64,000 bases of DNA. Source: Polyangium spumosum. Its GTDB lineage: Bacteria; Myxococcota_A; Polyangia; Polyangiales; Polyangiaceae. Below, in pieces: positions 1 through 64,000 of this stretch. The stretch spans positions 310,001 through 374,000 of the forward strand of contig NZ_WJIE01000001.1 in the NCBI RefSeq assembly GCF_009649845.1. The letters run 5' to 3'. The translations under genes and the position numbers were made by a program. Numbering within the stretch: position 1 is the stretch's first letter; the number at the start of each line of letters is the position of its first letter. The notes beneath the pieces are model-generated. The model ran no database searches, was not told the DNA's origin, and worked only from the letters and a program-made list of their open reading frames with translations.

Positions 1-594
1 GCTGAGCTCGCGCTCGAAGCCCATCGAGAGCATCTCGTCACACTCGTCGAGCACGAGCAGGCGGATGCCCTTCGGATCGAGCGTGCCGCGGCGCAGGTGA
101 TCGAGCACGCGACCGGGCGTGCCCACGATGACCTGCGCGCCCGCCGCGATCGCGTCGATCTGCCGCGGCATCGGCGCGCCGCCGTACACGGGCACGACAC
201 GCACGCCCTTGCGCTTGCCGAGCCGCTCGATCTCGGCCGTCACCTGGAGCGCGAGCTCACGCGTGGGGCAAAGCGCCAAGACCTGCACGTGCGCGACCGA
301 GCGCTTCACGAGGTGATCGACGATCGGGAGCCCGAAGGCCGCCGTCTTTCCGGTGCCGGTGCGCGCTTGCACCACGGCGTCGCGCCCGCGCGTCGCGGGC
401 TCCCACACGGCGACCTGCACCGGCGTGGGGTTCATGTAGCCGATCTCGGCCAGCGTCTCGCGCAGCTCGCTCGAGAGGGGCAAGACCTCGAAGGTCGGCG
501 CGGTCGCGGCCGCCTGGCCGGCCGTCGCTGCGGGATCACTCGTGCGAGCCTCGGAGGCGTTCGCGCCCTGGGAGGTGGGATTCTGGTCTGTCAT
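1..594 (-). CDS. DEAD-box RNA helicase, N-terminal part (cut by window edge)
   Basis: The first 198 codons of an ATP-dependent RNA helicase that would remodel RNA or ribonucleoprotein; the rest lies left of the window. In order I read a low-complexity Ala/Thr leader (about residues 1-35), a Q-motif region (PTPVQ), motif I ARTGTGKT, motif Ia PTRELALQ, motif Ib GTPGR and motif II DECD followed by MLSMGF. Motif II is DECD rather than the usual DEAD. The ATG at 594 is chosen because the leader runs in frame into the Q motif; no strong ribosome site is visible. It lies 18 bases after the small membrane protein at 613-1104 and may share its transcript. Confidence 0.9.
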   Translation of the reverse strand, partial: MTDQNPTSQGANASEARTSDPAATAGQAAATAPTFEVLPLSSELRETLAEIGYMNPTPVQVAVWEPATRGRDAVVQARTGTGKTAAFGLPIVDHLVKRSVAHVQVLALCPTRELALQVTAEIERLGKRKGVRVVPVYGGAPMPRQIDAIAAGAQVIVGTPGRVLDHLRRGTLDPKGIRLLVLDECDEMLSMGFERELS

Positions 595-612
595 TCGTCG
601 CCGCTCTGGATA

Positions 613-1104
613 TCAGGGGCCCTTGGGGGGTGCGCTGGCTTTCGCGAGATCGGTGTTCACGATCTCCTGCACCTGGCGCCGCAGCGGGGCCAGGTCCGAA
701 GCCTCCCGCCGCGCTGCATGTTCCTCCGCATAGCGGAGCCGCTCGATGGCGTCGAGAGCGCCCTTGTCCTTCGCCGACGCCTTGCAGGTGGTCGCGACGC
801 CCTCGAAGTACTGCCACTCGGGCTCGAGCGCCGCCCGAAACCGCGCGATCGCCCCGTCCTCGCCGTCCGTGCCGGGCGCCGCCGCCCGGGCCCGATCGAC
901 GGCCCCGATGAGCGCCCGGAGGCCCTCATGGCAAGCCCCGTACGGGGAAGGGGGGTGCTCCGTGAAGAACACCTGCACGGAGATCTGGATGGTGCCCGCG
1001 AGGCAGGTCGCGCCGATGATGCCGTAATAAATCGCCCCCGCGACCGTGCGGCCGCGCCTTCGGGCGGATACGGGCCTCTTCGGCCTCTCGGGAGCGGCAT
1101 CCAT
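613..1104 (-). CDS. Uncharacterised single-pass membrane protein
   Basis: 163 residues, family not recognised. A short Arg-rich N-terminus (RPKRPVSARRRGR) precedes one hydrophobic segment at about residues 19-40 (AGAIYYGIIGATCLAGTIQI). The remainder is a hydrophilic helical domain containing two Cys residues, which would be periplasmic if the positive-inside rule holds. The ATG at 1104 is preferred over an upstream in-frame start, because the extension would be an Arg-rich reading of the neighbouring TPR gene. It sits between the TPR gene and the helicase with 18-20 base gaps, so the three are probably co-transcribed. No function is proposed. Confidence 0.75.
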   Translation of the reverse strand: MDAAPERPKRPVSARRRGRTVAGAIYYGIIGATCLAGTIQISVQVFFTEHPPSPYGACHEGLRALIGAVDRARAAAPGTDGEDGAIARFRAALEPEWQYFEGVATTCKASAKDKGALDAIERLRYAEEHAARREASDLAPLRRQVQEIVNTDLAKASAPPKGP

Positions 1105-1124
1105 CGGCGAACGATCCGCGCCCG

Positions 1125-2141
1125 TCAGTTGAGCTCGCTCTCCGGGCGTTCGGCCTGCTCGGCCTCGAGGAAGGTCGCGGTGATCTCCCGCTCGAGCGCG
1201 AGGCTGATCTCCCGCTCGATGCCCTCGACGCTGCCAGCGAGCCTGGCCACGTTGATCGCATACACGAAGATCCGCGCGCAAGGCACATCCGCGCGCCCGC
1301 CACGAGAGAGGTCGTCCGACATGAGCCCATCCAGCAAGACGAGCGCTCGCGGGTCGACGCCCTCGGCCACGAGCTCCATGCCGGGGACGTCGGAGACGTA
1401 CACGTCGGCCGCATCGACGTACCGACGCAAGACCGGGTTCAGCCCGGCGATCGCCTTCTGCGCGATCCCGGCGAACGCCTCGCGCCCCGGCGCCCAGGGA
1501 GGCAGCCCCATCTCGATGTCGAGCTCACGCGCATGCAAGAAGGCCTGCGTCGCGCCCCGCATGTCGCCGCGTTCGTCGCGCACGAGCCCGAGGTAGTAGT
1601 ACGCCTCCACGTGCCGCGGATCCTTCATCGCCGCCTCTTCCACGAGCCGCGCGGCCCGCTCCGTCTGCCCGATCTCGTAAAGCGCGCGCCCGACGAGGAA
1701 GGTATGATTGGGGTTGTCGTACGGCCCGCTCGGAATCCGCTCGACGACACGAGCGGCCTCCTCCGTGTCCCCCTTCGCGAGGAGGGCATCGAACTTGAGG
1801 AGGAGGGCATCGATGATCTCCTCGTCGACCTCGGCGAGATCGAGGGCCTGGTCGCACATCTCGATCGCCTGGTCGTACTCGCCGAGCGGATGGATGTACA
1901 CCTCGGCCGCGTTGAGCATGGCCTCGAGGTAGGTGTCATCGAGGGCGATGGCCTGCCGATAATTCTCGATCGCCTCCTCGCCGTCGCCTTCGAGGGCCGC
2001 GACGTAACCCAGGAGGTTGTGAGCCTCGGGAGAATTGGGATCGAGCTCCAGCGCTCGGCGCGCCGAAGCCTCGGCGCCGCGGGTATCCCCACGCTGAACG
2101 AGATCCCACCCGCGATCGAGGTGGGCCGAGAACTGGTCCAT
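1125..2141 (-). CDS. TPR protein with degenerate zincin-like C-terminus
   Basis: 338 residues, no signal peptide, so probably cytoplasmic. Residues about 1-205 are tetratricopeptide repeats (for example ALELDPNSPEAHNLLGY and AMKDPRHVEAYYYLG), a protein-interaction scaffold. Residues about 220-325 resemble the small zincin metallopeptidase family (PF06262): a VYVSDVPG-like strand, then RIFVYAINVARLAG, then a helix where the family carries HExxH. Here that helix reads LEREITATF, so the metal-binding His residues are missing while the Glu is kept. I infer a non-catalytic protein. First of a likely three-gene transcript with the membrane protein and helicase. Confidence 0.85.
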   Translation of the reverse strand: MDQFSAHLDRGWDLVQRGDTRGAEASARRALELDPNSPEAHNLLGYVAALEGDGEEAIENYRQAIALDDTYLEAMLNAAEVYIHPLGEYDQAIEMCDQALDLAEVDEEIIDALLLKFDALLAKGDTEEAARVVERIPSGPYDNPNHTFLVGRALYEIGQTERAARLVEEAAMKDPRHVEAYYYLGLVRDERGDMRGATQAFLHARELDIEMGLPPWAPGREAFAGIAQKAIAGLNPVLRRYVDAADVYVSDVPGMELVAEGVDPRALVLLDGLMSDDLSRGGRADVPCARIFVYAINVARLAGSVEGIEREISLALEREITATFLEAEQAERPESELN

Positions 2142-2191
2142 GACGGCCTCAACAACTGTTCCCTCCTCCGCCCCGCGTCAAGTTGTTCAAG

Positions 2192-2219
2192 AGGGGGCGG
2201 GCTCGATGGCCCGCCCCCT
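2192..2219. terminator. GC-rich hairpin between L,D-transpeptidase and TPR gene
   Basis: Perfect 11-bp inverted repeat AGGGGGCGGGC (2192-2202) and GCCCGCCCCCT (2209-2219) with a 6-base loop, in the gap after the leftward L,D-transpeptidase gene. There is no clear U-tract, so it may be a rho-assisted or structural terminator. Confidence 0.5.
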
Positions 2220-2332
2220 ACGGCCCTCACTCCGCTGCGCTTCGTTCGGGCCTACCCCGGGTAGGGGCTGCTGGCTCGGCTGGTATGTCCAGAGGGGCCA
2301 GGGAGGTTGGGTTCTCGGATTTTTCGGGAGCG

Positions 2333-4198
2333 TCAATCGTGGACGACGATGAGCGTGCCGCGGTTCTCGGGCGTGGACCAGACCGCGTGCCAGCCGCGCG
2401 GCAGGCGAGGCTCGCTCCAGAAGAAGATCTTCTTCGCGTCGAGCGGCGAGAGGTTCACGCAGCCGTGGCTCATCTCGCGGCCGAAGTTCGAGTGCCAGAA
2501 GGCACCATGCAGCGCGTACGAACCCTCGAAGTACGCGACGTACGGGACGTCCTCGATGCTGTACGGCAAGTCGCCCGCGACCGTGCCGTCGCCATCCATG
2601 GTCACGGCGACGTGCTTCTCGCGGATCCGGAACGTGCCCTTCACCGTCGAGTGATCCTTCTTCTTGTTCTTCGACCTCCGACCCGGCGACACGAGCGCCG
2701 CGTAGACGGGTTTGTCCCCCTCCATCGCGAGCAGCGTCTTCCGCGTGAGGTTGACGTCGATCCACTTCTCGCCGGGCGCGAGATCCGCGGGCGGAGGCCC
2801 AGGCTCGGTGTACGTGGCGTCGACGCCCTTCATCCACCAGCCCTCGGTGGTCTGCCGGTACACGACCGACTTCACCGTCGCCGTGACGCCCGTGAGCCCG
2901 ACCGCGGTGAACCGAGGCGCCGGCCCCTTCACCTTCACGGTCTTCTGCTCTTCGTCGATCTCGAACTTCGACGACTTGGTCGCGAGGATGAAGCCGACCT
3001 GCTTCGCGCCCTCGGGGACGTCGATGCCCTGCGAGGTCGGCGGCTTGACGATGTACATGCGGTCGCTCGGCGCGACGAGGCCCGCGGTCGTCTTGTACCA
3101 GCTACGGCTGTTCCACGAGAACGTCTTGTCCACCGCGACGAAGAAGCCCTTCACCATGCGCTTGGCGACGGTGCCGTCCGCCTCGGACTCGAGCTCCTTC
3201 AGCGTGACGTTGACAGGCTTGCCCGGCTCGATCTGCTGCCACCAGGGCTTCGCCGGCTCCTCGACCGGAGGACCCGCGTCGAGCATCGCCGCGACCTCCG
3301 CCGAAGGCATGGCCGACGGCGCGCTCGGAGCGCTCGGAGCGCCTTCCTGGCTCGCCGGCGTCGTCGGGGCGTCAGCCGCCGCCGAGGCGCTCGCCGAGGG
3401 CGTCGCCGATGCCGAAGCCGTCTGATCCTTCGCCGCCGCGGCCTCTTCCTCGGCGGCCTTCGCAGCCTCCTCGGCGGCCTTCTTCTTGCGCTTGGCCTTC
3501 TTGGCCATCTCCAGGTACGGCTCGTACCTGATCATGTCCTCCTTCGAGGGGACGGATCGGTAGAGCGGCGTGCCATGCGCCGTGTTGTAGGCGTAGCGGT
3601 AGGGGAGCACCTCCTCGAGGTTCGGGGCGGTGATGCCCATGCGGACCTGAGGATTGTTGAGGTCCGTGGTCGCGTACTTGCCGCAGACGTAGCCGCCGTC
3701 GAGCAAGCGGTACCAGCCAGCCTGGCAGGAGGCGTTTTTCGTGGGGTTCGGATCCACCGGGACCTTGCCGCCGAGCCGGATGTAGCCGAGCCGCTTCTTG
3801 CTCGACTCCATCGACGGATAGACCGGCGTCTGCACCGCCAGCGCCCCGAGGAGCGGGCCGGTGTAGGGCTTCTCGGCTTCGGCGACGCTCGCGTCGGCCG
3901 CTGCGTCGACGCCCGCGTCCTGCGCGTCGGCCGGGGTCGCCGCGGCGACACGCGCCGAGGACCTGGGGGCCGGCGGGGTCGTGGGCGGCGGAGCCGGGAG
4001 CTGGCTCGCGCGAGCGGGCTTGTCGACGGAGGCGCCAGGCGGCGCGTCTCCATGGCAACCGCTGGCCCACGCGACCGCGCCCGCGAGCCCCGCGGCCACC
4101 GCGAAGCCGAAGGCGCTCGCCATGACGGTCGAAGGCGCCTTGACCTCGGGAGAGGGCGCAGGCGCAGGTTCACGAACGGCGGGCACGCGCGAGTTCAT
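2333..4198 (-). CDS. L,D-transpeptidase (YkuD) lipoprotein
   Basis: 621 residues. Predicted to make or remodel 3-3 peptidoglycan cross-links, or attach proteins to peptidoglycan, in the periplasm. After a 25-residue leader comes a hydrophobic stretch and a lipobox-like ASGC, suggesting a lipoprotein. A Pro/Ala/Asp linker follows, then an SH3-like cysteine-containing region and a Lys/Ala-rich helix. The C-terminal YkuD domain carries the His-containing YALHG and SHGCVN; the catalytic Cys is about residue 580. Start ATG 4198 (MNSRVPAV) gives a compact leader; an in-frame ATG at 4321 is an alternative. Divergent from the gene at 4429. Confidence 0.88.
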   Translation of the reverse strand: MNSRVPAVREPAPAPSPEVKAPSTVMASAFGFAVAAGLAGAVAWASGCHGDAPPGASVDKPARASQLPAPPPTTPPAPRSSARVAAATPADAQDAGVDAAADASVAEAEKPYTGPLLGALAVQTPVYPSMESSKKRLGYIRLGGKVPVDPNPTKNASCQAGWYRLLDGGYVCGKYATTDLNNPQVRMGITAPNLEEVLPYRYAYNTAHGTPLYRSVPSKEDMIRYEPYLEMAKKAKRKKKAAEEAAKAAEEEAAAAKDQTASASATPSASASAAADAPTTPASQEGAPSAPSAPSAMPSAEVAAMLDAGPPVEEPAKPWWQQIEPGKPVNVTLKELESEADGTVAKRMVKGFFVAVDKTFSWNSRSWYKTTAGLVAPSDRMYIVKPPTSQGIDVPEGAKQVGFILATKSSKFEIDEEQKTVKVKGPAPRFTAVGLTGVTATVKSVVYRQTTEGWWMKGVDATYTEPGPPPADLAPGEKWIDVNLTRKTLLAMEGDKPVYAALVSPGRRSKNKKKDHSTVKGTFRIREKHVAVTMDGDGTVAGDLPYSIEDVPYVAYFEGSYALHGAFWHSNFGREMSHGCVNLSPLDAKKIFFWSEPRLPRGWHAVWSTPENRGTLIVVHD

Positions 4199-4331
4199 CG
4201 CCGCGCGGGGCCGATCTTGTTCACGCCGAGGCCGATCCACTGGAGAGCTTCCCATCGCCGAAAAAAGCGCCTCGTCTTCTCGAACAGACGGGCTCGGGGG
4301 TCTTCGTACCCGGTCTTGCATCGTCGATCCA

Positions 4332-4352
4332 GTTCTCTGCAAAAGGGAGAAC
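4332..4352. promoter_or_regulatory. Inverted repeat in divergent promoter region
   Basis: Arms GTTCTC (4332-4337) and GAGAAC (4347-4352) lie within the 230-base gap between two divergent genes. This is a possible operator; no regulator can be named. Confidence 0.25.
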
Positions 4353-4428
4353 AAAGGCCCGTGGAAGGACCGTGCCAAGGAGCACGCACGCCCATGACGC
4401 CCGGCGCAGCGCTGCTACCGTAGGGTCC

Positions 4429-5943
4429 GTGGAGCAGCGGACGCGGCCCCGTGGCCGGCAAGACACGAAAGCGGCGCCGGCCACACCCCTCTCGCGGGTG
4501 CGCGCGGCCGCTCCGCGCGCCTTCGTGGTTGCCCTGACGGTCGCGCTCCTCCTGCACGTGCCGCTGCTCCCGACGCGGCTGTTCGCATGGCTCTCGCTGC
4601 TCTTCGGCGAAGAGATGTCGATGGTCGACATGGATGGAGAGGTCGTGATCCCGATCGATCTCGACCTCGTGCCCGGAGAAACCGCAGAGCCCGCGCCCGC
4701 GCCGGACCCGGAGCCCGGCGTCGCAGAGCCCGATCCCAGCGCCGAACCCACGAAAGCAGCCGAGCCAAAGCCCAAGCCCAAGAAGAAGCCAGAGCCGGCC
4801 GACGCAGGCCCGGACGCAGAGGCGCCGGACGCAGGCCCGGACGCAGACGACGCAGACGCAGGCGCGCCCGACGCCGCGCCGCTCGAAGCGGATGCAGGCG
4901 CGGAGACCCCGGACGCGGGAGCGCCGATCGCGGAGCTGCCCGACGCCGGCCCGGATGCGGAAGCGGTCGCCGCCGCGGACGCAGGTCCCGACGCAGAGGC
5001 CCCGGCGCCCGTCGCGGCGCTGCCCGACGCGGGCGCGGACGCCGGCGGGCCAAAGCTCAAGGATCCACTCGCGGTCGCAGGTTCGGCCGCGAATGTCGCC
5101 GCGAAGAACCCGAACGTCCAGGTGCTCATCGCCGGCGACAGGATCCGCAAGCACGAGCTCGGGACGTGGTTCAGCCGGATCCTCGTGGGCATCCCGCAGT
5201 GGCAGTCGTTCTTCAAGGACACGCCGATCGATCCGATCCGCGACCTCGATCACCTGCTCATCGCCGGGCCGCAGTTCCGGGACTCGCGCAAGGTCGTGGC
5301 GGTGATGGACTTCAACGTGCCCGAGCCGAAGATCCGCGCCGCGGTCGACGCCATCGTCAAGCGCAGCGATCCGCCGGGGCGCTGGCTCGAGGACACGCCC
5401 GTGCCCGCGGCGATCGCCAAGGCCGACAAGGGCGAGCGCATCTTCGCGCTGGTCCCGGGCAAACGGATGCTCGTCGTCCTGCCCGCCGACGCGAAGGGCG
5501 AGCTCGCCAAGGTGAAGTCGACCAAGGGCTTCAACAAGTCGAGCGCCGTCGGGATCGCGCTCTCGATGGTCACGCCGCACCGGGCCTTCAAGGGCCTGCC
5601 CTTCCAGATCCCCGACACGTTCAAGTGGCTGCGGCTCTCGGTGACGCCGACGGACGACGGCGGGGCCGACGTGCTGCTCGAGGCCCTGGACAAGGACGCG
5701 GCCCTCGCCCAGAAGCACGCCGACGAGCTCGGCCCGATCGTCGAGGGCTTCCGGAAGGTGGAAATCCCCTTCATCGGCCGGTTCGAGGTCCTCGGTCCGA
5801 CGCCGTTCACCGCCGAGGGAGACCTGGTCCGCGCCACCACGCACGTGACGAACAAGCAGCTCAAATACATCATGAGCGCCGTCGAGCAGCAGCTCGCAAA
5901 ACAAGCGAAGGCCGCGGAAGAGGCCGGGAAAAAGGCGCCTTGA
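4429..5943 (+). CDS. Membrane-anchored protein with Asp-Ala-Gly-rich linker
   Basis: 504 residues, family not recognised. One membrane segment (AFVVALTVALLLHVPLLPTRLFAWLSLLF, about residues 30-60) is followed by Pro/Glu- and Lys/Pro-rich stretches. Next comes a long linker of repeated DAGPDAEAP-type units (nucleotides about 4797-5050), then a roughly 290-residue globular domain starting near LKDPLAVAGSAANV. The TM, Pro/Lys linker and C-terminal domain resemble the layout of TonB-type proteins, but the terminal domain is not one I recognise as TonB. GTG 4429 is chosen as start; ATG 4372 would run into the divergent promoter region. Confidence 0.75.
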   Translation: MEQRTRPRGRQDTKAAPATPLSRVRAAAPRAFVVALTVALLLHVPLLPTRLFAWLSLLFGEEMSMVDMDGEVVIPIDLDLVPGETAEPAPAPDPEPGVAEPDPSAEPTKAAEPKPKPKKKPEPADAGPDAEAPDAGPDADDADAGAPDAAPLEADAGAETPDAGAPIAELPDAGPDAEAVAAADAGPDAEAPAPVAALPDAGADAGGPKLKDPLAVAGSAANVAAKNPNVQVLIAGDRIRKHELGTWFSRILVGIPQWQSFFKDTPIDPIRDLDHLLIAGPQFRDSRKVVAVMDFNVPEPKIRAAVDAIVKRSDPPGRWLEDTPVPAAIAKADKGERIFALVPGKRMLVVLPADAKGELAKVKSTKGFNKSSAVGIALSMVTPHRAFKGLPFQIPDTFKWLRLSVTPTDDGGADVLLEALDKDAALAQKHADELGPIVEGFRKVEIPFIGRFEVLGPTPFTAEGDLVRATTHVTNKQLKYIMSAVEQQLAKQAKAAEEAGKKAP

Positions 5944-6048
5944 TGCGCGCTGGCCCAGGCCACACGACCTTCGAAAGGACCGGAAGACTAGCCAGGACGC
6001 GCGCGTTCGGTTAAGTCGACCCGCGCGCGACGCGCGACAGAGCACGCC

Positions 6049-7230
6049 ATGCCTGCCGATCAAACGCCTCACGAAGTCCTCGCCGAGCTCGCCAGTCATC
6101 CGCGCGGCGACGATCTGGCCCGCCTCGTCCACGCCATCGCGTTCGCCTGCGCCGACGAGCGAAGGACCTCGCTGCCCGACGGGGCCCGTGACGCCGCCGC
6201 GCGCCTCGGGCTCTCGAGCGAGGACGCCGAGACCCCCTTCGGCAACGTGCTCGCCGCCCTCGAGAGGAGCCCGAACGAGCCCACGGGGCCCGCGACACGC
6301 GCGCTCCTGTCCGCGCTCCTCGCCCGCGGCATCGCGCTCGCCCCGCCGGAAGGCGTGGAGGCCGAGCGGCGCGTGATCGAGGCGCTCGCGTGGGTCGCCG
6401 CGCACACGCCGCTCGACGCGCTCTCCGCGATCGACGCGGCGCTCGGCCCGAAGGCCGACGGGCTCTGGCGAGAAGCCGCGGCCCTCGTGAAGAGAGCCGA
6501 CGAAGGCGCCGCGCCGCTCGTCGGCCGAGCTGGGGCGCTCGTGGTGGCCGCAGCGCTCGGCGCGAGCTCGTCGCTCGCAGCGCGGGACGAGGCCCAGACG
6601 CTCGCAGCCGAGGCGCGTGATCCCGTGGTGCGCGCGCTCCTCCAGGACGCGCGCAAGCCCGGCGCCGCCGCGGCCGCCGGTGAGCTCGTGCCGCCGCCGC
6701 GAGGGCCGCTGGCGCTCGTGCTGCTCGCCGTGACGGGGCTGCTCTTCGTTCTCCCGGTCGCCCGCCTGCTCGGGCGCTTCGTGCTGCGGTACCGCTGTCC
6801 CGCGGAGATGCGGGTCTCGCCGCGATCGATCACGGTGCTCGCGAAGACGGAGCTGCTCGGGCGTACGGTGCGCGAGCGGGAGATGGTCTTCCCGGTCGAG
6901 GGGCTCACGCGCGTGGCGCGCGAGGTGCGGTATCCGCGGCTCGCGATGTACGCGGGCCTGTTCGCGCTGGCGATCGGCAGCTACGTGGGCATCTCGCTCT
7001 TCGTCGACGGTGCGCGCGCGGGCTCGCCGGATCTGCTCGGCATGGGCGCGCTGCTCGTGGCCGTCTCCATCGCGATCGACTTCGCCCTGACGAACCTGAT
7101 GCCCGCCGCGCGAGGTCGCTGCCGGGTGGTGCTCGTGCCGCAGAAGGGCCCGACGGTCGCGCTCGGCCGCCTCGATCCGACGCTCGCGGACAGCGCGCTC
7201 GGCCGCCTGGCCCAGGGCAGCTCGTCCTGA
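6049..7230 (+). CDS. Uncharacterised three-TM protein
   Basis: 393 residues. The N-terminal 210 residues form an Ala/Leu-rich helical soluble region. Three hydrophobic segments follow: LALVLLAVTGLLFVLPVARLL, LAMYAGLFALAIGSYVGISLFV and LLGMGALLVAVSIAIDFAL. Between the first two lies a short beta-rich stretch (ITVLAKTELLGRTVREREMVFPVEGL) that could be a small cytoplasmic domain. I do not recognise the family. ATG 6049 opens the frame about 105 bases after the previous gene. Confidence 0.75.
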   Translation: MPADQTPHEVLAELASHPRGDDLARLVHAIAFACADERRTSLPDGARDAAARLGLSSEDAETPFGNVLAALERSPNEPTGPATRALLSALLARGIALAPPEGVEAERRVIEALAWVAAHTPLDALSAIDAALGPKADGLWREAAALVKRADEGAAPLVGRAGALVVAAALGASSSLAARDEAQTLAAEARDPVVRALLQDARKPGAAAAAGELVPPPRGPLALVLLAVTGLLFVLPVARLLGRFVLRYRCPAEMRVSPRSITVLAKTELLGRTVREREMVFPVEGLTRVAREVRYPRLAMYAGLFALAIGSYVGISLFVDGARAGSPDLLGMGALLVAVSIAIDFALTNLMPAARGRCRVVLVPQKGPTVALGRLDPTLADSALGRLAQGSSS

Positions 7231-7416
7231 GCGTCGAGCCCGACCTGCTCGGAAAAACGATCGACAATTTGGCCCGACGCGCGCGCCTCGGATAGGGGAC
7301 GACGTGTACCGGCGATCCGGCGCGCCGTCGCGCGGCCGGGTGGCGAGGACCGACCCAGGAGCCTGCGCGTGGTGCGCGGCCGAGGCGGCAGCCTGCCGGA
7401 TCGGGAGAGGTGTCTC

Positions 7417-7677
7417 ATGCGACGCAAGAGCGAGATGCTGGCGGAGCTCAAGCTGATGTTGAACGAGGCCCTCCGCGCGCAAGGCGCGGGCGAGAGCTAC
7501 ACGAAGCTCGCCAAGGCGCAGGGCGCGGTCGACGGGTACATGCGGGCGCTGCTCGACTCCGGCGTCGCCACGAAGCAGGAGCTGCTCGAGCTCGTCGCCG
7601 CGGAGCGGGCGCGGGTGAACGGCCCGGCCACGCGCGAGATGCTGCTGGAGACGGCCGCGGAGATCGCCGCGGCGTGA
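7417..7677 (+). CDS. Small helical protein of unknown function
   Basis: 86 residues, entirely predicted helical (MLAELKLMLNEALRAQGAG... RALLDSGVATKQELLELV), with no Cys, no signal peptide and no membrane segment. The ATG at 7417 has a good ribosome site GGGAGAGG just upstream, preferred over the in-frame start 48 bases earlier. Convergent with the long lipoprotein gene at 7729. No function can be assigned. Confidence 0.75.
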   Translation: MRRKSEMLAELKLMLNEALRAQGAGESYTKLAKAQGAVDGYMRALLDSGVATKQELLELVAAERARVNGPATREMLLETAAEIAAA

Positions 7678-7691
7678 GTTGAAGGGCAGGG

Positions 7692-7720
7692 GAGGGCGCG
7701 CCCCTGCAGAGCGCGCCCTC
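7692..7720. terminator. Bidirectional hairpin between convergent genes
   Basis: Perfect 10-bp stem GAGGGCGCGC (7692-7701) and GCGCGCCCTC (7711-7720) with a 9-base loop fills most of the 51-base gap between two convergent genes. No long U-tract on either side. Confidence 0.6.
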
Positions 7721-7728
7721 GTCGTGGT

Positions 7729-10700
7729 TCAGGGCTTGACGATCGCGACGTCGCCGCGCGGGGCGCCCTCCGCGTCGAGGTGGCGCCACCAGTTGACGAG
7801 CATCAACTGGCCCTCGACCGTAATCGGACGCGAGAACGCGCCGGCGAAGCCAGCCTGATCGATCGCGCGCACCTTCCAGGTGATCTGATCACCGGTCGGC
7901 GTGCCGACGGCATAACGCAGCTTCCCGGCCGTCGCGTCCTGGTAGCTGATGTGGATCTCGCCGCTCGGACCGACGAAGATCGACGAGTCGTCGCCGACGA
8001 GGTGTTGCCCGTCGTCGAAGTTCATCATCCCGTCGACCGTGAGGCCGTTGTCCACGATGCCCGTGAGCTTCACGGTCGCGCCCTTCGTGACCTGCGCGTA
8101 ACGCAGGCCCTCGGACAAACCGTCGACGTAGGAGATGTGCCAGTCGCCCTTCTCGTCGATGAAAAGCGAAGCGCCGATGCCCATGTCACCGGTGTCCGTG
8201 CCGTCGGCCGCTTGCCCGTCGACGATCATGGTCTGCCACATGCCCATGTTCTTCGAGGCGATCACCAGGTTGCCCCGGATGCGATCGTAGAACGCGAGGC
8301 CGAGGTTGCCCGAGGGATCCTGCGCGAGGGAGATGTAGTCGCCCGCGGCCTCGGGGTAGGTGTCGATCTTCGAGGCGTCGAACGTGTCCGCGCAGGTCGT
8401 CTGACCGGCGATGTCGACGCACGCCGAGCCCGAACCGCACTTGGGATCGCAGGTCGTGAGCTTCGCCTGGCATCGACCCGTCTCCTGCACGCACACGTCG
8501 CCGAGGCTGCAGTAGTAGGCGCGGCAGGGCGTGGCGTCGTCGACCGCCACGTCCTCGAACGTCCAGTCGGCGTCCGTGGGCGTGGCGCTCGTCGCCGTGG
8601 CGAGGCGGACCTTCGAGCTGATGGCGCCGTCCTTGCCAGGCTCGATCGAGAGGTACGCGATCGTGGGTTTGTCGCCGCCGGTGATGAGCAGCTTCGCGTA
8701 CCGGCCGATGTCGGCCTGGGCCTTCTTCTCGACCGTGACGATGTTCCACGCTTCGCCCCTGCGCTGGGCGAACTTGAGGGCGCGGTTCGTACGATCATAA
8801 TAGGCGACGGCGGGGTTGTTGTTCCCGTCGATGGCGATGCTCGTCCACGTGCCGACGTCGTCGCCCGGCTCGAGCTGGCCGCCCCGAAAGTCGTTCTTGT
8901 TGAACTTCGTCGGGTCGACCGGAGGATCGGCAGGCACGCCGTCGATCGCTTTCCAGCCGACGCTCGTGCCGTCCCATGTGCCGACGGCGAGATCACCCCA
9001 GCTATTTTCGTTCGACCAGTCCGCCTCGACGTACCCGGCGACCCAGATCGTCGAGCCAGAGACCGCGACCGACGTGTACGCGCCGATCAGGCCCGGATCG
9101 AGCGTGACGCAGGCCGGCGCGACGCAGGTGTACCCCGACGCGACGTCGGTGTCGGGGTCGCTGCTGCAACCAGCGAACGAGCCCACCGCGCCGAGGACCA
9201 CGAGCCCGGAGAGGGCGCGCATCGTGCGGCGCGACGAGGCGCGACGGGCAGGCGCCGCCGCCGCGGGCTCCGCGGAAGCGGGCTTCTGCGCGCGACGACG
9301 GCCGAACCGGAGCGCCACGCCGAGCAGCGCGAGCCCCACGAGCCACATCGGCTTGCCCTGCGTGCGATCGTCGCCGACGACGGAGCAGCCGCAGCCCTCG
9401 GCCACGTCGGTCACGCGACCACGGATGAGCGCCTGCGAAGCCTCGGCCACGTTGCCCTCGGCGTCCTCGGCCTCGACGTCGATCTCGGCCGACTCGCCCA
9501 CGTCGATCGCCCCGAGCTCGCTCGCGGGCTTCCACGCGGACCACGCGCCGCCGTCGAGCCGGTAACGCGCGCGGGTCTCGCCGCCACCGCCGACGACGTC
9601 ACGCACCTCGACGATCACGCGGTCATCCGCCTGCACCTCGCTGACCTGGATGACCGGCGGCTCGGCGTCGATCACCAGCTCGATCTCGGCCGGCGTCTCG
9701 TCGAGCGTCTCGGGCTTGCCCACGATGCGCGAGCGCACGCTCACCGTGTGCGGACCCTGCAGGCGCAGCCACTCGTCGCGCACGTCCACCGTACGCTCGC
9801 GGGTGAACGGCTTCCACATGCCGCGATCGACGCGGTACGAGTACTCGACGGGCACCACGCCCGTGTCGGTCGGCGACGCGAACTCGAGCGTCACGAGCGG
9901 CGCGTTCTCCTCGTCCACCGTGCCGAGACGGAAGCCCGTGCGATCGAGCTTCTTCTCGATCACGCGCGCCGTCGTCTCGATCGGCTCCGCCTTCACCGCC
10001 GAGCCGGGGCTCGGGGCCGCGGGGTTGGCCGCGCCGACGCCGAGCGTCGCGAAGACGCCGAGGTAGCTGTCGCTCTCCTTCGAGAGCTTGCGCAGGCCGG
10101 GCGAGCCCTGGCCTTCGACCGTCTCGGGGATCGTGAGCGTGAGGCCGAGCGACTCGAGCGCGCCCGCCAGATCGATCGCGCTGATCCCGCCGAGGAACTG
10201 CGAACCGAGGCCGCCGAGCAGGCCCCCGAGCGCGCCCGCGATGACCGCCGGATCCTCCTTGAGGAGCTCGGAGTTCGTGACCACGCCGTTCGACACGCCG
10301 ATCTTGTCGAGCACCGGCAAGAGGCCGTCCGGCGTCACCGTGAGGTTCACGGGGACGTCGAGATCGAAGGTCGCGGTCATGAAGCGGATGAAGCGATCCG
10401 TCGACCAGATGTAGAAGTCGAACGACGCCTGCTCGAGCTTCACGCGGATGAGCGGATCCGCGTTGATGTCCGTGCCGTTGCCGAACGTGACCGTCGGGGG
10501 TTTGCCCGGCCGGATGACGAGCGCGACCTGCTGCGGCTCGCGCTGCAGGCCGAGGTCCTTGAGCGAGTTCGCGAGCAACGAGAGCGTGCCCGAGGCGAGC
10601 TGCGGCACCGTCTCGGTCGAGATGCCGAGGCAGAGGAAGCCGCTGTTGTACAAGCCGTTCATCGCGTAGTTCGCGAACCGCTCGGAGACCGCGATCCCGA

Positions 10701-11904
10701 CGTGCGGGCCGTCGAGCCCCGCGGGCCAGTTCGAGACCGTGTTGCTCACGAGCTCGTCGGGGATCGGTATGCCCGTGGGCAGCGGCATGTCCGAGAACTT
10801 CACGCACTGCGAGATGGGCGTGGGCTCCGCGCCGCCGTACATGCCGAGCGTCGCGCCGCCGTCGATCGGGTTGAGATCACCCCACGCGAAGCCGCTGTTG
10901 TCCGTCCGCTGGCTCGCGCCGCCGACGGCGAAGAGGATGTCGAGGCCGCCCTTCGAGCCCGGCGACACGCTCGCGAGCGCGCTGCTCAGATCCACGTTGC
11001 CGTCGGTGCCGAGGATGATCGAGGCGCACTCGTCTCCCTCGTTCGTTCCATAACGACAAACGCCGCCCACGTCGTTCGTGCCGAGCGGGCAGGGGGGGTT
11101 GAGCTCGGGGTTCGCCTGCTGGCAGAGCTGCTCCTCGACCGTGCCCTGGAGCGTGCCGATGAGCTCGCCGACGAGCAGATCGAAGACGACGCCCTTCATC
11201 GTGTTGAGGATGAAGTTCGAGAAGCCGCCGCCGCAGAACTCGAGCGAGTTCTCGAGCTGGCTCTCGTTGATGTTCAGGGCGTTGACCTTGACGCGCGAGT
11301 AGCCGTACCGCGAGTGCGCCTCGTTCGTGTCGACCTCGATCGAGATGTCGACGTTCAGATCGACGTTGGCGAACGCGGCCGGCGTGGTGCAGCCGTTGCC
11401 CGTGAGGCGCGCCGTGGCGCTGTCGGGGATGCCGAAGTACGAGACGTCGATCGGCAGATCCTGGAGCCGGATCGGCAGCGGGCCCGTGATCTTGATGTTG
11501 TGCGGAGTCGCGGTGTCGATGTTGAGCTGGGCGTTGCCGACGTCGATCTCCGCGACGCACTTCGGCGGGCTCGCGTTCTCGTTGGGGCCGCCGGGGCAAA
11601 CGTCGTACCCGATGCCAGCGGTCGACCCGCTCGTCGAAGGCACGGGGAACGTGACGATGCCGCCGCTCCCGCTGCCGCCGAGGAGGCTCTTGGCCAGAGG
11701 CCCGAGGTTCTGCTCGAGGAAGGTGAGCCCGGATTGCGTGAGCCGCACGGAGCCGGCGTTCTCGATCCGCGCGTTGGGATCGAAGCCGCCGGGCAGGGGT
11801 GTCATGCCGCAGCCCGAGCACCCGCTCGAGCAACCACCACCGGCACAGCCGGCGATGAGGATCACGACCATGATCCCGATGAGATGTCTTAGAAAGCGAG
11901 GCAT
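7729..11904 (-). CDS. Giant lipoprotein with internal MYXO-CTERM-like anchor and second lipobox
   Basis: 1391 residues in one open frame. ATG 11904 has a strong ribosome site (GGAGG, 8-base spacing) and a lipoprotein signal ending ILIAGC. Residues about 25-650 are a large beta-rich region possibly of a lipid-binding fold (uncertain); about 650-830 are Ig-like strands (VTLEFASP, VEYSYRVDRG, VIDAEPPVIQVSEV). About residues 836-870 look like a MYXO-CTERM signal: GCGCS, hydrophobic PMWLVGLALLGVAL, then RFGRRR. After a 20-residue Ala/Arg linker a second lipoprotein-like signal begins (Met 895, lipobox-like FAGC). The last 480 residues carry propeller-like repeats ending in LRYA or LKFA and a Cys-rich insert. 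This may be two proteins fused by loss of a stop. Cell-surface location is inferred. Confidence 0.85.
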   Translation of the reverse strand: MPRFLRHLIGIMVVILIAGCAGGGCSSGCSGCGMTPLPGGFDPNARIENAGSVRLTQSGLTFLEQNLGPLAKSLLGGSGSGGIVTFPVPSTSGSTAGIGYDVCPGGPNENASPPKCVAEIDVGNAQLNIDTATPHNIKITGPLPIRLQDLPIDVSYFGIPDSATARLTGNGCTTPAAFANVDLNVDISIEVDTNEAHSRYGYSRVKVNALNINESQLENSLEFCGGGFSNFILNTMKGVVFDLLVGELIGTLQGTVEEQLCQQANPELNPPCPLGTNDVGGVCRYGTNEGDECASIILGTDGNVDLSSALASVSPGSKGGLDILFAVGGASQRTDNSGFAWGDLNPIDGGATLGMYGGAEPTPISQCVKFSDMPLPTGIPIPDELVSNTVSNWPAGLDGPHVGIAVSERFANYAMNGLYNSGFLCLGISTETVPQLASGTLSLLANSLKDLGLQREPQQVALVIRPGKPPTVTFGNGTDINADPLIRVKLEQASFDFYIWSTDRFIRFMTATFDLDVPVNLTVTPDGLLPVLDKIGVSNGVVTNSELLKEDPAVIAGALGGLLGGLGSQFLGGISAIDLAGALESLGLTLTIPETVEGQGSPGLRKLSKESDSYLGVFATLGVGAANPAAPSPGSAVKAEPIETTARVIEKKLDRTGFRLGTVDEENAPLVTLEFASPTDTGVVPVEYSYRVDRGMWKPFTRERTVDVRDEWLRLQGPHTVSVRSRIVGKPETLDETPAEIELVIDAEPPVIQVSEVQADDRVIVEVRDVVGGGGETRARYRLDGGAWSAWKPASELGAIDVGESAEIDVEAEDAEGNVAEASQALIRGRVTDVAEGCGCSVVGDDRTQGKPMWLVGLALLGVALRFGRRRAQKPASAEPAAAAPARRASSRRTMRALSGLVVLGAVGSFAGCSSDPDTDVASGYTCVAPACVTLDPGLIGAYTSVAVSGSTIWVAGYVEADWSNENSWGDLAVGTWDGTSVGWKAIDGVPADPPVDPTKFNKNDFRGGQLEPGDDVGTWTSIAIDGNNNPAVAYYDRTNRALKFAQRRGEAWNIVTVEKKAQADIGRYAKLLITGGDKPTIAYLSIEPGKDGAISSKVRLATATSATPTDADWTFEDVAVDDATPCRAYYCSLGDVCVQETGRCQAKLTTCDPKCGSGSACVDIAGQTTCADTFDASKIDTYPEAAGDYISLAQDPSGNLGLAFYDRIRGNLVIASKNMGMWQTMIVDGQAADGTDTGDMGIGASLFIDEKGDWHISYVDGLSEGLRYAQVTKGATVKLTGIVDNGLTVDGMMNFDDGQHLVGDDSSIFVGPSGEIHISYQDATAGKLRYAVGTPTGDQITWKVRAIDQAGFAGAFSRPITVEGQLMLVNWWRHLDAEGAPRGDVAIVKP

Positions 11905-12035
11905 GGCGAAGACCTCCGAAAGCGCTACCGATGACGGCCCCTCGCCCACGCCAGAGGCCGTTTTTCACCGGATTTGCGCGATCGTACGCGTCATCCCGCG
12001 CACGCCGCAAGCGCGACGGACGTCGCGCGCGCGCT

Positions 12036-13019
12036 TCAGAGCGGACAGCCGCCGTTGATCTTCACCGCGCTCGCCGCGAACTCCGCGCCGAGGGCCACCG
12101 AGTCCGCGCACATCGCGTCCGCAGCGGCATTCGTGGCGTCGCACCAGTCGCCCTGGTAATCGATTTTTCCGTTCATGTCGCGAACACACTTCGCGATCGG
12201 CGTGGCGCCGTCGTCCGTGCCCGTGAGGATCGCGCAGAGCGTCTTGTTCGCGAGATCGACGATCACTTCGTCGGCCTGCTCGAGCGTGATGTACCCCTCG
12301 ATCTTGCCGGCGTTCTTGTAGGTGAACTGGTTCTGCGCCGGGTCGGGACGGCAGAGGTTCAGCGGATCGAGCGCCTCGGCGTCGTACGAGCCGACGCAGT
12401 TGTTGCTGGACGAGAGCTTCGCCCCGATGATCCGCGCCTTCTTGAGCGGCAAGAGGACGGGCGGGCTGTTCGGCTCCGCGGTGTAGATCGGGACGACGAT
12501 GTCTTGCCCCACCTCGACCTCGAACGTGCCCTGCGCGAGCTCGGGCGCCGTGAACTTGATCGGCGTGATCTGGAAGCCGCCGATCATCTCGTTCACGAAC
12601 GTGAAGCCGTCGGCGGGATCCGTGACGGGCTTCGCGCCGCCCGTGCAGACCGTGTTCGTGGCCGTGTCGAAGTGCAAGAGCCACGAGAACGTGCCCTGGC
12701 CAGCGAGGTTGCAGTCCGTGTCGTTCAGCGCGACGCCGCCGCCGACGACGCCACCGACGAAGGTCGCCGGCGCGAGGGTCGCCGGCTTGCTGATGAGGAT
12801 CTGCGACATGCGCAGGCCGAACTCGGCCTGGCCGGCGTTGTCGACGAGCGCGATGCACGTGGGATCGGCCGTGACGCATTTCTCCGTGAGCGCGCAAGCC
12901 GCCCCCGACGGCGGCGGAGGAGGAGGCTGCGTCGTGTCATCGCCGCAGCCGCTGCCGAGCATTCCGAGAGACAAAAGCCCGAAGGCCGCGAGCGACGCGG
13001 CCACGTTCGAAAAGCGCAT
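12036..13019 (-). CDS. Secreted lipoprotein of unknown function
   Basis: 327 residues. ATG 13019 has ribosome site GGAGGA seven bases upstream. The signal peptide ends in the lipobox GSGC and is followed by a Pro-rich spacer (QPPPPPPS), as in other lipoproteins of this window. The mature domain has about 12 Cys residues, probably disulfide-bonded, and beta-rich sequence such as GTFSWLLHFDTATNTVC and FTYKNAGKIEGYITLEQADEV. Family not recognised. It lies between the giant lipoprotein gene and the pfkB-type gene on the same strand, with gaps over 75 bases. Confidence 0.85.
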   Translation of the reverse strand: MRFSNVAASLAAFGLLSLGMLGSGCGDDTTQPPPPPPSGAACALTEKCVTADPTCIALVDNAGQAEFGLRMSQILISKPATLAPATFVGGVVGGGVALNDTDCNLAGQGTFSWLLHFDTATNTVCTGGAKPVTDPADGFTFVNEMIGGFQITPIKFTAPELAQGTFEVEVGQDIVVPIYTAEPNSPPVLLPLKKARIIGAKLSSSNNCVGSYDAEALDPLNLCRPDPAQNQFTYKNAGKIEGYITLEQADEVIVDLANKTLCAILTGTDDGATPIAKCVRDMNGKIDYQGDWCDATNAAADAMCADSVALGAEFAASAVKINGGCPL

Positions 13020-13097
13020 CCGTGTTTCCTCCACGCAAAAAGGAGCGCGGAGACTATCACGGACAGCACGGCATCCGCGCAGGATGCCGCGCCCGGC

Positions 13098-14024
13098 TCA
13101 CATCGTGCTGGCGCCGAACTCGTAGAGCTTCTGGATCTCGGCGACGCGCGTGGTGACCTCGTCGCGCACGAGCGCGCCGACCTTCGCGGTGCCTACCGCC
13201 TCGACGCAAAACGACGCCGTCGCCGTCGCGTGCACCATCGCGCGCCGGAGCGCGAGCGGCGACACCTCGGGCTGCGTCGCGAGATAACCGAGGAAGCCGC
13301 CCGCGAACGAGTCGCCCGCGCCCGTCGGATCCACCTCGTCCTCGAGCGGGAAGCCGTGAGCCGCGAACACGCCCTCCTCGTCGAAGAGGAGCGCGCCGTG
13401 CTCGCCGCGCTTGATCACGAGCCGCTTCGGGCCCCGCGCGAGGATGTCGCGCGCCGCGCGGCGGATGTTGTGGATGCCCGAGAGCTGCCGCGCCTCCTCG
13501 TCGTTCACGATGAGCACGTCGATGCGCTTCAGCATCGACGCGAGCAGCGAGGGCTCGCCGGTGATCCAGAAGTTCATCGTGTCGGCGACGACGAGCCGCG
13601 GCGCGCGCACCTGCTCGAGCACGTCGAGCTGGAGGCCCGGATGGATGTTGCCGAGCAAGACGAACGGCGTGTCGCGGTAGCCCTCGGGCAGCCGCGGGCG
13701 GAAGTCGGCGAAGACGTTGAGCTGCGTGTCGAGCGTGGTGCGGTGGACGAGATCCTGATCGTAGCGGCCTGCCCAGCGGAACGTCTTTCCGCTCGCCCGC
13801 TCGATGCCACGCGTGTCGATGCCGCGCGTCTGCATCGCGATGAGCACGTGCTCCGGGAAGTCGTCCCCGACGACGGCGACGACGCGCACCGGCGCGAAGA
13901 CGGACGCGGTCATGGCCGCGTACGTGGCCGAGCCGCCCACCACGTCTCGCGCCTTGCCCGAAGGCAGGTCGAGATCGTCGAAGGCCATGGATCCAACGAT
14001 GAGAATCGGAGAGGACGTGCTCAC
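13098..14024 (-). CDS. PfkB-family carbohydrate/nucleoside kinase
   Basis: 308 residues. Ribokinase/PfkB fold: ATP-dependent phosphorylation of a sugar or nucleoside. The N-terminus (ILIVGSMAFDDLDLP) and GGSATYAAM give the substrate-binding signature. The C-terminal signature DPTGAGDSFAGGFLGYLA contains the anion hole and catalytic Asp. GTG 14024 is chosen because GAAGGGG precedes it and the longer frame is antisense-like reading of mtnP. It follows mtnP by 11 bases, so it is probably co-transcribed. The pairing with methylthioadenosine phosphorylase suggests nucleoside or methylthioribose-type salvage, but substrate cannot be read from sequence. Confidence 0.9.
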   Translation of the reverse strand: MSTSSPILIVGSMAFDDLDLPSGKARDVVGGSATYAAMTASVFAPVRVVAVVGDDFPEHVLIAMQTRGIDTRGIERASGKTFRWAGRYDQDLVHRTTLDTQLNVFADFRPRLPEGYRDTPFVLLGNIHPGLQLDVLEQVRAPRLVVADTMNFWITGEPSLLASMLKRIDVLIVNDEEARQLSGIHNIRRAARDILARGPKRLVIKRGEHGALLFDEEGVFAAHGFPLEDEVDPTGAGDSFAGGFLGYLATQPEVSPLALRRAMVHATATASFCVEAVGTAKVGALVRDEVTTRVAEIQKLYEFGASTM

Positions 14025-14035
14025 GGCGGCCCCTT

Positions 14036-14914
14036 CTAGCACGAGAGATCCGGCAAAAGCCACGACAGCCGCGCCCGCGCCTGCTCGGGTACGAGATCCC
14101 GCCTCGTCATGACCGCGCTCGCGAGCGCGCCGTGCGCCGGGCTCGCCTCGGGATCGGGCAGCACGCGCGAGAGCGCACGCAGCGCGCGCCGCGCGTACAC
14201 CACGTTCTCCCGGAGCACCGCGATCACGGCCTCCACCGTCACCGCCTCTTCCGTCGAATGCCAGCAATCGTAGTCGGTCGACATCGCGAGCAACGCGTAA
14301 GGCAGCTCCGCTTCCCGCGCGAGCTTGGCCTCGGGCATCGCGGTCATGCCGATGACGTGCACGCCCCAGCTTCGATAGAGCAGGCTCTCGGCGCGGGTCG
14401 AGAACTGCGGGCCCTCGATGCACACGTACGTGCCGCCGGCGTGGAGCTTCTTCTGCGTGCCCTCGAGCGCCTGCGCGGCCGCGCCCGCGAGCGCGCTCGA
14501 CAGATGCGGGCAGACCGGATCGGCGAAGGCGACGTGCCCCACGACGCCCCCGTCGAAGAACGTGCTCGCGCGGCGCTTCGTGAGATCGATGAACTGATCG
14601 ACGACCACGAGATCCCCCGGCGGGATCTCCTCGCGCATGGATCCCACCGCGCTCACGCTGACGAGGTGCGTCGCCCCGAGCTTCTTCAACGCGCACACGT
14701 TCGCCCGGTAGTTGATCTCCGTCGGCGAGAGCCGATGCCCACGGCCGTGGCGCGGCAAGAACAGGAGCGTCGTACCGGAGTCACGATCCCGGCCGCGAAG
14801 GACGAGATCACTCGGCGCGCCGTACGGCGTCTCGACCTCGACCTCCTCGACGTCGTCGAGATCTTCGAGCGCGTAGACGCCGCTGCCGCCGATGACCCCG
14901 AGGACGTGGCTCAT
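14036..14914 (-). CDS. mtnP: S-methyl-5'-thioadenosine phosphorylase
   Basis: 292 residues. Cleaves methylthioadenosine, a polyamine-synthesis by-product, with phosphate to adenine and methylthioribose-1-phosphate; cytoplasmic methionine and purine salvage. Family features visible: GVIGGSGVY at the N-terminus, phosphate-binding LPRHGRGH, YRANVCALKKLG, CIEGPQFSTRAES, GMTAMPEAKLAREAEL and the base-specificity region STDYDCWH (Asp-containing, as in adenosine-type enzymes). The ATG at 14914 overlaps the gmk stop in ATGA and has GGGGAG upstream. The inosine/guanosine phosphorylase group is the alternative assignment, less likely given STDYDCW. Confidence 0.93.
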   Translation of the reverse strand: MSHVLGVIGGSGVYALEDLDDVEEVEVETPYGAPSDLVLRGRDRDSGTTLLFLPRHGRGHRLSPTEINYRANVCALKKLGATHLVSVSAVGSMREEIPPGDLVVVDQFIDLTKRRASTFFDGGVVGHVAFADPVCPHLSSALAGAAAQALEGTQKKLHAGGTYVCIEGPQFSTRAESLLYRSWGVHVIGMTAMPEAKLAREAELPYALLAMSTDYDCWHSTEEAVTVEAVIAVLRENVVYARRALRALSRVLPDPEASPAHGALASAVMTRRDLVPEQARARLSWLLPDLSC

Positions 14915-15540
14915 GCGGAGCTCCCCACCTTGCCCTCGGCGAGCATCTGCTCGCAGAGCAGCGCGTGCCGGCCGCGACGACAACGCTCGGCGAACACCAC
15001 CGATCGGAGCTGGTCGTACGCCCGCTGGAGGTCGTCGTTCACGATCACGTAGTCGAAGAACCCGTAGTGCTCGATCTCGCTCTTCGCAGCCTGGAGGCGC
15101 CGCAGCGTGGTCGGCTCGTCCTCGGTGCCGCGGCCGCGCAGCCTGCGCTCGAGCTCGGCGAGCGAGGGCGGCAAGATGAACACCGACGCGGCCTCGGGCA
15201 TACGCGCCTTGATCTGCCGCGCGCCCTGGTAGTCGATGTCGAAGAGCACGCCGCGCGCCTCGCGCTTGGCGCTCTCGATCTCCGAGACGCTCGTGCCGTA
15301 GTAGTTGCCGTGCACGGGCGCCCACTCCGCGAAGGCGTGCTCGCCGATCATCCGATCGAACGTGTCCCTGTCGGTGAAGTGGTACTCGCGCCCGTCGACC
15401 TCGTTCGGGCGCGGCTTGCGTGTCGTGTGCGAGACCGAGAAGCGCAGATCCGGGAACTCCGCGCGCAGCCGGTTGCAGAGCGTCGTCTTCCCCGCCCCGG
15501 AAGGGGAGGAGACGATGAGGAGGAGGAAGTCGCTCATCAT
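14911..15540 (-). CDS. gmk: Guanylate kinase
   Basis: 209 residues, normal for the family. Converts GMP and ATP to GDP and ADP. The P-loop SSPSGAGKTT lies near residue 12. GMP-binding residues appear in SVSHTTRKPRPNEVDGREYHF, and FAEWAPVHGNYYGTS and FDIDYQGARQIK are typical. Two tandem ATGs (15540, 15537) are possible starts. Overlaps mtnP by four bases and follows yicC by 40 bases; yicC-gmk adjacency is widely conserved in bacteria. Confidence 0.95.
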   Translation of the reverse strand: MMSDFLLLIVSSPSGAGKTTLCNRLRAEFPDLRFSVSHTTRKPRPNEVDGREYHFTDRDTFDRMIGEHAFAEWAPVHGNYYGTSVSEIESAKREARGVLFDIDYQGARQIKARMPEAASVFILPPSLAELERRLRGRGTEDEPTTLRRLQAAKSEIEHYGFFDYVIVNDDLQRAYDQLRSVVFAERCRRGRHALLCEQMLAEGKVGSSA

Positions 15541-15580
15541 TCGTGTCGGTCTCGTGCTTGAGGTTAGCGGAGTGTCCGCG

Positions 15581-16459
15581 TCACTCGACGTTCTGCACCT
15601 GCTCGCGGAGCCGCTCGAGCTCGACCTTGATGCCGACGACGAGCTGGCTGACCGAGGCGTCCTGGGCCTTCGCGCCGAGCGTGTTGGCCTCGCGTACCAT
15701 TTCCTGCAGAAGGAAGTCGAGCCGCCTCCCCACGGGCTCGCCCCCGCTCGCGGCGAGCACGCCCTCGAGCTGATCGAGGTGGCTCCGGAGGCGCGTGAGC
15801 TCTTCGGTGAAATCACTCTTGTCGACGAGGATCGCGAGCTCGAGCTCGAGCCGCCCCCGATCCACCATGAGCTCCGCGCCCGCCAGCAGCCGCTCCAGCC
15901 GCTCGTGCAGCCGCCGCTGCGCCGCCTCGCGCAAGCCGTCCGCCTGGGACGCGATCGACTCGATGAGGCGCCGCAAGGCCTGACACCGGCCCGATAGATC
16001 CACGAGCAGCGCCTCGCCCTCCGCCCGGCACATCGCGTCCATCGCCGCGATCGCCGCCTCGATCGCGCGCCTCACCGCGTCCCGCACCGCGGCGAGCTCC
16101 GGCCCCGCCGGCGGGATGAACAGATCCGGCACCGCCGAGAGCAGCGCGAGCGGTAGCTCCGCGCCCGGCGCGAGCTCGTCACGCAGCGCGACGAGCTGGC
16201 GGAACGCCGAACGCGCGCGCGCCACGTCGAGCGTCGCCGCCGTGAGGACAGGGCCCTCCGTGCGCACGACGAGCTCGACACGCCCGCGACGCAGCCGCTC
16301 GCGCACGACCTGCTCGGCGAAGAGCGCGATCTCGGCGAGCTCCCGCGGCAGCCGCGTCCGAACGTCGAGGAAACGCTGGTTGACGGAACGGATCTCGGCG
16401 AGCACTCGGCCCTCTCCGAGGGTCACCTCGCCGATCCCGAACCCCGTCATGCTCCGCAT
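15581..16459 (-). CDS. yicC: YicC-family endoribonuclease
   Basis: 292 residues. The YicC/YloC family consists of endoribonucleases implicated in RNA turnover. The N-terminus MRSMTGFGIGEV is the family hallmark, and the C-terminal half carries the typical ELAILVDKSDFTEELTRLRSHLDQL and RLDFLLQEMVREANTLGAKAQD. ATG 16459 yields the usual MRSMTGFG start; the longer frame is not supported. It lies 22 bases after the epimerase gene and precedes gmk. Confidence 0.93.
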   Translation of the reverse strand: MRSMTGFGIGEVTLGEGRVLAEIRSVNQRFLDVRTRLPRELAEIALFAEQVVRERLRRGRVELVVRTEGPVLTAATLDVARARSAFRQLVALRDELAPGAELPLALLSAVPDLFIPPAGPELAAVRDAVRRAIEAAIAAMDAMCRAEGEALLVDLSGRCQALRRLIESIASQADGLREAAQRRLHERLERLLAGAELMVDRGRLELELAILVDKSDFTEELTRLRSHLDQLEGVLAASGGEPVGRRLDFLLQEMVREANTLGAKAQDASVSQLVVGIKVELERLREQVQNVE

Positions 16460-16481
16460 ATGGCCCTGCCGGATACGTCGC

Positions 16482-17543
16482 TCACCGAAAGAGTGCAACA
16501 ACGTTGGTTGCCGCACCCGTGCTACCCGCGCTCTGCCGCGGGCTTTGCGCTCGCATCTCGGCCGAGCGCCGAGCGGCCTCGGCCGGCCCCGCGGCCCGCA
16601 GCGCCTCGAGGTAGGCGACCGTCGGGGCGATCCCTTCTTCCCACCGCACGAGCGGCTCGTACCCGAGGATCTCCCGCGCGAGGCTCACGTCCGCGAGCGA
16701 ATGCCGCACGTCTCCGGGGCGCGGAGGCCCGTGCTCGACGTCGAGCTTCCTGCCGAGCACACGACCGATCTCCACGCAAAGCGCGTTCAGCGACACGCGC
16801 CTCTCGCCCGCGATGTTGACGACCTCGCCCGCGAGCTTCCGCGGCGACGCGGCCGCGAGCAGGTTCGCGCGCACGGCGTTGTCGACGAAGCAGAAGTCGC
16901 GCGTCTGCTCGCCGTCGCCGAAGATGCGGATGGGCCTGCCCGCGAGCGCGGCGTCGACGAAGCGCGGGATCGCCGCGGCGTACGGCCCCTCGGGTGTCTG
17001 GTGCGGGCCGAAGACGTTGAAGTACCGGAGGCACATCGTCTCGATGCCGTAGATCGAAGAGAAGACGCGGCAGTAGCTCTCGCACGCGAGCTTCGTCACG
17101 GCGTACGGCGAGAGCGGCATCGCGGGCATGTCCTCGCGCTTCGGCAGCACGGGCGTCTCGCCGTACGCCGAGGACGACGCGGCGAAGATGACGCGGCGGA
17201 CGGAGGCGCGGCGCGCGACGTCGAGCACGGTGACGGTGCCGCCGACGTTGACCGCGTCGCTCGTGACGGGGTCCTCGACGCTGCGCGGCACCGATCCCAG
17301 CGCGGCCTCGTGAAAGACGACCTCGACGCCCGCGGCGGCCTTGGCGACGGCCTCGGGATCACGGATGTCGCCCTCGAAGCGCTCGACCGCGGAGGAAGGG
17401 GAGATCCCGTCGAGGTTCTCCCACATCCCCGTGGCGAGGTTGTCGAGCACGCGGACGCGCTCGCCCGCGGCGACGAGCGCCGCGACGATGTTGCTGCCGA
17501 TGAAGCCGGCGCCGCCGGTGACCAGGTAACGAGGCTTGGACAT
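16482..17543 (-). CDS. NAD-dependent sugar-nucleotide epimerase/dehydratase (extended SDR)
   Basis: 353 residues. Short-chain dehydrogenase/reductase acting on a nucleotide sugar, probably a UDP-hexose or UDP-HexNAc 4-epimerase. The Rossmann motif GGAGFIG is at residues 10-16. The catalytic Tyr147 and Lys151 sit in YAVTK, with SSS just before (AASSSAYGE). YFNVFGPHQ and FGDGEQTRDFCFVDNAV are typical of epimerases of the WbpP/GalE group. Likely supplies precursors for polysaccharide. The C-terminal 30 residues are a low-complexity Ala/Arg/Ser tail. Exact substrate cannot be read. Lies between the zinc-ribbon gene (37-base gap) and yicC. Confidence 0.9.
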   Translation of the reverse strand: MSKPRYLVTGGAGFIGSNIVAALVAAGERVRVLDNLATGMWENLDGISPSSAVERFEGDIRDPEAVAKAAAGVEVVFHEAALGSVPRSVEDPVTSDAVNVGGTVTVLDVARRASVRRVIFAASSSAYGETPVLPKREDMPAMPLSPYAVTKLACESYCRVFSSIYGIETMCLRYFNVFGPHQTPEGPYAAAIPRFVDAALAGRPIRIFGDGEQTRDFCFVDNAVRANLLAAASPRKLAGEVVNIAGERRVSLNALCVEIGRVLGRKLDVEHGPPRPGDVRHSLADVSLAREILGYEPLVRWEEGIAPTVAYLEALRAAGPAEAARRSAEMRAQSPRQSAGSTGAATNVVALFR

Positions 17544-17580
17544 GCCCGATTCGATGCTCGAACGCGCGGGCGCTCTCGAC

Positions 17581-17898
17581 CTACTTCTTCTTGAACAGAT
17601 CGTCGAGGCGAGCCTTCGACTTGGCGATCTGCGCGGACGTATCTTCCGGCACGCCGTTCTTGAACGTGAAGAACGTGCAGAAGTTCGCCTTTTCCCGGTC
17701 CGGGATGTACTCGGCGATCCGCTCCTTGCACTGGTTGTGCGCGGACGGATCCCAGTACTCGCAGTTCTTGCAGCAGTGCATGTCGACGCCGCAGTGAGGG
17801 CACGTGTCGGCGCGCTGGAGCTTCACCTCGAAGACGAGCTCGTTCTTGCACTTGTGGCAGAAGTGGCGCTTCTGCTCGACCTTCGGAATCCAGCCCAT
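17581..17898 (-). CDS. Small zinc-ribbon protein
   Basis: 105 residues. Cysteine pairs CHKC (about 14-17), CPHC (about 33-36) and CCKNC (about 42-46), with a fourth cysteine-containing stretch (HNQCKER, NFCTFF), indicate one or two zinc-ribbon sites. A Lys-rich helical tail (IAKSKARLDDLFKKK) follows. The role is unknown; such proteins often bind nucleic acid or partner proteins. ATG 17898 has GGGAG upstream and lies 17 bases after the DUF507 stop, so the two are almost certainly co-transcribed. Confidence 0.88.
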   Translation of the reverse strand: MGWIPKVEQKRHFCHKCKNELVFEVKLQRADTCPHCGVDMHCCKNCEYWDPSAHNQCKERIAEYIPDREKANFCTFFTFKNGVPEDTSAQIAKSKARLDDLFKKK

Positions 17899-17914
17899 CG
17901 GTCTCTACACTCCC

Positions 17915-18427
17915 TCAAACGAGGCCCTTGCGGCGCTGGATCTCGTTCTTGATCTTCTGGTACTCGACCTCCCAGGTCCGAGTCCCTTCCTGCAGGTTCT
18001 TCATCTTGTTCCGGACCTCGGCGTCGAGCTCGTCGTCGGCCGCCAGGTACTTCTTGAGCACCGGCCGCATGCGACGCCTGAGGTCGTGATCCTGTCCGAA
18101 GACCTCGTCGACGTTGCCCGAGTGCATGAGCATCTCGATACACTGGTCGAGCAGGTAGTCGAGGATATCCTCGCCGATCTTGATGCCCTTCTGCTCGGCG
18201 ATGATCTTGCGGATCCGACCGAGCTCCGAGGGCGGAAGGCCACGCGACTCGAGCGTGGCCTTCGACTTGTCCATCACTTCCTTTTCCGTCGCCAGGTACT
18301 GAGAAAAGACGGACTCCAGATCGCGGACCACCTCTTTTCGGTCCGGGCACTCGATCTCCCCGTTGTCCGCCAGGGTTTTGACGATTTCTTCGCTGAGAGG
18401 GGCAATTTTACCGCTAAAGAGGCGCAT
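17915..18427 (-). CDS. DUF507 family protein
   Basis: 170 residues. The sequence MRLFSGKIAPLSEEIVKTLADNGEIE matches the start of DUF507 proteins (PF04368), an uncharacterised family in deltaproteobacteria-like lineages and Aquificae. The core shows two similar helical halves with EDILDYLLDQCIEMLMHSGNVDEVFG and an E/K-rich C-terminal coiled coil. No catalytic motif visible. ATG 18427 is chosen because it gives the family N-terminus; the longer frame would extend into the divergent regulator. First gene of a likely seven-gene leftward run. Confidence 0.9.
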   Translation of the reverse strand: MRLFSGKIAPLSEEIVKTLADNGEIECPDRKEVVRDLESVFSQYLATEKEVMDKSKATLESRGLPPSELGRIRKIIAEQKGIKIGEDILDYLLDQCIEMLMHSGNVDEVFGQDHDLRRRMRPVLKKYLAADDELDAEVRNKMKNLQEGTRTWEVEYQKIKNEIQRRKGLV

Positions 18428-18507
18428 CCAACGATCCGTAGCTTCAGGGGAGCGGGGCACCGGATCCCCGCCGACTTGGGTTCTTCGGCTGGGGCTTCGG
18501 CCCCCGA

Positions 18508-18537
18508 AAGGTACGGGCCGTACTTCGGAGATGTCAA
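18508..18537 (-). promoter_or_regulatory. Candidate sigma-70 promoter with overlapping palindrome
   Basis: On the minus strand TTGACA (18537-18532) lies 18 bases before TACCTT, a weak -10. A 13-base palindrome with arms GTACGG and CCGTAC overlaps the -10. It points toward DUF507 and sits in the gap shared with the divergent Crp/Fnr-type regulator, so it could be an operator. Low confidence. Confidence 0.35.
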
Positions 18538-18601
18538 CGCAAGCCGCGTTCTTTTTCAGGGCCCGCACGGCGAAAAACGCACCTAGAGGAGCAGTCTCGA
18601 T

Positions 18602-19360
18602 ATGATGGGTAAGGATGCGATGGCACCGAACGTCCCGGCTCGTTCCGGCGCGGTCAGCAACGACGGGGGGCTCGATCCGGACGCTCGCAAGCGGCGGATT
18701 CTGCGGCGTGGAGCGGTCGGGAGCGCGGCTTCGCCCGCTTCGCAGACCCTCCTCGCCGATGCAGGCACGATCCAGCGAGTGACGCGCGGTCGGCCGCTCG
18801 TCACCCAGGGCGACCCCGCGAACTCGGTCGTGATGCTCGGCGGCGGACGCGTCCGCCTGGTCCGGGCGCTGAACGAGGGGCACACCCTCTCGCTTGGTTA
18901 CCGCGGCGCGGGCGACCTGCTCGGTGAGGCCGCGCTCGGCGGCGTCCCGAACCACCGCGAGAGCGCGATCGCCACGGAGGACGTGGAAGCGCTCGTCGTC
19001 CCGATCGCGACGATCCGCGGGCTCATGGCCTCGGACCAGGCCTTCGCGAACGCGCTCGTCGGCGCGCTCGTCGAGCGCAACGCCGAGACGGAAGAGCGGC
19101 TCGCGTCGATGCTCTTCCGCAACGTGGAAGCGCGCCTCGCGGAGTTCCTGCTCAAGGCTGCTCAGCGCTGGGGCATCCCCGATCCGCGCGGCGTCCTGAT
19201 CTCGGCGCCCTTCACGCACCAGGAGATGGCGAGCATGATCGGCTCCACGCGCGAGACCGTGACGCTCACCCTGGGCGAGCTCCGCCGCAAGGGCATCATC
19301 GAGGTCGACCGCCGCCGCATCGTCGTCCTCGACCGCGAAGGCCTCAAGACGAGGACCTGA
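18602..19360 (+). CDS. Crp/Fnr-family transcriptional regulator
   Basis: 252 residues. A 40-residue basic leader precedes a cyclic-nucleotide-binding-type beta barrel (about residues 45-160: VTRGRPLVTQGDPANSVVMLGGGRVRLV, GDLLGEAALGG). A long dimer helix and a winged helix-turn-helix follow (THQEMASMIGSTRETVTLTLGELRRKGII, about residues 205-235). The barrel lacks the FNR Cys cluster, and the cAMP-contact RxxS motif is not evident, so the ligand is unknown. ATG 18602 has GAGGAG ten bases upstream. Divergent from DUF507; could regulate that operon or itself. Confidence 0.92.
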   Translation: MMGKDAMAPNVPARSGAVSNDGGLDPDARKRRILRRGAVGSAASPASQTLLADAGTIQRVTRGRPLVTQGDPANSVVMLGGGRVRLVRALNEGHTLSLGYRGAGDLLGEAALGGVPNHRESAIATEDVEALVVPIATIRGLMASDQAFANALVGALVERNAETEERLASMLFRNVEARLAEFLLKAAQRWGIPDPRGVLISAPFTHQEMASMIGSTRETVTLTLGELRRKGIIEVDRRRIVVLDREGLKTRT

Positions 19361-19369
19361 CCCTCGCGT

Positions 19370-19387
19370 GGGGGGCCCGAGCCCCCC
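19370..19387 (+). terminator. Hairpin after the Crp/Fnr-type gene
   Basis: Perfect stem GGGGGGC and GCCCCCC closing a CCGA tetraloop, ten bases after the stop codon. No U-tract. It precedes copy A of the four-hairpin repeat. Confidence 0.5.
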
Positions 19388-19402
19388 GCTTCGATCCCGT
19401 CG

Positions 19403-19510
19403 GATGAACTGCGCGTTTGCGCAGTTCATCCACCTTCGGTCCAGGCCGTGCCTGGTCCGGGGTGCAGGGGGCGAACAGCCCCCTGCTGGGGTCCGGGGCA
19501 ACGCCCCGCT
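19403..19510 (+). repeat. Four-hairpin convergent-gap repeat, copy A
   Basis: Four consecutive stem-loops. Stem 1: arms GATGAACTGCGC and GCGCAGTTCATC. Stem 2: CCAGGC and GCCTGG around CGT, preceded by TTCGGT. Stem 3: GCAGGGGGC and GCCCCCTGC around loop GAACA. Stem 4: GGGGC and GCCCC around AAC. Other copies are at 28236, 41504 and 45671. Sits between convergent genes. Confidence 0.8.
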
Positions 19511-19511
19511 C

Positions 19512-20591
19512 TCACCGCGGCCGCTTCGGCGGCACCCGCGCTGGAGCTCGCCCGCCGAGCTTCAACCTTCGCATCACCGCGACCTTCTGCCGTTCCTTGT
19601 ACTTCGCGTGGCTCGCGTCTCCGAGCTCGTTGGCTGCTTCTGTCTCGCGGTCGATGAGCTGGAACTCGCAGAGCACGAACACGATCGGCCCGAGCGCCCA
19701 TGCTGCGGGCGGCGCCAGCTCCATGATCTCGGGCGGCAGCCGCACGGGCAGATCCACGACGAAGTGGATCACGCGATAGCTCTGATCGCTGAACGTGTTG
19801 TTGCTGAGCGTCAGGCCGTCATCCACGCCTGCTTGCAGCTCTCGCAGCAGCATTCGCAGGAAGGGGTGACGCTCGCAGTAGCTACGGAAGTGGAAGATCG
19901 TGTTCGTGCTCTGCCCGGGCACGACGTAGTTGAACGGGAAGAGGCGCTCCGACAGGTAGAGCAGGACGGGCAGGATGTCGTCAGCCTCCCGCGTCACGAT
20001 CCGGAAGCGCAGCTTGTCGTAGATCGCGGCTGCGGTCGTGTCGGTCTTCGAGAGCAGCTTCGTGTAGAGCGAGTCCTTGTTCTTCCGCCCGCCGATGAAC
20101 TCCGTGATGGGGAAGCCGGCCGCGAGCATCCCGCCCACGATCCGGTAGACCTTCTCCTCGACCAGGTGAAAGACCTCCTGGTCGGACATCGGGATCGAGA
20201 AGAGCAGCTCGCGCCCCTCGAGGTGATGGATGATGTGCATCGCCTTCAGGATCGTGCAGGCGCAGAGCTGCCTGTGACCCTTGCCCGAGGCGAGGACCAG
20301 CATCTCCTCCACCGAGAGACGCGCGACGGGCTTGGGGATCGGGAACTCGAAGTGCCGCCGCAGATAGGCGATCGCTTCGTTCTTGATCGCCTCGAGTCGC
20401 GCGCGATCGGCGGGCTCCTCGGGTCGGAACTCCTGGGCTCGCAGCAGCGTGCGTGCCTCTTCCTCGTCACGGACGTGGAGCCTGTGCCAGTCGACGACGG
20501 AGTCGCCTCGCAGGATGAGACGCACCGCCTCGAGATCCATCAAGGAGAACTCGTCGAGGCCCTTGAGGGAGCCGACGGTGTCGTACGTCAT
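19512..20591 (-). CDS. TIGR04552-like protein with RelA/SpoT-like synthetase fold
   Basis: 359 residues, cytoplasmic. I believe this is the myxobacterial family catalogued as TIGR04552. Three blocks match the order of the RelA/SpoT nucleotidyltransferase core: YDKLRFRIVTREADDILPVL (like the D-x-x-A-x-RI strand), YRVIHFVVDLPV (like YxSIHxVV), and CEFQLIDRETEAANELGDASHAKYKE (like the QIRT...ELG-AAHWKYK block, residues about 305-332). QIRT is altered to QLID. No HD hydrolase, TGS or ACT domain is present. So it is either a (p)ppGpp-like or other pyrophosphokinase, or a relative with changed chemistry. The ATG at 20591 follows a 59-codon membrane-protein gene by 34 bases. Confidence 0.8.
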   Translation of the reverse strand: MTYDTVGSLKGLDEFSLMDLEAVRLILRGDSVVDWHRLHVRDEEEARTLLRAQEFRPEEPADRARLEAIKNEAIAYLRRHFEFPIPKPVARLSVEEMLVLASGKGHRQLCACTILKAMHIIHHLEGRELLFSIPMSDQEVFHLVEEKVYRIVGGMLAAGFPITEFIGGRKNKDSLYTKLLSKTDTTAAAIYDKLRFRIVTREADDILPVLLYLSERLFPFNYVVPGQSTNTIFHFRSYCERHPFLRMLLRELQAGVDDGLTLSNNTFSDQSYRVIHFVVDLPVRLPPEIMELAPPAAWALGPIVFVLCEFQLIDRETEAANELGDASHAKYKERQKVAVMRRLKLGGRAPARVPPKRPR

Positions 20592-20625
20592 GACCCGAGG
20601 TTATCAGCGCCGAGCGGGGCGCCGT

Positions 20626-20805
20626 TCACGCACGCGCGTTCGGCGGCGAGGGCGGCGGCGCGTTGGGCGTCCGGCCGAGCGAGAGCGTGCCAAAGAAGAT
20701 ACCGATCGTCAGAACGACGACGGCCGCGTGCCCCATATAAGCACCACTGCAACCGATCGCGGCGAAGGGAGCGAGAGCGGCCAGGTACCAGGGCGTGATC
20801 TTCAT
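20626..20805 (-). CDS. 59-residue membrane protein (below usual ORF cutoffs)
   Basis: Found by reading the gap. ATG 20805 is preceded by GGAGGA four bases upstream and the frame stays open to TGA at 20626. The product starts MKITPWYLAALAPFAAIGC, continues with a second hydrophobic stretch (AVVVLTIGIFFGTLSLG), and ends in a Pro/Ala/Arg tail (RTPNAPPPSPPNARA). It could be a two-helix membrane protein, or a lipoprotein-like peptide cleaved before Cys19. It lies 34 bases before the RelA/SpoT-like gene on the same strand, suggesting co-transcription. Function unknown. Confidence 0.65.
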   Translation of the reverse strand: MKITPWYLAALAPFAAIGCSGAYMGHAAVVVLTIGIFFGTLSLGRTPNAPPPSPPNARA

Positions 20806-21143
20806 CGGTCCTCCATCAGTGCAGGCGACCCGTCCCTCGGATCGCCCTCCGCCGCTGCCGCGCTGCCCCCGTCCTCAACCGACAGGGTGCGCTCATCAGC
20901 GACAGATAAGAGCATGTAGGATAAGCTGCCACACCCCAAGCCAACGGGCCAAGAAGTAGCGGTGTCTGGGGCGCCGCATCAAGCGAATTCGTCACACGTT
21001 CCGTTCCCGACCAAAGCCCGAACGACACGAACCAAGAAACATCCAACAAATTCGTTGGATTAGAAGCCGTTTCGTAGGTCGTTTCTCGGCCGACGACCCG
21101 TGTCCTGGGAGACGCAAGTGATGCTTGAAGGACGCGGGCTGTC
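20806..21143. other. Gap without a convincing gene, relatively AT-rich
   Basis: 338 bases upstream of the 59-codon gene and downstream of the gene at 21144. A TTG-initiated leftward frame (20816-21049) is open but has no ribosome site and no recognisable product. The notable content is a 20-base palindrome at 21041-21060. Base composition is lower in GC than the coding neighbours. Confidence 0.6.
21041..21060. promoter_or_regulatory. 20-base AT-rich palindrome, operator-like
   Basis: Arms ATCCAAC and GTTGGAT around AAATTC; only one base pair (positions 8 and 13) breaks a perfect 20-base palindrome. AT-rich in a GC-rich region. It lies about 235 bases upstream of the leftward 59-codon gene. 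Candidate regulator-binding site; alternatively a weak hairpin behind the gene ending at 21144. Confidence 0.4.
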
Positions 21144-21581
21144 TCAGCGAAGCGGCACGGTGATCTTCTCCGTGTCGCCGAGCGTCAACGTGCGCTGGAT
21201 CGAGTCGCTGCGATCCGCCCGGTCGACACGGATGTCCAGTGCATACGAACCGTCCGGCAAGTGTACGGTCGTGTGGACGATTTTTGGCGCGCGCCCGGGG
21301 TCGAAGCGGAACGAGCTCCCGCCTACGGCGTCCGCCTCGGCGCCCACGCGTGTCCACGTGACGTCGAAGCCCACGACCGAGGCGTGCTCTTCGTCGAGAC
21401 GAAAATCGACCGAGCGCTCCTTCGGCCAGTGCGGCGCCATCGAAAGGAGCGCCGCGCCGCCGCCCGCGAGCAGGAGCAACGAGAGGAGCCGGCGCCTCCG
21501 CGGCGAAGGCGAAAACAACGTCGTGCCCGAGCCTTCGGCCTGCGGCGGCGTCTCCTCGTTCGTCGGCGTGTGCCCTTGCAT
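21144..21581 (-). CDS. Uncharacterised single-pass membrane protein
   Basis: 145 residues from ATG 21581 (a TTG at 21617 would add 12). A 30-residue polar N-terminus ends in an RRRR stretch before one membrane helix (LLSLLLLAGGGAALLSM). A predicted beta-rich periplasmic domain of about 95 residues follows (VHLPDGSYALDIRVDRADRSDSIQRTLTLGDTEKITVPL), ending in strands like a small beta-sandwich. The gene starts about 48 bases after the cytochrome lipoprotein gene on the same strand, so they may work together. Family not recognised. Confidence 0.7.
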   Translation of the reverse strand: MQGHTPTNEETPPQAEGSGTTLFSPSPRRRRLLSLLLLAGGGAALLSMAPHWPKERSVDFRLDEEHASVVGFDVTWTRVGAEADAVGGSSFRFDPGRAPKIVHTTVHLPDGSYALDIRVDRADRSDSIQRTLTLGDTEKITVPLR

Positions 21582-21628
21582 CCGGCGCAACGTGGCCAGG
21601 AGGAGAGGGGAAGTCAACGCATGGAGGG

Positions 21629-22069
21629 TCAGGGCGAGCGGTTCGCGCGGATGCGACCGACGAGACCCGTGATGACTTGATCGGGGAGGTTGCCGAACGG
21701 GGGCATCCGGTTGCGACCTTTGCGGATGACGTCGGCCATCTGATCATCCGTCACCTGCGCCTGCCAGTCGGCGCGCGTGAGATCGGGCGCGCGCATCATC
21801 GGGCCTTGCGGGCCGTCGCCCTTGCCGCGCTGGCCGTGGCAGCTCGCGCAGTTGCGCTGCCAGGCGAGCTCCACGAGGCTCTGATCGGGCCCCTCTTGTG
21901 CGGAGCCTCGAGGACGCGCGGCGACCTGCCCCGGTTGTTGACCGAGCGGTTGTTCGTGATCCGTCGGCTTCCACTCGCGTACGTCGCGCGAGGAGCGATC
22001 ACAACCCGCCGCGAAGGCGAGCGAGGAGCCGAGGAGCAACGTCGTGAGGACGAACGGGCGCATGGCCAT
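21629..22069 (-). CDS. Lipoprotein c-type cytochrome
   Basis: 146 residues. Signal peptide with lipobox AAGC (Cys23), then a flexible Pro/Gln linker and one cytochrome c domain. Covalent heme attachment at CASCH (Cys74, Cys77, His78); the probable distal Met ligand is in RMPPFG near residue 122. It would carry single electrons at the periplasmic face of a membrane. It resembles the small monoheme domains that donate to terminal oxidases, but no oxidase gene is nearby. ATG 22069 and ATG 22063 (MRPFVL) are both possible starts. Confidence 0.92.
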   Translation of the reverse strand: MAMRPFVLTTLLLGSSLAFAAGCDRSSRDVREWKPTDHEQPLGQQPGQVAARPRGSAQEGPDQSLVELAWQRNCASCHGQRGKGDGPQGPMMRAPDLTRADWQAQVTDDQMADVIRKGRNRMPPFGNLPDQVITGLVGRIRANRSP

Positions 22070-22195
22070 GAAGGGATGATGGGCCCGGGGCGGGTTGGCC
22101 AGCGTTTTTCGAGGCTCGGTCGCCTCACCCCGGCGGTGGTTGGGAACGCGTGTGCGGGAAGGCGGGCGTGGGGGCGGGGAGAAGACGCGGGATCG

Positions 22196-22813
22196 TCAGG
22201 GCGCGCAGGCGTCGAGCACCTTGGGGGCGCCGCCGTCGACCGGCATCTTCATGATGGGCTTGCCGTTGATCGCCGCGTTGATGAAGTCGGTGCGGCGGTT
22301 CTGGGCCTTGCCCTCGGGGGTCTTGTTGTCGGCGACGGGCTTCGTCACGCCGAACCCGACCGCGATGAGGCGCTTGCAGTCGATGCCCTTGCCCACGAGG
22401 TACTTCGCCGCCGACTGGGCGCGCCGCGCGGAGAGGTCGAGGTTCTTCGCCGCGTCGCCGTCCGCGTCGGTATGGCCTTCGACGCGGAGCAGCGTGACGT
22501 TCGGCTTCGCGTCGAGGTACGACTTGACCTGATCGAGGACCGGGAAGCTGATCGGATCGAGCTCGGCGCTGCCCGTCTTGTAAACGATGGCGCCGGGGAG
22601 GAGGAGCTTGTTGCCCTCCATCTTGACCTCGGGGGCCGCGGCCGGCGGGGGCTCCGCAGCCGGCGGGGGCGGCGGGGGCGGCGGCGGGGGCGGCGGGGGC
22701 GGCGTCGTATCGGCGCCAGCACTACCGGCCGTGTGGATCGTGCAGCCAGTCATCGTGCCGACGGCACCAACCGTCAGCACGGCGCAAAGAACGGGAGCCA
22801 GGAACTTTTGCAT
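22196..22813 (-). CDS. OmpA-family lipoprotein (Pal-like)
   Basis: 205 residues. ATG 22813 has AAGGAGA nine bases upstream. The signal ends in lipobox MTGC, followed by a run of about 14 prolines and a C-terminal OmpA domain that binds peptidoglycan. Signature residues are present: VEGHTDADGDAAKNLDLSARRA and NRRTDF, which contain the Asp and Arg that contact diaminopimelate. It should tether the outer membrane to the wall, like Pal. No tol genes are adjacent, so it is probably one of several OmpA-type paralogues. Confidence 0.92.
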   Translation of the reverse strand: MQKFLAPVLCAVLTVGAVGTMTGCTIHTAGSAGADTTPPPPPPPPPPPPPPAAEPPPAAAPEVKMEGNKLLLPGAIVYKTGSAELDPISFPVLDQVKSYLDAKPNVTLLRVEGHTDADGDAAKNLDLSARRAQSAAKYLVGKGIDCKRLIAVGFGVTKPVADNKTPEGKAQNRRTDFINAAINGKPIMKMPVDGGAPKVLDACAP

Positions 22814-23249
22814 AGAGATTGATCTCCTTCGAGAATCGCGGGCCGCGGCCAAGCCATGGTTCACCGGCGTGCAGGCAGCCGCCGAGCCGATCGGGGTCTT
22901 GGACGCGCTTCTATCAGGTTTCTTCAGGCGGTTTGGAGTTTTTCGTTCGCCGCTCGACCCTTCCCCGAACGTCGAAGCGCCGGGACGCCTTACGCGTCGT
23001 GCCGATGCTCCCTCGACGTTTCTCCCGGACCAAACGGCTCACCCGGGCACGTTCTCGCCTCACGCGCGCCGGTCCCCCCTTCCCATCACGTCCCCCCTGA
23101 CAAACCAGAGGGCGCCGCCGGACCACACGCCGTCTCCCCCGCTGGCATGCGCCGGTTGCGCCCTCTGCTTCGTCTTCGTGCACCTCTCGTGGTCACGTCG
23201 GGCGCGAAGAGCCGGCCGAGACGCCGGCCCCTCGCGTCGACGTGGACCT
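22814..23249. other. Gap without a convincing gene
   Basis: 436 bases between two leftward lipoprotein genes. The promoter of the OmpA-type gene should lie at its left end. Short frames in both directions are Arg- or Ser-rich and lack ribosome sites. The region is C-rich on the plus strand with no clear hairpin or repeat. Confidence 0.6.
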
Positions 23250-24326
23250 TCACGGCATCGCGCAGGGGTCCGGCGGGGGCATGGCCGGCTCCGCCACCGG
23301 GCCGAGCTGAACGGCCTTCGCGTTGAAGCCGAGGCCGATCGAGATGCCGTCGCACTCCGCCTCGGGGTTCTGCGTGCCGTCCTTCATGATGTCGGACGCC
23401 TGGCGGATCAGGTTCAAGATGCTCTGCAGCGTCGGCGAGTTCGGATCACAGAACGACTCGTCGAACGCGGAGGCGACCTTCGAGATCTCCGTGATGAGCT
23501 GCTCGGTCTCGATGACGCCGGCGATCGTGCCGTTCTCGCCGCCGTTGCGGCTCTCGTCGAGGTCCACGGTGATGACCGCGCTGTTGATGTCGAGCGAGAT
23601 CGTGAACCCGCTGACCGAGAGCGCGAGCTTGACCGTGCCCTTCGTGCCCGAGACCCACGTGTTCTTCACGACGTAGCTCTTCGGGAAGACGATCTTCGCC
23701 GAGGTCGGGTCCATCGTGTTGTTCAGGAGCTCGGGGATGAGCGGCCACTGGTCGGTGCCGTCCCACTTCGGCGCCATGCCGAGGTCCGCCCCGCCGTAGA
23801 GCTTCGTCGACAGGTTGTTGCAGTCCGACGCCGTGCCGAGCGTCGGCATGTCGAGCATGATCGTGAACTCGCCGTTCGCGATCGCCTCGTTCGCCTGCAC
23901 GCTGATGTCCGACGAAAGGCTGATGATGGTGGGCAGGATGTTCTTGCCGAACGAGTTGTCCCGGCCCTCGTCGCCGTCCGGATAGACGGACGCCGGCGCG
24001 CCGCCCGCGCGCGGTTTGCACAGACCAACCGACGCCTTGGTCGAGGCACGACCGTCGAGATCGTAGCCGAACTCCCTCCAGGCACCCGTGGGATCCGGCG
24101 TGCCATCACGCTTCGTATCACCAAGGAAGATCTGGCTCATCGCCATGACCTTGCCGGCGCCCTCGCAGGCCGCCGAACCAGCGGCCTCTTCCGGAGGCGC
24201 GAGGCCCGCGGGGTCCTCGGGCGGAGGAGGCGGCGGCGGCGGGTTCTCGTTGGTGTCACCTCCGCAGCCCAGAACCGCGATGGAAGTTGCCGCGACGACG
24301 GCACAGAGAAGACGGGTGCAAAGCAT
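23250..24326 (-). CDS. Secreted lipoprotein of unknown function
   Basis: 358 residues from ATG 24326. The signal peptide ends in lipobox VLGC; a Pro-rich spacer of eight prolines follows. The mature domain is predicted beta-rich (SKVRL-like strands such as GTVKLALSVSGFTISLDINSAVITVDLDESRNG) with four or five cysteines. It has no catalytic motif I recognise. The arrangement of lipobox, polyproline and globular domain is shared with the lipoprotein at 12036 and the OmpA-type protein at 22196, though the globular domains differ. Confidence 0.85.
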   Translation of the reverse strand: MLCTRLLCAVVAATSIAVLGCGGDTNENPPPPPPPPEDPAGLAPPEEAAGSAACEGAGKVMAMSQIFLGDTKRDGTPDPTGAWREFGYDLDGRASTKASVGLCKPRAGGAPASVYPDGDEGRDNSFGKNILPTIISLSSDISVQANEAIANGEFTIMLDMPTLGTASDCNNLSTKLYGGADLGMAPKWDGTDQWPLIPELLNNTMDPTSAKIVFPKSYVVKNTWVSGTKGTVKLALSVSGFTISLDINSAVITVDLDESRNGGENGTIAGVIETEQLITEISKVASAFDESFCDPNSPTLQSILNLIRQASDIMKDGTQNPEAECDGISIGLGFNAKAVQLGPVAEPAMPPPDPCAMP

Positions 24327-24605
24327 AGAAACGTGACTCACTTTCCCGAACCCGATTCGCGGGTCGTTAAGCGCACGGCAGCCAGTCGAATGCCCGTGGA
24401 TACGGCGCATGCTAGCCATGCTGCGGTCGTTTCATCAAGGGCGAACCCCGCGCGCGGAGGCTCGTGCACGACCAGAGTGCAGCCGTACGATGCAGCTTCA
24501 CGAGCAACGCGAAGCATCATGATCACGCGCCAGCGAAGTGACGCGCTTATCCTGACGTGAAGCTCCCCCCGAGCGCGCCCCCGAAACCCCGAGGCTAGAT
24601 CGATC

Positions 24606-28229
<3,624 letters not shown>

Positions 28230-28235
28230 CCGTAG

Positions 28236-28338
28236 CGCCGGGGTTTCACCCCGGACCCGACCAGGGGTTGTCCACCCCTGGACCCGGACCAGGGCAAGCC
28301 CTGGACCTCAGGTGCATCAACCGCGATGCGGTCGATGC
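28236..28338 (-). repeat. Four-hairpin convergent-gap repeat, copy B (reverse orientation)
   Basis: Read on the minus strand, the stem order matches copy A. Stem 1: GCATCGACCGC and GCGGTTGATGC. Stem 2: CCAGGGC and GCCCTGG. Stem 3: CCAGGGGT and ACCCCTGG around loop GGACA. Stem 4: CCGGGGT and ACCCCGG around GAA. Begins just after the dnaE stop. Confidence 0.8.
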
Positions 28339-28352
28339 ACAGGCATGCGTTC

Positions 28353-28562
28353 GCCATGGCTCGGGACACGCGCGCCATGGTTCGGGACAGGTCCGCCATG
28401 GCCTGGGACGTGTGCGCCATGACTTGAAACACGTCCGCCATGGCTTGGGACAGGTCCGCCATGGCCTGGGACGTGTGCGCCATGACTCGAAACGCGTCCG
28501 CCATGGCTCGCGACGCGTCCGCCATGGCTCGCGACGCGTCCGCCATGGCCCGCGACGGATCC
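28353..28562. repeat. 21-bp tandem array, ten units, with 63-bp higher-order repeat
   Basis: Ten 21-base units, each starting GCCATG, run without spacers from 28353 to 28562. Units 2-4 and 5-7 are near-identical triplets, giving a 63-base higher-order period; units 8 and 9 are identical. On the minus strand every unit is open and encodes a heptapeptide of the type M-A-[DH]-x-[SF]-[RQ]-x; on the plus strand the same phase is interrupted by a stop in unit 4. It ends 8 bases before the stop codon of the leftward gene at 28571. Confidence 0.9.
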
Positions 28563-28570
28563 GCCTTGCT

Positions 28571-29422
28571 TCAGCCCGGCTCCGCCGCAGCCGCCCGCCT
28601 CCGCGTCGTGCCGAGCAGCCGCCGCGTCGTGATCGGCATGAGCTGCGGGATCGACGGATCCTGCTCGTGCGCGCGGTTCCACGCCTTCATCACCCGCTCC
28701 ATGTACAGAAGGCAGATCCCGTCCTGCAGATCGAGATCCGCCTGCGTGACGCCGCCCTGCGTGCGCGCGCCGGCGGCCTTCTCGCTCGTCGACTTCACGC
28801 GGGCCGCGAGCGCCTCGCTCGCGTCGAGGTCCTCGGTCGTGAGACCTCCATCAAAGAGCTGAAGCGCGACCTTCGACTCCGCCTCGGCGATGAGCTCACG
28901 CGCGAGCATGACGAGCGCGGCGAGCGAGCTGGCGAGGGTCTGCGCGTCGACGACGCGGCTGCGCGCCTTGTCCACCCGCTCGGCGAGGCCAGCCGCATGA
29001 TCCGCGACGCCCTCGAGCGTGGTCGCGAGGCGCTCGCGCTCGGCCATGCCCTCCGCATACGTCGCCTCGGCGATGGCGAGCGCGGCGGCGCGGTTCCGCT
29101 CGCGTCCCTCGATGGAGAGGCTGCGTTGCTCCACGAGATCCGCGAGCCTCTTGCCCGCATGCACGAAGACACGCAAGAGCGCATCCGAGAAGCCGAGGAG
29201 GAGCTTCCTCTGCGCCGGCGTGGCCTTGGGCCAGAACTCCGCCGTGATGCCGCCAAAGCGCACGAGATCCGTGAGGATCTTCTCGCTCCGGATACGCGTA
29301 CCTCGCTCGATGAGATCGCCGGGCGCGACATCGATCGCGTAGAGGGCGGCCTGCGCCGGGGTGGGCGCGGGGACGGCCTGGAGGAGGTAAGACCAGGTGT
29401 AGGTGGCCTGCGCGGATGTCAT
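28571..29422 (-). CDS. Helical/coiled-coil protein coupled to MoxR ATPase
   Basis: 283 residues, no signal or membrane segment. Mostly long amphipathic helices (RERLATTLEGVADHAAGLAERVDKARSRVV, SLAALVMLARELIAEAESKVAL), consistent with coiled coil. Family not recognised. Its ATG at 29422 overlaps the ATPase stop in ATGA, so translation is coupled. MoxR-type ATPases usually pair with a von Willebrand A-domain protein; this partner shows no MIDAS motif, so it may be an alternative substrate or adaptor. Ends in an Arg/Ala-rich tail right before the 21-bp array. Confidence 0.8.
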   Translation of the reverse strand: MTSAQATYTWSYLLQAVPAPTPAQAALYAIDVAPGDLIERGTRIRSEKILTDLVRFGGITAEFWPKATPAQRKLLLGFSDALLRVFVHAGKRLADLVEQRSLSIEGRERNRAAALAIAEATYAEGMAERERLATTLEGVADHAAGLAERVDKARSRVVDAQTLASSLAALVMLARELIAEAESKVALQLFDGGLTTEDLDASEALAARVKSTSEKAAGARTQGGVTQADLDLQDGICLLYMERVMKAWNRAHEQDPSIPQLMPITTRRLLGTTRRRAAAAEPG

Positions 29423-30360
29423 GGGTTCGACAGTACCCGAGCGGCGACCATCGCGTCGAGCCGCGGCTCGACCGCGAGCTTGTCCTCCTGGTGCTTGAGC
29501 AAGAGGCCCAGCGTGTCCCGCGCGAGCTCGGGATCGAGCTTGCTCTTGCCGAGCAGGACGAGCGCGCGCGCCCAGTCGAGGGTCTCGCTGACGGCGGGCG
29601 CCTTGCGGAGGTCCATCTTGCGCAGCTCGCCGATGAACGCGACGAGGTGCGAAGCGAGCGTGTGATCGATGCCCGGGACGACGAGCTCGAGGATGGCGAG
29701 CTCGCGCGAGGACGACGGGTAGTCGAGGAAGGCGTGCAAGCAGCGACGACGGAGCGCCTCGGTCATCTCGCGCGTGGCGTTCGTCGTGAGCAGGACGAGC
29801 GGCGGATGCTTGGCGCGGAAGGTGCCGAGCTCGGGGATCGTGACCTGCAGCTCGGAGAGGATCTCGAGGAGGAACGCCTCGAACTCGGGATCGGCGCGAT
29901 CGACCTCGTCGATGAGGAGCACGACGGGCGCGTCGCTGCGGATCGCGGCGAGCAGGGGACGCGAGAGGAGGAAGTGCTCGGTGAAGAACGAGGCCTCGCT
30001 CTTCGCCACGATCTGCGCGGCGCTGGCGAGGGTCGCGCCCTGCGTCTCCACGGCGATCGCGTCGCGCAGGAGCTGCGTGTAGAGCATCTGCTTGGCGTAG
30101 TCCCACTCGTAGAGGGCCTTGGCCTCGTCGAGGCCCTCGTAACACTGCAAGCGGACGAGCGGGCGGCCGAGGGCCTCTGCGGCGGCGCGGGCGAGGTCGG
30201 TCTTGCCGACCCCCGCGGGGCCTTCGAGCATGAGGGGCCGCTGCATGCGGAGGGCGAGCCAGAGGGAGAGCGCCGTCGGCGGGTCGCAGAGGTAGCGCGC
30301 CCCGCCAAGGGCGGCCGAGAGCGCCTGGGGAGAGGCGATCGGATCGGGGGAGGCGGTCAC
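29419..30360 (-). CDS. MoxR-family AAA+ ATPase
   Basis: 313 residues. Chaperone-type ATPase that remodels or activates partner proteins, often inserting metal cofactors. Walker A GPAGVGKT, Walker B LLIDEVDRA, sensor 1 TTNATREM and an arginine-containing LRRRCLHAF block are present. GTG 30360 is the start. The coupled helical protein downstream is the obvious partner. It is divergent from the DUF4388 gene at 30436, with a gap of only 75 bases. Confidence 0.92.
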   Translation of the reverse strand: MTASPDPIASPQALSAALGGARYLCDPPTALSLWLALRMQRPLMLEGPAGVGKTDLARAAAEALGRPLVRLQCYEGLDEAKALYEWDYAKQMLYTQLLRDAIAVETQGATLASAAQIVAKSEASFFTEHFLLSRPLLAAIRSDAPVVLLIDEVDRADPEFEAFLLEILSELQVTIPELGTFRAKHPPLVLLTTNATREMTEALRRRCLHAFLDYPSSSRELAILELVVPGIDHTLASHLVAFIGELRKMDLRKAPAVSETLDWARALVLLGKSKLDPELARDTLGLLLKHQEDKLAVEPRLDAMVAARVLSNP

Positions 30361-30421
30361 GGGCGCACCGTAGCATGGGCCTCCACGCGGAATGCCGCGC
30401 CATGTCCCGCTCGCGAGCTGC

Positions 30422-30427
30422 TATAAA
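30422..30427 (+). promoter_or_regulatory. TATAAA, candidate -10 element
   Basis: A TATAAA lies nine bases before ATG 30436 in the short divergent gap, without a convincing -35. If it is used, the transcript would be nearly leaderless, or the real start of the DUF4388 gene lies further in (for example ATG 30517 or 30547). Confidence 0.3.
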
Positions 30428-30435
30428 CCGAGCGG

Positions 30436-31707
30436 ATGGGCGAGGACGGCCACGATGTCGTGCGCGTGGACGGCACGGGTACGGCGCACCCGGTCGGCAA
30501 GCTGGCGAGCCAGCGGATGCGCGCGCGGCAAGGCGCGTTCCGGCTGATGCCGTCGCCCACGCACGTGGTGGTGATGCGCCGCGTGGATCTGATCGACGCC
30601 CCGAGCCTGCGGCTCTCGGGCGAGATCACGAGCGCGAGCGCGCTCTGCGACATCGTGTCGATGATCGGGCAGAGCGCGTGGTCGGGCGAGCTCGCGATCT
30701 ACGACGGCCCGACGAACCGGAGCGTGTTCTTCGAGCACGGCGCGGTGGTGGGGGCGCTGTCGAGCGCCGAAGGAGAGCGGCTCGGGGAGATGCTCTACCG
30801 CTACGGCGCGCTCTCGCTGGAGCAGGTGCAGGAGGTGGCGAAGGCCGTGACGGGCGACGTGCGCTTCGGGGAGATGGCCGTGCGTCTGGGTTACCTGTCG
30901 CGCGAGGCGCTCTTCCAGCTCATGGGGCGGCAGGTCGAGGAGATCGTCTACGCGGTGATGCGCGCCGAGAGCGGGATGTTCTACTTCCTCGACCGGTTCG
31001 ACGAGTCGCGCCTGACGTCGCGGCAGAACCTGCCCGTGAGTGGCCTCTTGATGGAGGCGGTGCGTCGCATGGACGAGATGCGTTACTTCCGCGAGCGCAT
31101 CCCGTCGGCGGAGCACGTGCCGGATCGCGTGCCGGATCGAGCTCCGCCGACGAAAGGGGACGTGGCGCGGGTCTTCGAGGCGATCGACGGCGTGCGCTCG
31201 GTGGCGGACATCTGTCGCGTGGTGGGGCAGGGGGAGTTCGACGTCACGCGGCAGGTCTTCCAGCTCGTGCAGGCGGGCTGCGTGACGGTGCGCGCGCCGC
31301 GGCCGACGGGGCCTGCGGCGATCGTCGCGCTCTTCAACGAGGCGATGACGATGGTGATGCGCGAGGTGGACGCAGTGAGGCGAGGCGACGAGGTGAGGCA
31401 ACACCTCACGTCGTTCGCGACGGGCGCGGGCGTCTACGACGCGCTCTTCATGCGCGCAGGGCCGCGGCCGGACGGCACGCTCGACGAGGCGCAGACCATC
31501 GAGAACGTGGCGATGCTGGTGGGGCCGGATCAAGCGGAGGCGATGCTCGCGCAGTGGCTCTACGACTACGTGTCGTTCGCGATCTTCATCGCGGAGCCGG
31601 TGCTGCGCGAGGCGTCGACGCGGGGCGGGGCAGGGGCGCCGCAGCTCGCGAAGAGCGTGGCGGACATCATTTCCCCGCTCGTGGTGGGGGGCGCCGGTCG
31701 GCCCTGA
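30436..31707 (+). CDS. DUF4388 domain protein
   Basis: 423 residues. DUF4388 (PatA-like N-terminal) domain near residues 55-150: LSGEITSASALCDIVSMIGQSAWSGELAIYDGPTNRSVFFEHGAVVGA, then GEMLYRYGALSLEQVQEVA. These domains are common in myxobacterial signalling proteins and lack known chemistry. The C-terminal half contains a winged-helix-like block (KGDVARVFEAIDGVRSVADICRVVGQGEFDVTRQVFQLVQAG) and a helical tail. Start uncertain: the first 50 residues are weakly supported. Convergent with the NtrC-type regulator. Confidence 0.88.
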   Translation: MGEDGHDVVRVDGTGTAHPVGKLASQRMRARQGAFRLMPSPTHVVVMRRVDLIDAPSLRLSGEITSASALCDIVSMIGQSAWSGELAIYDGPTNRSVFFEHGAVVGALSSAEGERLGEMLYRYGALSLEQVQEVAKAVTGDVRFGEMAVRLGYLSREALFQLMGRQVEEIVYAVMRAESGMFYFLDRFDESRLTSRQNLPVSGLLMEAVRRMDEMRYFRERIPSAEHVPDRVPDRAPPTKGDVARVFEAIDGVRSVADICRVVGQGEFDVTRQVFQLVQAGCVTVRAPRPTGPAAIVALFNEAMTMVMREVDAVRRGDEVRQHLTSFATGAGVYDALFMRAGPRPDGTLDEAQTIENVAMLVGPDQAEAMLAQWLYDYVSFAIFIAEPVLREASTRGGAGAPQLAKSVADIISPLVVGGAGRP

Positions 31708-31710
31708 GCC

Positions 31711-31733
31711 GATTCTCCGCTACGCGGAGAATC
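31711..31733 (+). terminator. Perfect 10-bp hairpin between convergent genes
   Basis: Arms GATTCTCCGC and GCGGAGAATC around TAC, four bases after the stop of the DUF4388 gene. It resembles stem 1 of the four-hairpin repeat, but stems 2-4 are absent or decayed, so it may be a truncated relative. Confidence 0.6.
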
Positions 31734-31779
31734 GTCGGGCCTTCCTCTGCCCCCCACACCCCCCGCTCGCGCCCTCGCA

Positions 31780-33297
<1,518 letters not shown>

Positions 33298-33361
33298 ACC
33301 TGCGGAAAGGCGGGGCAGGAAGCACTGGCGCGCCGGCCGAGGAAGGGCTACGGAGCGCGGG

Positions 33362-34219
33362 ATGGGCAAGGTCTGCGGTTCGACGCTTTCGAAGTCCTCG
33401 GCGCGCTTCGCCCGGGCCTTCCGCCTCGTCGTGCCTCTTCTCCTCCTCGCGGCCGCGGGCTGTGACCTCCAGGTCGGCGACGGCCGCAAGGCGACCCTCA
33501 CGTACACGGACGACGCGCGCGGCGCCTACGAAGAGGCGATGCGCTCGTACCGCAGCAAGGCCTGGGAGGACGCTCGCGCCCTGTTCGCCGAGGTGCGCAA
33601 GCTCTTCCCGTACAGCCGGTACGCGACGCTCGCGGAGCTGCGGATCGCGGACCTCGCGTTCGAGCAGGAGCAGTACGCGGACGCCGTCTCGGCCTACCGC
33701 GAGTTCATCCAGAACCACCGCACGGATCGGGACGTCGAGTACGCGCGTTACCGCATCGCGAAGTCGCTCTTCCGCGACATCGACGATACGTTCCTCCTCC
33801 CGCCGCAGGAGGAGCGTGATCAAGGCACGGCGCTCGAGGCGTACCGGGAGCTCGGCGCGTTCCTGCGCGACAACCCGCGGAGCCGCTACGCCGAGGACGT
33901 GCGCAAGATGCACGCGTCCGCGCAGGGCCGGCTGATGCGGCACGAGCTCTACGTGGCGCGTTTTTACCTGCGGAAAGACATCTACCCGGCGGTGCTCGCG
34001 CGGATCGATCACGCGCTGAAGCTCTTCCCCGGCTCGGCGCTCGAGCCCGAGGCGCTCGTGCTGAAGGGCGAGACGCTCATGCGGATGAACAAGCCCGACG
34101 AGGCGCGCGCCGTCTTCCAGAAGGTGGTCGACGGCTACGGCGGGCCCTTCGCCGTGACCGCGAAGGGGTTCCTCGCGGAGCTCGACGCGCAAAAGGCCAC
34201 GCGCAAGCAGGGGACGTAG
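33362..34219 (+). CDS. bamD: Outer-membrane assembly lipoprotein BamD
   Basis: 285 residues. Signal peptide with lipobox AAGC, then TPR repeats typical of BamD/YfiO: YEEAMRSYRSKAWEDARALFAEVRKLFPYSRYATLAELRIADLAFEQEQY and YREFIQNHRT. A lipoprotein of the BAM complex that inserts beta-barrels into the outer membrane. ATG 33362 gives the signal peptide; the longer frame runs antisense over the NtrC gene. bamB lies 5.7 kb downstream on the same strand. Confidence 0.93.
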   Translation: MGKVCGSTLSKSSARFARAFRLVVPLLLLAAAGCDLQVGDGRKATLTYTDDARGAYEEAMRSYRSKAWEDARALFAEVRKLFPYSRYATLAELRIADLAFEQEQYADAVSAYREFIQNHRTDRDVEYARYRIAKSLFRDIDDTFLLPPQEERDQGTALEAYRELGAFLRDNPRSRYAEDVRKMHASAQGRLMRHELYVARFYLRKDIYPAVLARIDHALKLFPGSALEPEALVLKGETLMRMNKPDEARAVFQKVVDGYGGPFAVTAKGFLAELDAQKATRKQGT

Positions 34220-34224
34220 GGCCC

Positions 34225-34551
34225 ATGGACGCGTCGCAGAAGCGCCCCACGGCGGGCGTGCGTTACGTGCTCGTGCGCGGGCAGGAAGAGGCGTCGGGCG
34301 CGACGTACCGGGGCTTCGCGCACCTGCCCGAGGTCGACCTGCCGCTCGAGATCCACGTCGAGCCGCCGAGCGAGGGCGGCGCGGAGGGCCGGACGAACGT
34401 GACCGCGCGGCTCGAGGGCGCACCCGAAGGGGTGGACGCCCTCGGCCTGGAGAAGGCGGGCGTGGCGCTGGTCAAGGCGGCGCTGCGCGCGGCGCGTGAC
34501 GCCGGTCGGCCGATGCCGCGTCGGATCGTGCGCTGGCGGGGCCCGGCCTGA
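34225..34551 (+). CDS. Small conserved-looking protein downstream of bamD
   Basis: 108 residues, five bases after the bamD stop, so co-transcribed. No signal or membrane segment. Alternating strands and one helix (GLEKAGVALVKAALRAARDAGRPMPRRIVRWRG) suggest a small alpha/beta fold. No recognised family or catalytic motif. Confidence 0.75.
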   Translation: MDASQKRPTAGVRYVLVRGQEEASGATYRGFAHLPEVDLPLEIHVEPPSEGGAEGRTNVTARLEGAPEGVDALGLEKAGVALVKAALRAARDAGRPMPRRIVRWRGPA

Positions 34552-34638
34552 CGGGGTGGCGCGGCTTCGGCGCGAACATGCTAAAGGGGTTCTTCGATCC
34601 GGCTCGGCGTGTCCGAGCGTCGTTCTCGAGGTGTTGCG

Positions 34639-35115
34639 ATGTCTGAAAAGGTGCCCATGACGCCCGAAGGGCAGGCTCGGCTGCGCGAGGAGCTCGAGCG
34701 GCTCAAGAAGATCGAGCTGCCGCAGGTGGTCAAGGACATCAGCGTGGCCCGCGACCACGGCGACCTGTCGGAGAACGCCGAGTACCACGCAGCGAAGGAG
34801 CGTCAGGGGCTCATCGTGGCGCGGATCTCGTTCATCGAGCAGACGCTGAGCCGCGCCGAGGTCATCGATCCGAGCAAGCTGAGCGGAAGCAAAATTCAGT
34901 TTGGTGCGCGCGTAAAACTCGTGAACGTCGATACGGACGAAGAGGTCGTCTACCAGATCGTCGGCCCCGAGGAAGCGGACATCAAGCAGAACCGCATCTC
35001 GGTGTCGTCGCCGCTCGCGCGCGGGCTCATCGGCCGCGAGGTCGGCGAGGAGGTCCGCGTCGTCATGCCGGCCGGGCCGCGGACCTACGAGATCCTCGAG
35101 ATCACCTACGCATGA
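34639..35115 (+). CDS. greA: Transcription elongation factor GreA
   Basis: 158 residues, normal for GreA. Rescues backtracked RNA polymerase by stimulating transcript cleavage. The N-terminal coiled coil carries the acidic tip in DHGDLSENAEYHAAKERQ; the C-terminal FKBP-like domain contains VYQIVGPEEAD and SVSSPLARGLIGREVGEEV. ATG 34639 yields the usual start MSEKVPMTPEG. Its stop overlaps the start of the next gene in ATGA. Confidence 0.96.
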   Translation: MSEKVPMTPEGQARLREELERLKKIELPQVVKDISVARDHGDLSENAEYHAAKERQGLIVARISFIEQTLSRAEVIDPSKLSGSKIQFGARVKLVNVDTDEEVVYQIVGPEEADIKQNRISVSSPLARGLIGREVGEEVRVVMPAGPRTYEILEITYA

Positions 35116-38100
35116 CGAACCGCGGCGGGGAGGGGGCGCACGTCCCGCCCGCCGCGCCCCGACCGAGCGGCGCGAAAGGTCGACTCGCGGTCTCGGCGCC
35201 GAAGCCGGACCGGGACACCTCGAGCGTGGCGCGGCCGCGCGCGCGGACGCGGGATCTGCCGCTCGGGTGGCGCATCGCAGACGGCTACCTCGCGATCGGC
35301 GTGCTCCTGCTGGTCGAGCTCGTGCTCATCGCGCTCGTCTTCCGCCGTGAGCTCGTCGGGCTGCACGAGCTCGGGCTCGCGCTCGTGGGGCTCTGGCCGA
35401 TCGCGTTCGCGGCGGCGGCGCCGGCCGCGGCGATCGGCGGCGTGGTCGTCGAGCTCGCGCGGCACGCAGAGGGGCGCATCGGCAGGATCGGGCTCGCGCT
35501 CGCCGCGGCGGGTTTCGCGGGCGCGGTGGCGTTTGGCGTGTCCACGGGCCGGCTCCTCTCGGGGGGCCTCCGCGCGCCGTTCGTGGGGATCGTCGCGGCC
35601 GTCGCGTTCGCGGGTGCGCTCGTGGTCGGGCCGATCATCGCGCGCGCGCTCGCGCCGAAGCCGCGGCGCACGTTCGGCCTGGGCGTCTTCCTCGGCGTGC
35701 TCGCCGTGCTCTTCGTGGTCGAGCTCGTCAACCTGCTCGTCCTGCCGCGCCTCTATCCGGCCTTTCATCGTGGCCTCGCGCTGCTCGCGCTCCTCGTCGC
35801 GCCCTTCGCCACGGTCGCGTGGGACGCGCCGCGACGGACGAGGCCCGGCAGCCTGGACGAGCCGGAGGGCCCGATCGCGGCCTTCGGCTCGAAGCTCGCG
35901 CGCGCGGCGCTCGCGCTCGGCCTGTTCGCGCTCTCGGCGGCGGCCGCGCCCTCGGCGGCGGCGCGTCTCGCGCCCGCGGACAACGTGCGACTCGTGTACC
36001 TCACGCGCGCGCCGGTGCTCGCGAACGCCGTGGAGATCGCGGCCGCGCTCTCGCCGCCGCCTCCGCTCGACGACACCGAGCTCGTCGTGAGCCAGGCGCA
36101 GACGGGGCGCGCGGTGGACCTCTCGGGCCGCGACATCGTGCTCGTCACGATCGACGCGCTCCGCGCCGATCACGTGGGCGCCTACGGATACGAGCGCAAG
36201 ACGACGCCGACGATCGACGCGCTCGCAGCCGAGGGCGTGGTCTTCGAGCGGGCCTACACGCCGACGCCGCACACATCGTACGCCGTCACCTCGCTGATGA
36301 CGGGCAAGTACATCCGCCCGCTCGTGCTGCAGGGGCTCGGCGCCGACTCCGAGACGTGGGCCGGGCAGCTCCGCCGTTACGGCTACAAGACCGCGGCCTT
36401 CTTCCCGCCGGCGGTCTTCTTCATCGACGCCGAGCGCTTCGGCGCGATCCGCGAGCGCGGGCTCGACTTCGAGTACCGCAAGGTCGAGTTCGCGAGCGCC
36501 GAGCGCCGCGCCAGGCAGGTGGAGACGTACCTCGACGCCGTCGACAAGAGCAGCCGCGTCTTCCTGTGGGTGCACCTCTTCGAGCCGCACGAGCCGTACG
36601 AGGCGCACCCCGAGCACCCGTTCGGCGATCGTGACATCGATCGTTACGACGCCGAGATCGCCGCGGCGGACGCGGGCCTCGCCTCGATCCTCGCCGCGGT
36701 GCGCGCGCGTCGGCCGGGCGCGGTGGTGATCGTGAGCGCCGATCACGGCGAGGAGTTCCAGGATCACGGCGGCCGTTACCACGGCACCACGGTCTACGAA
36801 GAGCAGGTCCGCGTCCCGCTCGTGGTGCACGCGCCGGGGCTCCTCGCGCCGCGGCGCGTGCCCTCGCCGGTGCAGCTCGTCGATCTGCTGCCGACGGTGC
36901 TCTCGGGGCTCGACATCCCGAGGCCTGCGCGCGTGCGCGGCGCGGACCTCGGGCGCGCGCTCGCGGGCTCTGCCTCGAGCCCCGAGGACGCGCGGGGTTT
37001 TGCCTTCTCCGAGACGGAGACCATGACCATGCTCGCGCGCGGGTCCCTCCGGCTCGTTTGTGCTCGAAGGATCGGCGCGTGCGCGCTCTACGACATCGAG
37101 CGAGATCCCGCGCAGACGCGGGATCTCTCGGGCGCGCGCGCCGCCGACATGGCCGACATGCGGAGCGAGCTGCGCGGCGTGGAGGCCTCGCACGGGCGGT
37201 ACGAGATCGCGGGGCTGCGCAGCGAGGGCAAGGGCTGGCCCGAGGCGCTCCGGCGCGGGATCGCAGGCGACGCGGACGCGGCGCTCGACGTCGCGGCCCT
37301 GCTCGACGACGCGGACGTGCTCATCCGGCGCAAGGCCGCCGAGGTGCTCTTCGAACTGCGCAGGCCCGAGGTCTCGCCGACGATGCGGCTCGCGCTCGTG
37401 CGCGACGAGGACGACGAGGTGCGGCGCTGGTCGGCGCTCACGCTCACGAGGCTCGGCGAGGGCGCGCCGCGCACGCGTGAGCTGCTCGAGGATCGGGATC
37501 CCCGCTGGCGGCGCCTCGCGGCGCTCGCGCTCGCCGAGGGCGGCGATGGACGCGGCGAGGACGATCTCGTCGCGTGGTTCCGCGAGGCCTACGGCAAACG
37601 CGCGGACAAGCGCGAGGTCATCCCCTTCGAACGCGCGAAGGAGATCGTCGCCGCGCTCGCGAAGATCCGGGCCAAATCCGCGCTGCCTTCGCTCATCAAC
37701 GCGCTCGACGACGTCCGCCTGCGGCCCCACGTGGCCGAGGCCCTCGCGGCGATCGGCCAGGACGCGGCGCGGCCCGCGCTCGCCGAGCACCTCGCGACCG
37801 AGCGCTACCAGCACGCGCGCGTCGCGCTCTCCGAGGCGCTCGTCGCGCTCGGCGCCGGGCCCGAGCTCCGCGCGCCGCTCATCCGCCTGCTCGGCGTGCC
37901 CGATCCGCTGCCGAACGGCCTAAGAATCGCGCTCCAGGCGGACGTGCTCGAGCTCGTCGGCGGCCCGCGCGATCGAGACCTCCAGAAGCTCCGCCGGTTC
38001 GCGCGGAGCGGCGTGGCGGTCGGCATGGTCGTGCCGAAGTCCGAGGGCTCGGGCGACGCGCTCCGGGTCCTTTGCCGGGCGCGATCGAATGACGACCGGC

Positions 38101-38453
38101 CGGGCGAGATCCGCTTCGGCGTGGGGACCAGGCGCCTCGTGAGCAGCGGCGATCGCGAGACGGGCGGCCTCGTTCCGAAGCGCGCGCCCGAGCTCGATGC
38201 GCGCACGGCGGCGACGCTCTACGTGCCGCCGGGAGACAAGCCGCAGGAGGTCTTCGCGCCGCTGCCCGCGGCGGTGAAGGTGCGCCCCGGTCAACACGGC
38301 GAGTTCGTCGTCTACGCGACGCAGAACGTGGAGCTCTCGGCCTGCGCGGTCGTGCCGCTCGTCCCCGAGTTGCCTCCACCGCCGCCCGAGCCGTGGACGC
38401 CCGAGGAGGGCGAGGACGGCGGTTCTGGCGGCGATCCTCCGCGAAATCCGTGA
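35112..38453 (+). CDS. Membrane sulfatase-fold protein with HEAT repeats
   Basis: 1113 residues. N-terminal half-membrane region (about residues 55-300, five or six hydrophobic segments), then an alkaline-phosphatase/sulfatase domain (about 335-680: [46 protein letters not shown]) and a HEAT-like repeat region (about 700-900: [26 protein letters not shown]). At the nucleophile position, sulfatases have Cys or Ser (C/S-x-P-x-R); here the block reads [15 protein letters not shown] (residues about 384-398) with Thr, as in phosphoethanolamine/phosphoglycerol transferases. I infer a transferase or hydrolase at the periplasmic face, not an FGly sulfatase. Confidence 0.88.
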   Translation: [1113 protein letters not shown]

Positions 38454-38469
38454 CTTTTGTTGCGAACGG

Positions 38470-38501
38470 CCGGGGCGCTCGGGCGGGGACCGAGGCCCCG
38501 G
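38470..38501 (+). terminator. Strong hairpin between sulfatase-like and YfgM-like genes
   Basis: Left arm CCGGGGC, one-base bulge, CTCGG; 7-base loop; right arm CCGAG then GCCCCGG. It may end the greA-sulfatase transcript, leaving the YfgM-like/bamB pair on its own. No U-tract. Confidence 0.45.
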
Positions 38502-38576
38502 AAGGGCCGCGGAAGGCCCGCGGAAACCGCGATGAGGCCGATTGACGCCGGGGGCGGCGCGGCTAGAGTCCCGGGC

Positions 38577-39896
38577 GTGTCGCGAGAGGACAAGAAGTCG
38601 GAAGAGGGCCGCGCGAAGCGCGAGGACGAGGACGCGCGCGAGGCGGAGACCTCGGGAGACGACGAGCCTTCGAAGGCCCGCGCGTCGGATCCTGCAGAGG
38701 AAGGCGGCGACGAGGCCGCGAAGCGCGTCGCTGCTGCGCTCGGCGTCGGCGGCGAAGAGGACAGCGCGATCGAGGGCGGGGAAGCGGCCGCGGAGCCCGA
38801 CGAGGACGAGAAGCAGGAGGCCGCGAAGCCGAACCGCGCGGCGCGGCGGCGCGAGGATGCGCTCGCGCGGCGCAAGAAGCGCGTCGGCGGCGCCGCGGAG
38901 GCCGCGGAGGACGACGCCTCGCTCCCTCGTGACAAGAATGCGCGCGCCAAGGAGCTCCTGAAGCGGCGCCGCGAGCAGGCGGACGAGGCCGAGCGTCGCC
39001 CGGTCGCGAGCTCTCTCGACGCCGGCGAGATGGTCGACGACGCGCTGGCGCGCACGGCGTCTGCCGTCACGAAGTGGCTCAAGGCGAACGTCGGCGTTTT
39101 GCAGTGGGTGGTCCTCGCGGCCATCGTCGGCGCGGGCGGGTATGCGTTCTGGTCGTCGCGTGTCGAGAAGAAGCTCGGCAACGCCTCGGAGGACCTCTTC
39201 GCGGGTGTGTCCGCCCGTCACGGGCTCGTGATGGAGGAGGACAAGCGCACCGACGAGGAGAAGGAGAACGACCCGACGCGTGTCTTCAAGACCGAGGCCG
39301 AGAAGGCGCAGGCCGCGCTCGACGCGTACACGAAGGTGATCGAACAGTACGCGGGCACGGGCGCGGCGCTGCTCGCGCGGCTCGGGCAGGGGGCCACGTA
39401 CCTCGACAAACGCGAGTGGGACAAGGCGATCGAGGCCTACTCGTCCGTGCTCGCGTCGCCGCTCGCAGCCGCGGATCCGGACGTGAAGGGCCGCGCCACC
39501 GAGGGCATCGCCTACGCCAAGGAAGGCAAGGGGGATCTCGACGGCGCGATGGCGAGCTTCAAGGAGCTCTCGGGCATCGACGTGAAGGGGTACAAGGACC
39601 TCGCCACGTACCACGAGGCGCGCCTCCTCTTCGCCAAGGGCAACAAGGACAAGGCGAAGGAGATCCTGAAGCCGCTCTCCGACAAACTCGCGCTCCCGAG
39701 CAAGGAGCCCGAGCCGCTCGAGTACCTCAAGGGCGCGGTGCAGGATCTCATGGTCCAGATCGATCCCAGCGCTGCGGCCGCGCAGGTGTCTCCGTTCGGA
39801 GGCGGCGGGCCTCTGCCTGCCGACATCCAGGAGAAGGCGCGGCGCATGATGGAAGAGGCCAAGAAGAAGGCGATGCAGCAGGGCGGGACGCCGTGA
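38577..39896 (+). CDS. YfgM/TPR-type membrane protein
   Basis: 439 residues from GTG 38577. A highly charged N-terminus of about 170 residues (Glu/Arg/Ala) precedes one membrane helix (GVLQWVVLAAIVGAGGYAFW). A periplasmic TPR-like region follows (KAQAALDAYTKVIEQYAGTGAALLARLGQGATYLDKREWDKAIEAYSSVL), then a Gly/Pro and Lys-rich tail. The layout matches YfgM, an ancillary protein of the Sec translocon and periplasmic chaperone network. Its stop overlaps a GTG just before bamB. Confidence 0.85.
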   Translation: MSREDKKSEEGRAKREDEDAREAETSGDDEPSKARASDPAEEGGDEAAKRVAAALGVGGEEDSAIEGGEAAAEPDEDEKQEAAKPNRAARRREDALARRKKRVGGAAEAAEDDASLPRDKNARAKELLKRRREQADEAERRPVASSLDAGEMVDDALARTASAVTKWLKANVGVLQWVVLAAIVGAGGYAFWSSRVEKKLGNASEDLFAGVSARHGLVMEEDKRTDEEKENDPTRVFKTEAEKAQAALDAYTKVIEQYAGTGAALLARLGQGATYLDKREWDKAIEAYSSVLASPLAAADPDVKGRATEGIAYAKEGKGDLDGAMASFKELSGIDVKGYKDLATYHEARLLFAKGNKDKAKEILKPLSDKLALPSKEPEPLEYLKGAVQDLMVQIDPSAAAAQVSPFGGGGPLPADIQEKARRMMEEAKKKAMQQGGTP

Positions 39897-39907
39897 AGGA
39901 GGGACGC

Positions 39908-41227
39908 GTGAGGGCATCCGTCGCGATCTCGCGCTCGGTTCTCGCGGCCGCCGCGGCCCTCGCGCTCCCGCTCCTCGGCTGCGAGAGCCTGAGCATCCCG
40001 GCCACGCCGCAAGTCCCAACGTGGCTCCACCATCCAGGCGGCACGCTCTCGATCACCTACCGGAGGCCACTCACGGCCGAGTCTCGCCAGCAGTCCGAGG
40101 TCTACGAGCGAGGCAAGCCAGCGATCGACGTCGCGGGCATGCGTGTCTTCGTCCCGTCGAGCGACAACGGCCTCTACGCGCTCCGCGTCGAGGACGGCTC
40201 GACCCTCTGGCGCTTCGAGACCATGGGCCCCGTGCAGAGCGAGCCGCTCTACGACGCCGACGAGGACGTCGTCTACTTCGGCTCGAACGACGGCGCGTTC
40301 TACAAGGTGAACGCGTCGAACGGCCGCTTGCTCTGGCGGTTCGCGACGAACGCCGTGGTGGCTCGGAAGCCGGCGCTGCGCAACGGCGTGGTGTACGTGA
40401 ACAACGCCAACGACACGCTCATCGCGATGAACGCGGCGACCGGAGCGCTCAAGTGGCACCAGCACCGGACGCCGGCCTTCGGGATGGAGGTCTCCGGTTA
40501 TGCCGGCGTCGCGCTCGGGCGAGACAAGATCTACACGGCGTTCTCGGACGGCGTCGTGCTCGCGTACGACCTCGAGGACGGCTCGGAGCAGTGGCCCGCC
40601 GTGGATCTCGCAGCCGAAGCGGAGCAGCAGACCGGCGGTGACACGCCGCGTTACCTGGACGTGGACACGACGCCGGTGGTAGCGCGGATCACCTCGGGTG
40701 AGGTCGTGTTCGTGGGCAGCTACGCGGGCGGCGTGTACGCGCTCGACGCGGAGAACGGCACGCGGGCGTGGGTGAACGAGAAGGCCGTGGGCGTGACGGA
40801 GCTCGTTTTGTGGGAGCAACCGGAGCACGCGCGGCGTACGGGGCCGCTGAAAGACGCTCTGACCGTGCCGGCGCAGCGGATCCTGTTCGCTGCGAGCGGG
40901 CTCACGGGACTCTGGGCGCTCGATCCAAACGACGGGCGGACGCTCTGGCGGCGGAACTTGCCGGAAGGCGGGATCACAGCGCCGGTGCCCGTGGCAGGAG
41001 CGCTGCTCGTGGGGACGACGCGGTACGGCTTGTTCCTGTTCTCACCCGTGACGGGTGGGCTCATCGACGGGATCCTGCCGGGCGGCAGCTTCGCGATGAC
41101 GCCGGCCGCGTTCGGGGTGCGAGCGTTCGTGGTCGGGAACGGCGGATCGTTCCTGGGCGTGCAGGTAACGCCGCCAACACCGCAGCCGCAGTCCGACGGG
41201 ACGCGCTGGCTCGGCGTGAAGGGCTGA
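39908..41227 (+). CDS. bamB: PQQ-repeat beta-propeller lipoprotein, BamB-like
   Basis: 439 residues. Lipobox LLGC near residue 22, then an eight-bladed PQQ-type propeller: GLYALRVEDGSTLWRFETMG, GAFYKVNASNGRLLWRF, TLIAMNAATGALKW, GVVLAYDLEDGSEQW, GVYALDAENGTRAW, GLWALDPNDGRTLWRR. Outer-membrane lipoprotein that assists BAM. GTG 39908 is preferred over GTG 39893 because AAGGAGGGA lies five bases before it. The combination with YfgM upstream is common. Other PQQ-propeller lipoproteins are the alternative. Confidence 0.85.
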   Translation: MRASVAISRSVLAAAAALALPLLGCESLSIPATPQVPTWLHHPGGTLSITYRRPLTAESRQQSEVYERGKPAIDVAGMRVFVPSSDNGLYALRVEDGSTLWRFETMGPVQSEPLYDADEDVVYFGSNDGAFYKVNASNGRLLWRFATNAVVARKPALRNGVVYVNNANDTLIAMNAATGALKWHQHRTPAFGMEVSGYAGVALGRDKIYTAFSDGVVLAYDLEDGSEQWPAVDLAAEAEQQTGGDTPRYLDVDTTPVVARITSGEVVFVGSYAGGVYALDAENGTRAWVNEKAVGVTELVLWEQPEHARRTGPLKDALTVPAQRILFAASGLTGLWALDPNDGRTLWRRNLPEGGITAPVPVAGALLVGTTRYGLFLFSPVTGGLIDGILPGGSFAMTPAAFGVRAFVVGNGGSFLGVQVTPPTPQPQSDGTRWLGVKG

Positions 41228-41287
41228 AGAGCCGGCGAGGGGCGTCGAGGCGAGCCCCGGAAGGTCGAACGAGGACGGAACGGGCCA

Positions 41288-41306
41288 GAGCTCCAGCTTG
41301 GAGCTC
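41288..41306 (+). terminator. 8-bp hairpin after bamB
   Basis: GAGCTCCA and TGGAGCTC around GCT. No U-tract; probable end of the bamB transcript. Confidence 0.4.
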
Positions 41307-41425
41307 GGCGCGTCGCGGTCGAGGTGCGCGTGCGCGTCGCCAGGGCGGCCGTGTGTCGAGACGAACCCGAAGAACGCCTGGTTTCGAGTCGGTTTCCGGC
41401 GTGGATCCCCCTCCTCCGGCCACCG

Positions 41426-41455
41426 TAGAATTTCGCATAAGATACATTATGTCAA
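41426..41455 (-). promoter_or_regulatory. Orphan TTGACA-containing AT-rich site
   Basis: On the minus strand TTGACA (41455-41450) is followed after 17 bases by AATTCT, a poor -10. Inside it lies an inverted repeat with arms CATAA and TTATG. Strikingly AT-rich for this genome. No leftward gene begins nearby; may drive an antisense RNA or be chance. Confidence 0.25.
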
Positions 41456-41503
41456 CTTTCGCGATCCGCCTCGAGGCGGACCGGTGGGTGCTCCACGGCG
41501 TCA

Positions 41504-41603
41504 CGCCGGGGTTTCACCCCGGGCCCGACCAGGGGCTGTCCGCCCCTGGACCTGGACCAGGCACGGCCTGGACCGAACACATCGACCGCGATGCGGTCGA
41601 TGC
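41504..41603 (-). repeat. Four-hairpin convergent-gap repeat, copy C (reverse orientation)
   Basis: Read on the minus strand: stem 1 CATCGACCGC and GCGGTCGATG; stem 2 CCAGGC and GCCTGG around CGT; stem 3 CCAGGGGC and GCCCCTGG around GGACA; stem 4 GGGGT and ACCCC around GAA. Confidence 0.85.
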
Positions 41604-41673
41604 AAGAGGCAGAGCTCGAGCTAGGCGCGCCCCCGCGCACCCCGCCCTTCGCGCTCGACCTACCAGCCGGAGC

Positions 41674-42222
41674 TCACTGCGCCCGGAGCGACTTCCACAT
41701 CAGGACCTCGCCCGGCCTCGTCAGCGGACGCGCGCCCGAACGCTCGTCGCGCCACCCGAGCACCTTCCGCGAAGCCTGGTCCCCCAGCGGCGAAAATCCG
41801 TGGTGGGCGTAAAACACCTGCGCCCACGTGGCCTTCTCGAAGGTACGCAACACGACGTCGTGCAAGTTACAACGCAGCGCGTCCTCCTCGAACGCCTGGA
41901 GCAGCCGCGTCCCCACACCAAAGCGCTGGAACCGCGGATGAACCGAGAGCTCCTCGAGGTACGCGACCCCCGGCGACTCGTCGCGCCACGCGAGGTAACC
42001 AGCGACCTCGTGATCAGCCTCGGCCACGAAGACGTTGTGGTGCCGCGGCAGGTGCGCGATGTCGTTCCAGGTGCGCGCCGGCACCTCGGCCGCGTCGAAG
42101 CCGATGTCGTGGTACATGGCCGTGCAGGCCTGCTCGAGCTCCACGAGGTCGCTGACCTGCGTCTCCTGGAGCCGCGTGATGCGGATGCGCTGCGGCGGCA
42201 CTCGATCCGATGCGTCGGTCAT
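41674..42222 (-). CDS. GNAT family N-acetyltransferase
   Basis: 182 residues. Acetyl-CoA-dependent N-acetyltransferase fold: AYLEELSVHPRFQRFGVGTRLLQAFEEDA contains the pyrophosphate-binding motif A (QRFGVG), preceded by the beta strands VFVAEADHEVAGYLAW. The acceptor could be a small molecule or a protein; it cannot be predicted. Convergent with bamB across repeat copy C. Confidence 0.9.
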   Translation of the reverse strand: MTDASDRVPPQRIRITRLQETQVSDLVELEQACTAMYHDIGFDAAEVPARTWNDIAHLPRHHNVFVAEADHEVAGYLAWRDESPGVAYLEELSVHPRFQRFGVGTRLLQAFEEDALRCNLHDVVLRTFEKATWAQVFYAHHGFSPLGDQASRKVLGWRDERSGARPLTRPGEVLMWKSLRAQ

Positions 42223-42270
42223 GGGCGTGAACCTTTCGTCTGAGGAGTTCGGCGGCGGAGCTCGGCTCGC

Positions 42271-43665
42271 CTAAAGACCCACGAGGCGGCCGATCACAGC
42301 GGCATCCTCTTCCCCCGCAGGCACGAGCAAGGCCACGGCCGTGCCCGGCGGCGGGTTCTGGCCAGGAGCGAGCGGGACGACACGAATCTCCCCCTCCCGT
42401 CCCACGACCGCGACCCGAACCGCCACGACCGAAGCCACCCGAGCCGCCGAAGCAGGCGCAGGCGCAGCCGTCGGCGAAGGGGTCGGGGTCGTGATGGCGG
42501 GCGCCGCAGGGCGCACAGGAGCAGGCCCGACCGGGGCAACACGCGCCGGCGTGGGCGCAGCAGCCGGCGCGGACGCGGGCTCCTGCGCGACCGGGATGCG
42601 GCCGAGGTCCTTGCCCGAGAGCACGTTCGTCTCGCCGTCGAGGTCGTCGACCGGCATGTCCATCAGCGCGCTCCGCGCACGCGCGGCGGTGATCTCGTCC
42701 TCGAGGGGCGGCGGCGGCGGCGGCGCGACCGGCGGCGCCGAGGTGACGAAATCACCCCAGGCCTGATCGATCACGGTCGTCTTCGGGGCGTTGCGCTTCG
42801 GCGTGGCCTGCGCAGGCGCGGGGGACGCCGCGGCGGCCTTCGGCGCGACGGGCGCAGCCGGGGTGCGGGCGCCTCCAGGCGCGGCGGGAACGACCGCGGC
42901 CATGGCCGCTGCACTCTTGCGCGCGCCGGTGCGCGACGGCAGGCGCTTGCGAGGCCCCGGCGCCCCAGGAGCCTTGCCCGGCGCCGCGGCCGGCGCAGGG
43001 GCGGCGGGTGCAGGCGTGGCGGCGCGGGGCGCGACGCCCGCGGGCAACACGGCGGGCCCGACGGACGTCGGACCGGCCATGTTCGGGCGCACGTGGCTCT
43101 GCGGGCCGACCGAGGGCGGCGCGGGGGTCACCGCCGGCGGCGCCGCCGGGCGCGCGCCACGCGGCAAAGGCGGAGGCGGCGCGCTGCGCGTCACGGGGGC
43201 CTGCGAGACCGGCGCTTGCGAGACCGGAGGCTGGGTCACGAGCGGCGCGCGCGGCGGCGGCGCGGCGACACCTCGCCCCGGGAGCGGCGGCGGGCCCGGG
43301 CGACCCGGGGGCGGCGGCGGCGTCGAGCGGAGCGGAGCGGCCTGGGGCGCGGCCTGGGGCGCGGCCTGGGGCGCGGCCTGAGGCGCGGCCTGAGGCGCAG
43401 GCTCGGGCGCGGGCGCTTGCGACGCGGCTTGCGACGCGGCTTGCGACGCGGCGGCGAGCATGGGCGCGATGTCCGCCGCGGCCTTGAAGAGCTCGAGCGA
43501 ACGCATGTCCCTGTCTGCGTCCGAGGCCTGCTCTGCGGCGCGTTTCAGCCAGCGCAGCGCTTCGGCGTGCTCCCCGCGCCCCCACAGCGCGGAGGCCGTC
43601 GACAGGGCCCAGTGGACATCCTCGTCGTCGTCGTCTTTCGGGGGCGGGATCGGGCTATCAACCAT
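42271..43665 (-). CDS. Low-complexity Ala/Pro-rich protein with TPR-like N-terminus
   Basis: 464 residues. Residues about 15-70 resemble a short TPR/helical domain (VHWALSTASALWGRGEHAEALRWLKRAAEQASDADRD). The rest is intrinsically disordered Pro/Ala with repeats (QAASQAAS, APQAAPQA, SQAPVSQAP) and short conserved islands (TTVIDQAWGDFVTS, MPVDDLDGETNVLSGKDLGRIP). A roughly 55-residue beta-like C-terminus closes it (VRVAVVGREGEIRVVPLAPG). Such proteins are often kinase substrates or scaffolds in myxobacteria. Divergent from the Ser/Thr kinase at 43956; the pairing is suggestive only. Confidence 0.75.
   Translation of the reverse strand: MVDSPIPPPKDDDDEDVHWALSTASALWGRGEHAEALRWLKRAAEQASDADRDMRSLELFKAAADIAPMLAAASQAASQAASQAPAPEPAPQAAPQAAPQAAPQAAPQAAPLRSTPPPPPGRPGPPPLPGRGVAAPPPRAPLVTQPPVSQAPVSQAPVTRSAPPPPLPRGARPAAPPAVTPAPPSVGPQSHVRPNMAGPTSVGPAVLPAGVAPRAATPAPAAPAPAAAPGKAPGAPGPRKRLPSRTGARKSAAAMAAVVPAAPGGARTPAAPVAPKAAAASPAPAQATPKRNAPKTTVIDQAWGDFVTSAPPVAPPPPPPLEDEITAARARSALMDMPVDDLDGETNVLSGKDLGRIPVAQEPASAPAAAPTPARVAPVGPAPVRPAAPAITTPTPSPTAAPAPASAARVASVVAVRVAVVGREGEIRVVPLAPGQNPPPGTAVALLVPAGEEDAAVIGRLVGL
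43340..43399. repeat. 12-bp tandem repeat, five units, within coding sequence
   Basis: Five near-identical 12-base units (GCCTGGGGCGCG type) encode repeated Ala-Pro-Gln-Ala in the low-complexity protein; likely replication slippage. Confidence 0.85.
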
Positions 43666-43955
43666 GGTCGTCGCGCTCGTTTGCCTCGCAGTTTGCCCAT
43701 ATCACGACTCCCGTCGCGCCGTCTCCCGCCGCGCACGGGCCCGCCCTCGCCCGCCGAGGCGCCGCCCTCGAAACCCCTCGAATTTTCTTCGCTCGCACGC
43801 TCGCCCCCGCGCTTTTGTGCCCCTCGTGGGCGATTCCGCTGCTTCCTCTTGAGCGGCGAGCGGCGATCGTGACACCCTCCCCTGCGCGGTAGCCTTCGCT
43901 CCCCTTTTCCCTCGCGGTCCCTCTGCCGCGGACGCATCCGAGAGGATCCTCGTTC

Positions 43956-45659
43956 GTGCTTCATAATCGAGATCTCAAGCCCGGCGTCACGCTAGGACGC
44001 TACGAGATCCTCATGCCCGTGGCGCAGGGCGGGATGGCCGCCGTGTGGGCCGCGCGCATGGTCGGCTCGCGCGGCTTCCAGAAGCTCGTCGCCATCAAGA
44101 CGATGCTGCCGGGCCTCTCGGAAGATCCCGAGTTCGAGGCGATGTTCCTCGACGAGGCGCGGCTCGCGTCGCGCATCCGGCACCCGCACGTCGCCGAGAT
44201 CCTCGACCTCGGCGACGAGAACGGCGTGCTCTACATCGTGATGGAGTGGATCAACGGAGAGTCGCTCTTCGTGATCAACCGCGCGGCCAAGGAGCAGGGC
44301 GGCTTTCCCCTCCCCTTGCTCCTGCGCATCCTCTCGAGCGCCTGCGCGGGCCTGAACGCCGCGCACGAGATGCGCGACGACGAGGGCCAACCGCTCGGCC
44401 TCGTGCACCGCGACGTGAACCCCGCGAACGTCATGGTCTCGTACGACGGCATCGTGAAGATCGTCGACTTCGGCGTCGCGAAGGCCACGGCGAACGTCAC
44501 GATCACGCGCGTGCCCGGCATGATGAAGGGCAAAGCGCACTACATGTCGCCCGAGCAGATCCGCGGCGAGCGGCTCGATCGGCGCTCGGACATCTTCTCG
44601 CTCGGGATCCTCATGTACGTGATGATCACCGGGCGGCACCCGTTCAAGGCGAGCACGGACAAACAGACGATGGACAACATCGTCGGCAACGATCCCGTCC
44701 CGCTCCGCGAGCTCGTGCCCTCCGTGCGGCCGGACCTCGAGGCCGTGGTCATGCGCGCGCTCGCCAAGCGCGCCTCCGATCGCTGGATCGACTGCGCCGA
44801 GATGCAACGCGCGCTCGATCAGATCACGAACGCCATCGGCGCGGCCGTGACCGACGGCGACGTGGCTTCGTTCATGCGCAAGGTGATGGGCGAACGATCG
44901 TCGCAGCGGCGCGCCGAGATCGCCGCGTCGATCCAGGCTGCGGATGCGCGTGGGGTCGAGAGCAACGAGGTGCCTGCGTCGCGGCGGCGCGGCGGTCCTC
45001 CGTCGTCGCGTGGGGCTTCGCTCGAGGGCATCATCCCGGTCTCGCTCGACGGCGGGGGGGCTTCACCCGCGCCGCCGCCCGCGATCGTCGTCCCGAGCGT
45101 GCCCCCTCCCCCGGCTGCTGCGCCGACGGCGCTCGTCACGTCGAAGCGCAAGCGGTCCGTGTGGCCGTGGCTCGTGTTTTTGCTCTTCGTGTCGGTCGGG
45201 GGCGCGGCGGCTGCGCTTCGGCTCGGGCACTTGCCCATGGCCGAGCCGCTCGTCCCGCCTGCGCTTCGCTGGCTCCTGCCGCCTGCGAAGGTGGCGGCTG
45301 CGCCTGTTCCCGCTCCGACGGCGCCGGCGATCACGGCTGCGCCCTCTGCGAGCGCGGCTCCTCCTGCGAGCGCGGCTGCGCCGATCGACGACGCGGCCCT
45401 CGATGCAGGTGCGAGCGACGCGGCCCTCGATGCAGGTGCGAGCGACGCGGCCCTCGATGCGGATGCGAGCGACGCGGCCGCGCTCGACGCGGGCCTCGTG
45501 GACGGCGGCTCGCCGGGCTACAAATACCTCCCGCACAACGCTGGGGGTGGCTGGCAGCGCGTCGACGGCCTCTGGTATCCGCCTCCGTGGTGGAGGCCGC
45601 CGACGAAGGTGCCTGCGCCGACGGGCGGCAAAATCGACACCACCGACCCCTACGAATGA
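43956..45659 (+). CDS. Ser/Thr protein kinase with one membrane segment
   Basis: 567 residues, GTG 43956. Eukaryote-like kinase domain (residues about 15-290): VAIK Lys48, HRDVNPAN (151-158), DFG (171-173), SPEQIRGERLDRRSDIFSLG. The catalytic loop reads HRDVNP instead of HRDLKP. A Ser/Pro linker leads to a membrane helix (WPWLVFLLFVSVGGAAAAL, about residues 405-425), followed by an Ala/Pro-rich periplasmic part. That part carries a three-unit DAALDAGAS repeat and ends in a Trp/Pro-rich stretch (GGGWQRVDGLWYPPPWWRPP). Probable sensor kinase anchored in the inner membrane. Confidence 0.93.
   Translation: MLHNRDLKPGVTLGRYEILMPVAQGGMAAVWAARMVGSRGFQKLVAIKTMLPGLSEDPEFEAMFLDEARLASRIRHPHVAEILDLGDENGVLYIVMEWINGESLFVINRAAKEQGGFPLPLLLRILSSACAGLNAAHEMRDDEGQPLGLVHRDVNPANVMVSYDGIVKIVDFGVAKATANVTITRVPGMMKGKAHYMSPEQIRGERLDRRSDIFSLGILMYVMITGRHPFKASTDKQTMDNIVGNDPVPLRELVPSVRPDLEAVVMRALAKRASDRWIDCAEMQRALDQITNAIGAAVTDGDVASFMRKVMGERSSQRRAEIAASIQAADARGVESNEVPASRRRGGPPSSRGASLEGIIPVSLDGGGASPAPPPAIVVPSVPPPPAAAPTALVTSKRKRSVWPWLVFLLFVSVGGAAAALRLGHLPMAEPLVPPALRWLLPPAKVAAAPVPAPTAPAITAAPSASAAPPASAAAPIDDAALDAGASDAALDAGASDAALDADASDAAALDAGLVDGGSPGYKYLPHNAGGGWQRVDGLWYPPPWWRPPTKVPAPTGGKIDTTDPYE
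45390..45470 (+). repeat. 27-bp tandem repeat, three units, within kinase gene
   Basis: Three 27-base units encode DAALDAGAS, DAALDAGAS and DAALDADAS in the predicted periplasmic tail of the kinase. Confidence 0.9.
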
Positions 45660-45670
45660 CTCTCTTCGTC

Positions 45671-45770
45671 GACAGCGCGCTTGCGCGCTGTCGCCTTCGG
45701 TCCAGGCCGTGCCTGGTCCGGGGTGGAGGGGGCGGACAGCCCCCTCCTGGGGCGCGGGGCGATGCCCCGC
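45671..45770 (+). repeat. Four-hairpin convergent-gap repeat, copy D
   Basis: Stem 1 GACAGCGCGC and GCGCGCTGTC; stem 2 CCAGGC and GCCTGG around CGT; stem 3 GGAGGGGGC and GCCCCCTCC around GGACA; stem 4 GGGGC and GCCCC around GAT. Sits between the kinase stop and a convergent lipoprotein gene. Confidence 0.85.
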
Positions 45771-45777
45771 CTCTCCC

Positions 45778-46551
45778 TCAGTACGTACCGGTCTGCTCGG
45801 GCAAACACACGCCCATCGCGCAGAGCAGCAGATCGATGTCTGCGCCTGCGCAGCTCACTTGCCGTGCGCAGTAATCATCGTATGCGCACAAACGATGGCA
45901 TGACTGGTCCGAGCCCAGCGCGCGCACGTTCATCAGACATGCCCAACCGGCGGTCAGCCAGAGGCCCTCGCTGTTGTCGAAGAGGCAGACTTCCTTGCGC
46001 TCTTCCGGGTCGAAGACCTCGGCTGTGCAGGCGTCGCGCTCGATCTTCTCGCGCGCCTTGCCCATCGTGTTGAGCATGTACGTGAAGTCGCAGGCGCCGG
46101 CGGACGTCGTGTCGCGTGAGACGCGGTAGCGCAGCGCGGGGATGTCCAGCGAGCGCTGTCGTACGCCGCGGAGCATCGCGACGAACTGGTTGTTGCCGCC
46201 GTCTTCCTTCGGGGCTTCCTTCAGCGCGGCGAGGATTTGCTCGTTTTGCTGCTCGACGCCGGGGTCGTCTTTGTCGGTGTAGCCGAGGCGGATGTATTTC
46301 TCGGGCGTCTTCGACGTGCACGTCTTGGCGTGCTCCCAGAGCTTCTCGTTCACGATGGGCGGGCGCTTCGTCCCGTCGCGCTTGCATACGCCGATTGCGC
46401 CTGCGGGCACGGCGCCCGAGGCGCGGTCGGTTGGTTGTCCCGGCGGCTCCTGGATGAACTCCGTGGACGTGCAGCTCACGGCTCCCACGCTCACCACGAG
46501 CGCCGACATGGCGAGGGCGGCGACCCGATGCAACGCTCTCTTCGTTCCCAC
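45778..46551 (-). CDS. Cysteine-rich lipoprotein of unknown function
   Basis: 257 residues, GTG 46551. A signal peptide with a lipobox-like VSC near residue 27 precedes a domain with about 13 cysteines, clustered at the C-terminus (SCHRLCAYDDYCARQVSCAGADIDLLLCAMGVC), probably disulfide-bonded in the periplasm. Family not recognised. It follows the amide-ligase operon on the same strand by 120 bases, and converges with the kinase at 43956. Confidence 0.82.
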   Translation of the reverse strand: MGTKRALHRVAALAMSALVVSVGAVSCTSTEFIQEPPGQPTDRASGAVPAGAIGVCKRDGTKRPPIVNEKLWEHAKTCTSKTPEKYIRLGYTDKDDPGVEQQNEQILAALKEAPKEDGGNNQFVAMLRGVRQRSLDIPALRYRVSRDTTSAGACDFTYMLNTMGKAREKIERDACTAEVFDPEERKEVCLFDNSEGLWLTAGWACLMNVRALGSDQSCHRLCAYDDYCARQVSCAGADIDLLLCAMGVCLPEQTGTY

Positions 46552-46674
46552 GAGCGCACGGTATCACCGTGGAGGGCCTGGACAGAAATCCTCGGTGACG
46601 AAAGGGCCCTGACGCCTCGCCAAGCCCTCGGATCTTTTGATTTTTCGGGTGGGTGAGCGGGAGCGGCCGAGGGC

Positions 46675-47802
46675 TCAGGCGCCCATGGCGGTCTGCTCGA
46701 TGAGGTGATCGACGATGGCTTGCACGTTGCCGGTCTTGTTGAAGACGGCGAGCTGTTTGTCCGCGCTCGTCCCTTCCTTGAGGATGGCGCGGATGCGGTC
46801 GATATCGGCCTCGGACTTGAAGATCACCGCGGCTTCTTCGACGAAATCGAGCAGCTCGCCGATGAGCACGCGTACGGGTAGCTGCGCCTGCTTGCCGAAG
46901 TCGATGAGCTGGCCGTCGATGCCGTAGCGCAGCGCGCGCCACTTGTTCTCCTCGATGAGCTCGCGCGCGTACTCGCGGAAGCCCAGGTTCTTCCGGTAGA
47001 GCAGGTAGAGCTTGCCCATGAGCGCCTGGATGAGGGCCGTCAGCGCGACGGTGTCGTCGATGCGCGTCGTCATGTCGCAGATGCGCACCTCGACCGTGTC
47101 GAAGAATGGATGGGCGCGGACGTCCCACCAGATCTTCTTCGCGTTGTCGATGCAGCCCGTCTTCACGAGCAGTTCGACGTAGGACTGGAACTGCGCGTAC
47201 GAGTCGAAGTGACCCGGGATGCCCGTGCGCGGGAAGCGCTTGAAGATCTCGCTGCGGATGCTCTTCAGGCCCGTGGCGCGGCCGAGCCAGAACGGCGAGC
47301 TCGTCGAGAGCGCGAGGAGGTGCGGCAGGAAGTAACGGACCTGGTTCGCGAGCGCCATCGCGACCTCCTTGTCCTTGATGCCGACGTGGACGTGGAGGCC
47401 GAAGATCAGGTTCGCGCGCGCGACGTCCTGCAGGTCCTCGACGATCACCTTGTAACGCTCGCCGTCGGTGATGTCTTGCTTCTTCCAGTCGCTGAACGGG
47501 TGCGTGCCGGCCGCGACGATCCGCAGGCCGTGCTTGCCCGCGAGGGCGCTGAGCTCGCCGCGGAGCTCGCAGATTTCCTGGCGGGCCTGCCGGATGTCGC
47601 GGCAGATGCCGGTGCCCGTCTCCACGACGGACTGGTGCATCTCGGGGCGCACGCGCTCGCGCAGGACCGAGTGTTTTCCCCCTTCGAGGAGCTGACTCAC
47701 GTACGAGCGGAGCTCGCGCGTCTCGGGGTGGACGATCTGGAACTCCTCCTCGATGCCGAGCGTGAACTGACCGTCGAGCAGACCCTGGACCGTGGTGCTC
47801 AT
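46675..47802 (-). CDS. GCS2-type carboxylate-amine ligase (YbdK family)
   Basis: 375 residues. Glutamate-cysteine-ligase-like enzyme of the YbdK group, which joins an amino acid carboxylate to an amine using ATP. Features: FTLGIEEEFQIVHPETREL at the N-terminus, HQSVVETGTGICRDI, GTHPFSDWK, HVHVGIKDKE, the metal/substrate-binding Arg block VRICDMTTRIDD, and the C-terminal NKWRALRYGIDGQLIDFG. Last gene of a three-gene operon; its ATG (47802) overlaps the preceding stop in ATGA, and GGGAGA precedes it. Substrates unknown. Confidence 0.9.
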   Translation of the reverse strand: MSTTVQGLLDGQFTLGIEEEFQIVHPETRELRSYVSQLLEGGKHSVLRERVRPEMHQSVVETGTGICRDIRQARQEICELRGELSALAGKHGLRIVAAGTHPFSDWKKQDITDGERYKVIVEDLQDVARANLIFGLHVHVGIKDKEVAMALANQVRYFLPHLLALSTSSPFWLGRATGLKSIRSEIFKRFPRTGIPGHFDSYAQFQSYVELLVKTGCIDNAKKIWWDVRAHPFFDTVEVRICDMTTRIDDTVALTALIQALMGKLYLLYRKNLGFREYARELIEENKWRALRYGIDGQLIDFGKQAQLPVRVLIGELLDFVEEAAVIFKSEADIDRIRAILKEGTSADKQLAVFNKTGNVQAIVDHLIEQTAMGA

Positions 47803-49190
47803 GAATCTCCCTCGATGATGAACGTGGGGACCGTTCCCGCCCCCGCATGAACGTTGCACATGTTCGTCGCGGATAACCTGCCCAGCATACCGCCGAGCTC
47901 GCCCCGGAACAGGATGGGATCGAGCTCGATGTGGCGCCGTGAGAAGTAGAGCTCGCCCGCCGCGCCGACCTCCGGGAACATCGACGTCGGGAGCGGAACG
48001 CGGAGCTGGAGAACGGACGGATCGACGAGCGCGAGCTTCAACGCTCGCTCCCACACGCTGCTCTCCACGTTCGCGCCGATCACCACGCCGCGACCGCCGA
48101 CCTCGTCGTTCGGCTTGAGCACCAGGCGCGCGCGGTTGTCGCGAGCCCACGGGACGAGGTCGATCTCCGCGCCGTCGGGCCCCTCGGTCTTCATCTCCTC
48201 GACGCGCCTCGTCCACGGGATGACCTTCCGCACGGCGGCGGCTTCGTCCTTCGTGTAGAGCGCCGTCACGCGTGGATCGAAGAGCAGGGCGAAGAGGACC
48301 TTCTTGTCGAGGAGCTTGGCGCGGAAGCTGTTCACGACGCACACGACGCGCGCCTTGTACGCCTCGATGAGCGGGCGCACCTCGTCCTCGCGGCCGAGCA
48401 GCTCGCTCGTGAGGACGCGGCGGTAGACGAGATCGATCTCCTCGCCCTTCGCCGAGAGCTTGCCGTCGCGGTACTCGAGCTCGCGCGGATCGACGAAGCG
48501 GGCCGGGATGCCGTGCAGCCGGAAGCGCTCGCAGATCATGTCGAACTCGGTCCGCGTCGCGACCTCCTGCCAGTCGACGACCGCGACCTTGGGGACGTGC
48601 GTCCCGCCGAACTCGTGCCACGCGTCGAGGATCGAGCCGACGAGGGAGTTGCCCGCGTAGACGGGCGTGACGGGCGAGACGCGGGCGAACTCGCGCATCG
48701 GCTGGAAGGCTTCGAAGAGCTCGGTGAGCCTGTCGGCGTAGCTCGAGCCGAAGGCGCCCTCGGCGTTGAGCTCGACGAACGAGAGCTCGGGGCCCGAGAG
48801 GATCGCGTCGAGGCGCGTGACGACGCCGACGGACTCGAAGGCCGGGTTGTACGAGAAGAGCCTGCGCTCGCCGTCGGTCAGGCCCACGAGCTCGAGGAGC
48901 GCGGGGTCCGCGAGGACCTTGTCCTTCGCCTTGATGACGGCGCTACGGAAGTGCCGCAGCGCCCCGAGGAGCAGGTTGTGCTGGGCGCGGAGGACGAAGT
49001 TCGGGCGGAGGAAGGTGCAGAGGGGACGGCCTGCGAAGACGGCGCCTCGGGCCACCATGCGATCGAGGAGGGCGAGGTGATCCTCGCCTCCTCGATCCAC
49101 GTAGGCCGTGAGCGCGTCGTGGTAGCGGTCGACGGCCGCGTCGAGCGCGGCGGTGAAGGGGTGCTTCGACGGCCGCTCGCGGAGCGTCAC
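47799..49190 (-). CDS. ATP-grasp ligase-like protein, probably circularly permuted
   Basis: 463 residues. ATP-grasp features: nucleotide-binding LVLKPNDEVGGRGVVIG near residue 365, and acidic metal-binding positions in LSFVELNAEGAFG near residue 150. The order of these blocks suggests the circularly permuted subgroup. ATP-grasp enzymes make amide or thioester bonds through an acylphosphate. The GTG at 49190 overlaps the upstream ATP-grasp stop (GTGA), and its stop overlaps the next start (ATGA), so all three proteins are translationally coupled. Substrate unknown. Confidence 0.85.
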   Translation of the reverse strand: MTLRERPSKHPFTAALDAAVDRYHDALTAYVDRGGEDHLALLDRMVARGAVFAGRPLCTFLRPNFVLRAQHNLLLGALRHFRSAVIKAKDKVLADPALLELVGLTDGERRLFSYNPAFESVGVVTRLDAILSGPELSFVELNAEGAFGSSYADRLTELFEAFQPMREFARVSPVTPVYAGNSLVGSILDAWHEFGGTHVPKVAVVDWQEVATRTEFDMICERFRLHGIPARFVDPRELEYRDGKLSAKGEEIDLVYRRVLTSELLGREDEVRPLIEAYKARVVCVVNSFRAKLLDKKVLFALLFDPRVTALYTKDEAAAVRKVIPWTRRVEEMKTEGPDGAEIDLVPWARDNRARLVLKPNDEVGGRGVVIGANVESSVWERALKLALVDPSVLQLRVPLPTSMFPEVGAAGELYFSRRHIELDPILFRGELGGMLGRLSATNMCNVHAGAGTVPTFIIEGDS

Positions 49191-50167
49191 GTGCTTCTGT
49201 CCCACCGGATGGGGTCGACCTCGGCGGCCATCTTGCTCCAGGCGTAGCGGTCGCGGATCGTGCGGCCCTCCTTGGCGGCCTTGACGCAGAACTCGACCAT
49301 CCAGTCGGTGACCGTGTCGAAGAAGCGCTGGCCGAGGTGCTCGATGTGCATGTCGGGCGCGGGGTTCGTGAAGTCGATGGCGTAGGGCACGCCGTCCTTG
49401 ATGGCGAACTCGACCGAGTTCATGTCGTAGCCGAGCGCGTGGTTGAGGCGCAGGGCGTCGTTGACGATGCGGTCGTGCTGGTCCTGCGGGAGCCAGCGCT
49501 CCTGGTCGCGGAAGATGTACCGACCGCGGAGGCCCGTCGGGCCGATCTGCTTCGGGTCGTACTGGATCGTGAGCACGCGCTCGCGGCCGATGCAGATGCA
49601 GCGGGCGTAGTCGTCGAAGTCGATGAACTCCTGCAGGGTCATCACGTTGAGGTTCGAGTCGTTGTAGGCGCGGAGCAGCTCGGCCGGCGTACGCACGACG
49701 CTCACGTCCTTCCAGCCGCCGCCGTCGGCGGGCTTGAGGATCGCGGGGAACTTCACGTAGTCGACGATCGCCTCCCAGTTCAGGGGGTACTCGAGGTTGC
49801 GGAGCGAGCGGCTCTTGTCGATCGCGGGGATGTAGTCCTTCTGCGGGAGCATCACCGTGCGGGGCGTGGCGACGCCGAGGCGCGAGGCGAGCGAGTAGCC
49901 GAAGAACTTGTCGTCGGCGCTCCACCAGAAGGGATCGTTGATGACGTAGGCGCCGCCGAGGGCCGCGGCCTTGAGGTAGAAGCGGTAGTGCTTGACCTCC
50001 TGGCTGATGCGGTCGACGAGCACGCGGTACGGGGAGACGAAGCGCTCCGGCGTGCCTCCGATCTTCGCGAACTCCGCGTGGATGCCGGGGACCTTGTTGC
50101 ACCGGTCGATGAACGCCTGGGGGAAGGACTGCTCCCAGCCAGCGAGAATGCCGATCCGCTCCGTCAT
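49187..50167 (-). CDS. ATP-grasp ligase (RimK/glutathione-synthase type)
   Basis: 326 residues. ATP-grasp fold: ATP-binding FPAILKPADGGGWKDVSVV, then TLQEFIDFDDYARCICIG, and the acidic metal-binding block SVEFAIKDGVPYAIDFTNPAPD. It would ligate a carboxylate to an amine or another carboxylate-type acceptor. First gene of the operon; ATG 50167 is preceded by GGAGAG. ATG 50179 is a weaker alternative. With the second ATP-grasp and the GCS2-type ligase it forms a three-step ligase cassette. Confidence 0.9.
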   Translation of the reverse strand: MTERIGILAGWEQSFPQAFIDRCNKVPGIHAEFAKIGGTPERFVSPYRVLVDRISQEVKHYRFYLKAAALGGAYVINDPFWWSADDKFFGYSLASRLGVATPRTVMLPQKDYIPAIDKSRSLRNLEYPLNWEAIVDYVKFPAILKPADGGGWKDVSVVRTPAELLRAYNDSNLNVMTLQEFIDFDDYARCICIGRERVLTIQYDPKQIGPTGLRGRYIFRDQERWLPQDQHDRIVNDALRLNHALGYDMNSVEFAIKDGVPYAIDFTNPAPDMHIEHLGQRFFDTVTDWMVEFCVKAAKEGRTIRDRYAWSKMAAEVDPIRWDRST

Positions 50168-50239
50168 GCGACTCTCCAATCCTCCTCGGGCCGCGCGACG
50201 CGGCCAGGGCGCACGAGATTTGCGTACGCCCGCGGCTCG

Positions 50240-50268
50240 ACTCTAGCCCGATTGTCCGGGCAGGCGGA
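50240..50268 (-). promoter_or_regulatory. Candidate promoter/operator for amide-ligase operon
   Basis: Minus-strand TAGAGT (-10-like, 50245-50240) abuts an inverted repeat with arms GCCCG and CGGGC around ATTGTC (50246-50261), 72 bases before the first ATP-grasp gene. No strong -35. Candidate only. Confidence 0.3.
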
Positions 50269-50306
50269 AGTTTGGCGTGGTGCGTTCCGCCCCAGAAAAA
50301 TAATCC

Positions 50307-50334
50307 TTGACGGATGAGACCCCCCGAGTAGACT
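50307..50334 (+). promoter_or_regulatory. Sigma-70 promoter for tRNA-Val
   Basis: TTGACG (50307-50312), 16-base spacer, TAGACT (50329-50334), 17 bases before the tRNA 5' end. Close to the consensus, the clearest promoter in the window. Confidence 0.7.
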
Positions 50335-50351
50335 CCGCGGCCTCTCCGTCG

Positions 50352-50423
50352 GGGCGGGTAGCTCAGCGGTAGAGCGTTGGCCTTACAAGCCGATGGTCGC
50401 AGGTTCGACCCCTGTCCCGCCCA
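50352..50423 (+). tRNA. tRNA-Val (anticodon TAC)
   Basis: 72 bases fold as a cloverleaf: acceptor GGGCGGG with CCCGCCC, D-arm GCTC...GAGC, anticodon stem TTGGC/GCCGA with loop CTTACAA (anticodon TAC), T-arm GCAGG TTCGACC CCTGT and discriminator A. CCA is not encoded. Confidence 0.97.
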
Positions 50424-50424
50424 C

Positions 50425-50446
50425 CCGGCTCGCTCCAACGAGCCGG
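50425..50446 (+). terminator. 8-bp hairpin after tRNA-Val
   Basis: CCGGCTCG and CGAGCCGG with loop CTCCAA, directly after the tRNA. No U-tract; may serve 3' processing or attenuation before tRNA-Asp. Confidence 0.5.
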
Positions 50447-50474
50447 ACCGGGAAAGAAAAAAAGAAAACAGGGC

Positions 50475-50503
50475 TTGCAAAACGGAAACAAGGCTGGTAG
50501 ATA
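50475..50503 (+). promoter_or_regulatory. Candidate promoter for tRNA-Asp
   Basis: TTGCAA (50475-50480), 17-base spacer, TAGATA (50498-50503), 49 bases before the tRNA-Asp 5' end. It suggests independent transcription of the second tRNA. Confidence 0.5.
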
Positions 50504-50552
50504 CCGGCGCCGTTCAGCAAGAACGAAACAGCGACGACGCAGTTGCCACATT

Positions 50553-50626
<74 letters not shown>

Positions 50627-50645
50627 CTCGACTGAATGCAGCAAA

Positions 50646-50686
50646 CGAAACAGCCGATCCCGAAAGGGTTCGGCTGTTTCGCTTTT
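50646..50686 (+). terminator. Intrinsic terminator after tRNA-Asp
   Basis: Stem CGAAACAGCCGA (50646-50657) and TCGGCTGTTTCG (50670-50681) extended by CCC/GGG around a GAAA tetraloop, followed by CTTTT. It can also serve the convergent leftward lipoprotein gene. Confidence 0.85.
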
Positions 50687-50713
50687 GTCTCCCCTCCCCC
50701 GGACACTCGACGC

Positions 50714-51541
50714 TCAGGACTCGGAGACGGCCCCGCCCTTCGAGACGTCGAACGAGAACGTCTTCGCGCCGCTCGTCAGGGTGACCTTGATCGTGTCCTC
50801 GTCGACGCGATCGAACGTCATCGAGAGCGAGCGCTCCTTGGGATCGGCGAGCCTGTAGGTCCCCGCCTGCGGCACGGGATCGGCCCAGCGGAACTGCACC
50901 CCTTCGATCGCGAGATCCCACGTCCCACCCTGGCTCGTCCACGACCGCGCGCCGTCGACCTGGAACCCCTCGACGAGCCCACCCTCGAGCGGCCGCTGCG
51001 TCCGATCCCCCGTCCCCTTGCCCGTCTTGCCGTCCGAGAGGCGCGTCCAGTCGAGCTCGTGCGCGACGTGCCGCGTCTCCTCGGCCGCGCTCCACGTGAC
51101 CTCGGCCGTGCCGCTGACCTCCACGCGGCCGTTCGAAAGCTTCGTCCACGTATGGTTCACGACGACGTCGTCCATGTCGTTCTTCGTCACCGTGATCGCG
51201 TGCTTGCCGCTGTACGTGTTGCCCTTGTAGGTGCAGCTCCCGGGGTTCTTGCCGTACTCGACCTCGAGCGTCGCGCCCGTGAGGGTCACGGCCGCGCACG
51301 GGAGCTGCGAGGTCACGAAGTCGCGGATCTCTTGCGCCGCGGCCTCGGCGGCCTGACCGATGGTGAAGTCGGTGGTGATCTCGATGCTGCCCGCGGTGAC
51401 GTTCTCCGCGTCGCCGGAGGTGCTGGCCTCCTGCACGGCTTGCAGCGCCTCGGCCGTCGTCATCTCGGCTTGCTTGCGGCAGGACGTGGTGGCGAGCGCG
51501 GCGGGGATCAAAAGGGCGATGGCGAGAGCGCGCGTGTGCAT
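50714..51541 (-). CDS. Secreted lipoprotein of unknown function
   Basis: 275 residues from ATG 51541, with GAGGAGG seven bases upstream. Signal peptide ending in lipobox TTSC. The mature domain is beta-rich and hydrophilic (TLTGATLEVEYGKNPGSCTYKGNTYSGKHAITVTKNDMDDVVVNHTW), with three cysteines after the lipidated one. Repeating strands of Thr/Val alternation suggest a beta-sandwich or barrel-like fold. No recognised family. Divergent from the exonuclease III gene. Confidence 0.85.
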   Translation of the reverse strand: MHTRALAIALLIPAALATTSCRKQAEMTTAEALQAVQEASTSGDAENVTAGSIEITTDFTIGQAAEAAAQEIRDFVTSQLPCAAVTLTGATLEVEYGKNPGSCTYKGNTYSGKHAITVTKNDMDDVVVNHTWTKLSNGRVEVSGTAEVTWSAAEETRHVAHELDWTRLSDGKTGKGTGDRTQRPLEGGLVEGFQVDGARSWTSQGGTWDLAIEGVQFRWADPVPQAGTYRLADPKERSLSMTFDRVDEDTIKVTLTSGAKTFSFDVSKGGAVSES

Positions 51542-51685
51542 GCGAGTGCCTCCTCGATGGATGTCCGGGTGCATTCGACACGCGAAGAAGCGCGCAGGTA
51601 AAAACCAGACGAGCGCTCGAGCCGAAGGAAGAAGACCGGTTTTCCTTGACATGGCCCGGCCAAACCCTAGAGAGCAGTCTCACCC

Positions 51686-52474
51686 ATGAAGATCGTGAGC
51701 TGGAACGTGAACGGGCTGCGCTCGGTCCTCGGCAAGGGTTTCTGCGACTGGCTCGCGAAGGAGCAGGCCGACATCGTGGGGATCCAGGAGGTACGCGCGC
51801 GCGAGGAGCAGCTCGGGCCGTGCCTCGCGTCGATCGGCGGCGGGTGGCTCTCGGCCTTCTCCGCGGCCGAGCGGCCGGGCTACAGCGGCGTGGGGCTCCT
51901 GTCGCGCCTGCCGGCGCATCGGATCACGACGTCGATGAAGGACACGTCGTTCGACGCCGAGGGGCGCGTGCAGATCGCGCGCTTCGGGCGGCTCACGCTG
52001 GCGAACGTGTACTTCCCGAACGGGAGCGGGCCGAACCGCGACAACAGCCGCATCCCGTTCAAGCTCGCGTTCTACCGGCGCCTCTTCGACGTGCTCGAGC
52101 CCGCGCGGCGCCGCGGCGAGCCGATCCTGGTGATGGGCGATTTCAACACGGCGCACCGCGAGATCGATCTCGCCCGGCCCAAGGAGAACGTGAAGACGAG
52201 CGGGTTCACGCCCGAGGAGCGCGAGGAGCTCGATCGGTGGATCCGCGCCGGCTACGTGGACACGTTCCGCGCATTCGAAAAGGGCCCCGGGCACTACTCG
52301 TGGTGGAGCCAGAGGTTCGGCGTGCGCGCGAAGAACGTGGGGTGGCGCATCGACTACGTGCTCGCGTCGGAAGGCGCAGCGAAGCACATGCGGCGCGCGT
52401 TCCTCTCGCCCCACGTGACGGGCAGCGATCACTGCCCCGTGGGCGTCGAGGTGGACGACGCGATCGTCGATTAG
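51686..52474 (+). CDS. xth: Exodeoxyribonuclease III (AP endonuclease)
   Basis: 262 residues, normal for the Xth family. Cleaves abasic sites and removes 3' blocking groups in base-excision repair. Active-site signatures: MKIVSWNVNGLRS (Asn7), GIQEVR (Glu35), VMGDFNTAH (Asp/Asn pair near residue 152), and the C-terminal SDHCPVGVE His. ATG 51686 begins with the usual MKIVSWNVNG. Its stop overlaps the convergent gene's stop by four bases. Confidence 0.95.
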   Translation: MKIVSWNVNGLRSVLGKGFCDWLAKEQADIVGIQEVRAREEQLGPCLASIGGGWLSAFSAAERPGYSGVGLLSRLPAHRITTSMKDTSFDAEGRVQIARFGRLTLANVYFPNGSGPNRDNSRIPFKLAFYRRLFDVLEPARRRGEPILVMGDFNTAHREIDLARPKENVKTSGFTPEEREELDRWIRAGYVDTFRAFEKGPGHYSWWSQRFGVRAKNVGWRIDYVLASEGAAKHMRRAFLSPHVTGSDHCPVGVEVDDAIVD

Positions 52475-53511
52475 CCGCGCGCCGCGAGCGAGAACCAGCA
52501 AGCCGCGGCGAAGAGGTGCAGCGCAGAGCGCGGCGGCGTGCGCGTGCGACGCGTGGCTCGCTCGACCCAGGCGGTGATCGAGGCCGTCTCCGCGGGGACA
52601 CGTGGCAAGATCGCCGGGCCTTCGGAGAGCCAGTCCTCGAGGTCCCGCTCATCGGCGAGCGTCGTGAGCGCGCCATCCACGAGGGCGCCGCTCCCGTCGA
52701 CGTGGACACGGGCGAGCGTGAGCGACCCGTCGATCGGGCTCTCCACGGAGAGCACGGCCGTACGCGCGCCGTCCACGTCCGGATCGGAGGCGAACGCGAG
52801 GGCGCGCGGGCCCTCCTCCGCGGCAGCACGTCCCGACGAACGAAACACGCGGGCGAGGACGTCGGCCCAGCGCGCGCGCGAGGTGTCACTCGACGCCTCG
52901 TGCCAGAGCGACTCGCAGAGCCACAGGGCAGCCGCGCCGCCTTCCCCGACGATACGATCGACGGCCACGTCGCCGATGCCGAGGTCGTCGCGACGAACGA
53001 GGTCCTCGTAAAGGAAGGCCGCGGGGACCTTGGCTCGCTTGCGCAGGCGATCGATCTGCTCGAAGCGCGCGAGGCGGGACTCGCGCGGCTGGCGGGCGAC
53101 CTTCTCGGTGATCTCGGGCAGGCGCGCGGGCGTCGCGGAGAGGCCCGCGATGACCACGAGGAGCTGCGCGTCGTTCATCGCGAGGAGCTCGGCCTGCGTG
53201 ACGGATCGCGCGAGCTCCTGCGCGCGCCCGGGATCGACCGATCGCACGAGCGCGAGCGCGACGGCGCGACCCTCGATCGGCGCGCCCACGTCGAGCAACA
53301 CGCGGGTGAGCGCAGGCAGATCCGAGGCCGTGAGGCCGACGAAGGAGAAGGCGCGTACGTAGATCGGGACCTCGCGCGGGAGCGCGCCGTGGGCCGCGAG
53401 GCGCGCGACGAGGTCCCTGCGGAGCTCGGCCGTCGAGATCTCCGCGAGGCGCTCGTAGAGCTCCTCGTCGGAGCGAGGTCGATGTCGGAACAGGCGTTCC
53501 GTTTCGTTCAT
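52471..53511 (-). CDS. Uncharacterised protein at end of chemosensory run
   Basis: 346 residues, family not recognised. The first 170 residues are helical repeats of about 35 residues (LRRDLVARLAAHGALPREVPIYVRAFSFVG, ALTRVLLDVGAP, ALALVRSVDPGRAQ), resembling HEAT-type repeats. A mixed second half follows, ending in a hydrophobic C-terminus (ALHLFAAACWFSLAARG). ATG 53511 has GGGAG upstream. It lies 58 bases after the kinase-receiver gene on the same strand, so it may be the last gene of the chemosensory transcript. Confidence 0.8.
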   Translation of the reverse strand: MNETERLFRHRPRSDEELYERLAEISTAELRRDLVARLAAHGALPREVPIYVRAFSFVGLTASDLPALTRVLLDVGAPIEGRAVALALVRSVDPGRAQELARSVTQAELLAMNDAQLLVVIAGLSATPARLPEITEKVARQPRESRLARFEQIDRLRKRAKVPAAFLYEDLVRRDDLGIGDVAVDRIVGEGGAAALWLCESLWHEASSDTSRARWADVLARVFRSSGRAAAEEGPRALAFASDPDVDGARTAVLSVESPIDGSLTLARVHVDGSGALVDGALTTLADERDLEDWLSEGPAILPRVPAETASITAWVERATRRTRTPPRSALHLFAAACWFSLAARG

Positions 53512-53569
53512 GGCGCGCTCCCCTTCCCCTCCCCCGGACGTGACGGACGAGCGCGGCGAACGGCCCGCG

Positions 53570-54919
53570 TCACGACTCCAGGATCTTCTGCAGCGTAGCC
53601 TCGAGCTGGCGCGGATCGAAGCGCTTGGGCAGCACCGCTTGCACGCCCACCACGCGAGCCTCGGCCTCGAGCTCCGGCGTGATGTCGGAGGCGAGCAGGA
53701 TGAACGGGACGTCCGCGAGGCGCGGGTTCTCCCGCATCGAATGGCAGAGCTCGAGCCCCGACATGCCCTGGAGCGTCCGCTGGCAGACGACCGCGTCGGG
53801 CACGGCGCCCCGCATCGCGGCCCGTGCCTCGTCCCCCGTCGAGGCCTCGATGACGTTGTACCGCTGGCCGAGGCTCGCGCGGACGAGGGCGCGCAACGTG
53901 CGCGACTCGTCGACGACGATGACACGAGGTTTCGCCGGACGAACCGTGGCGCGATCGCGGGCCTCGTGACGGTGGATCGGGAAGAGGCGCGTGATGGTCT
54001 CCATGAGCAGCTCGCTCGGCGGCGGCGAGGTGTGGAGGCGGAGGTTGGCGATGGCGTCGACGATCTCGAGGCCACGCGAGGGGCGGTTGTCCGGGTCGCG
54101 ATCGAGCAGGCGCCTCACGATCTCGTCGAACTCGGGCGGGACCGCGCGGTTCTGGCTCGACGCAGGAGGCAGATCCTCGGTCGTGACGCGCTGGATGGTG
54201 TGCGCCTCGGTCTCGCCGGTGAACGCGCTCTTGCCGGTGAGCATCTCGAAGAGGACCACGCCGAACGAGAAGAGATCGGAGCGCGCGTCGAGGCGGCCGC
54301 GGAGGATGGTCTCGGGCGCCATGTACGCGAATTTGCCCTTCAGCGTGCCGGCGCCGCCTTGCGTGGGCGAGAGCCGCTCGCGCGCGCGGGCGATGCCGAA
54401 GTCGGCGAGCTTCACGACGCCCTCGCGCGAGAGCAGGATGTTCGACGGGCTCACGTCGCGATGGACGATGAGCAAGGGCCTCCCGTCCTCGCCGAGCTTG
54501 TGGTGCGCGTAGTCGAGGCCGCGCGCGGTCTCGACGGCGATGTGCGCGACCTCCGGGATGCTGAGGCGCTCGCCGCGCTTGCGGAGCTCGTAGAGCGTGG
54601 CGCCGAGGCTCGGGCCGTCGACGTACTCGAGCACGAGGTAGTGCTGGCCCCCCTCCTCGGCGAACTCGACGACCTGCACGATGTTGCCGTGGTGAAGGCG
54701 CGACGTGATGCGCGCCTCGTCCCGGAACATCGCGATGAACTCGCTGTTCGACGCGTACTGCGGCAGCACGCGCTTGACGACGACCTCCTTGATGAAGCCG
54801 TCGGTCCCCGCGAGGCGACCGAGGAGCACCTCGGCCATGCCGCCATAGGCGAGCCTGCGAATGATCTGATACTTCCCGAGCCGCTCCGGGAGCTCCGGCT
54901 CCTGCATCGGGGGAACCAT
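53570..54919 (-). CDS. Ser/Thr kinase fused to pseudo-receiver domain
   Basis: 449 residues. An N-terminal eukaryote-like kinase (residues about 15-290: Lys49, HRDVSPSN 143-150, DFG 163-165, APETILRGRLDARSDLFSFG) joins a C-terminal receiver domain (about 325-449). The receiver keeps the acidic start VIVVDES and the Lys in VLPKRF, but the phosphoacceptor Asp is Gln380 (PDAVVCQRTLQGMSG, where family members have D-x-x-M-P). It therefore cannot be phosphorylated there and probably acts as a docking or regulatory domain. It starts 17 bases after cheB, tying kinase signalling to the Che array. Confidence 0.92.
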   Translation of the reverse strand: MVPPMQEPELPERLGKYQIIRRLAYGGMAEVLLGRLAGTDGFIKEVVVKRVLPQYASNSEFIAMFRDEARITSRLHHGNIVQVVEFAEEGGQHYLVLEYVDGPSLGATLYELRKRGERLSIPEVAHIAVETARGLDYAHHKLGEDGRPLLIVHRDVSPSNILLSREGVVKLADFGIARARERLSPTQGGAGTLKGKFAYMAPETILRGRLDARSDLFSFGVVLFEMLTGKSAFTGETEAHTIQRVTTEDLPPASSQNRAVPPEFDEIVRRLLDRDPDNRPSRGLEIVDAIANLRLHTSPPPSELLMETITRLFPIHRHEARDRATVRPAKPRVIVVDESRTLRALVRASLGQRYNVIEASTGDEARAAMRGAVPDAVVCQRTLQGMSGLELCHSMRENPRLADVPFILLASDITPELEAEARVVGVQAVLPKRFDPRQLEATLQKILES

Positions 54920-54936
54920 ACCAGTTCTTGGCTCCT

Positions 54937-56403
54937 TCAATGACGCGAGCGCGCCGGTGCCCGGACGCGCTCGGCGATTTCGGGGCCGAGCTCGTCGAGA
55001 GAGAGCACGGCGTCCGCGTATCCACGAGAAATCGCGGCGCCAGGCATGCCGCTCACGACGCAGGAGTCCGGCGACTGGACGAGCACACTTCCGCCGGCCG
55101 CTTTGAGCGCGCGCAGGCCCTCGACGCCGTCGCTGCCCATCCCCGTGAGCATCACGCCGAGCGCGCCGTCGCCGAAATGACGCGCGAGCGACTCGAAGAG
55201 CGGCGTGCCCGAAGGTCGGTGGTTGCCGACGGGCGGGCCCTCGATGACGCCGATCGTGAGAGGCGACTGCGCGACGAGGTGCTTGCCTTCCGGGGCGAGC
55301 GCGATGACCCCACCGCGCAAGGGCATGCCGTGCGTGGCGAGGCGAACGGGGAGCTGCGTGACCTCCGCGAGCCACTCGGCGAGCGCCTCGTCGAAGCCCG
55401 CGAGCACGTGCTGAACGATGAGGATCGGGACCGAAGAGACGACCCCCGCGAGGCCCGGCAAGAGCGCGGCGATGGCCGCAGGGCCGCCCGTGGAGGCGCA
55501 GATGCCGATGGCCGTGGCGCGGTTGAAGGAGCGGAGGCTCGAGCCGCGTCGCGAGCGGACCGAACGTGGACCGTCGGCCCAGCGGCGGACCACGGGGATC
55601 TCGGCGAGCATCTTGATCTTGTCGCGCAACGCGACGGCCTGCGGGCCCATGGGATCCCCCCAGGCGGGCCGCGCGATCACGTCGAGCGCGCCGGCCTCGG
55701 TGGCCGCGAAGATCTGCGCGGCGGGGCGGCTGCCCTGCTGATCGGAGACGATGACGACGCGGGTCGGCGCGAGGGCCATGATGCGGCGGGTGGCCGCGAC
55801 GCCGTCGAGGCCGGGCATCATCGCGTCGAGGAGGATGATCTGCGGGTTTTCGCGCACGGCGAGGTCGACGGCGCCCTGGCCGTCGCGGGCCATGCCGACG
55901 ACGTCGATCTCGGGATCGGCCTTGAGGACACGCGCGAGGAGCGTGCGGCCGACCTCGGTGTCATCGGCGATGACCACGCGGATCACGGGGCGCGCGCGGC
56001 GACTCGAAGGGACGACGGGCGCAGACGGGACGGTGAGCGCGAGGATCATGGAGACCCGCGCGGCGAGCTGCGTGCCGTCGACGGGCTTCGGGAAGAAGGC
56101 GTCGACGTACCCCGTGGCCAGGAGATCCCGCTCGCGCAGCTCCTTGTTCGCGCTGATGAGGATGATCTTCGGCGCGAGCGTGCCTCCCCGCTCCTTCACG
56201 CGACGCGAGAGCTCGAGCCCGTTCATGTTGGGCATCGCGTAGTCGGTGATGACGAGATCGAAGGGCTGGCTCGCGCTGCCGATGCGCGCGAGCGCGTCCT
56301 CCCCGTTGCTCGCGACCTCGAGATCGAGCGCGAGTCCGGCGAGGTGCGCGCGCACGATGTCGCGCATCACGACCGAGTCGTCGACGATGAGAACGCGTGC
56401 CAT
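54937..56403 (-). CDS. cheB: CheB methylesterase with two receiver domains
   Basis: 488 residues. Receiver 1 about residues 1-120 (VITDYAMPNMNG, phosphoacceptor intact); receiver 2 about 135-265 (ILLDAMMPGLDG); methylesterase about 295-480 with catalytic Ser304 (CASTGGP), His in IVQHV and Asp in GMGSDG. It removes methyl groups from the MCP, with dual phosphorylation input, unlike the single receiver of ordinary CheB. ATG 56403 overlaps the cheA stop (TGATG). Confidence 0.93.
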   Translation of the reverse strand: MARVLIVDDSVVMRDIVRAHLAGLALDLEVASNGEDALARIGSASQPFDLVITDYAMPNMNGLELSRRVKERGGTLAPKIILISANKELRERDLLATGYVDAFFPKPVDGTQLAARVSMILALTVPSAPVVPSSRRARPVIRVVIADDTEVGRTLLARVLKADPEIDVVGMARDGQGAVDLAVRENPQIILLDAMMPGLDGVAATRRIMALAPTRVVIVSDQQGSRPAAQIFAATEAGALDVIARPAWGDPMGPQAVALRDKIKMLAEIPVVRRWADGPRSVRSRRGSSLRSFNRATAIGICASTGGPAAIAALLPGLAGVVSSVPILIVQHVLAGFDEALAEWLAEVTQLPVRLATHGMPLRGGVIALAPEGKHLVAQSPLTIGVIEGPPVGNHRPSGTPLFESLARHFGDGALGVMLTGMGSDGVEGLRALKAAGGSVLVQSPDSCVVSGMPGAAISRGYADAVLSLDELGPEIAERVRAPARSRH

Positions 56404-59135
56404 CAAGCCCTCCCCACGAGCTCGTTCACGGTCTTCACGAACACCTCGTGATCGAACTCGCTCTTCACGATGTAGGCGTCGGCGCCGACGGCGAGACCGG
56501 CGCGGCGATCATCGTCGGAGCCGAGCGACGTGACCAGCACGACCGGGAGCCTGCGGAGCCGCTCGTTCTGCCGGATGTTGGCGCAGAGGTCGAGGCCGGA
56601 CATCTCGGGCATCGAGACGTCGCTCACGACGATGTCGAACGTCTCGAGCTCGAGCGCAGAGAGCGCCTCGTTGCCATCGGCGACCGCGACGACGTCGAAG
56701 CCGGCGACCTCGAGCACCGATCGCTCCAGCGCGCGGGTGGTGAATGAATCGTCGACCAAAAGGAGCCTCGGCTTGGGGCGGTTTTCGACCCTCGGCAGCA
56801 GCGCCCGGAAGCGGTCGGCGTCGCGTCCGGAGGCCGAGCGGAGGAGATCGATGGGATTTAACATGAGCACGACGCGGCCGTCCCCCAGGATGGTCGCGCC
56901 GGCGATGTTTCGTACGCGAACGAGCGGCGGTTCGAGGTTTTTCGCCAGGACCGTTTGATCACTGACGATCTCCCGGACCGCGAGCGCGCAGCGAGTCTCG
57001 CCGATGCCGATGACGAGCACCGGGATCCGCTCGGGCGGCGGAGGCAACTCGACCGGGAGGCCGAGGAGCGTCGCCAGCGGGACGAGCGCGATCGGCCGGC
57101 CATCAACGACGATCGCGTGGGTGCGCTCGACCTCCAGCACGTCCGACGCGCTGATCCGCAAGATGCGCTGGATCGAGGAGATCGGCATGGCGAACTGCTC
57201 CTCGCCGACGCGCAGGAGCAACGAATGAACGACGTAGATCGTGAGGGGCAGGACGATGACGAAGGAGGTGCCCACGCCCTGCCGCGACTCGACGGTGACG
57301 GTGCCGTGGAGCCGCTCGATGTTGGTGCGGACCGCGTCGAGGCCGACGCCCCTGCCCGAGAGCTCGCCGACCTCGGATCGCGTGGTGAGGCCCGGCGCGA
57401 AGAGCAGCTCGAGGACACGATGCTCGGGCATCTCCGCCGCCTCGAGCTGGCTCGCGAGGCCCGAGGCGATCGCCGCGCGACGCACGCCGGCGATGTCCAC
57501 GCCGGGGCCGTCGTCGCTCACCGTGATGGTGACGACGTCGCCGCGATGCTCGGCGCGGATGCGGATCGTGCCGCGTGAAGGTTTGCCCGCGGCCGAGCGG
57601 ACGGACGGGTGCTCGCAGCCGTGATCGATCGCGTTGCGCAGGAGGTGGTAGAGCGGATCGCGCAGCTCCTCGAGGACCTTCTTGTCGAGCTCGAGCTCGG
57701 CGCCGGTGATGACGAGGTCGACCATCTTGCCGCTCTCGCGCGCCATGTTGCGGACCGCGCGCGGCAAGGGCTCGAGCACGCTCGCGAGGGGGAAGGTCTG
57801 GATGCGGCGGATGTCCTCCTGGAGCTGGCCCGAGAGGATCGTCGACTGGAGCGCGTCGGCCTCGAAGGCGCGCACGATCTCGCGCAGCCTGCGCACGAGC
57901 AGGCGCTCGTGCTCGAGGTCCTCGTTCTGGACCTCGACGAGCCGCTCGGACCAGCCCTCGAGCTTGGCCGGTGCCTCGTCGCGGACCATCGCGCGGATCG
58001 CAGTCTGCGCCTTGAGGCGCTCCTCCTCCGCAGAGAGGACGGCGCGCAGCTCGGCGAGGCGCTGATCGGTCCTCACGCGCGCGGCCAGCAACTCGCCGAC
58101 CTGCGCCATGAGCGCCGAGAGTTTTTTCATCGAGACGCGCAGCGTCTCTTCGCTGCTCGCGCGGAGCGGCGTGGCGCTCTGGATACGCGGCAGTTGCCCC
58201 GTCGGGCTCGGGCTGCGCTCTCCGCCGGCCATCGAGCGGGCCGCCGAGACGGCGACACCCGCCGAGGTGCCGGGCGCGCCAGCCGAGGTGCCGGGCGCGC
58301 TTCCGCTCGAGGTGCCGGGCGCGCTGCCCGAGGGTCCGGACGTGAACGCAGGCGCGGGCGGCGGCGTGAGCCCGCCCTGGAGGGGCATCTCCCCGCGCGC
58401 CACGTACCCCGTCGGCGCGCCGTACGGGACCGCCGCGGGCGGGCTGAACCCGGCCGGCGGCGGCGCGAAGCCCGCGGGGAGCGGCGTATCGGCGTAATGC
58501 GGCGGCGCGAGGGGCACGCTCGCCTGCGGGTGCGGGGGCGGCTCGCTGTGCTTGGTCTTCGGCTCGCTGTAGCCCGCGCTCACGTTGCGCGACGGCGCGG
58601 AGCCCTCGGCCATCCGGTGCTGCCGCAGGATGGACTGCGGGCTCCTGGATCGCGTGGCGACCGTGATGCCGTCGGCCGGCCGCACGACGGGCGGCGGTGG
58701 AGGGGCAGGCAGGGGCAGGCCCGGCGAGGGCTTCGAGATGGAGAGCACGGCTTCGAGCCCCTCGATCGCTTCCATGATGACCGGATCCGCATCCGGGCTC
58801 GGATCCACGCGCAGCGCGTGGTGCACGGTCGAGAGGCCCGCGTTCAGCGTGTCGAAGACCTCGGGCGCGCGCTCGTGGTCCATGGCGCGCAGCGAGGCGA
58901 GGACCGACTCGATCGCGTGCGCGAGGCGCGCGGTGTGGCCGAAGCCGAGCGAGCTCGCGGCGCCCTTCATGTTGTGCGCCTGCCGGAAGGCCTCGTCGAT
59001 GAGCTGCTCGCGCGCGCTGCCCTCGGCGCCGCGCTCCACGAGGAGCAGCGCCGTCCCGATGCGCTCGACCTGCTCGACGGCCTCGTTGCGGAGGGTCTCG
59101 CAGAGGGCCTCGAACGCCGCGTCGTCGAGGGCCAT
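56403..59135 (-). CDS. cheA: CheA histidine kinase with C-terminal receiver
   Basis: 910 residues. Hpt domain with phosphorylatable His54 (FRQAHNMKGAASSLGF), a long disordered Pro/Ala/Gly linker (residues about 150-320), dimerisation helices, HATPase (NAIDHGCEHP; VSDDGPGVD; GRGVGLDAV), CheW-like domain (TIYVVHSLLLRVGEEQFAMPISSI) and receiver (about 785-905, IVVSDVSMPEMSGLDL). The receiver makes it a hybrid kinase, as in FrzE-like systems. ATG 59135 overlaps the preceding CheW-like stop (TGATG). Confidence 0.95.
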   Translation of the reverse strand: MALDDAAFEALCETLRNEAVEQVERIGTALLLVERGAEGSAREQLIDEAFRQAHNMKGAASSLGFGHTARLAHAIESVLASLRAMDHERAPEVFDTLNAGLSTVHHALRVDPSPDADPVIMEAIEGLEAVLSISKPSPGLPLPAPPPPPVVRPADGITVATRSRSPQSILRQHRMAEGSAPSRNVSAGYSEPKTKHSEPPPHPQASVPLAPPHYADTPLPAGFAPPPAGFSPPAAVPYGAPTGYVARGEMPLQGGLTPPPAPAFTSGPSGSAPGTSSGSAPGTSAGAPGTSAGVAVSAARSMAGGERSPSPTGQLPRIQSATPLRASSEETLRVSMKKLSALMAQVGELLAARVRTDQRLAELRAVLSAEEERLKAQTAIRAMVRDEAPAKLEGWSERLVEVQNEDLEHERLLVRRLREIVRAFEADALQSTILSGQLQEDIRRIQTFPLASVLEPLPRAVRNMARESGKMVDLVITGAELELDKKVLEELRDPLYHLLRNAIDHGCEHPSVRSAAGKPSRGTIRIRAEHRGDVVTITVSDDGPGVDIAGVRRAAIASGLASQLEAAEMPEHRVLELLFAPGLTTRSEVGELSGRGVGLDAVRTNIERLHGTVTVESRQGVGTSFVIVLPLTIYVVHSLLLRVGEEQFAMPISSIQRILRISASDVLEVERTHAIVVDGRPIALVPLATLLGLPVELPPPPERIPVLVIGIGETRCALAVREIVSDQTVLAKNLEPPLVRVRNIAGATILGDGRVVLMLNPIDLLRSASGRDADRFRALLPRVENRPKPRLLLVDDSFTTRALERSVLEVAGFDVVAVADGNEALSALELETFDIVVSDVSMPEMSGLDLCANIRQNERLRRLPVVLVTSLGSDDDRRAGLAVGADAYIVKSEFDHEVFVKTVNELVGRA

Positions 59136-59740
59136 CAGCCGCGCTCCTCGACCCGCAAGGAGCGGTCGGAGAGGAGCGATCCGAGATCGAGGACGACGGT
59201 GCGATCCTCGAGCACGCCCAGCGTGTGACGCTGGACCAGCGGGGGGAACGTGGGCATGGCCTTGGCGATCGTGCGGCGGTTGACGTCGATGATGTTGTGC
59301 AGCGCGTCCGCCGCGACCGCGCAGACGACCTCTGCGTTGGACGCCATGACGAGGTGCTCGGCGTCCGTCTCGGAGCGCGCGTCGGGCGTGAAGAGCAGCG
59401 GCAGATCGACGACGGCGACGATACGACCGCGGCGCGCCGCGACGCCGAGAAAATACGCCGGCACGCCGGGGACACGCGTGATCCGGCTCATCGGCCCGAC
59501 CTCGTCGACGGACTCGAGCTGCACCGCGTACCGCCGCCCGCTCCGCTCGAAGACGATGCAGCTTATCGAGTCGGGCGCGCGATCGAGGCGCGTCGGCTCG
59601 CGCGCGATGCGTCGGGTACGTTCGGCGAGGATGCGCGGGTGGACCTCACGCTCGCCGCTCTTGCCCTCGCGCAACTTCTCCTCGAGCTCGGCGAGCGAGG
59701 TGCGCAGCTTCTCGTAGACGCTCTCTTCCCGGGCGCTCAT
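59135..59740 (-). CDS. CheW-like coupling protein with N-terminal extension
   Basis: 201 residues. A charged helical N-terminus (EKLRTSLAELEEKLREGKSGE) precedes a CheW-type SH3-like domain (CIVFERSGRRYAVQLESVDEVGPMSRITRVPGVPAYFLGVAARRGRIVAVVDLPLLF). It should link CheA and the receptor; the extension is unusual for plain CheW. ATG 59740 overlaps the cheR stop (ATGA). Confidence 0.9.
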   Translation of the reverse strand: MSAREESVYEKLRTSLAELEEKLREGKSGEREVHPRILAERTRRIAREPTRLDRAPDSISCIVFERSGRRYAVQLESVDEVGPMSRITRVPGVPAYFLGVAARRGRIVAVVDLPLLFTPDARSETDAEHLVMASNAEVVCAVAADALHNIIDVNRRTIAKAMPTFPPLVQRHTLGVLEDRTVVLDLGSLLSDRSLRVEERG

Positions 59741-61116
59741 TGGATCTCGGTGTCTCGAAACAGCCGGAGCAACCGGCCCACGGTCATGCCGTCCCATCCC
59801 TCGATCGGCGCGTCGACGCTCCTGCCACGCGCGACCGTGAAGGCGCGCAGGCGTGCGGCGTGGCGTTCGACGAGATCGGGGCGGCCGAGGCGGAGCCCAG
59901 CGACGGCCGCGCCCGCGTGAGCGAGCATCATCGAGGGATCGAGGTACACGCAGCGGCGGAAGGCGTCGAGCGCTGCTTCGAAGCCGCCGAGCTCGACCAG
60001 GAGCAGCCCCTCGAGCAGGTGCGCGCGGGGCTCCTCGGGCTCCTCTTCGAGCAGCGCCTCGAGCTCCTCGAGGGCGGCCTGCAGATCCCCAGCGTCGGCG
60101 CGGGCGAAGGCGCTCGCGAGCGAGGGCGCGTCCTCCGGCGCAGGCTCGGGTGAGGCGGCAGGCGGCGTCGCGAACGCCGGAGGCTCGGCCGCGCCCTGCG
60201 CACGGAGCGCGGGCAAGGGCGGGATCGAGAGGCCCGCGTACCGTCGCCCGCGTGGCGAGGAAGGTGGCACGGACACGGGCCCGAAGCGCTCGTGGATCAC
60301 CACCTCGCCGACGTGCACGGAGCGGCATCCGGGCACGTCGCCCGCGTGATCCACGGGGCCGAACATCAGGACGCCGCCCGGCGCGAGCGCGGCCGCGAGC
60401 GAGGCGATCACCTCGGGCCGCGCCTCGGGCTCCAGGTAGTAGAGGACGTTCTGGCAGAGGATGAGGTCGAAGCCCTGCGGGAAGACGTCGACGAGCGGGC
60501 CTTCGGTGAGCCCGAAGCGGCGGAAACGCACGAGGCGGCGCACGTCCTCGGAGAGGTGGAAGGTGTCGCCCTCGGTGCGGAAGTAGAGGCGGCGCGCGAC
60601 CTCGGGCACGTCGCGGAGCGACCAGGCCGAGTACCGCGCGGCTTCGGCCTTCTGCAGAGCGCGCGCGTTGATGTCGATGCCGGTGACCTCGATCCGGAAC
60701 GCGTCGTTCACGGCGGCCTCGCGCAGCACGATGGCGAGCGAGTAGGCCTCTTCGCCCGTGGCGCAGCCAGCCGAGAGCGCGGTGATCATGCGAGCGCCAC
60801 GCCGCTTGTGCACGAGCGCGGGGGCGATCTCGTTGCGGAGCGCCTCGAACTGCGGAGGGCCGCGGAAGAAATGGGTCTCGCCGACCGTGAGCTCCGCGAT
60901 GAAGTGCTCGAGCTCGGCCGTGTCGTGCGCGAGGATCACGTGCTCGAGGTAGGTGTCCGCGGTGGCGCCGCGCTCGGCGGCGCGACGCTCGGCCACGCGC
61001 TCGATGATCTCCAGGTTGCGAGGTCGCATCTGCAGGCGCGTCCGCGTGCGGACCAGATCGCCGAGGCGACGCACGACCCCCGGATCCGGGGCGCGCGGGC
61101 CCTCAGCTCGAGCCAT
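59737..61116 (-). CDS. cheR: CheR methyltransferase with TPR tail
   Basis: 459 residues. SAM-dependent MCP methyltransferase (residues about 1-280): TVGETHFFRGPPQFEALR, SAGCATGEEAYSLAIVLRE, VTGIDINARALQKAE, DLILCQNVLYYL. A Pro-rich hinge is followed by TPR repeats (residues about 345-440: LASAFARADAGDLQAALEELEALLEEEPEEPRAHLLEGLLLVELG). CheR-TPR fusions occur in FrzF-like systems and may regulate methylation. Its start region overlaps the CheW gene upstream by 14 bases. Confidence 0.93.
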   Translation of the reverse strand: MARAEGPRAPDPGVVRRLGDLVRTRTRLQMRPRNLEIIERVAERRAAERGATADTYLEHVILAHDTAELEHFIAELTVGETHFFRGPPQFEALRNEIAPALVHKRRGARMITALSAGCATGEEAYSLAIVLREAAVNDAFRIEVTGIDINARALQKAEAARYSAWSLRDVPEVARRLYFRTEGDTFHLSEDVRRLVRFRRFGLTEGPLVDVFPQGFDLILCQNVLYYLEPEARPEVIASLAAALAPGGVLMFGPVDHAGDVPGCRSVHVGEVVIHERFGPVSVPPSSPRGRRYAGLSIPPLPALRAQGAAEPPAFATPPAASPEPAPEDAPSLASAFARADAGDLQAALEELEALLEEEPEEPRAHLLEGLLLVELGGFEAALDAFRRCVYLDPSMMLAHAGAAVAGLRLGRPDLVERHAARLRAFTVARGRSVDAPIEGWDGMTVGRLLRLFRDTEIQ

Positions 61117-61531
61117 GGTAGGCGTCCTCCGGACCGAGCACGAGCACGAGATCGTCCTCGATACGCACGACGCCCGGCGAACGTACCCCGCCGATCTCCC
61201 CCGGCTTCTCGATCGCGTCCTCCTGCACCGTCACCACGTCCCGGACCTCGTCGACCGCGAGCCCGAGGAGTTTTCCATTCGGGCCACGGACGATGACGAG
61301 GTGCTGGTAGAACGGCAGCGGCTTCTTCTGCGAGAGCCGCGGGCGGAGATCGATCACCGGCACCACGCGGCCGCGCAGGTTGATCACGCCGAGCACCTCG
61401 GAAGGCGCGTCGGGCACGTGATCGAGCTGCACACGCGGGATGATCTCGACCACGTGCTCGCACGAGATCGCGCACGGGCGGCCGCCCATCCGCGTGAGGA
61501 CGAGGTTCGTCACCCCGCCGTCCAAGCTCAA
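61103..61531 (-). CDS. cheW: CheW coupling protein
   Basis: 142 residues, plain CheW length. Two SH3-like subdomains: [58 protein letters not shown] and [24 protein letters not shown]. It couples the MCP to CheA. It overlaps the MCP stop (ATGA) and the start of cheR. Confidence 0.94.
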
Positions 61532-62613
61532 GCCTCCGTGCCGTGGTCTTGGACCCGGATCGGCTCCGTCAACCGGCTCAGCCGATCGAGCGCCGCCTCG
61601 GCCTGCTCCACGCTGAGCTTCGTCTCCTGCGTGGCCATGTTGATCTGCTTCATGCCCTGGGCGATCTGCTCGAGGCCGAGGCTCTGCTGCCGCATCGCCC
61701 CCGTGATCTGTCGGGCCGCGCGGGTCGTCTGGTTGATCACGTAGACGAGCTGCCCGAGGCGCTCGCCGATGCGGCGCACCTTCGAGCTGCCCTCGGTCGC
61801 GGCCTTCGAGCCCTCCTCCGTGACCATCGCCGCGCTGTGGCTCGCCTTCTGGATCTCGCCGAGGATCGAGCGCACCTGCTGCGTCGCTTGCTTCGACTGC
61901 TCGGCGAGCGTCCGGATCTCGAGGGCGACGACGGCGAACCCGCGCCCGTGCTCGCCGGCCTTCGCGGCCTCGATCGACGCGTTCAGCGCGAGCAGCTTGC
62001 TCTGCTCGGCGATCTCGTTGACGCTGCTGATGATCTCGCCGATCTGCTGCGTGCGCTCGGTCAGATCGAGGATCTTGGCCGCGATGAGCTCGACCTGCTG
62101 GCGCAGGCGATCGATGCCCTCGATCGCGGCGACGACGTCGCGCTGGCCATCCTGGGAGATCTGCTCCGATTGCTCGGCGATCTGGATGATCCCTTCGGCC
62201 TTCTCGACGTTCTGGATCCCGACCTCGTTGAGCTCCTCGATGGTCGTCGTGATGTCGTTGACCATCGCGGCTTGCTGGCTGCCGCTCGCGGCCTGCTGGC
62301 GCGTGCTCGCGAGCAGCTCCGCCAAGGTGCCCGCGACCTGATGGCCGATCGTGCGCATCCGCGTCGCGGCGGTGACCCCGCGTCCGGCCTTCCGGTTCGA
62401 CTCGACGAGCGTGGAGAGCGCCGCGTGCAGGCGCGCCGCGCGGGGCTCGTCGGACGGCGGGGCCGCGAGGTCGCGCCCGTCGTCGCCGCGCGCGATGGCC
62501 TCGACGTCCGCGACGATGCGATCGAGGTAGACGTCGATCTTGCGCCGCGTGACCGCGCGGCGGGCCGCAGGATCGCGCTCTTTTTGCTCGTTCGATTCCG
62601 TCTTGTCAGCCAC
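61528..62613 (-). CDS. Soluble methyl-accepting chemotaxis protein
   Basis: 361 residues from GTG 62613, no membrane segment, so a cytoplasmic receptor. The signalling hairpin tip reads [34 protein letters not shown], with heptad coiled coil on both sides ([23 protein letters not shown]). The N-terminus is short and charged with no recognisable sensory domain, so input probably comes from another protein; the adjacent FIST protein is the natural candidate. The resemblance is to FrzCD-like receptors. Confidence 0.94.
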
Positions 62614-62675
62614 TTGCTCTCCGCTTCTCAGCTTCGGATCGGTCGCCCCGTTTTTCAACCCGGAAAGTCGAACCG

Positions 62676-63863
62676 TCAATCGGGCAGGATCGCGACGACG
62701 GAGGTCGAGTTGTGCCACCCGGACTGCTGTCCCGGCGTGAGCGCGATTTCGCCGTACGTCTCCCAGCCGATCAGCGGCACGTCCTGGCCCACCACCGAGC
62801 GGAACGCGTCGACCTGACGTTTGTACTGCTCGCCGAGGAAGATCCGGCGGCAAATGCAGTCGAAGACCAGGACCGCGCCCGGCTTGCCGCCCGCGAGGTT
62901 CGCGAGCGCGCTGCGCGCCGCGTGCTCCGCCGCCGAGACGAGCTTCTCCTCGCTGCCCCGCATGATCGTGACGCTCGCGCCCACCGGCACCTCGGAGGCC
63001 ATCACGATCGAGCCGTCCTCGTTCGCGGTGAGCGGCGCCCGGATCTTGTACTCGCCGCTCGACGTGAGCATGCCGAGCTCGTGCGTGATCATGAACGCGT
63101 CGCGGGTCGCCGGCGTGATCGGCTCGCCGATCCCCGCCGCGAACCGCTCGTAGGCCAAGAGCGCCGGGCGGCCGTCGATCTCGTGGATCACGTTCCCCGC
63201 GGCGCGCGTCACGATCATGCTCGGGCACGCGGGCGAGAGGCCGTGGCGCACGCCGATGCCGATCGGCGTCCTCGAGAACGCGTACACCACGACGAGCGCG
63301 TCCGTGTGGTGCCGATCGTCGAGGAACACGTCGGTCCGCGCGAACTTCGCGTCGTCCGCCGCGGCGCCGCCGACGACCTGCGCGAGCATGCCCGCGGACG
63401 CGTGCACGCCCTCCACGATGTCCTCGCCCTGCCCGGCGAGCCCGTCGCTCAGCACGATACACGTCGCGTGCGGGAAGCCGGCCGCGCGCGCGGCGCGGTG
63501 CTCCGCCGCGAACGCCTTGAGCGCCTCGAGGGTCGCGCCGTGCCGCTGGCCCTTGAGGTTCCGGCCGAAGCCCACGCGGAAGCGGATCGCGTCGCTCTTG
63601 ATCGCCATCACGGCGACCGAGCCGTGCCCGACGTGCGCGCTCGTGAACTCGCCCGCGGTCGAGCAGCCGACGAGCGGCACCGGGCCCGTGATCTTCCGGA
63701 TCGCGGGCAGGAGCTTGCCGTAGTCGTGGTTCGTCGACGCGAACACGAAGACGATGTCCGCCTCGCCTCCGCCGAGCGCGCGCAGCGCCTCTTGCGCGGC
63801 CGCGGTCCCCGCGTCTGTGGAGGACGATTCGTTCGAGAAACCGACACCCGCCCTTGTCGCCAT
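62676..63863 (-). CDS. FIST domain sensory protein
   Basis: 395 residues from ATG 63863, GGGAGG five bases upstream. FIST_N (about residues 25-220: [34 protein letters not shown]) and FIST_C (about 225-385: [32 protein letters not shown]). FIST is a predicted small-ligand sensor domain found in signalling proteins. Here it is free-standing and heads the chemosensory operon, 62 bases before the MCP gene, so it likely provides input to that receptor. No further upstream gene is visible before the window end. Confidence 0.92.
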
Positions 63864-64000
63864 GTGCGCCTCCCGTCGATCGACGAGCGCCCACGGTGCC
63901 CGACCTCGGGCCCCTCCGTCAACCGCCGCCCGGGCGGTCGTCGGGATGCGAGCCACGCCTCGCGAGCACCTACCTATCGGTCTTCGCGCGGGGCGCATGG

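Follow-up and report, generated by a model that had tools for sequence, protein, structure and literature searches.

Repeats between bacterial genes are often regarded as junk or as strain markers, and several described kinds resemble the locus reported here in one respect or another. Intergenic minisatellites (VNTR loci) consist of non-coding units that lie head to tail and vary in number. The REP/BIME elements of enterobacteria, which form a single sequence family, are palindromic and dispersed, and they are found at the 3' ends of genes and in convergent gaps. The iterons of plasmid origins lie beside one gene and repeat directly, with a unit length of about two helical turns. In the TIGR system, Tas genes have arrays on their upstream and/or downstream side that alternate repeats of 8-12 nt with 9-nt spacers, with products of 36 nt (PMC12045711).

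We analyzed a 21-bp tandem array in a 64,000-nucleotide stretch of Polyangium spumosum DNA (the window), which lies between dnaE and a convergent, uncharacterised gene that we call X. Its units run head to tail outside genes, as in an intergenic minisatellite, and as in VNTR loci they appear to be non-coding; their number differs between the two species compared. Unlike ordinary minisatellites, however, arrays on this contig have periods grouped around multiples of two turns of the helix, and they are tied to one gene family. Like REP/BIME elements, the arrays are placed at gene 3' ends and in convergent gaps, but those elements are dispersed, whereas the 21-bp unit occupies one place in the genome. 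Neither the array sequence nor a two-anchor pattern of its unit (up to two mismatches) was matched in the 10.76-Mb genome beyond the home locus, and among 60 genomes of the family, a sample to which Polyangium sp. 15x6 does not belong, the pattern without mismatches was found in the own genome only. The units also resemble iterons, in that they are directly repeated, measure about two turns of the helix and adjoin one gene; in contrast to these the array is chromosomal, neither it nor X was matched in a plasmid collection, and X showed no match to initiator families in Pfam, NCBIfam and PHROGs at the limits used. With TIGR arrays the array shares its position upstream and/or downstream of one protein family and its locus-specific sequences. 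It differs from them in being built of near-identical 21-mers without spacers or dual repeats and in that X has no recognised domain. A Nop-domain protein is expected beside a TIGR array; X gave no Pfam match at E 0.01. Constant repeats split by unique spacers, as in a CRISPR array, were likewise absent from 28353-28562.

The ten head-to-tail units that the preliminary description had reported were confirmed, with GCCATG beginning each of them at 28353 + 21n (Table 1). TRF detected a period of 21 over 10.4 copies (79% match) and a period of 63 over 28352-28547 (3.1 copies, 85% match). Unit pairs 2/5, 3/6 and 4/7 agree at 19, 21 and 19 of 21 bases, and units 8 and 9 are identical. The duplication of units 2-4 as 5-7 that had been proposed is thus upheld by the near-identity of its two copies, while its recent date is uncertain: the syntenic array of a second species likewise has, at two places, a unit with GTGTGC or GTATGC and next to it a CCATGAC unit, in this order. 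This pair of variants therefore predates the split of the two species, and not all of the variation is recent.

Table 1. Features of the dnaE-X region (window coordinates unless marked C1, the home contig)
Feature	Position	Strand	Remarks
dnaE, DNA polymerase III alpha subunit	24606..28229	+	convergent with X; Pfam
Short-hairpin cluster of a dispersed repeat	28240..28310	.	between dnaE and the array
Tandem array	28353..28562	.	ten 21-bp units starting GCCATG; TRF limits 28347-28565
63-bp higher-order repeat, first copy (units 2-4)	28374..28436	.	59/63 bases identical to 28437-28499
63-bp higher-order repeat, second copy (units 5-7)	28437..28499	.	
Gene X	28571..29422	-	283 aa, uncharacterised, predicted all-helical
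AAA ATPase gene	29419..30360	-	Pfam AAA_5, E 1.3e-13; TGA overlaps ATG of X
Hairpin repeat elsewhere on C1	37393, 152264, 246194, 246226, 259169, 518345, 550015, 550045, 942408, 968839, 1068248 (C1)		

The convergent gap between dnaE and X measures 341 bp, with the array on the X side and the hairpin cluster on the dnaE side. The stop codon of the AAA ATPase gene and the start codon of X overlap in an ATGA at 29419-29422, which suggests that the two genes are translationally coupled. We compared this arrangement with that of other genomes; Polyangium sp. 15x6, 6x1 and y55x31 belong to the same genus as the window genome. In Polyangium sp. 15x6 (G005, locus L013) the same gap holds 11 CCATG units against 10 here, a comparison between two species and not between strains of one, and the hairpin cluster is absent from it. 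CCATG was invariant in 21 of 21 units over the two species, columns 12 and 16-18 of the unit being the most variable. Both X and the array are present in the own genome and in G005, and both are absent from four other Polyangium genomes (G001-G004), where dnaE directly abuts the AAA gene. The longest branch in the unrooted dnaE and AAA-region trees was that of the own genome, and G005, with X and the array, grouped with G003, which has neither. Together, the pattern of presence and the trees indicate that X and the array were gained or lost as a block, either more than once or with transfer. The junction in G001 (L084) is tight: dnaE and the AAA gene end in stop codons that share bases in a CTAG, and the convergent genes touch. 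Outside the genus, relatives of the AAA gene lay on contigs other than those with X matches in G008, G034 and G050, and in G023 about 0.9 Mb from the X match.

We next consider whether the array is translated, since a heptapeptide frame on the minus strand had been described as open through all units. This frame is indeed open across the ten units, in phase with the TGA of X at 28571-28573, but it is not the sole one, as four of six frames are open (three of three on the minus strand and one on the plus strand). Permutation of the unit columns left an average of 3.8 frames open, and 99.9% of 3000 trials had one open frame or more. An open frame is therefore no evidence of coding here, and in GC-rich 21-bp arrays open frames are to be expected and are uninformative on this point. 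The best codon score of the six array frames was +0.03 per codon, below the 1st percentile (0.07) of the genes of at least 300 bp called in this analysis. Furthermore, the frame beyond the X stop in Polyangium sp. 15x6 contains another stop, and one 22-bp spacing between its units amounts to a frameshift, so that the conservation of frame expected of a protein-coding repeat was not found between the species. The two products that had been envisaged fared no better. A decayed C-terminal extension is at odds with the length of X, whose paralogues in the own genome have 287 and 288 aa, and relatives whose 3' side was read show no in-frame heptad extension; a small heptad-repeat protein is contradicted by the stop and frameshift of the second species and by codon usage that is not gene-like.

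Searches with X itself gave no NCBIfam match near cut-off and no PADLOC or PHROGs match at E 1, and nothing better than E 0.11 among PDB sequences. Its structural model (pLDDT 89, pTM 0.61) had no Foldseek match at E 0.001, and the best VIA-align scores, Z 8.5 to a LemA protein and 7.8 to, among others, an S23-family protein, fall in the usual range for helical bundles. The protein is near neutral, and its pI of 6.4 gives no hint of DNA binding. Of 59 relatives, 16 had X matches, and a profile search gave matches in 5 of 140 genomes from the phylum, the own genome being counted in both. From these matches we examined the 42 distinct ones with a stated locus (30 of 37 sequence matches and 12 of 19 profile matches, the other 7 being already included) for an array within 500 bp of the gene, defined by a self-similarity score of at least 20 at a lag of 20-22, 41-44 or 62-66; this definition was chosen after the first loci had been seen, and genes were called in this analysis.

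X-family genes were flanked by such arrays far more often than other genes. An array was present at 22 of the 42 X loci and at 89 of 1929 background genes (Fisher p 8e-18, orthologues being treated as independent), and when the background was restricted to genes that adjoin a gap of 200 bp or more it was 79 of 775 (Fisher p 8e-11). The background came from six genomes and covers a minority of the X-bearing ones: the own contig (71/1168), G004 (2/271), G036 (2/104), G048 (4/160), G024 (4/132) and G023 (6/94), the own and G023 counts including their X genes. X fragments at contig ends were kept among the 42 loci, and several of these enter the count as loci lacking an array. By this definition each of the three X genes in the own genome has an array, which in the family may lie 5' or 3' of the gene. 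G020 has two X copies, 86.6% identical over 246 aa, and each carries a 22-bp array on the 3' side in the same orientation, and their units are alike at 19 of 22 bases, compared to a maximum of 16 in 5000 shuffles. Thus, the X gene and its array were duplicated jointly in this genome. Units beside different X genes were otherwise mostly unlike in sequence; for the unit studied here and that beside the second X gene (14 of 21 bases alike) we claim no kinship, as about 2% of shuffled pairs reached this value. The remaining 20 X loci had no array by this definition, among them L032, L033 and L041 from three other Polyangium species, which are the closest relatives of the third X gene of the own genome. 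Among all array-flanking genes the number of paralogue pairs was not raised (5 versus 4.6 +/- 3.8 in random sets), and three of these five pairs were X genes. The link to the X family thus offers a concrete, uncharacterised protein as a candidate for study.

The periods of other arrays were analyzed on the home contig (C1; 1,503,602 bp), on which we called 1174 genes by codon usage. Strong self-similarity (score at least 25) was found in 42 of 499 intergenic gaps of at least 80 bp and in none after base shuffling. Their best lags were 15 (two), 18, 21 (nine), 28, 33, 42 (four), 43 (ten), 65, 84, 85 (two), 86 (three), 103, 107, 126, 127, 128 (two) and 130. Leaving out the lags of 15, 15 and 18 and the lag of 103, which belongs to a tandem tRNA-Gly pair, 35 of 38 lags differed by no more than 1.5 bp from a multiple of 21.2 bp. 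This period was fitted to the observed lags, and its excess was 29.6; 300 random lag sets given the same fit did not exceed 11.3. Intergenic periods on this contig therefore cluster at multiples of about 21.3 bp, while TRF periods within coding sequence were mostly multiples of three. The sequences of the arrays vary by place, with a few shared families, and no motif was general to the 34 arrays with lags of 21, 42, 43, 65, 85, 86, 107 or 126-128, although some 6- and 7-mers were enriched (AGGTCG in 14 of 34 versus 5.8 expected). Clustering at two-turn multiples among mostly unrelated arrays would suggest a physical rule, either of repeat birth or of binding. These 34 arrays were enriched in convergent gaps (12/47) compared to all others (p = 1.4e-5), the counts being 15/259 for co-directional gaps and 7/193 for divergent ones. 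Arrays with longer units showed a purine/pyrimidine phasing of about 10.7 bp, which exceeded the 90th percentile of column permutations in 14 of 32 cases (p = 8e-7, uncorrected for taking the best of seven base classes at two periods); the 21-bp array itself lacked it (percentile 0.51). Intergenic arrays with units of 43 to 128 bp lie on C1 at 107271, 613302, 657435, 790673, 820615, 841929, 1033353, 1067824 and 1385025, among others, and many of them carry imperfect dyads. The tRNA-Gly (gcc) pair seen as a 103-bp repeat lies at about 752421-752598 of C1 (L102:18421-18598).

We also determined intergenic lags in samples of other genomes, which may include coding repeats missed by the gene caller used here. 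Three of six lags fell in the series in G004, of the same genus (15, 18, 43, 64, 72 and 108; 380 kb), and three of five in G036 (22, 27, 28, 42 and 63; 200 kb), in which X was not found. G048 (200 kb) showed a series of about 41 bp (35, 41, 42, 80, 84 and 124). Essentially no series was seen in G023 (19, 21, 81, 87 and 98; 200 kb) or in G024 (18, 23, 24, 24, 30, 34, 42, 50, 62, 71, 90, 99 and 112; 200 kb), a member of the same family in which X was not found. The sampled loci of G024 (L187-L196) hold many intergenic arrays of other periods, for example 23, 24, 34, 50, 71, 99 and 112 bp. The series of about 21.3 bp thus holds for the own genome and, tentatively, for the genus, and we make no claim for the phylum. 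Among the titles and abstracts listed in literature searches, none described such arrays in myxobacteria.

The reading that we favor, at a probability of roughly 0.4, is that the array is a non-coding, helically phased minisatellite in the dnaE-X gap that is co-inherited with X and acts at the level of DNA. A period of two turns would set the constant CCATG of every unit on one face of the helix, and it is from this geometry that we infer a role at the level of DNA; the array might then offer a protein a phased platform to bind, or it might be a spacer that acts on topology or blocks transcription, here between genes transcribed toward each other. That the units are protein-binding sites, as had been suggested, is compatible with a CCATG present in all 21 units and spaced by two helical turns. 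Almost as likely is a neutral minisatellite that arises by slippage or unequal crossing-over and survives where promoters are left undisturbed, mainly in convergent gaps. The step of about 21 bp would then reflect how duplications arise in these bacteria and not selection, and X genes would lie in fast-changing places that gather arrays. Such neutrality is consistent with the difference in unit number between species (10 and 11), the scarcity of arrays in divergent gaps, the gain or loss of the array among X relatives, the lack of a general motif and the ordinary number of paralogue pairs beside arrays. However, slippage has no reason to favor two-turn multiples that are not divisible by three (43, 65, 85, 86, 107, 127 and 128), the link to X holds against genes with long gaps, and CCATG does not vary. 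A stronger form of the DNA-level reading we regard as improbable: here arrays phased by two turns, next to the X gene and at other places, would be where X itself or a partner protein assembles, and the resulting nucleoprotein tracts would insulate convergent transcription. Were it true, the clustering at about 21.3 bp would be the footprint of a protein's geometry, with sequence drifting and phase kept; the missing arrays at L032, L033 and L041 count against a strict module of X and array.

A role in RNA, as a bidirectional terminator or a structured 3' UTR common to dnaE and the AAA-X operon, seems slightly less probable again, and less likely than either the DNA-level or the neutral reading. 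The enrichment of arrays between convergent genes would suit it, and the minus strand of the array and the plus strand of the whole gap fold at z -4.6 and -6.8, respectively, against dinucleotide shuffles. Compared to tandem copies of shuffled units, however, the array reached z of just -1.5 and -1.7, the consensus stem has 3 pairs with zero double changes, and a simple scan found neither a promoter nor a terminator-like site; the hairpin cluster beside dnaE is the better terminator candidate. It is this ordinary folding once repetition is controlled, together with the absence of a terminator-like site in the scan, that lowers the standing of an RNA role. Over the 34 contig arrays, z in the same tandem-shuffle test scattered widely about a mean of -1.5, so RNA structure may matter for some of those with longer units. 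Translation of the array, whether as a decayed tail of X or as a heptad-repeat protein, is very unlikely: a heptad frame that is open through ten units and, in either species, keeps phase with the stop codon of X speaks weakly for it, and it is opposed by the in-frame stop and frameshift of Polyangium sp. 15x6, by codon use unlike that of genes, by the open frames that permutation alone produces and by the usual length at which X ends. We give least credence to the view that X is the protein of a CRISPR-like or TIGR-like system and the array the source of its guide RNAs. An array that adjoins a single protein family, 5' or 3' of the gene, does recall TIGR arrays and Tas genes, but constant repeats with variable spacers are missing, the 21-bp units are unlike those of TIGR as described there (PMC12045711), and the Pfam and PADLOC searches with X gave no match at E 0.01 and E 1, respectively.

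Some further repeats were observed. Among the contig arrays, covariation was modest and confined to a few, with its count reached by shuffles in 4 of 200 (415865), 7 of 200 (613302) and 19 of 200 (657435) trials. Rfam returned only matches below gathering score, the best of them in the hairpin cluster (E 0.0096; 23.6 bits versus 45); the cluster has a match of this kind to Ms_IGR-2. The hairpin repeat resembling CCAGGGGTGGACAACCCCTGG had 12 matches on the 1.5-Mb contig with up to four errors, 11 of them besides the cluster next to dnaE. The window also holds two arrays of 12-bp units (6.3 and 3.2 copies) and one of 27-bp units (3.4 copies, 96% match) at 43337-43452 and 45389-45479.
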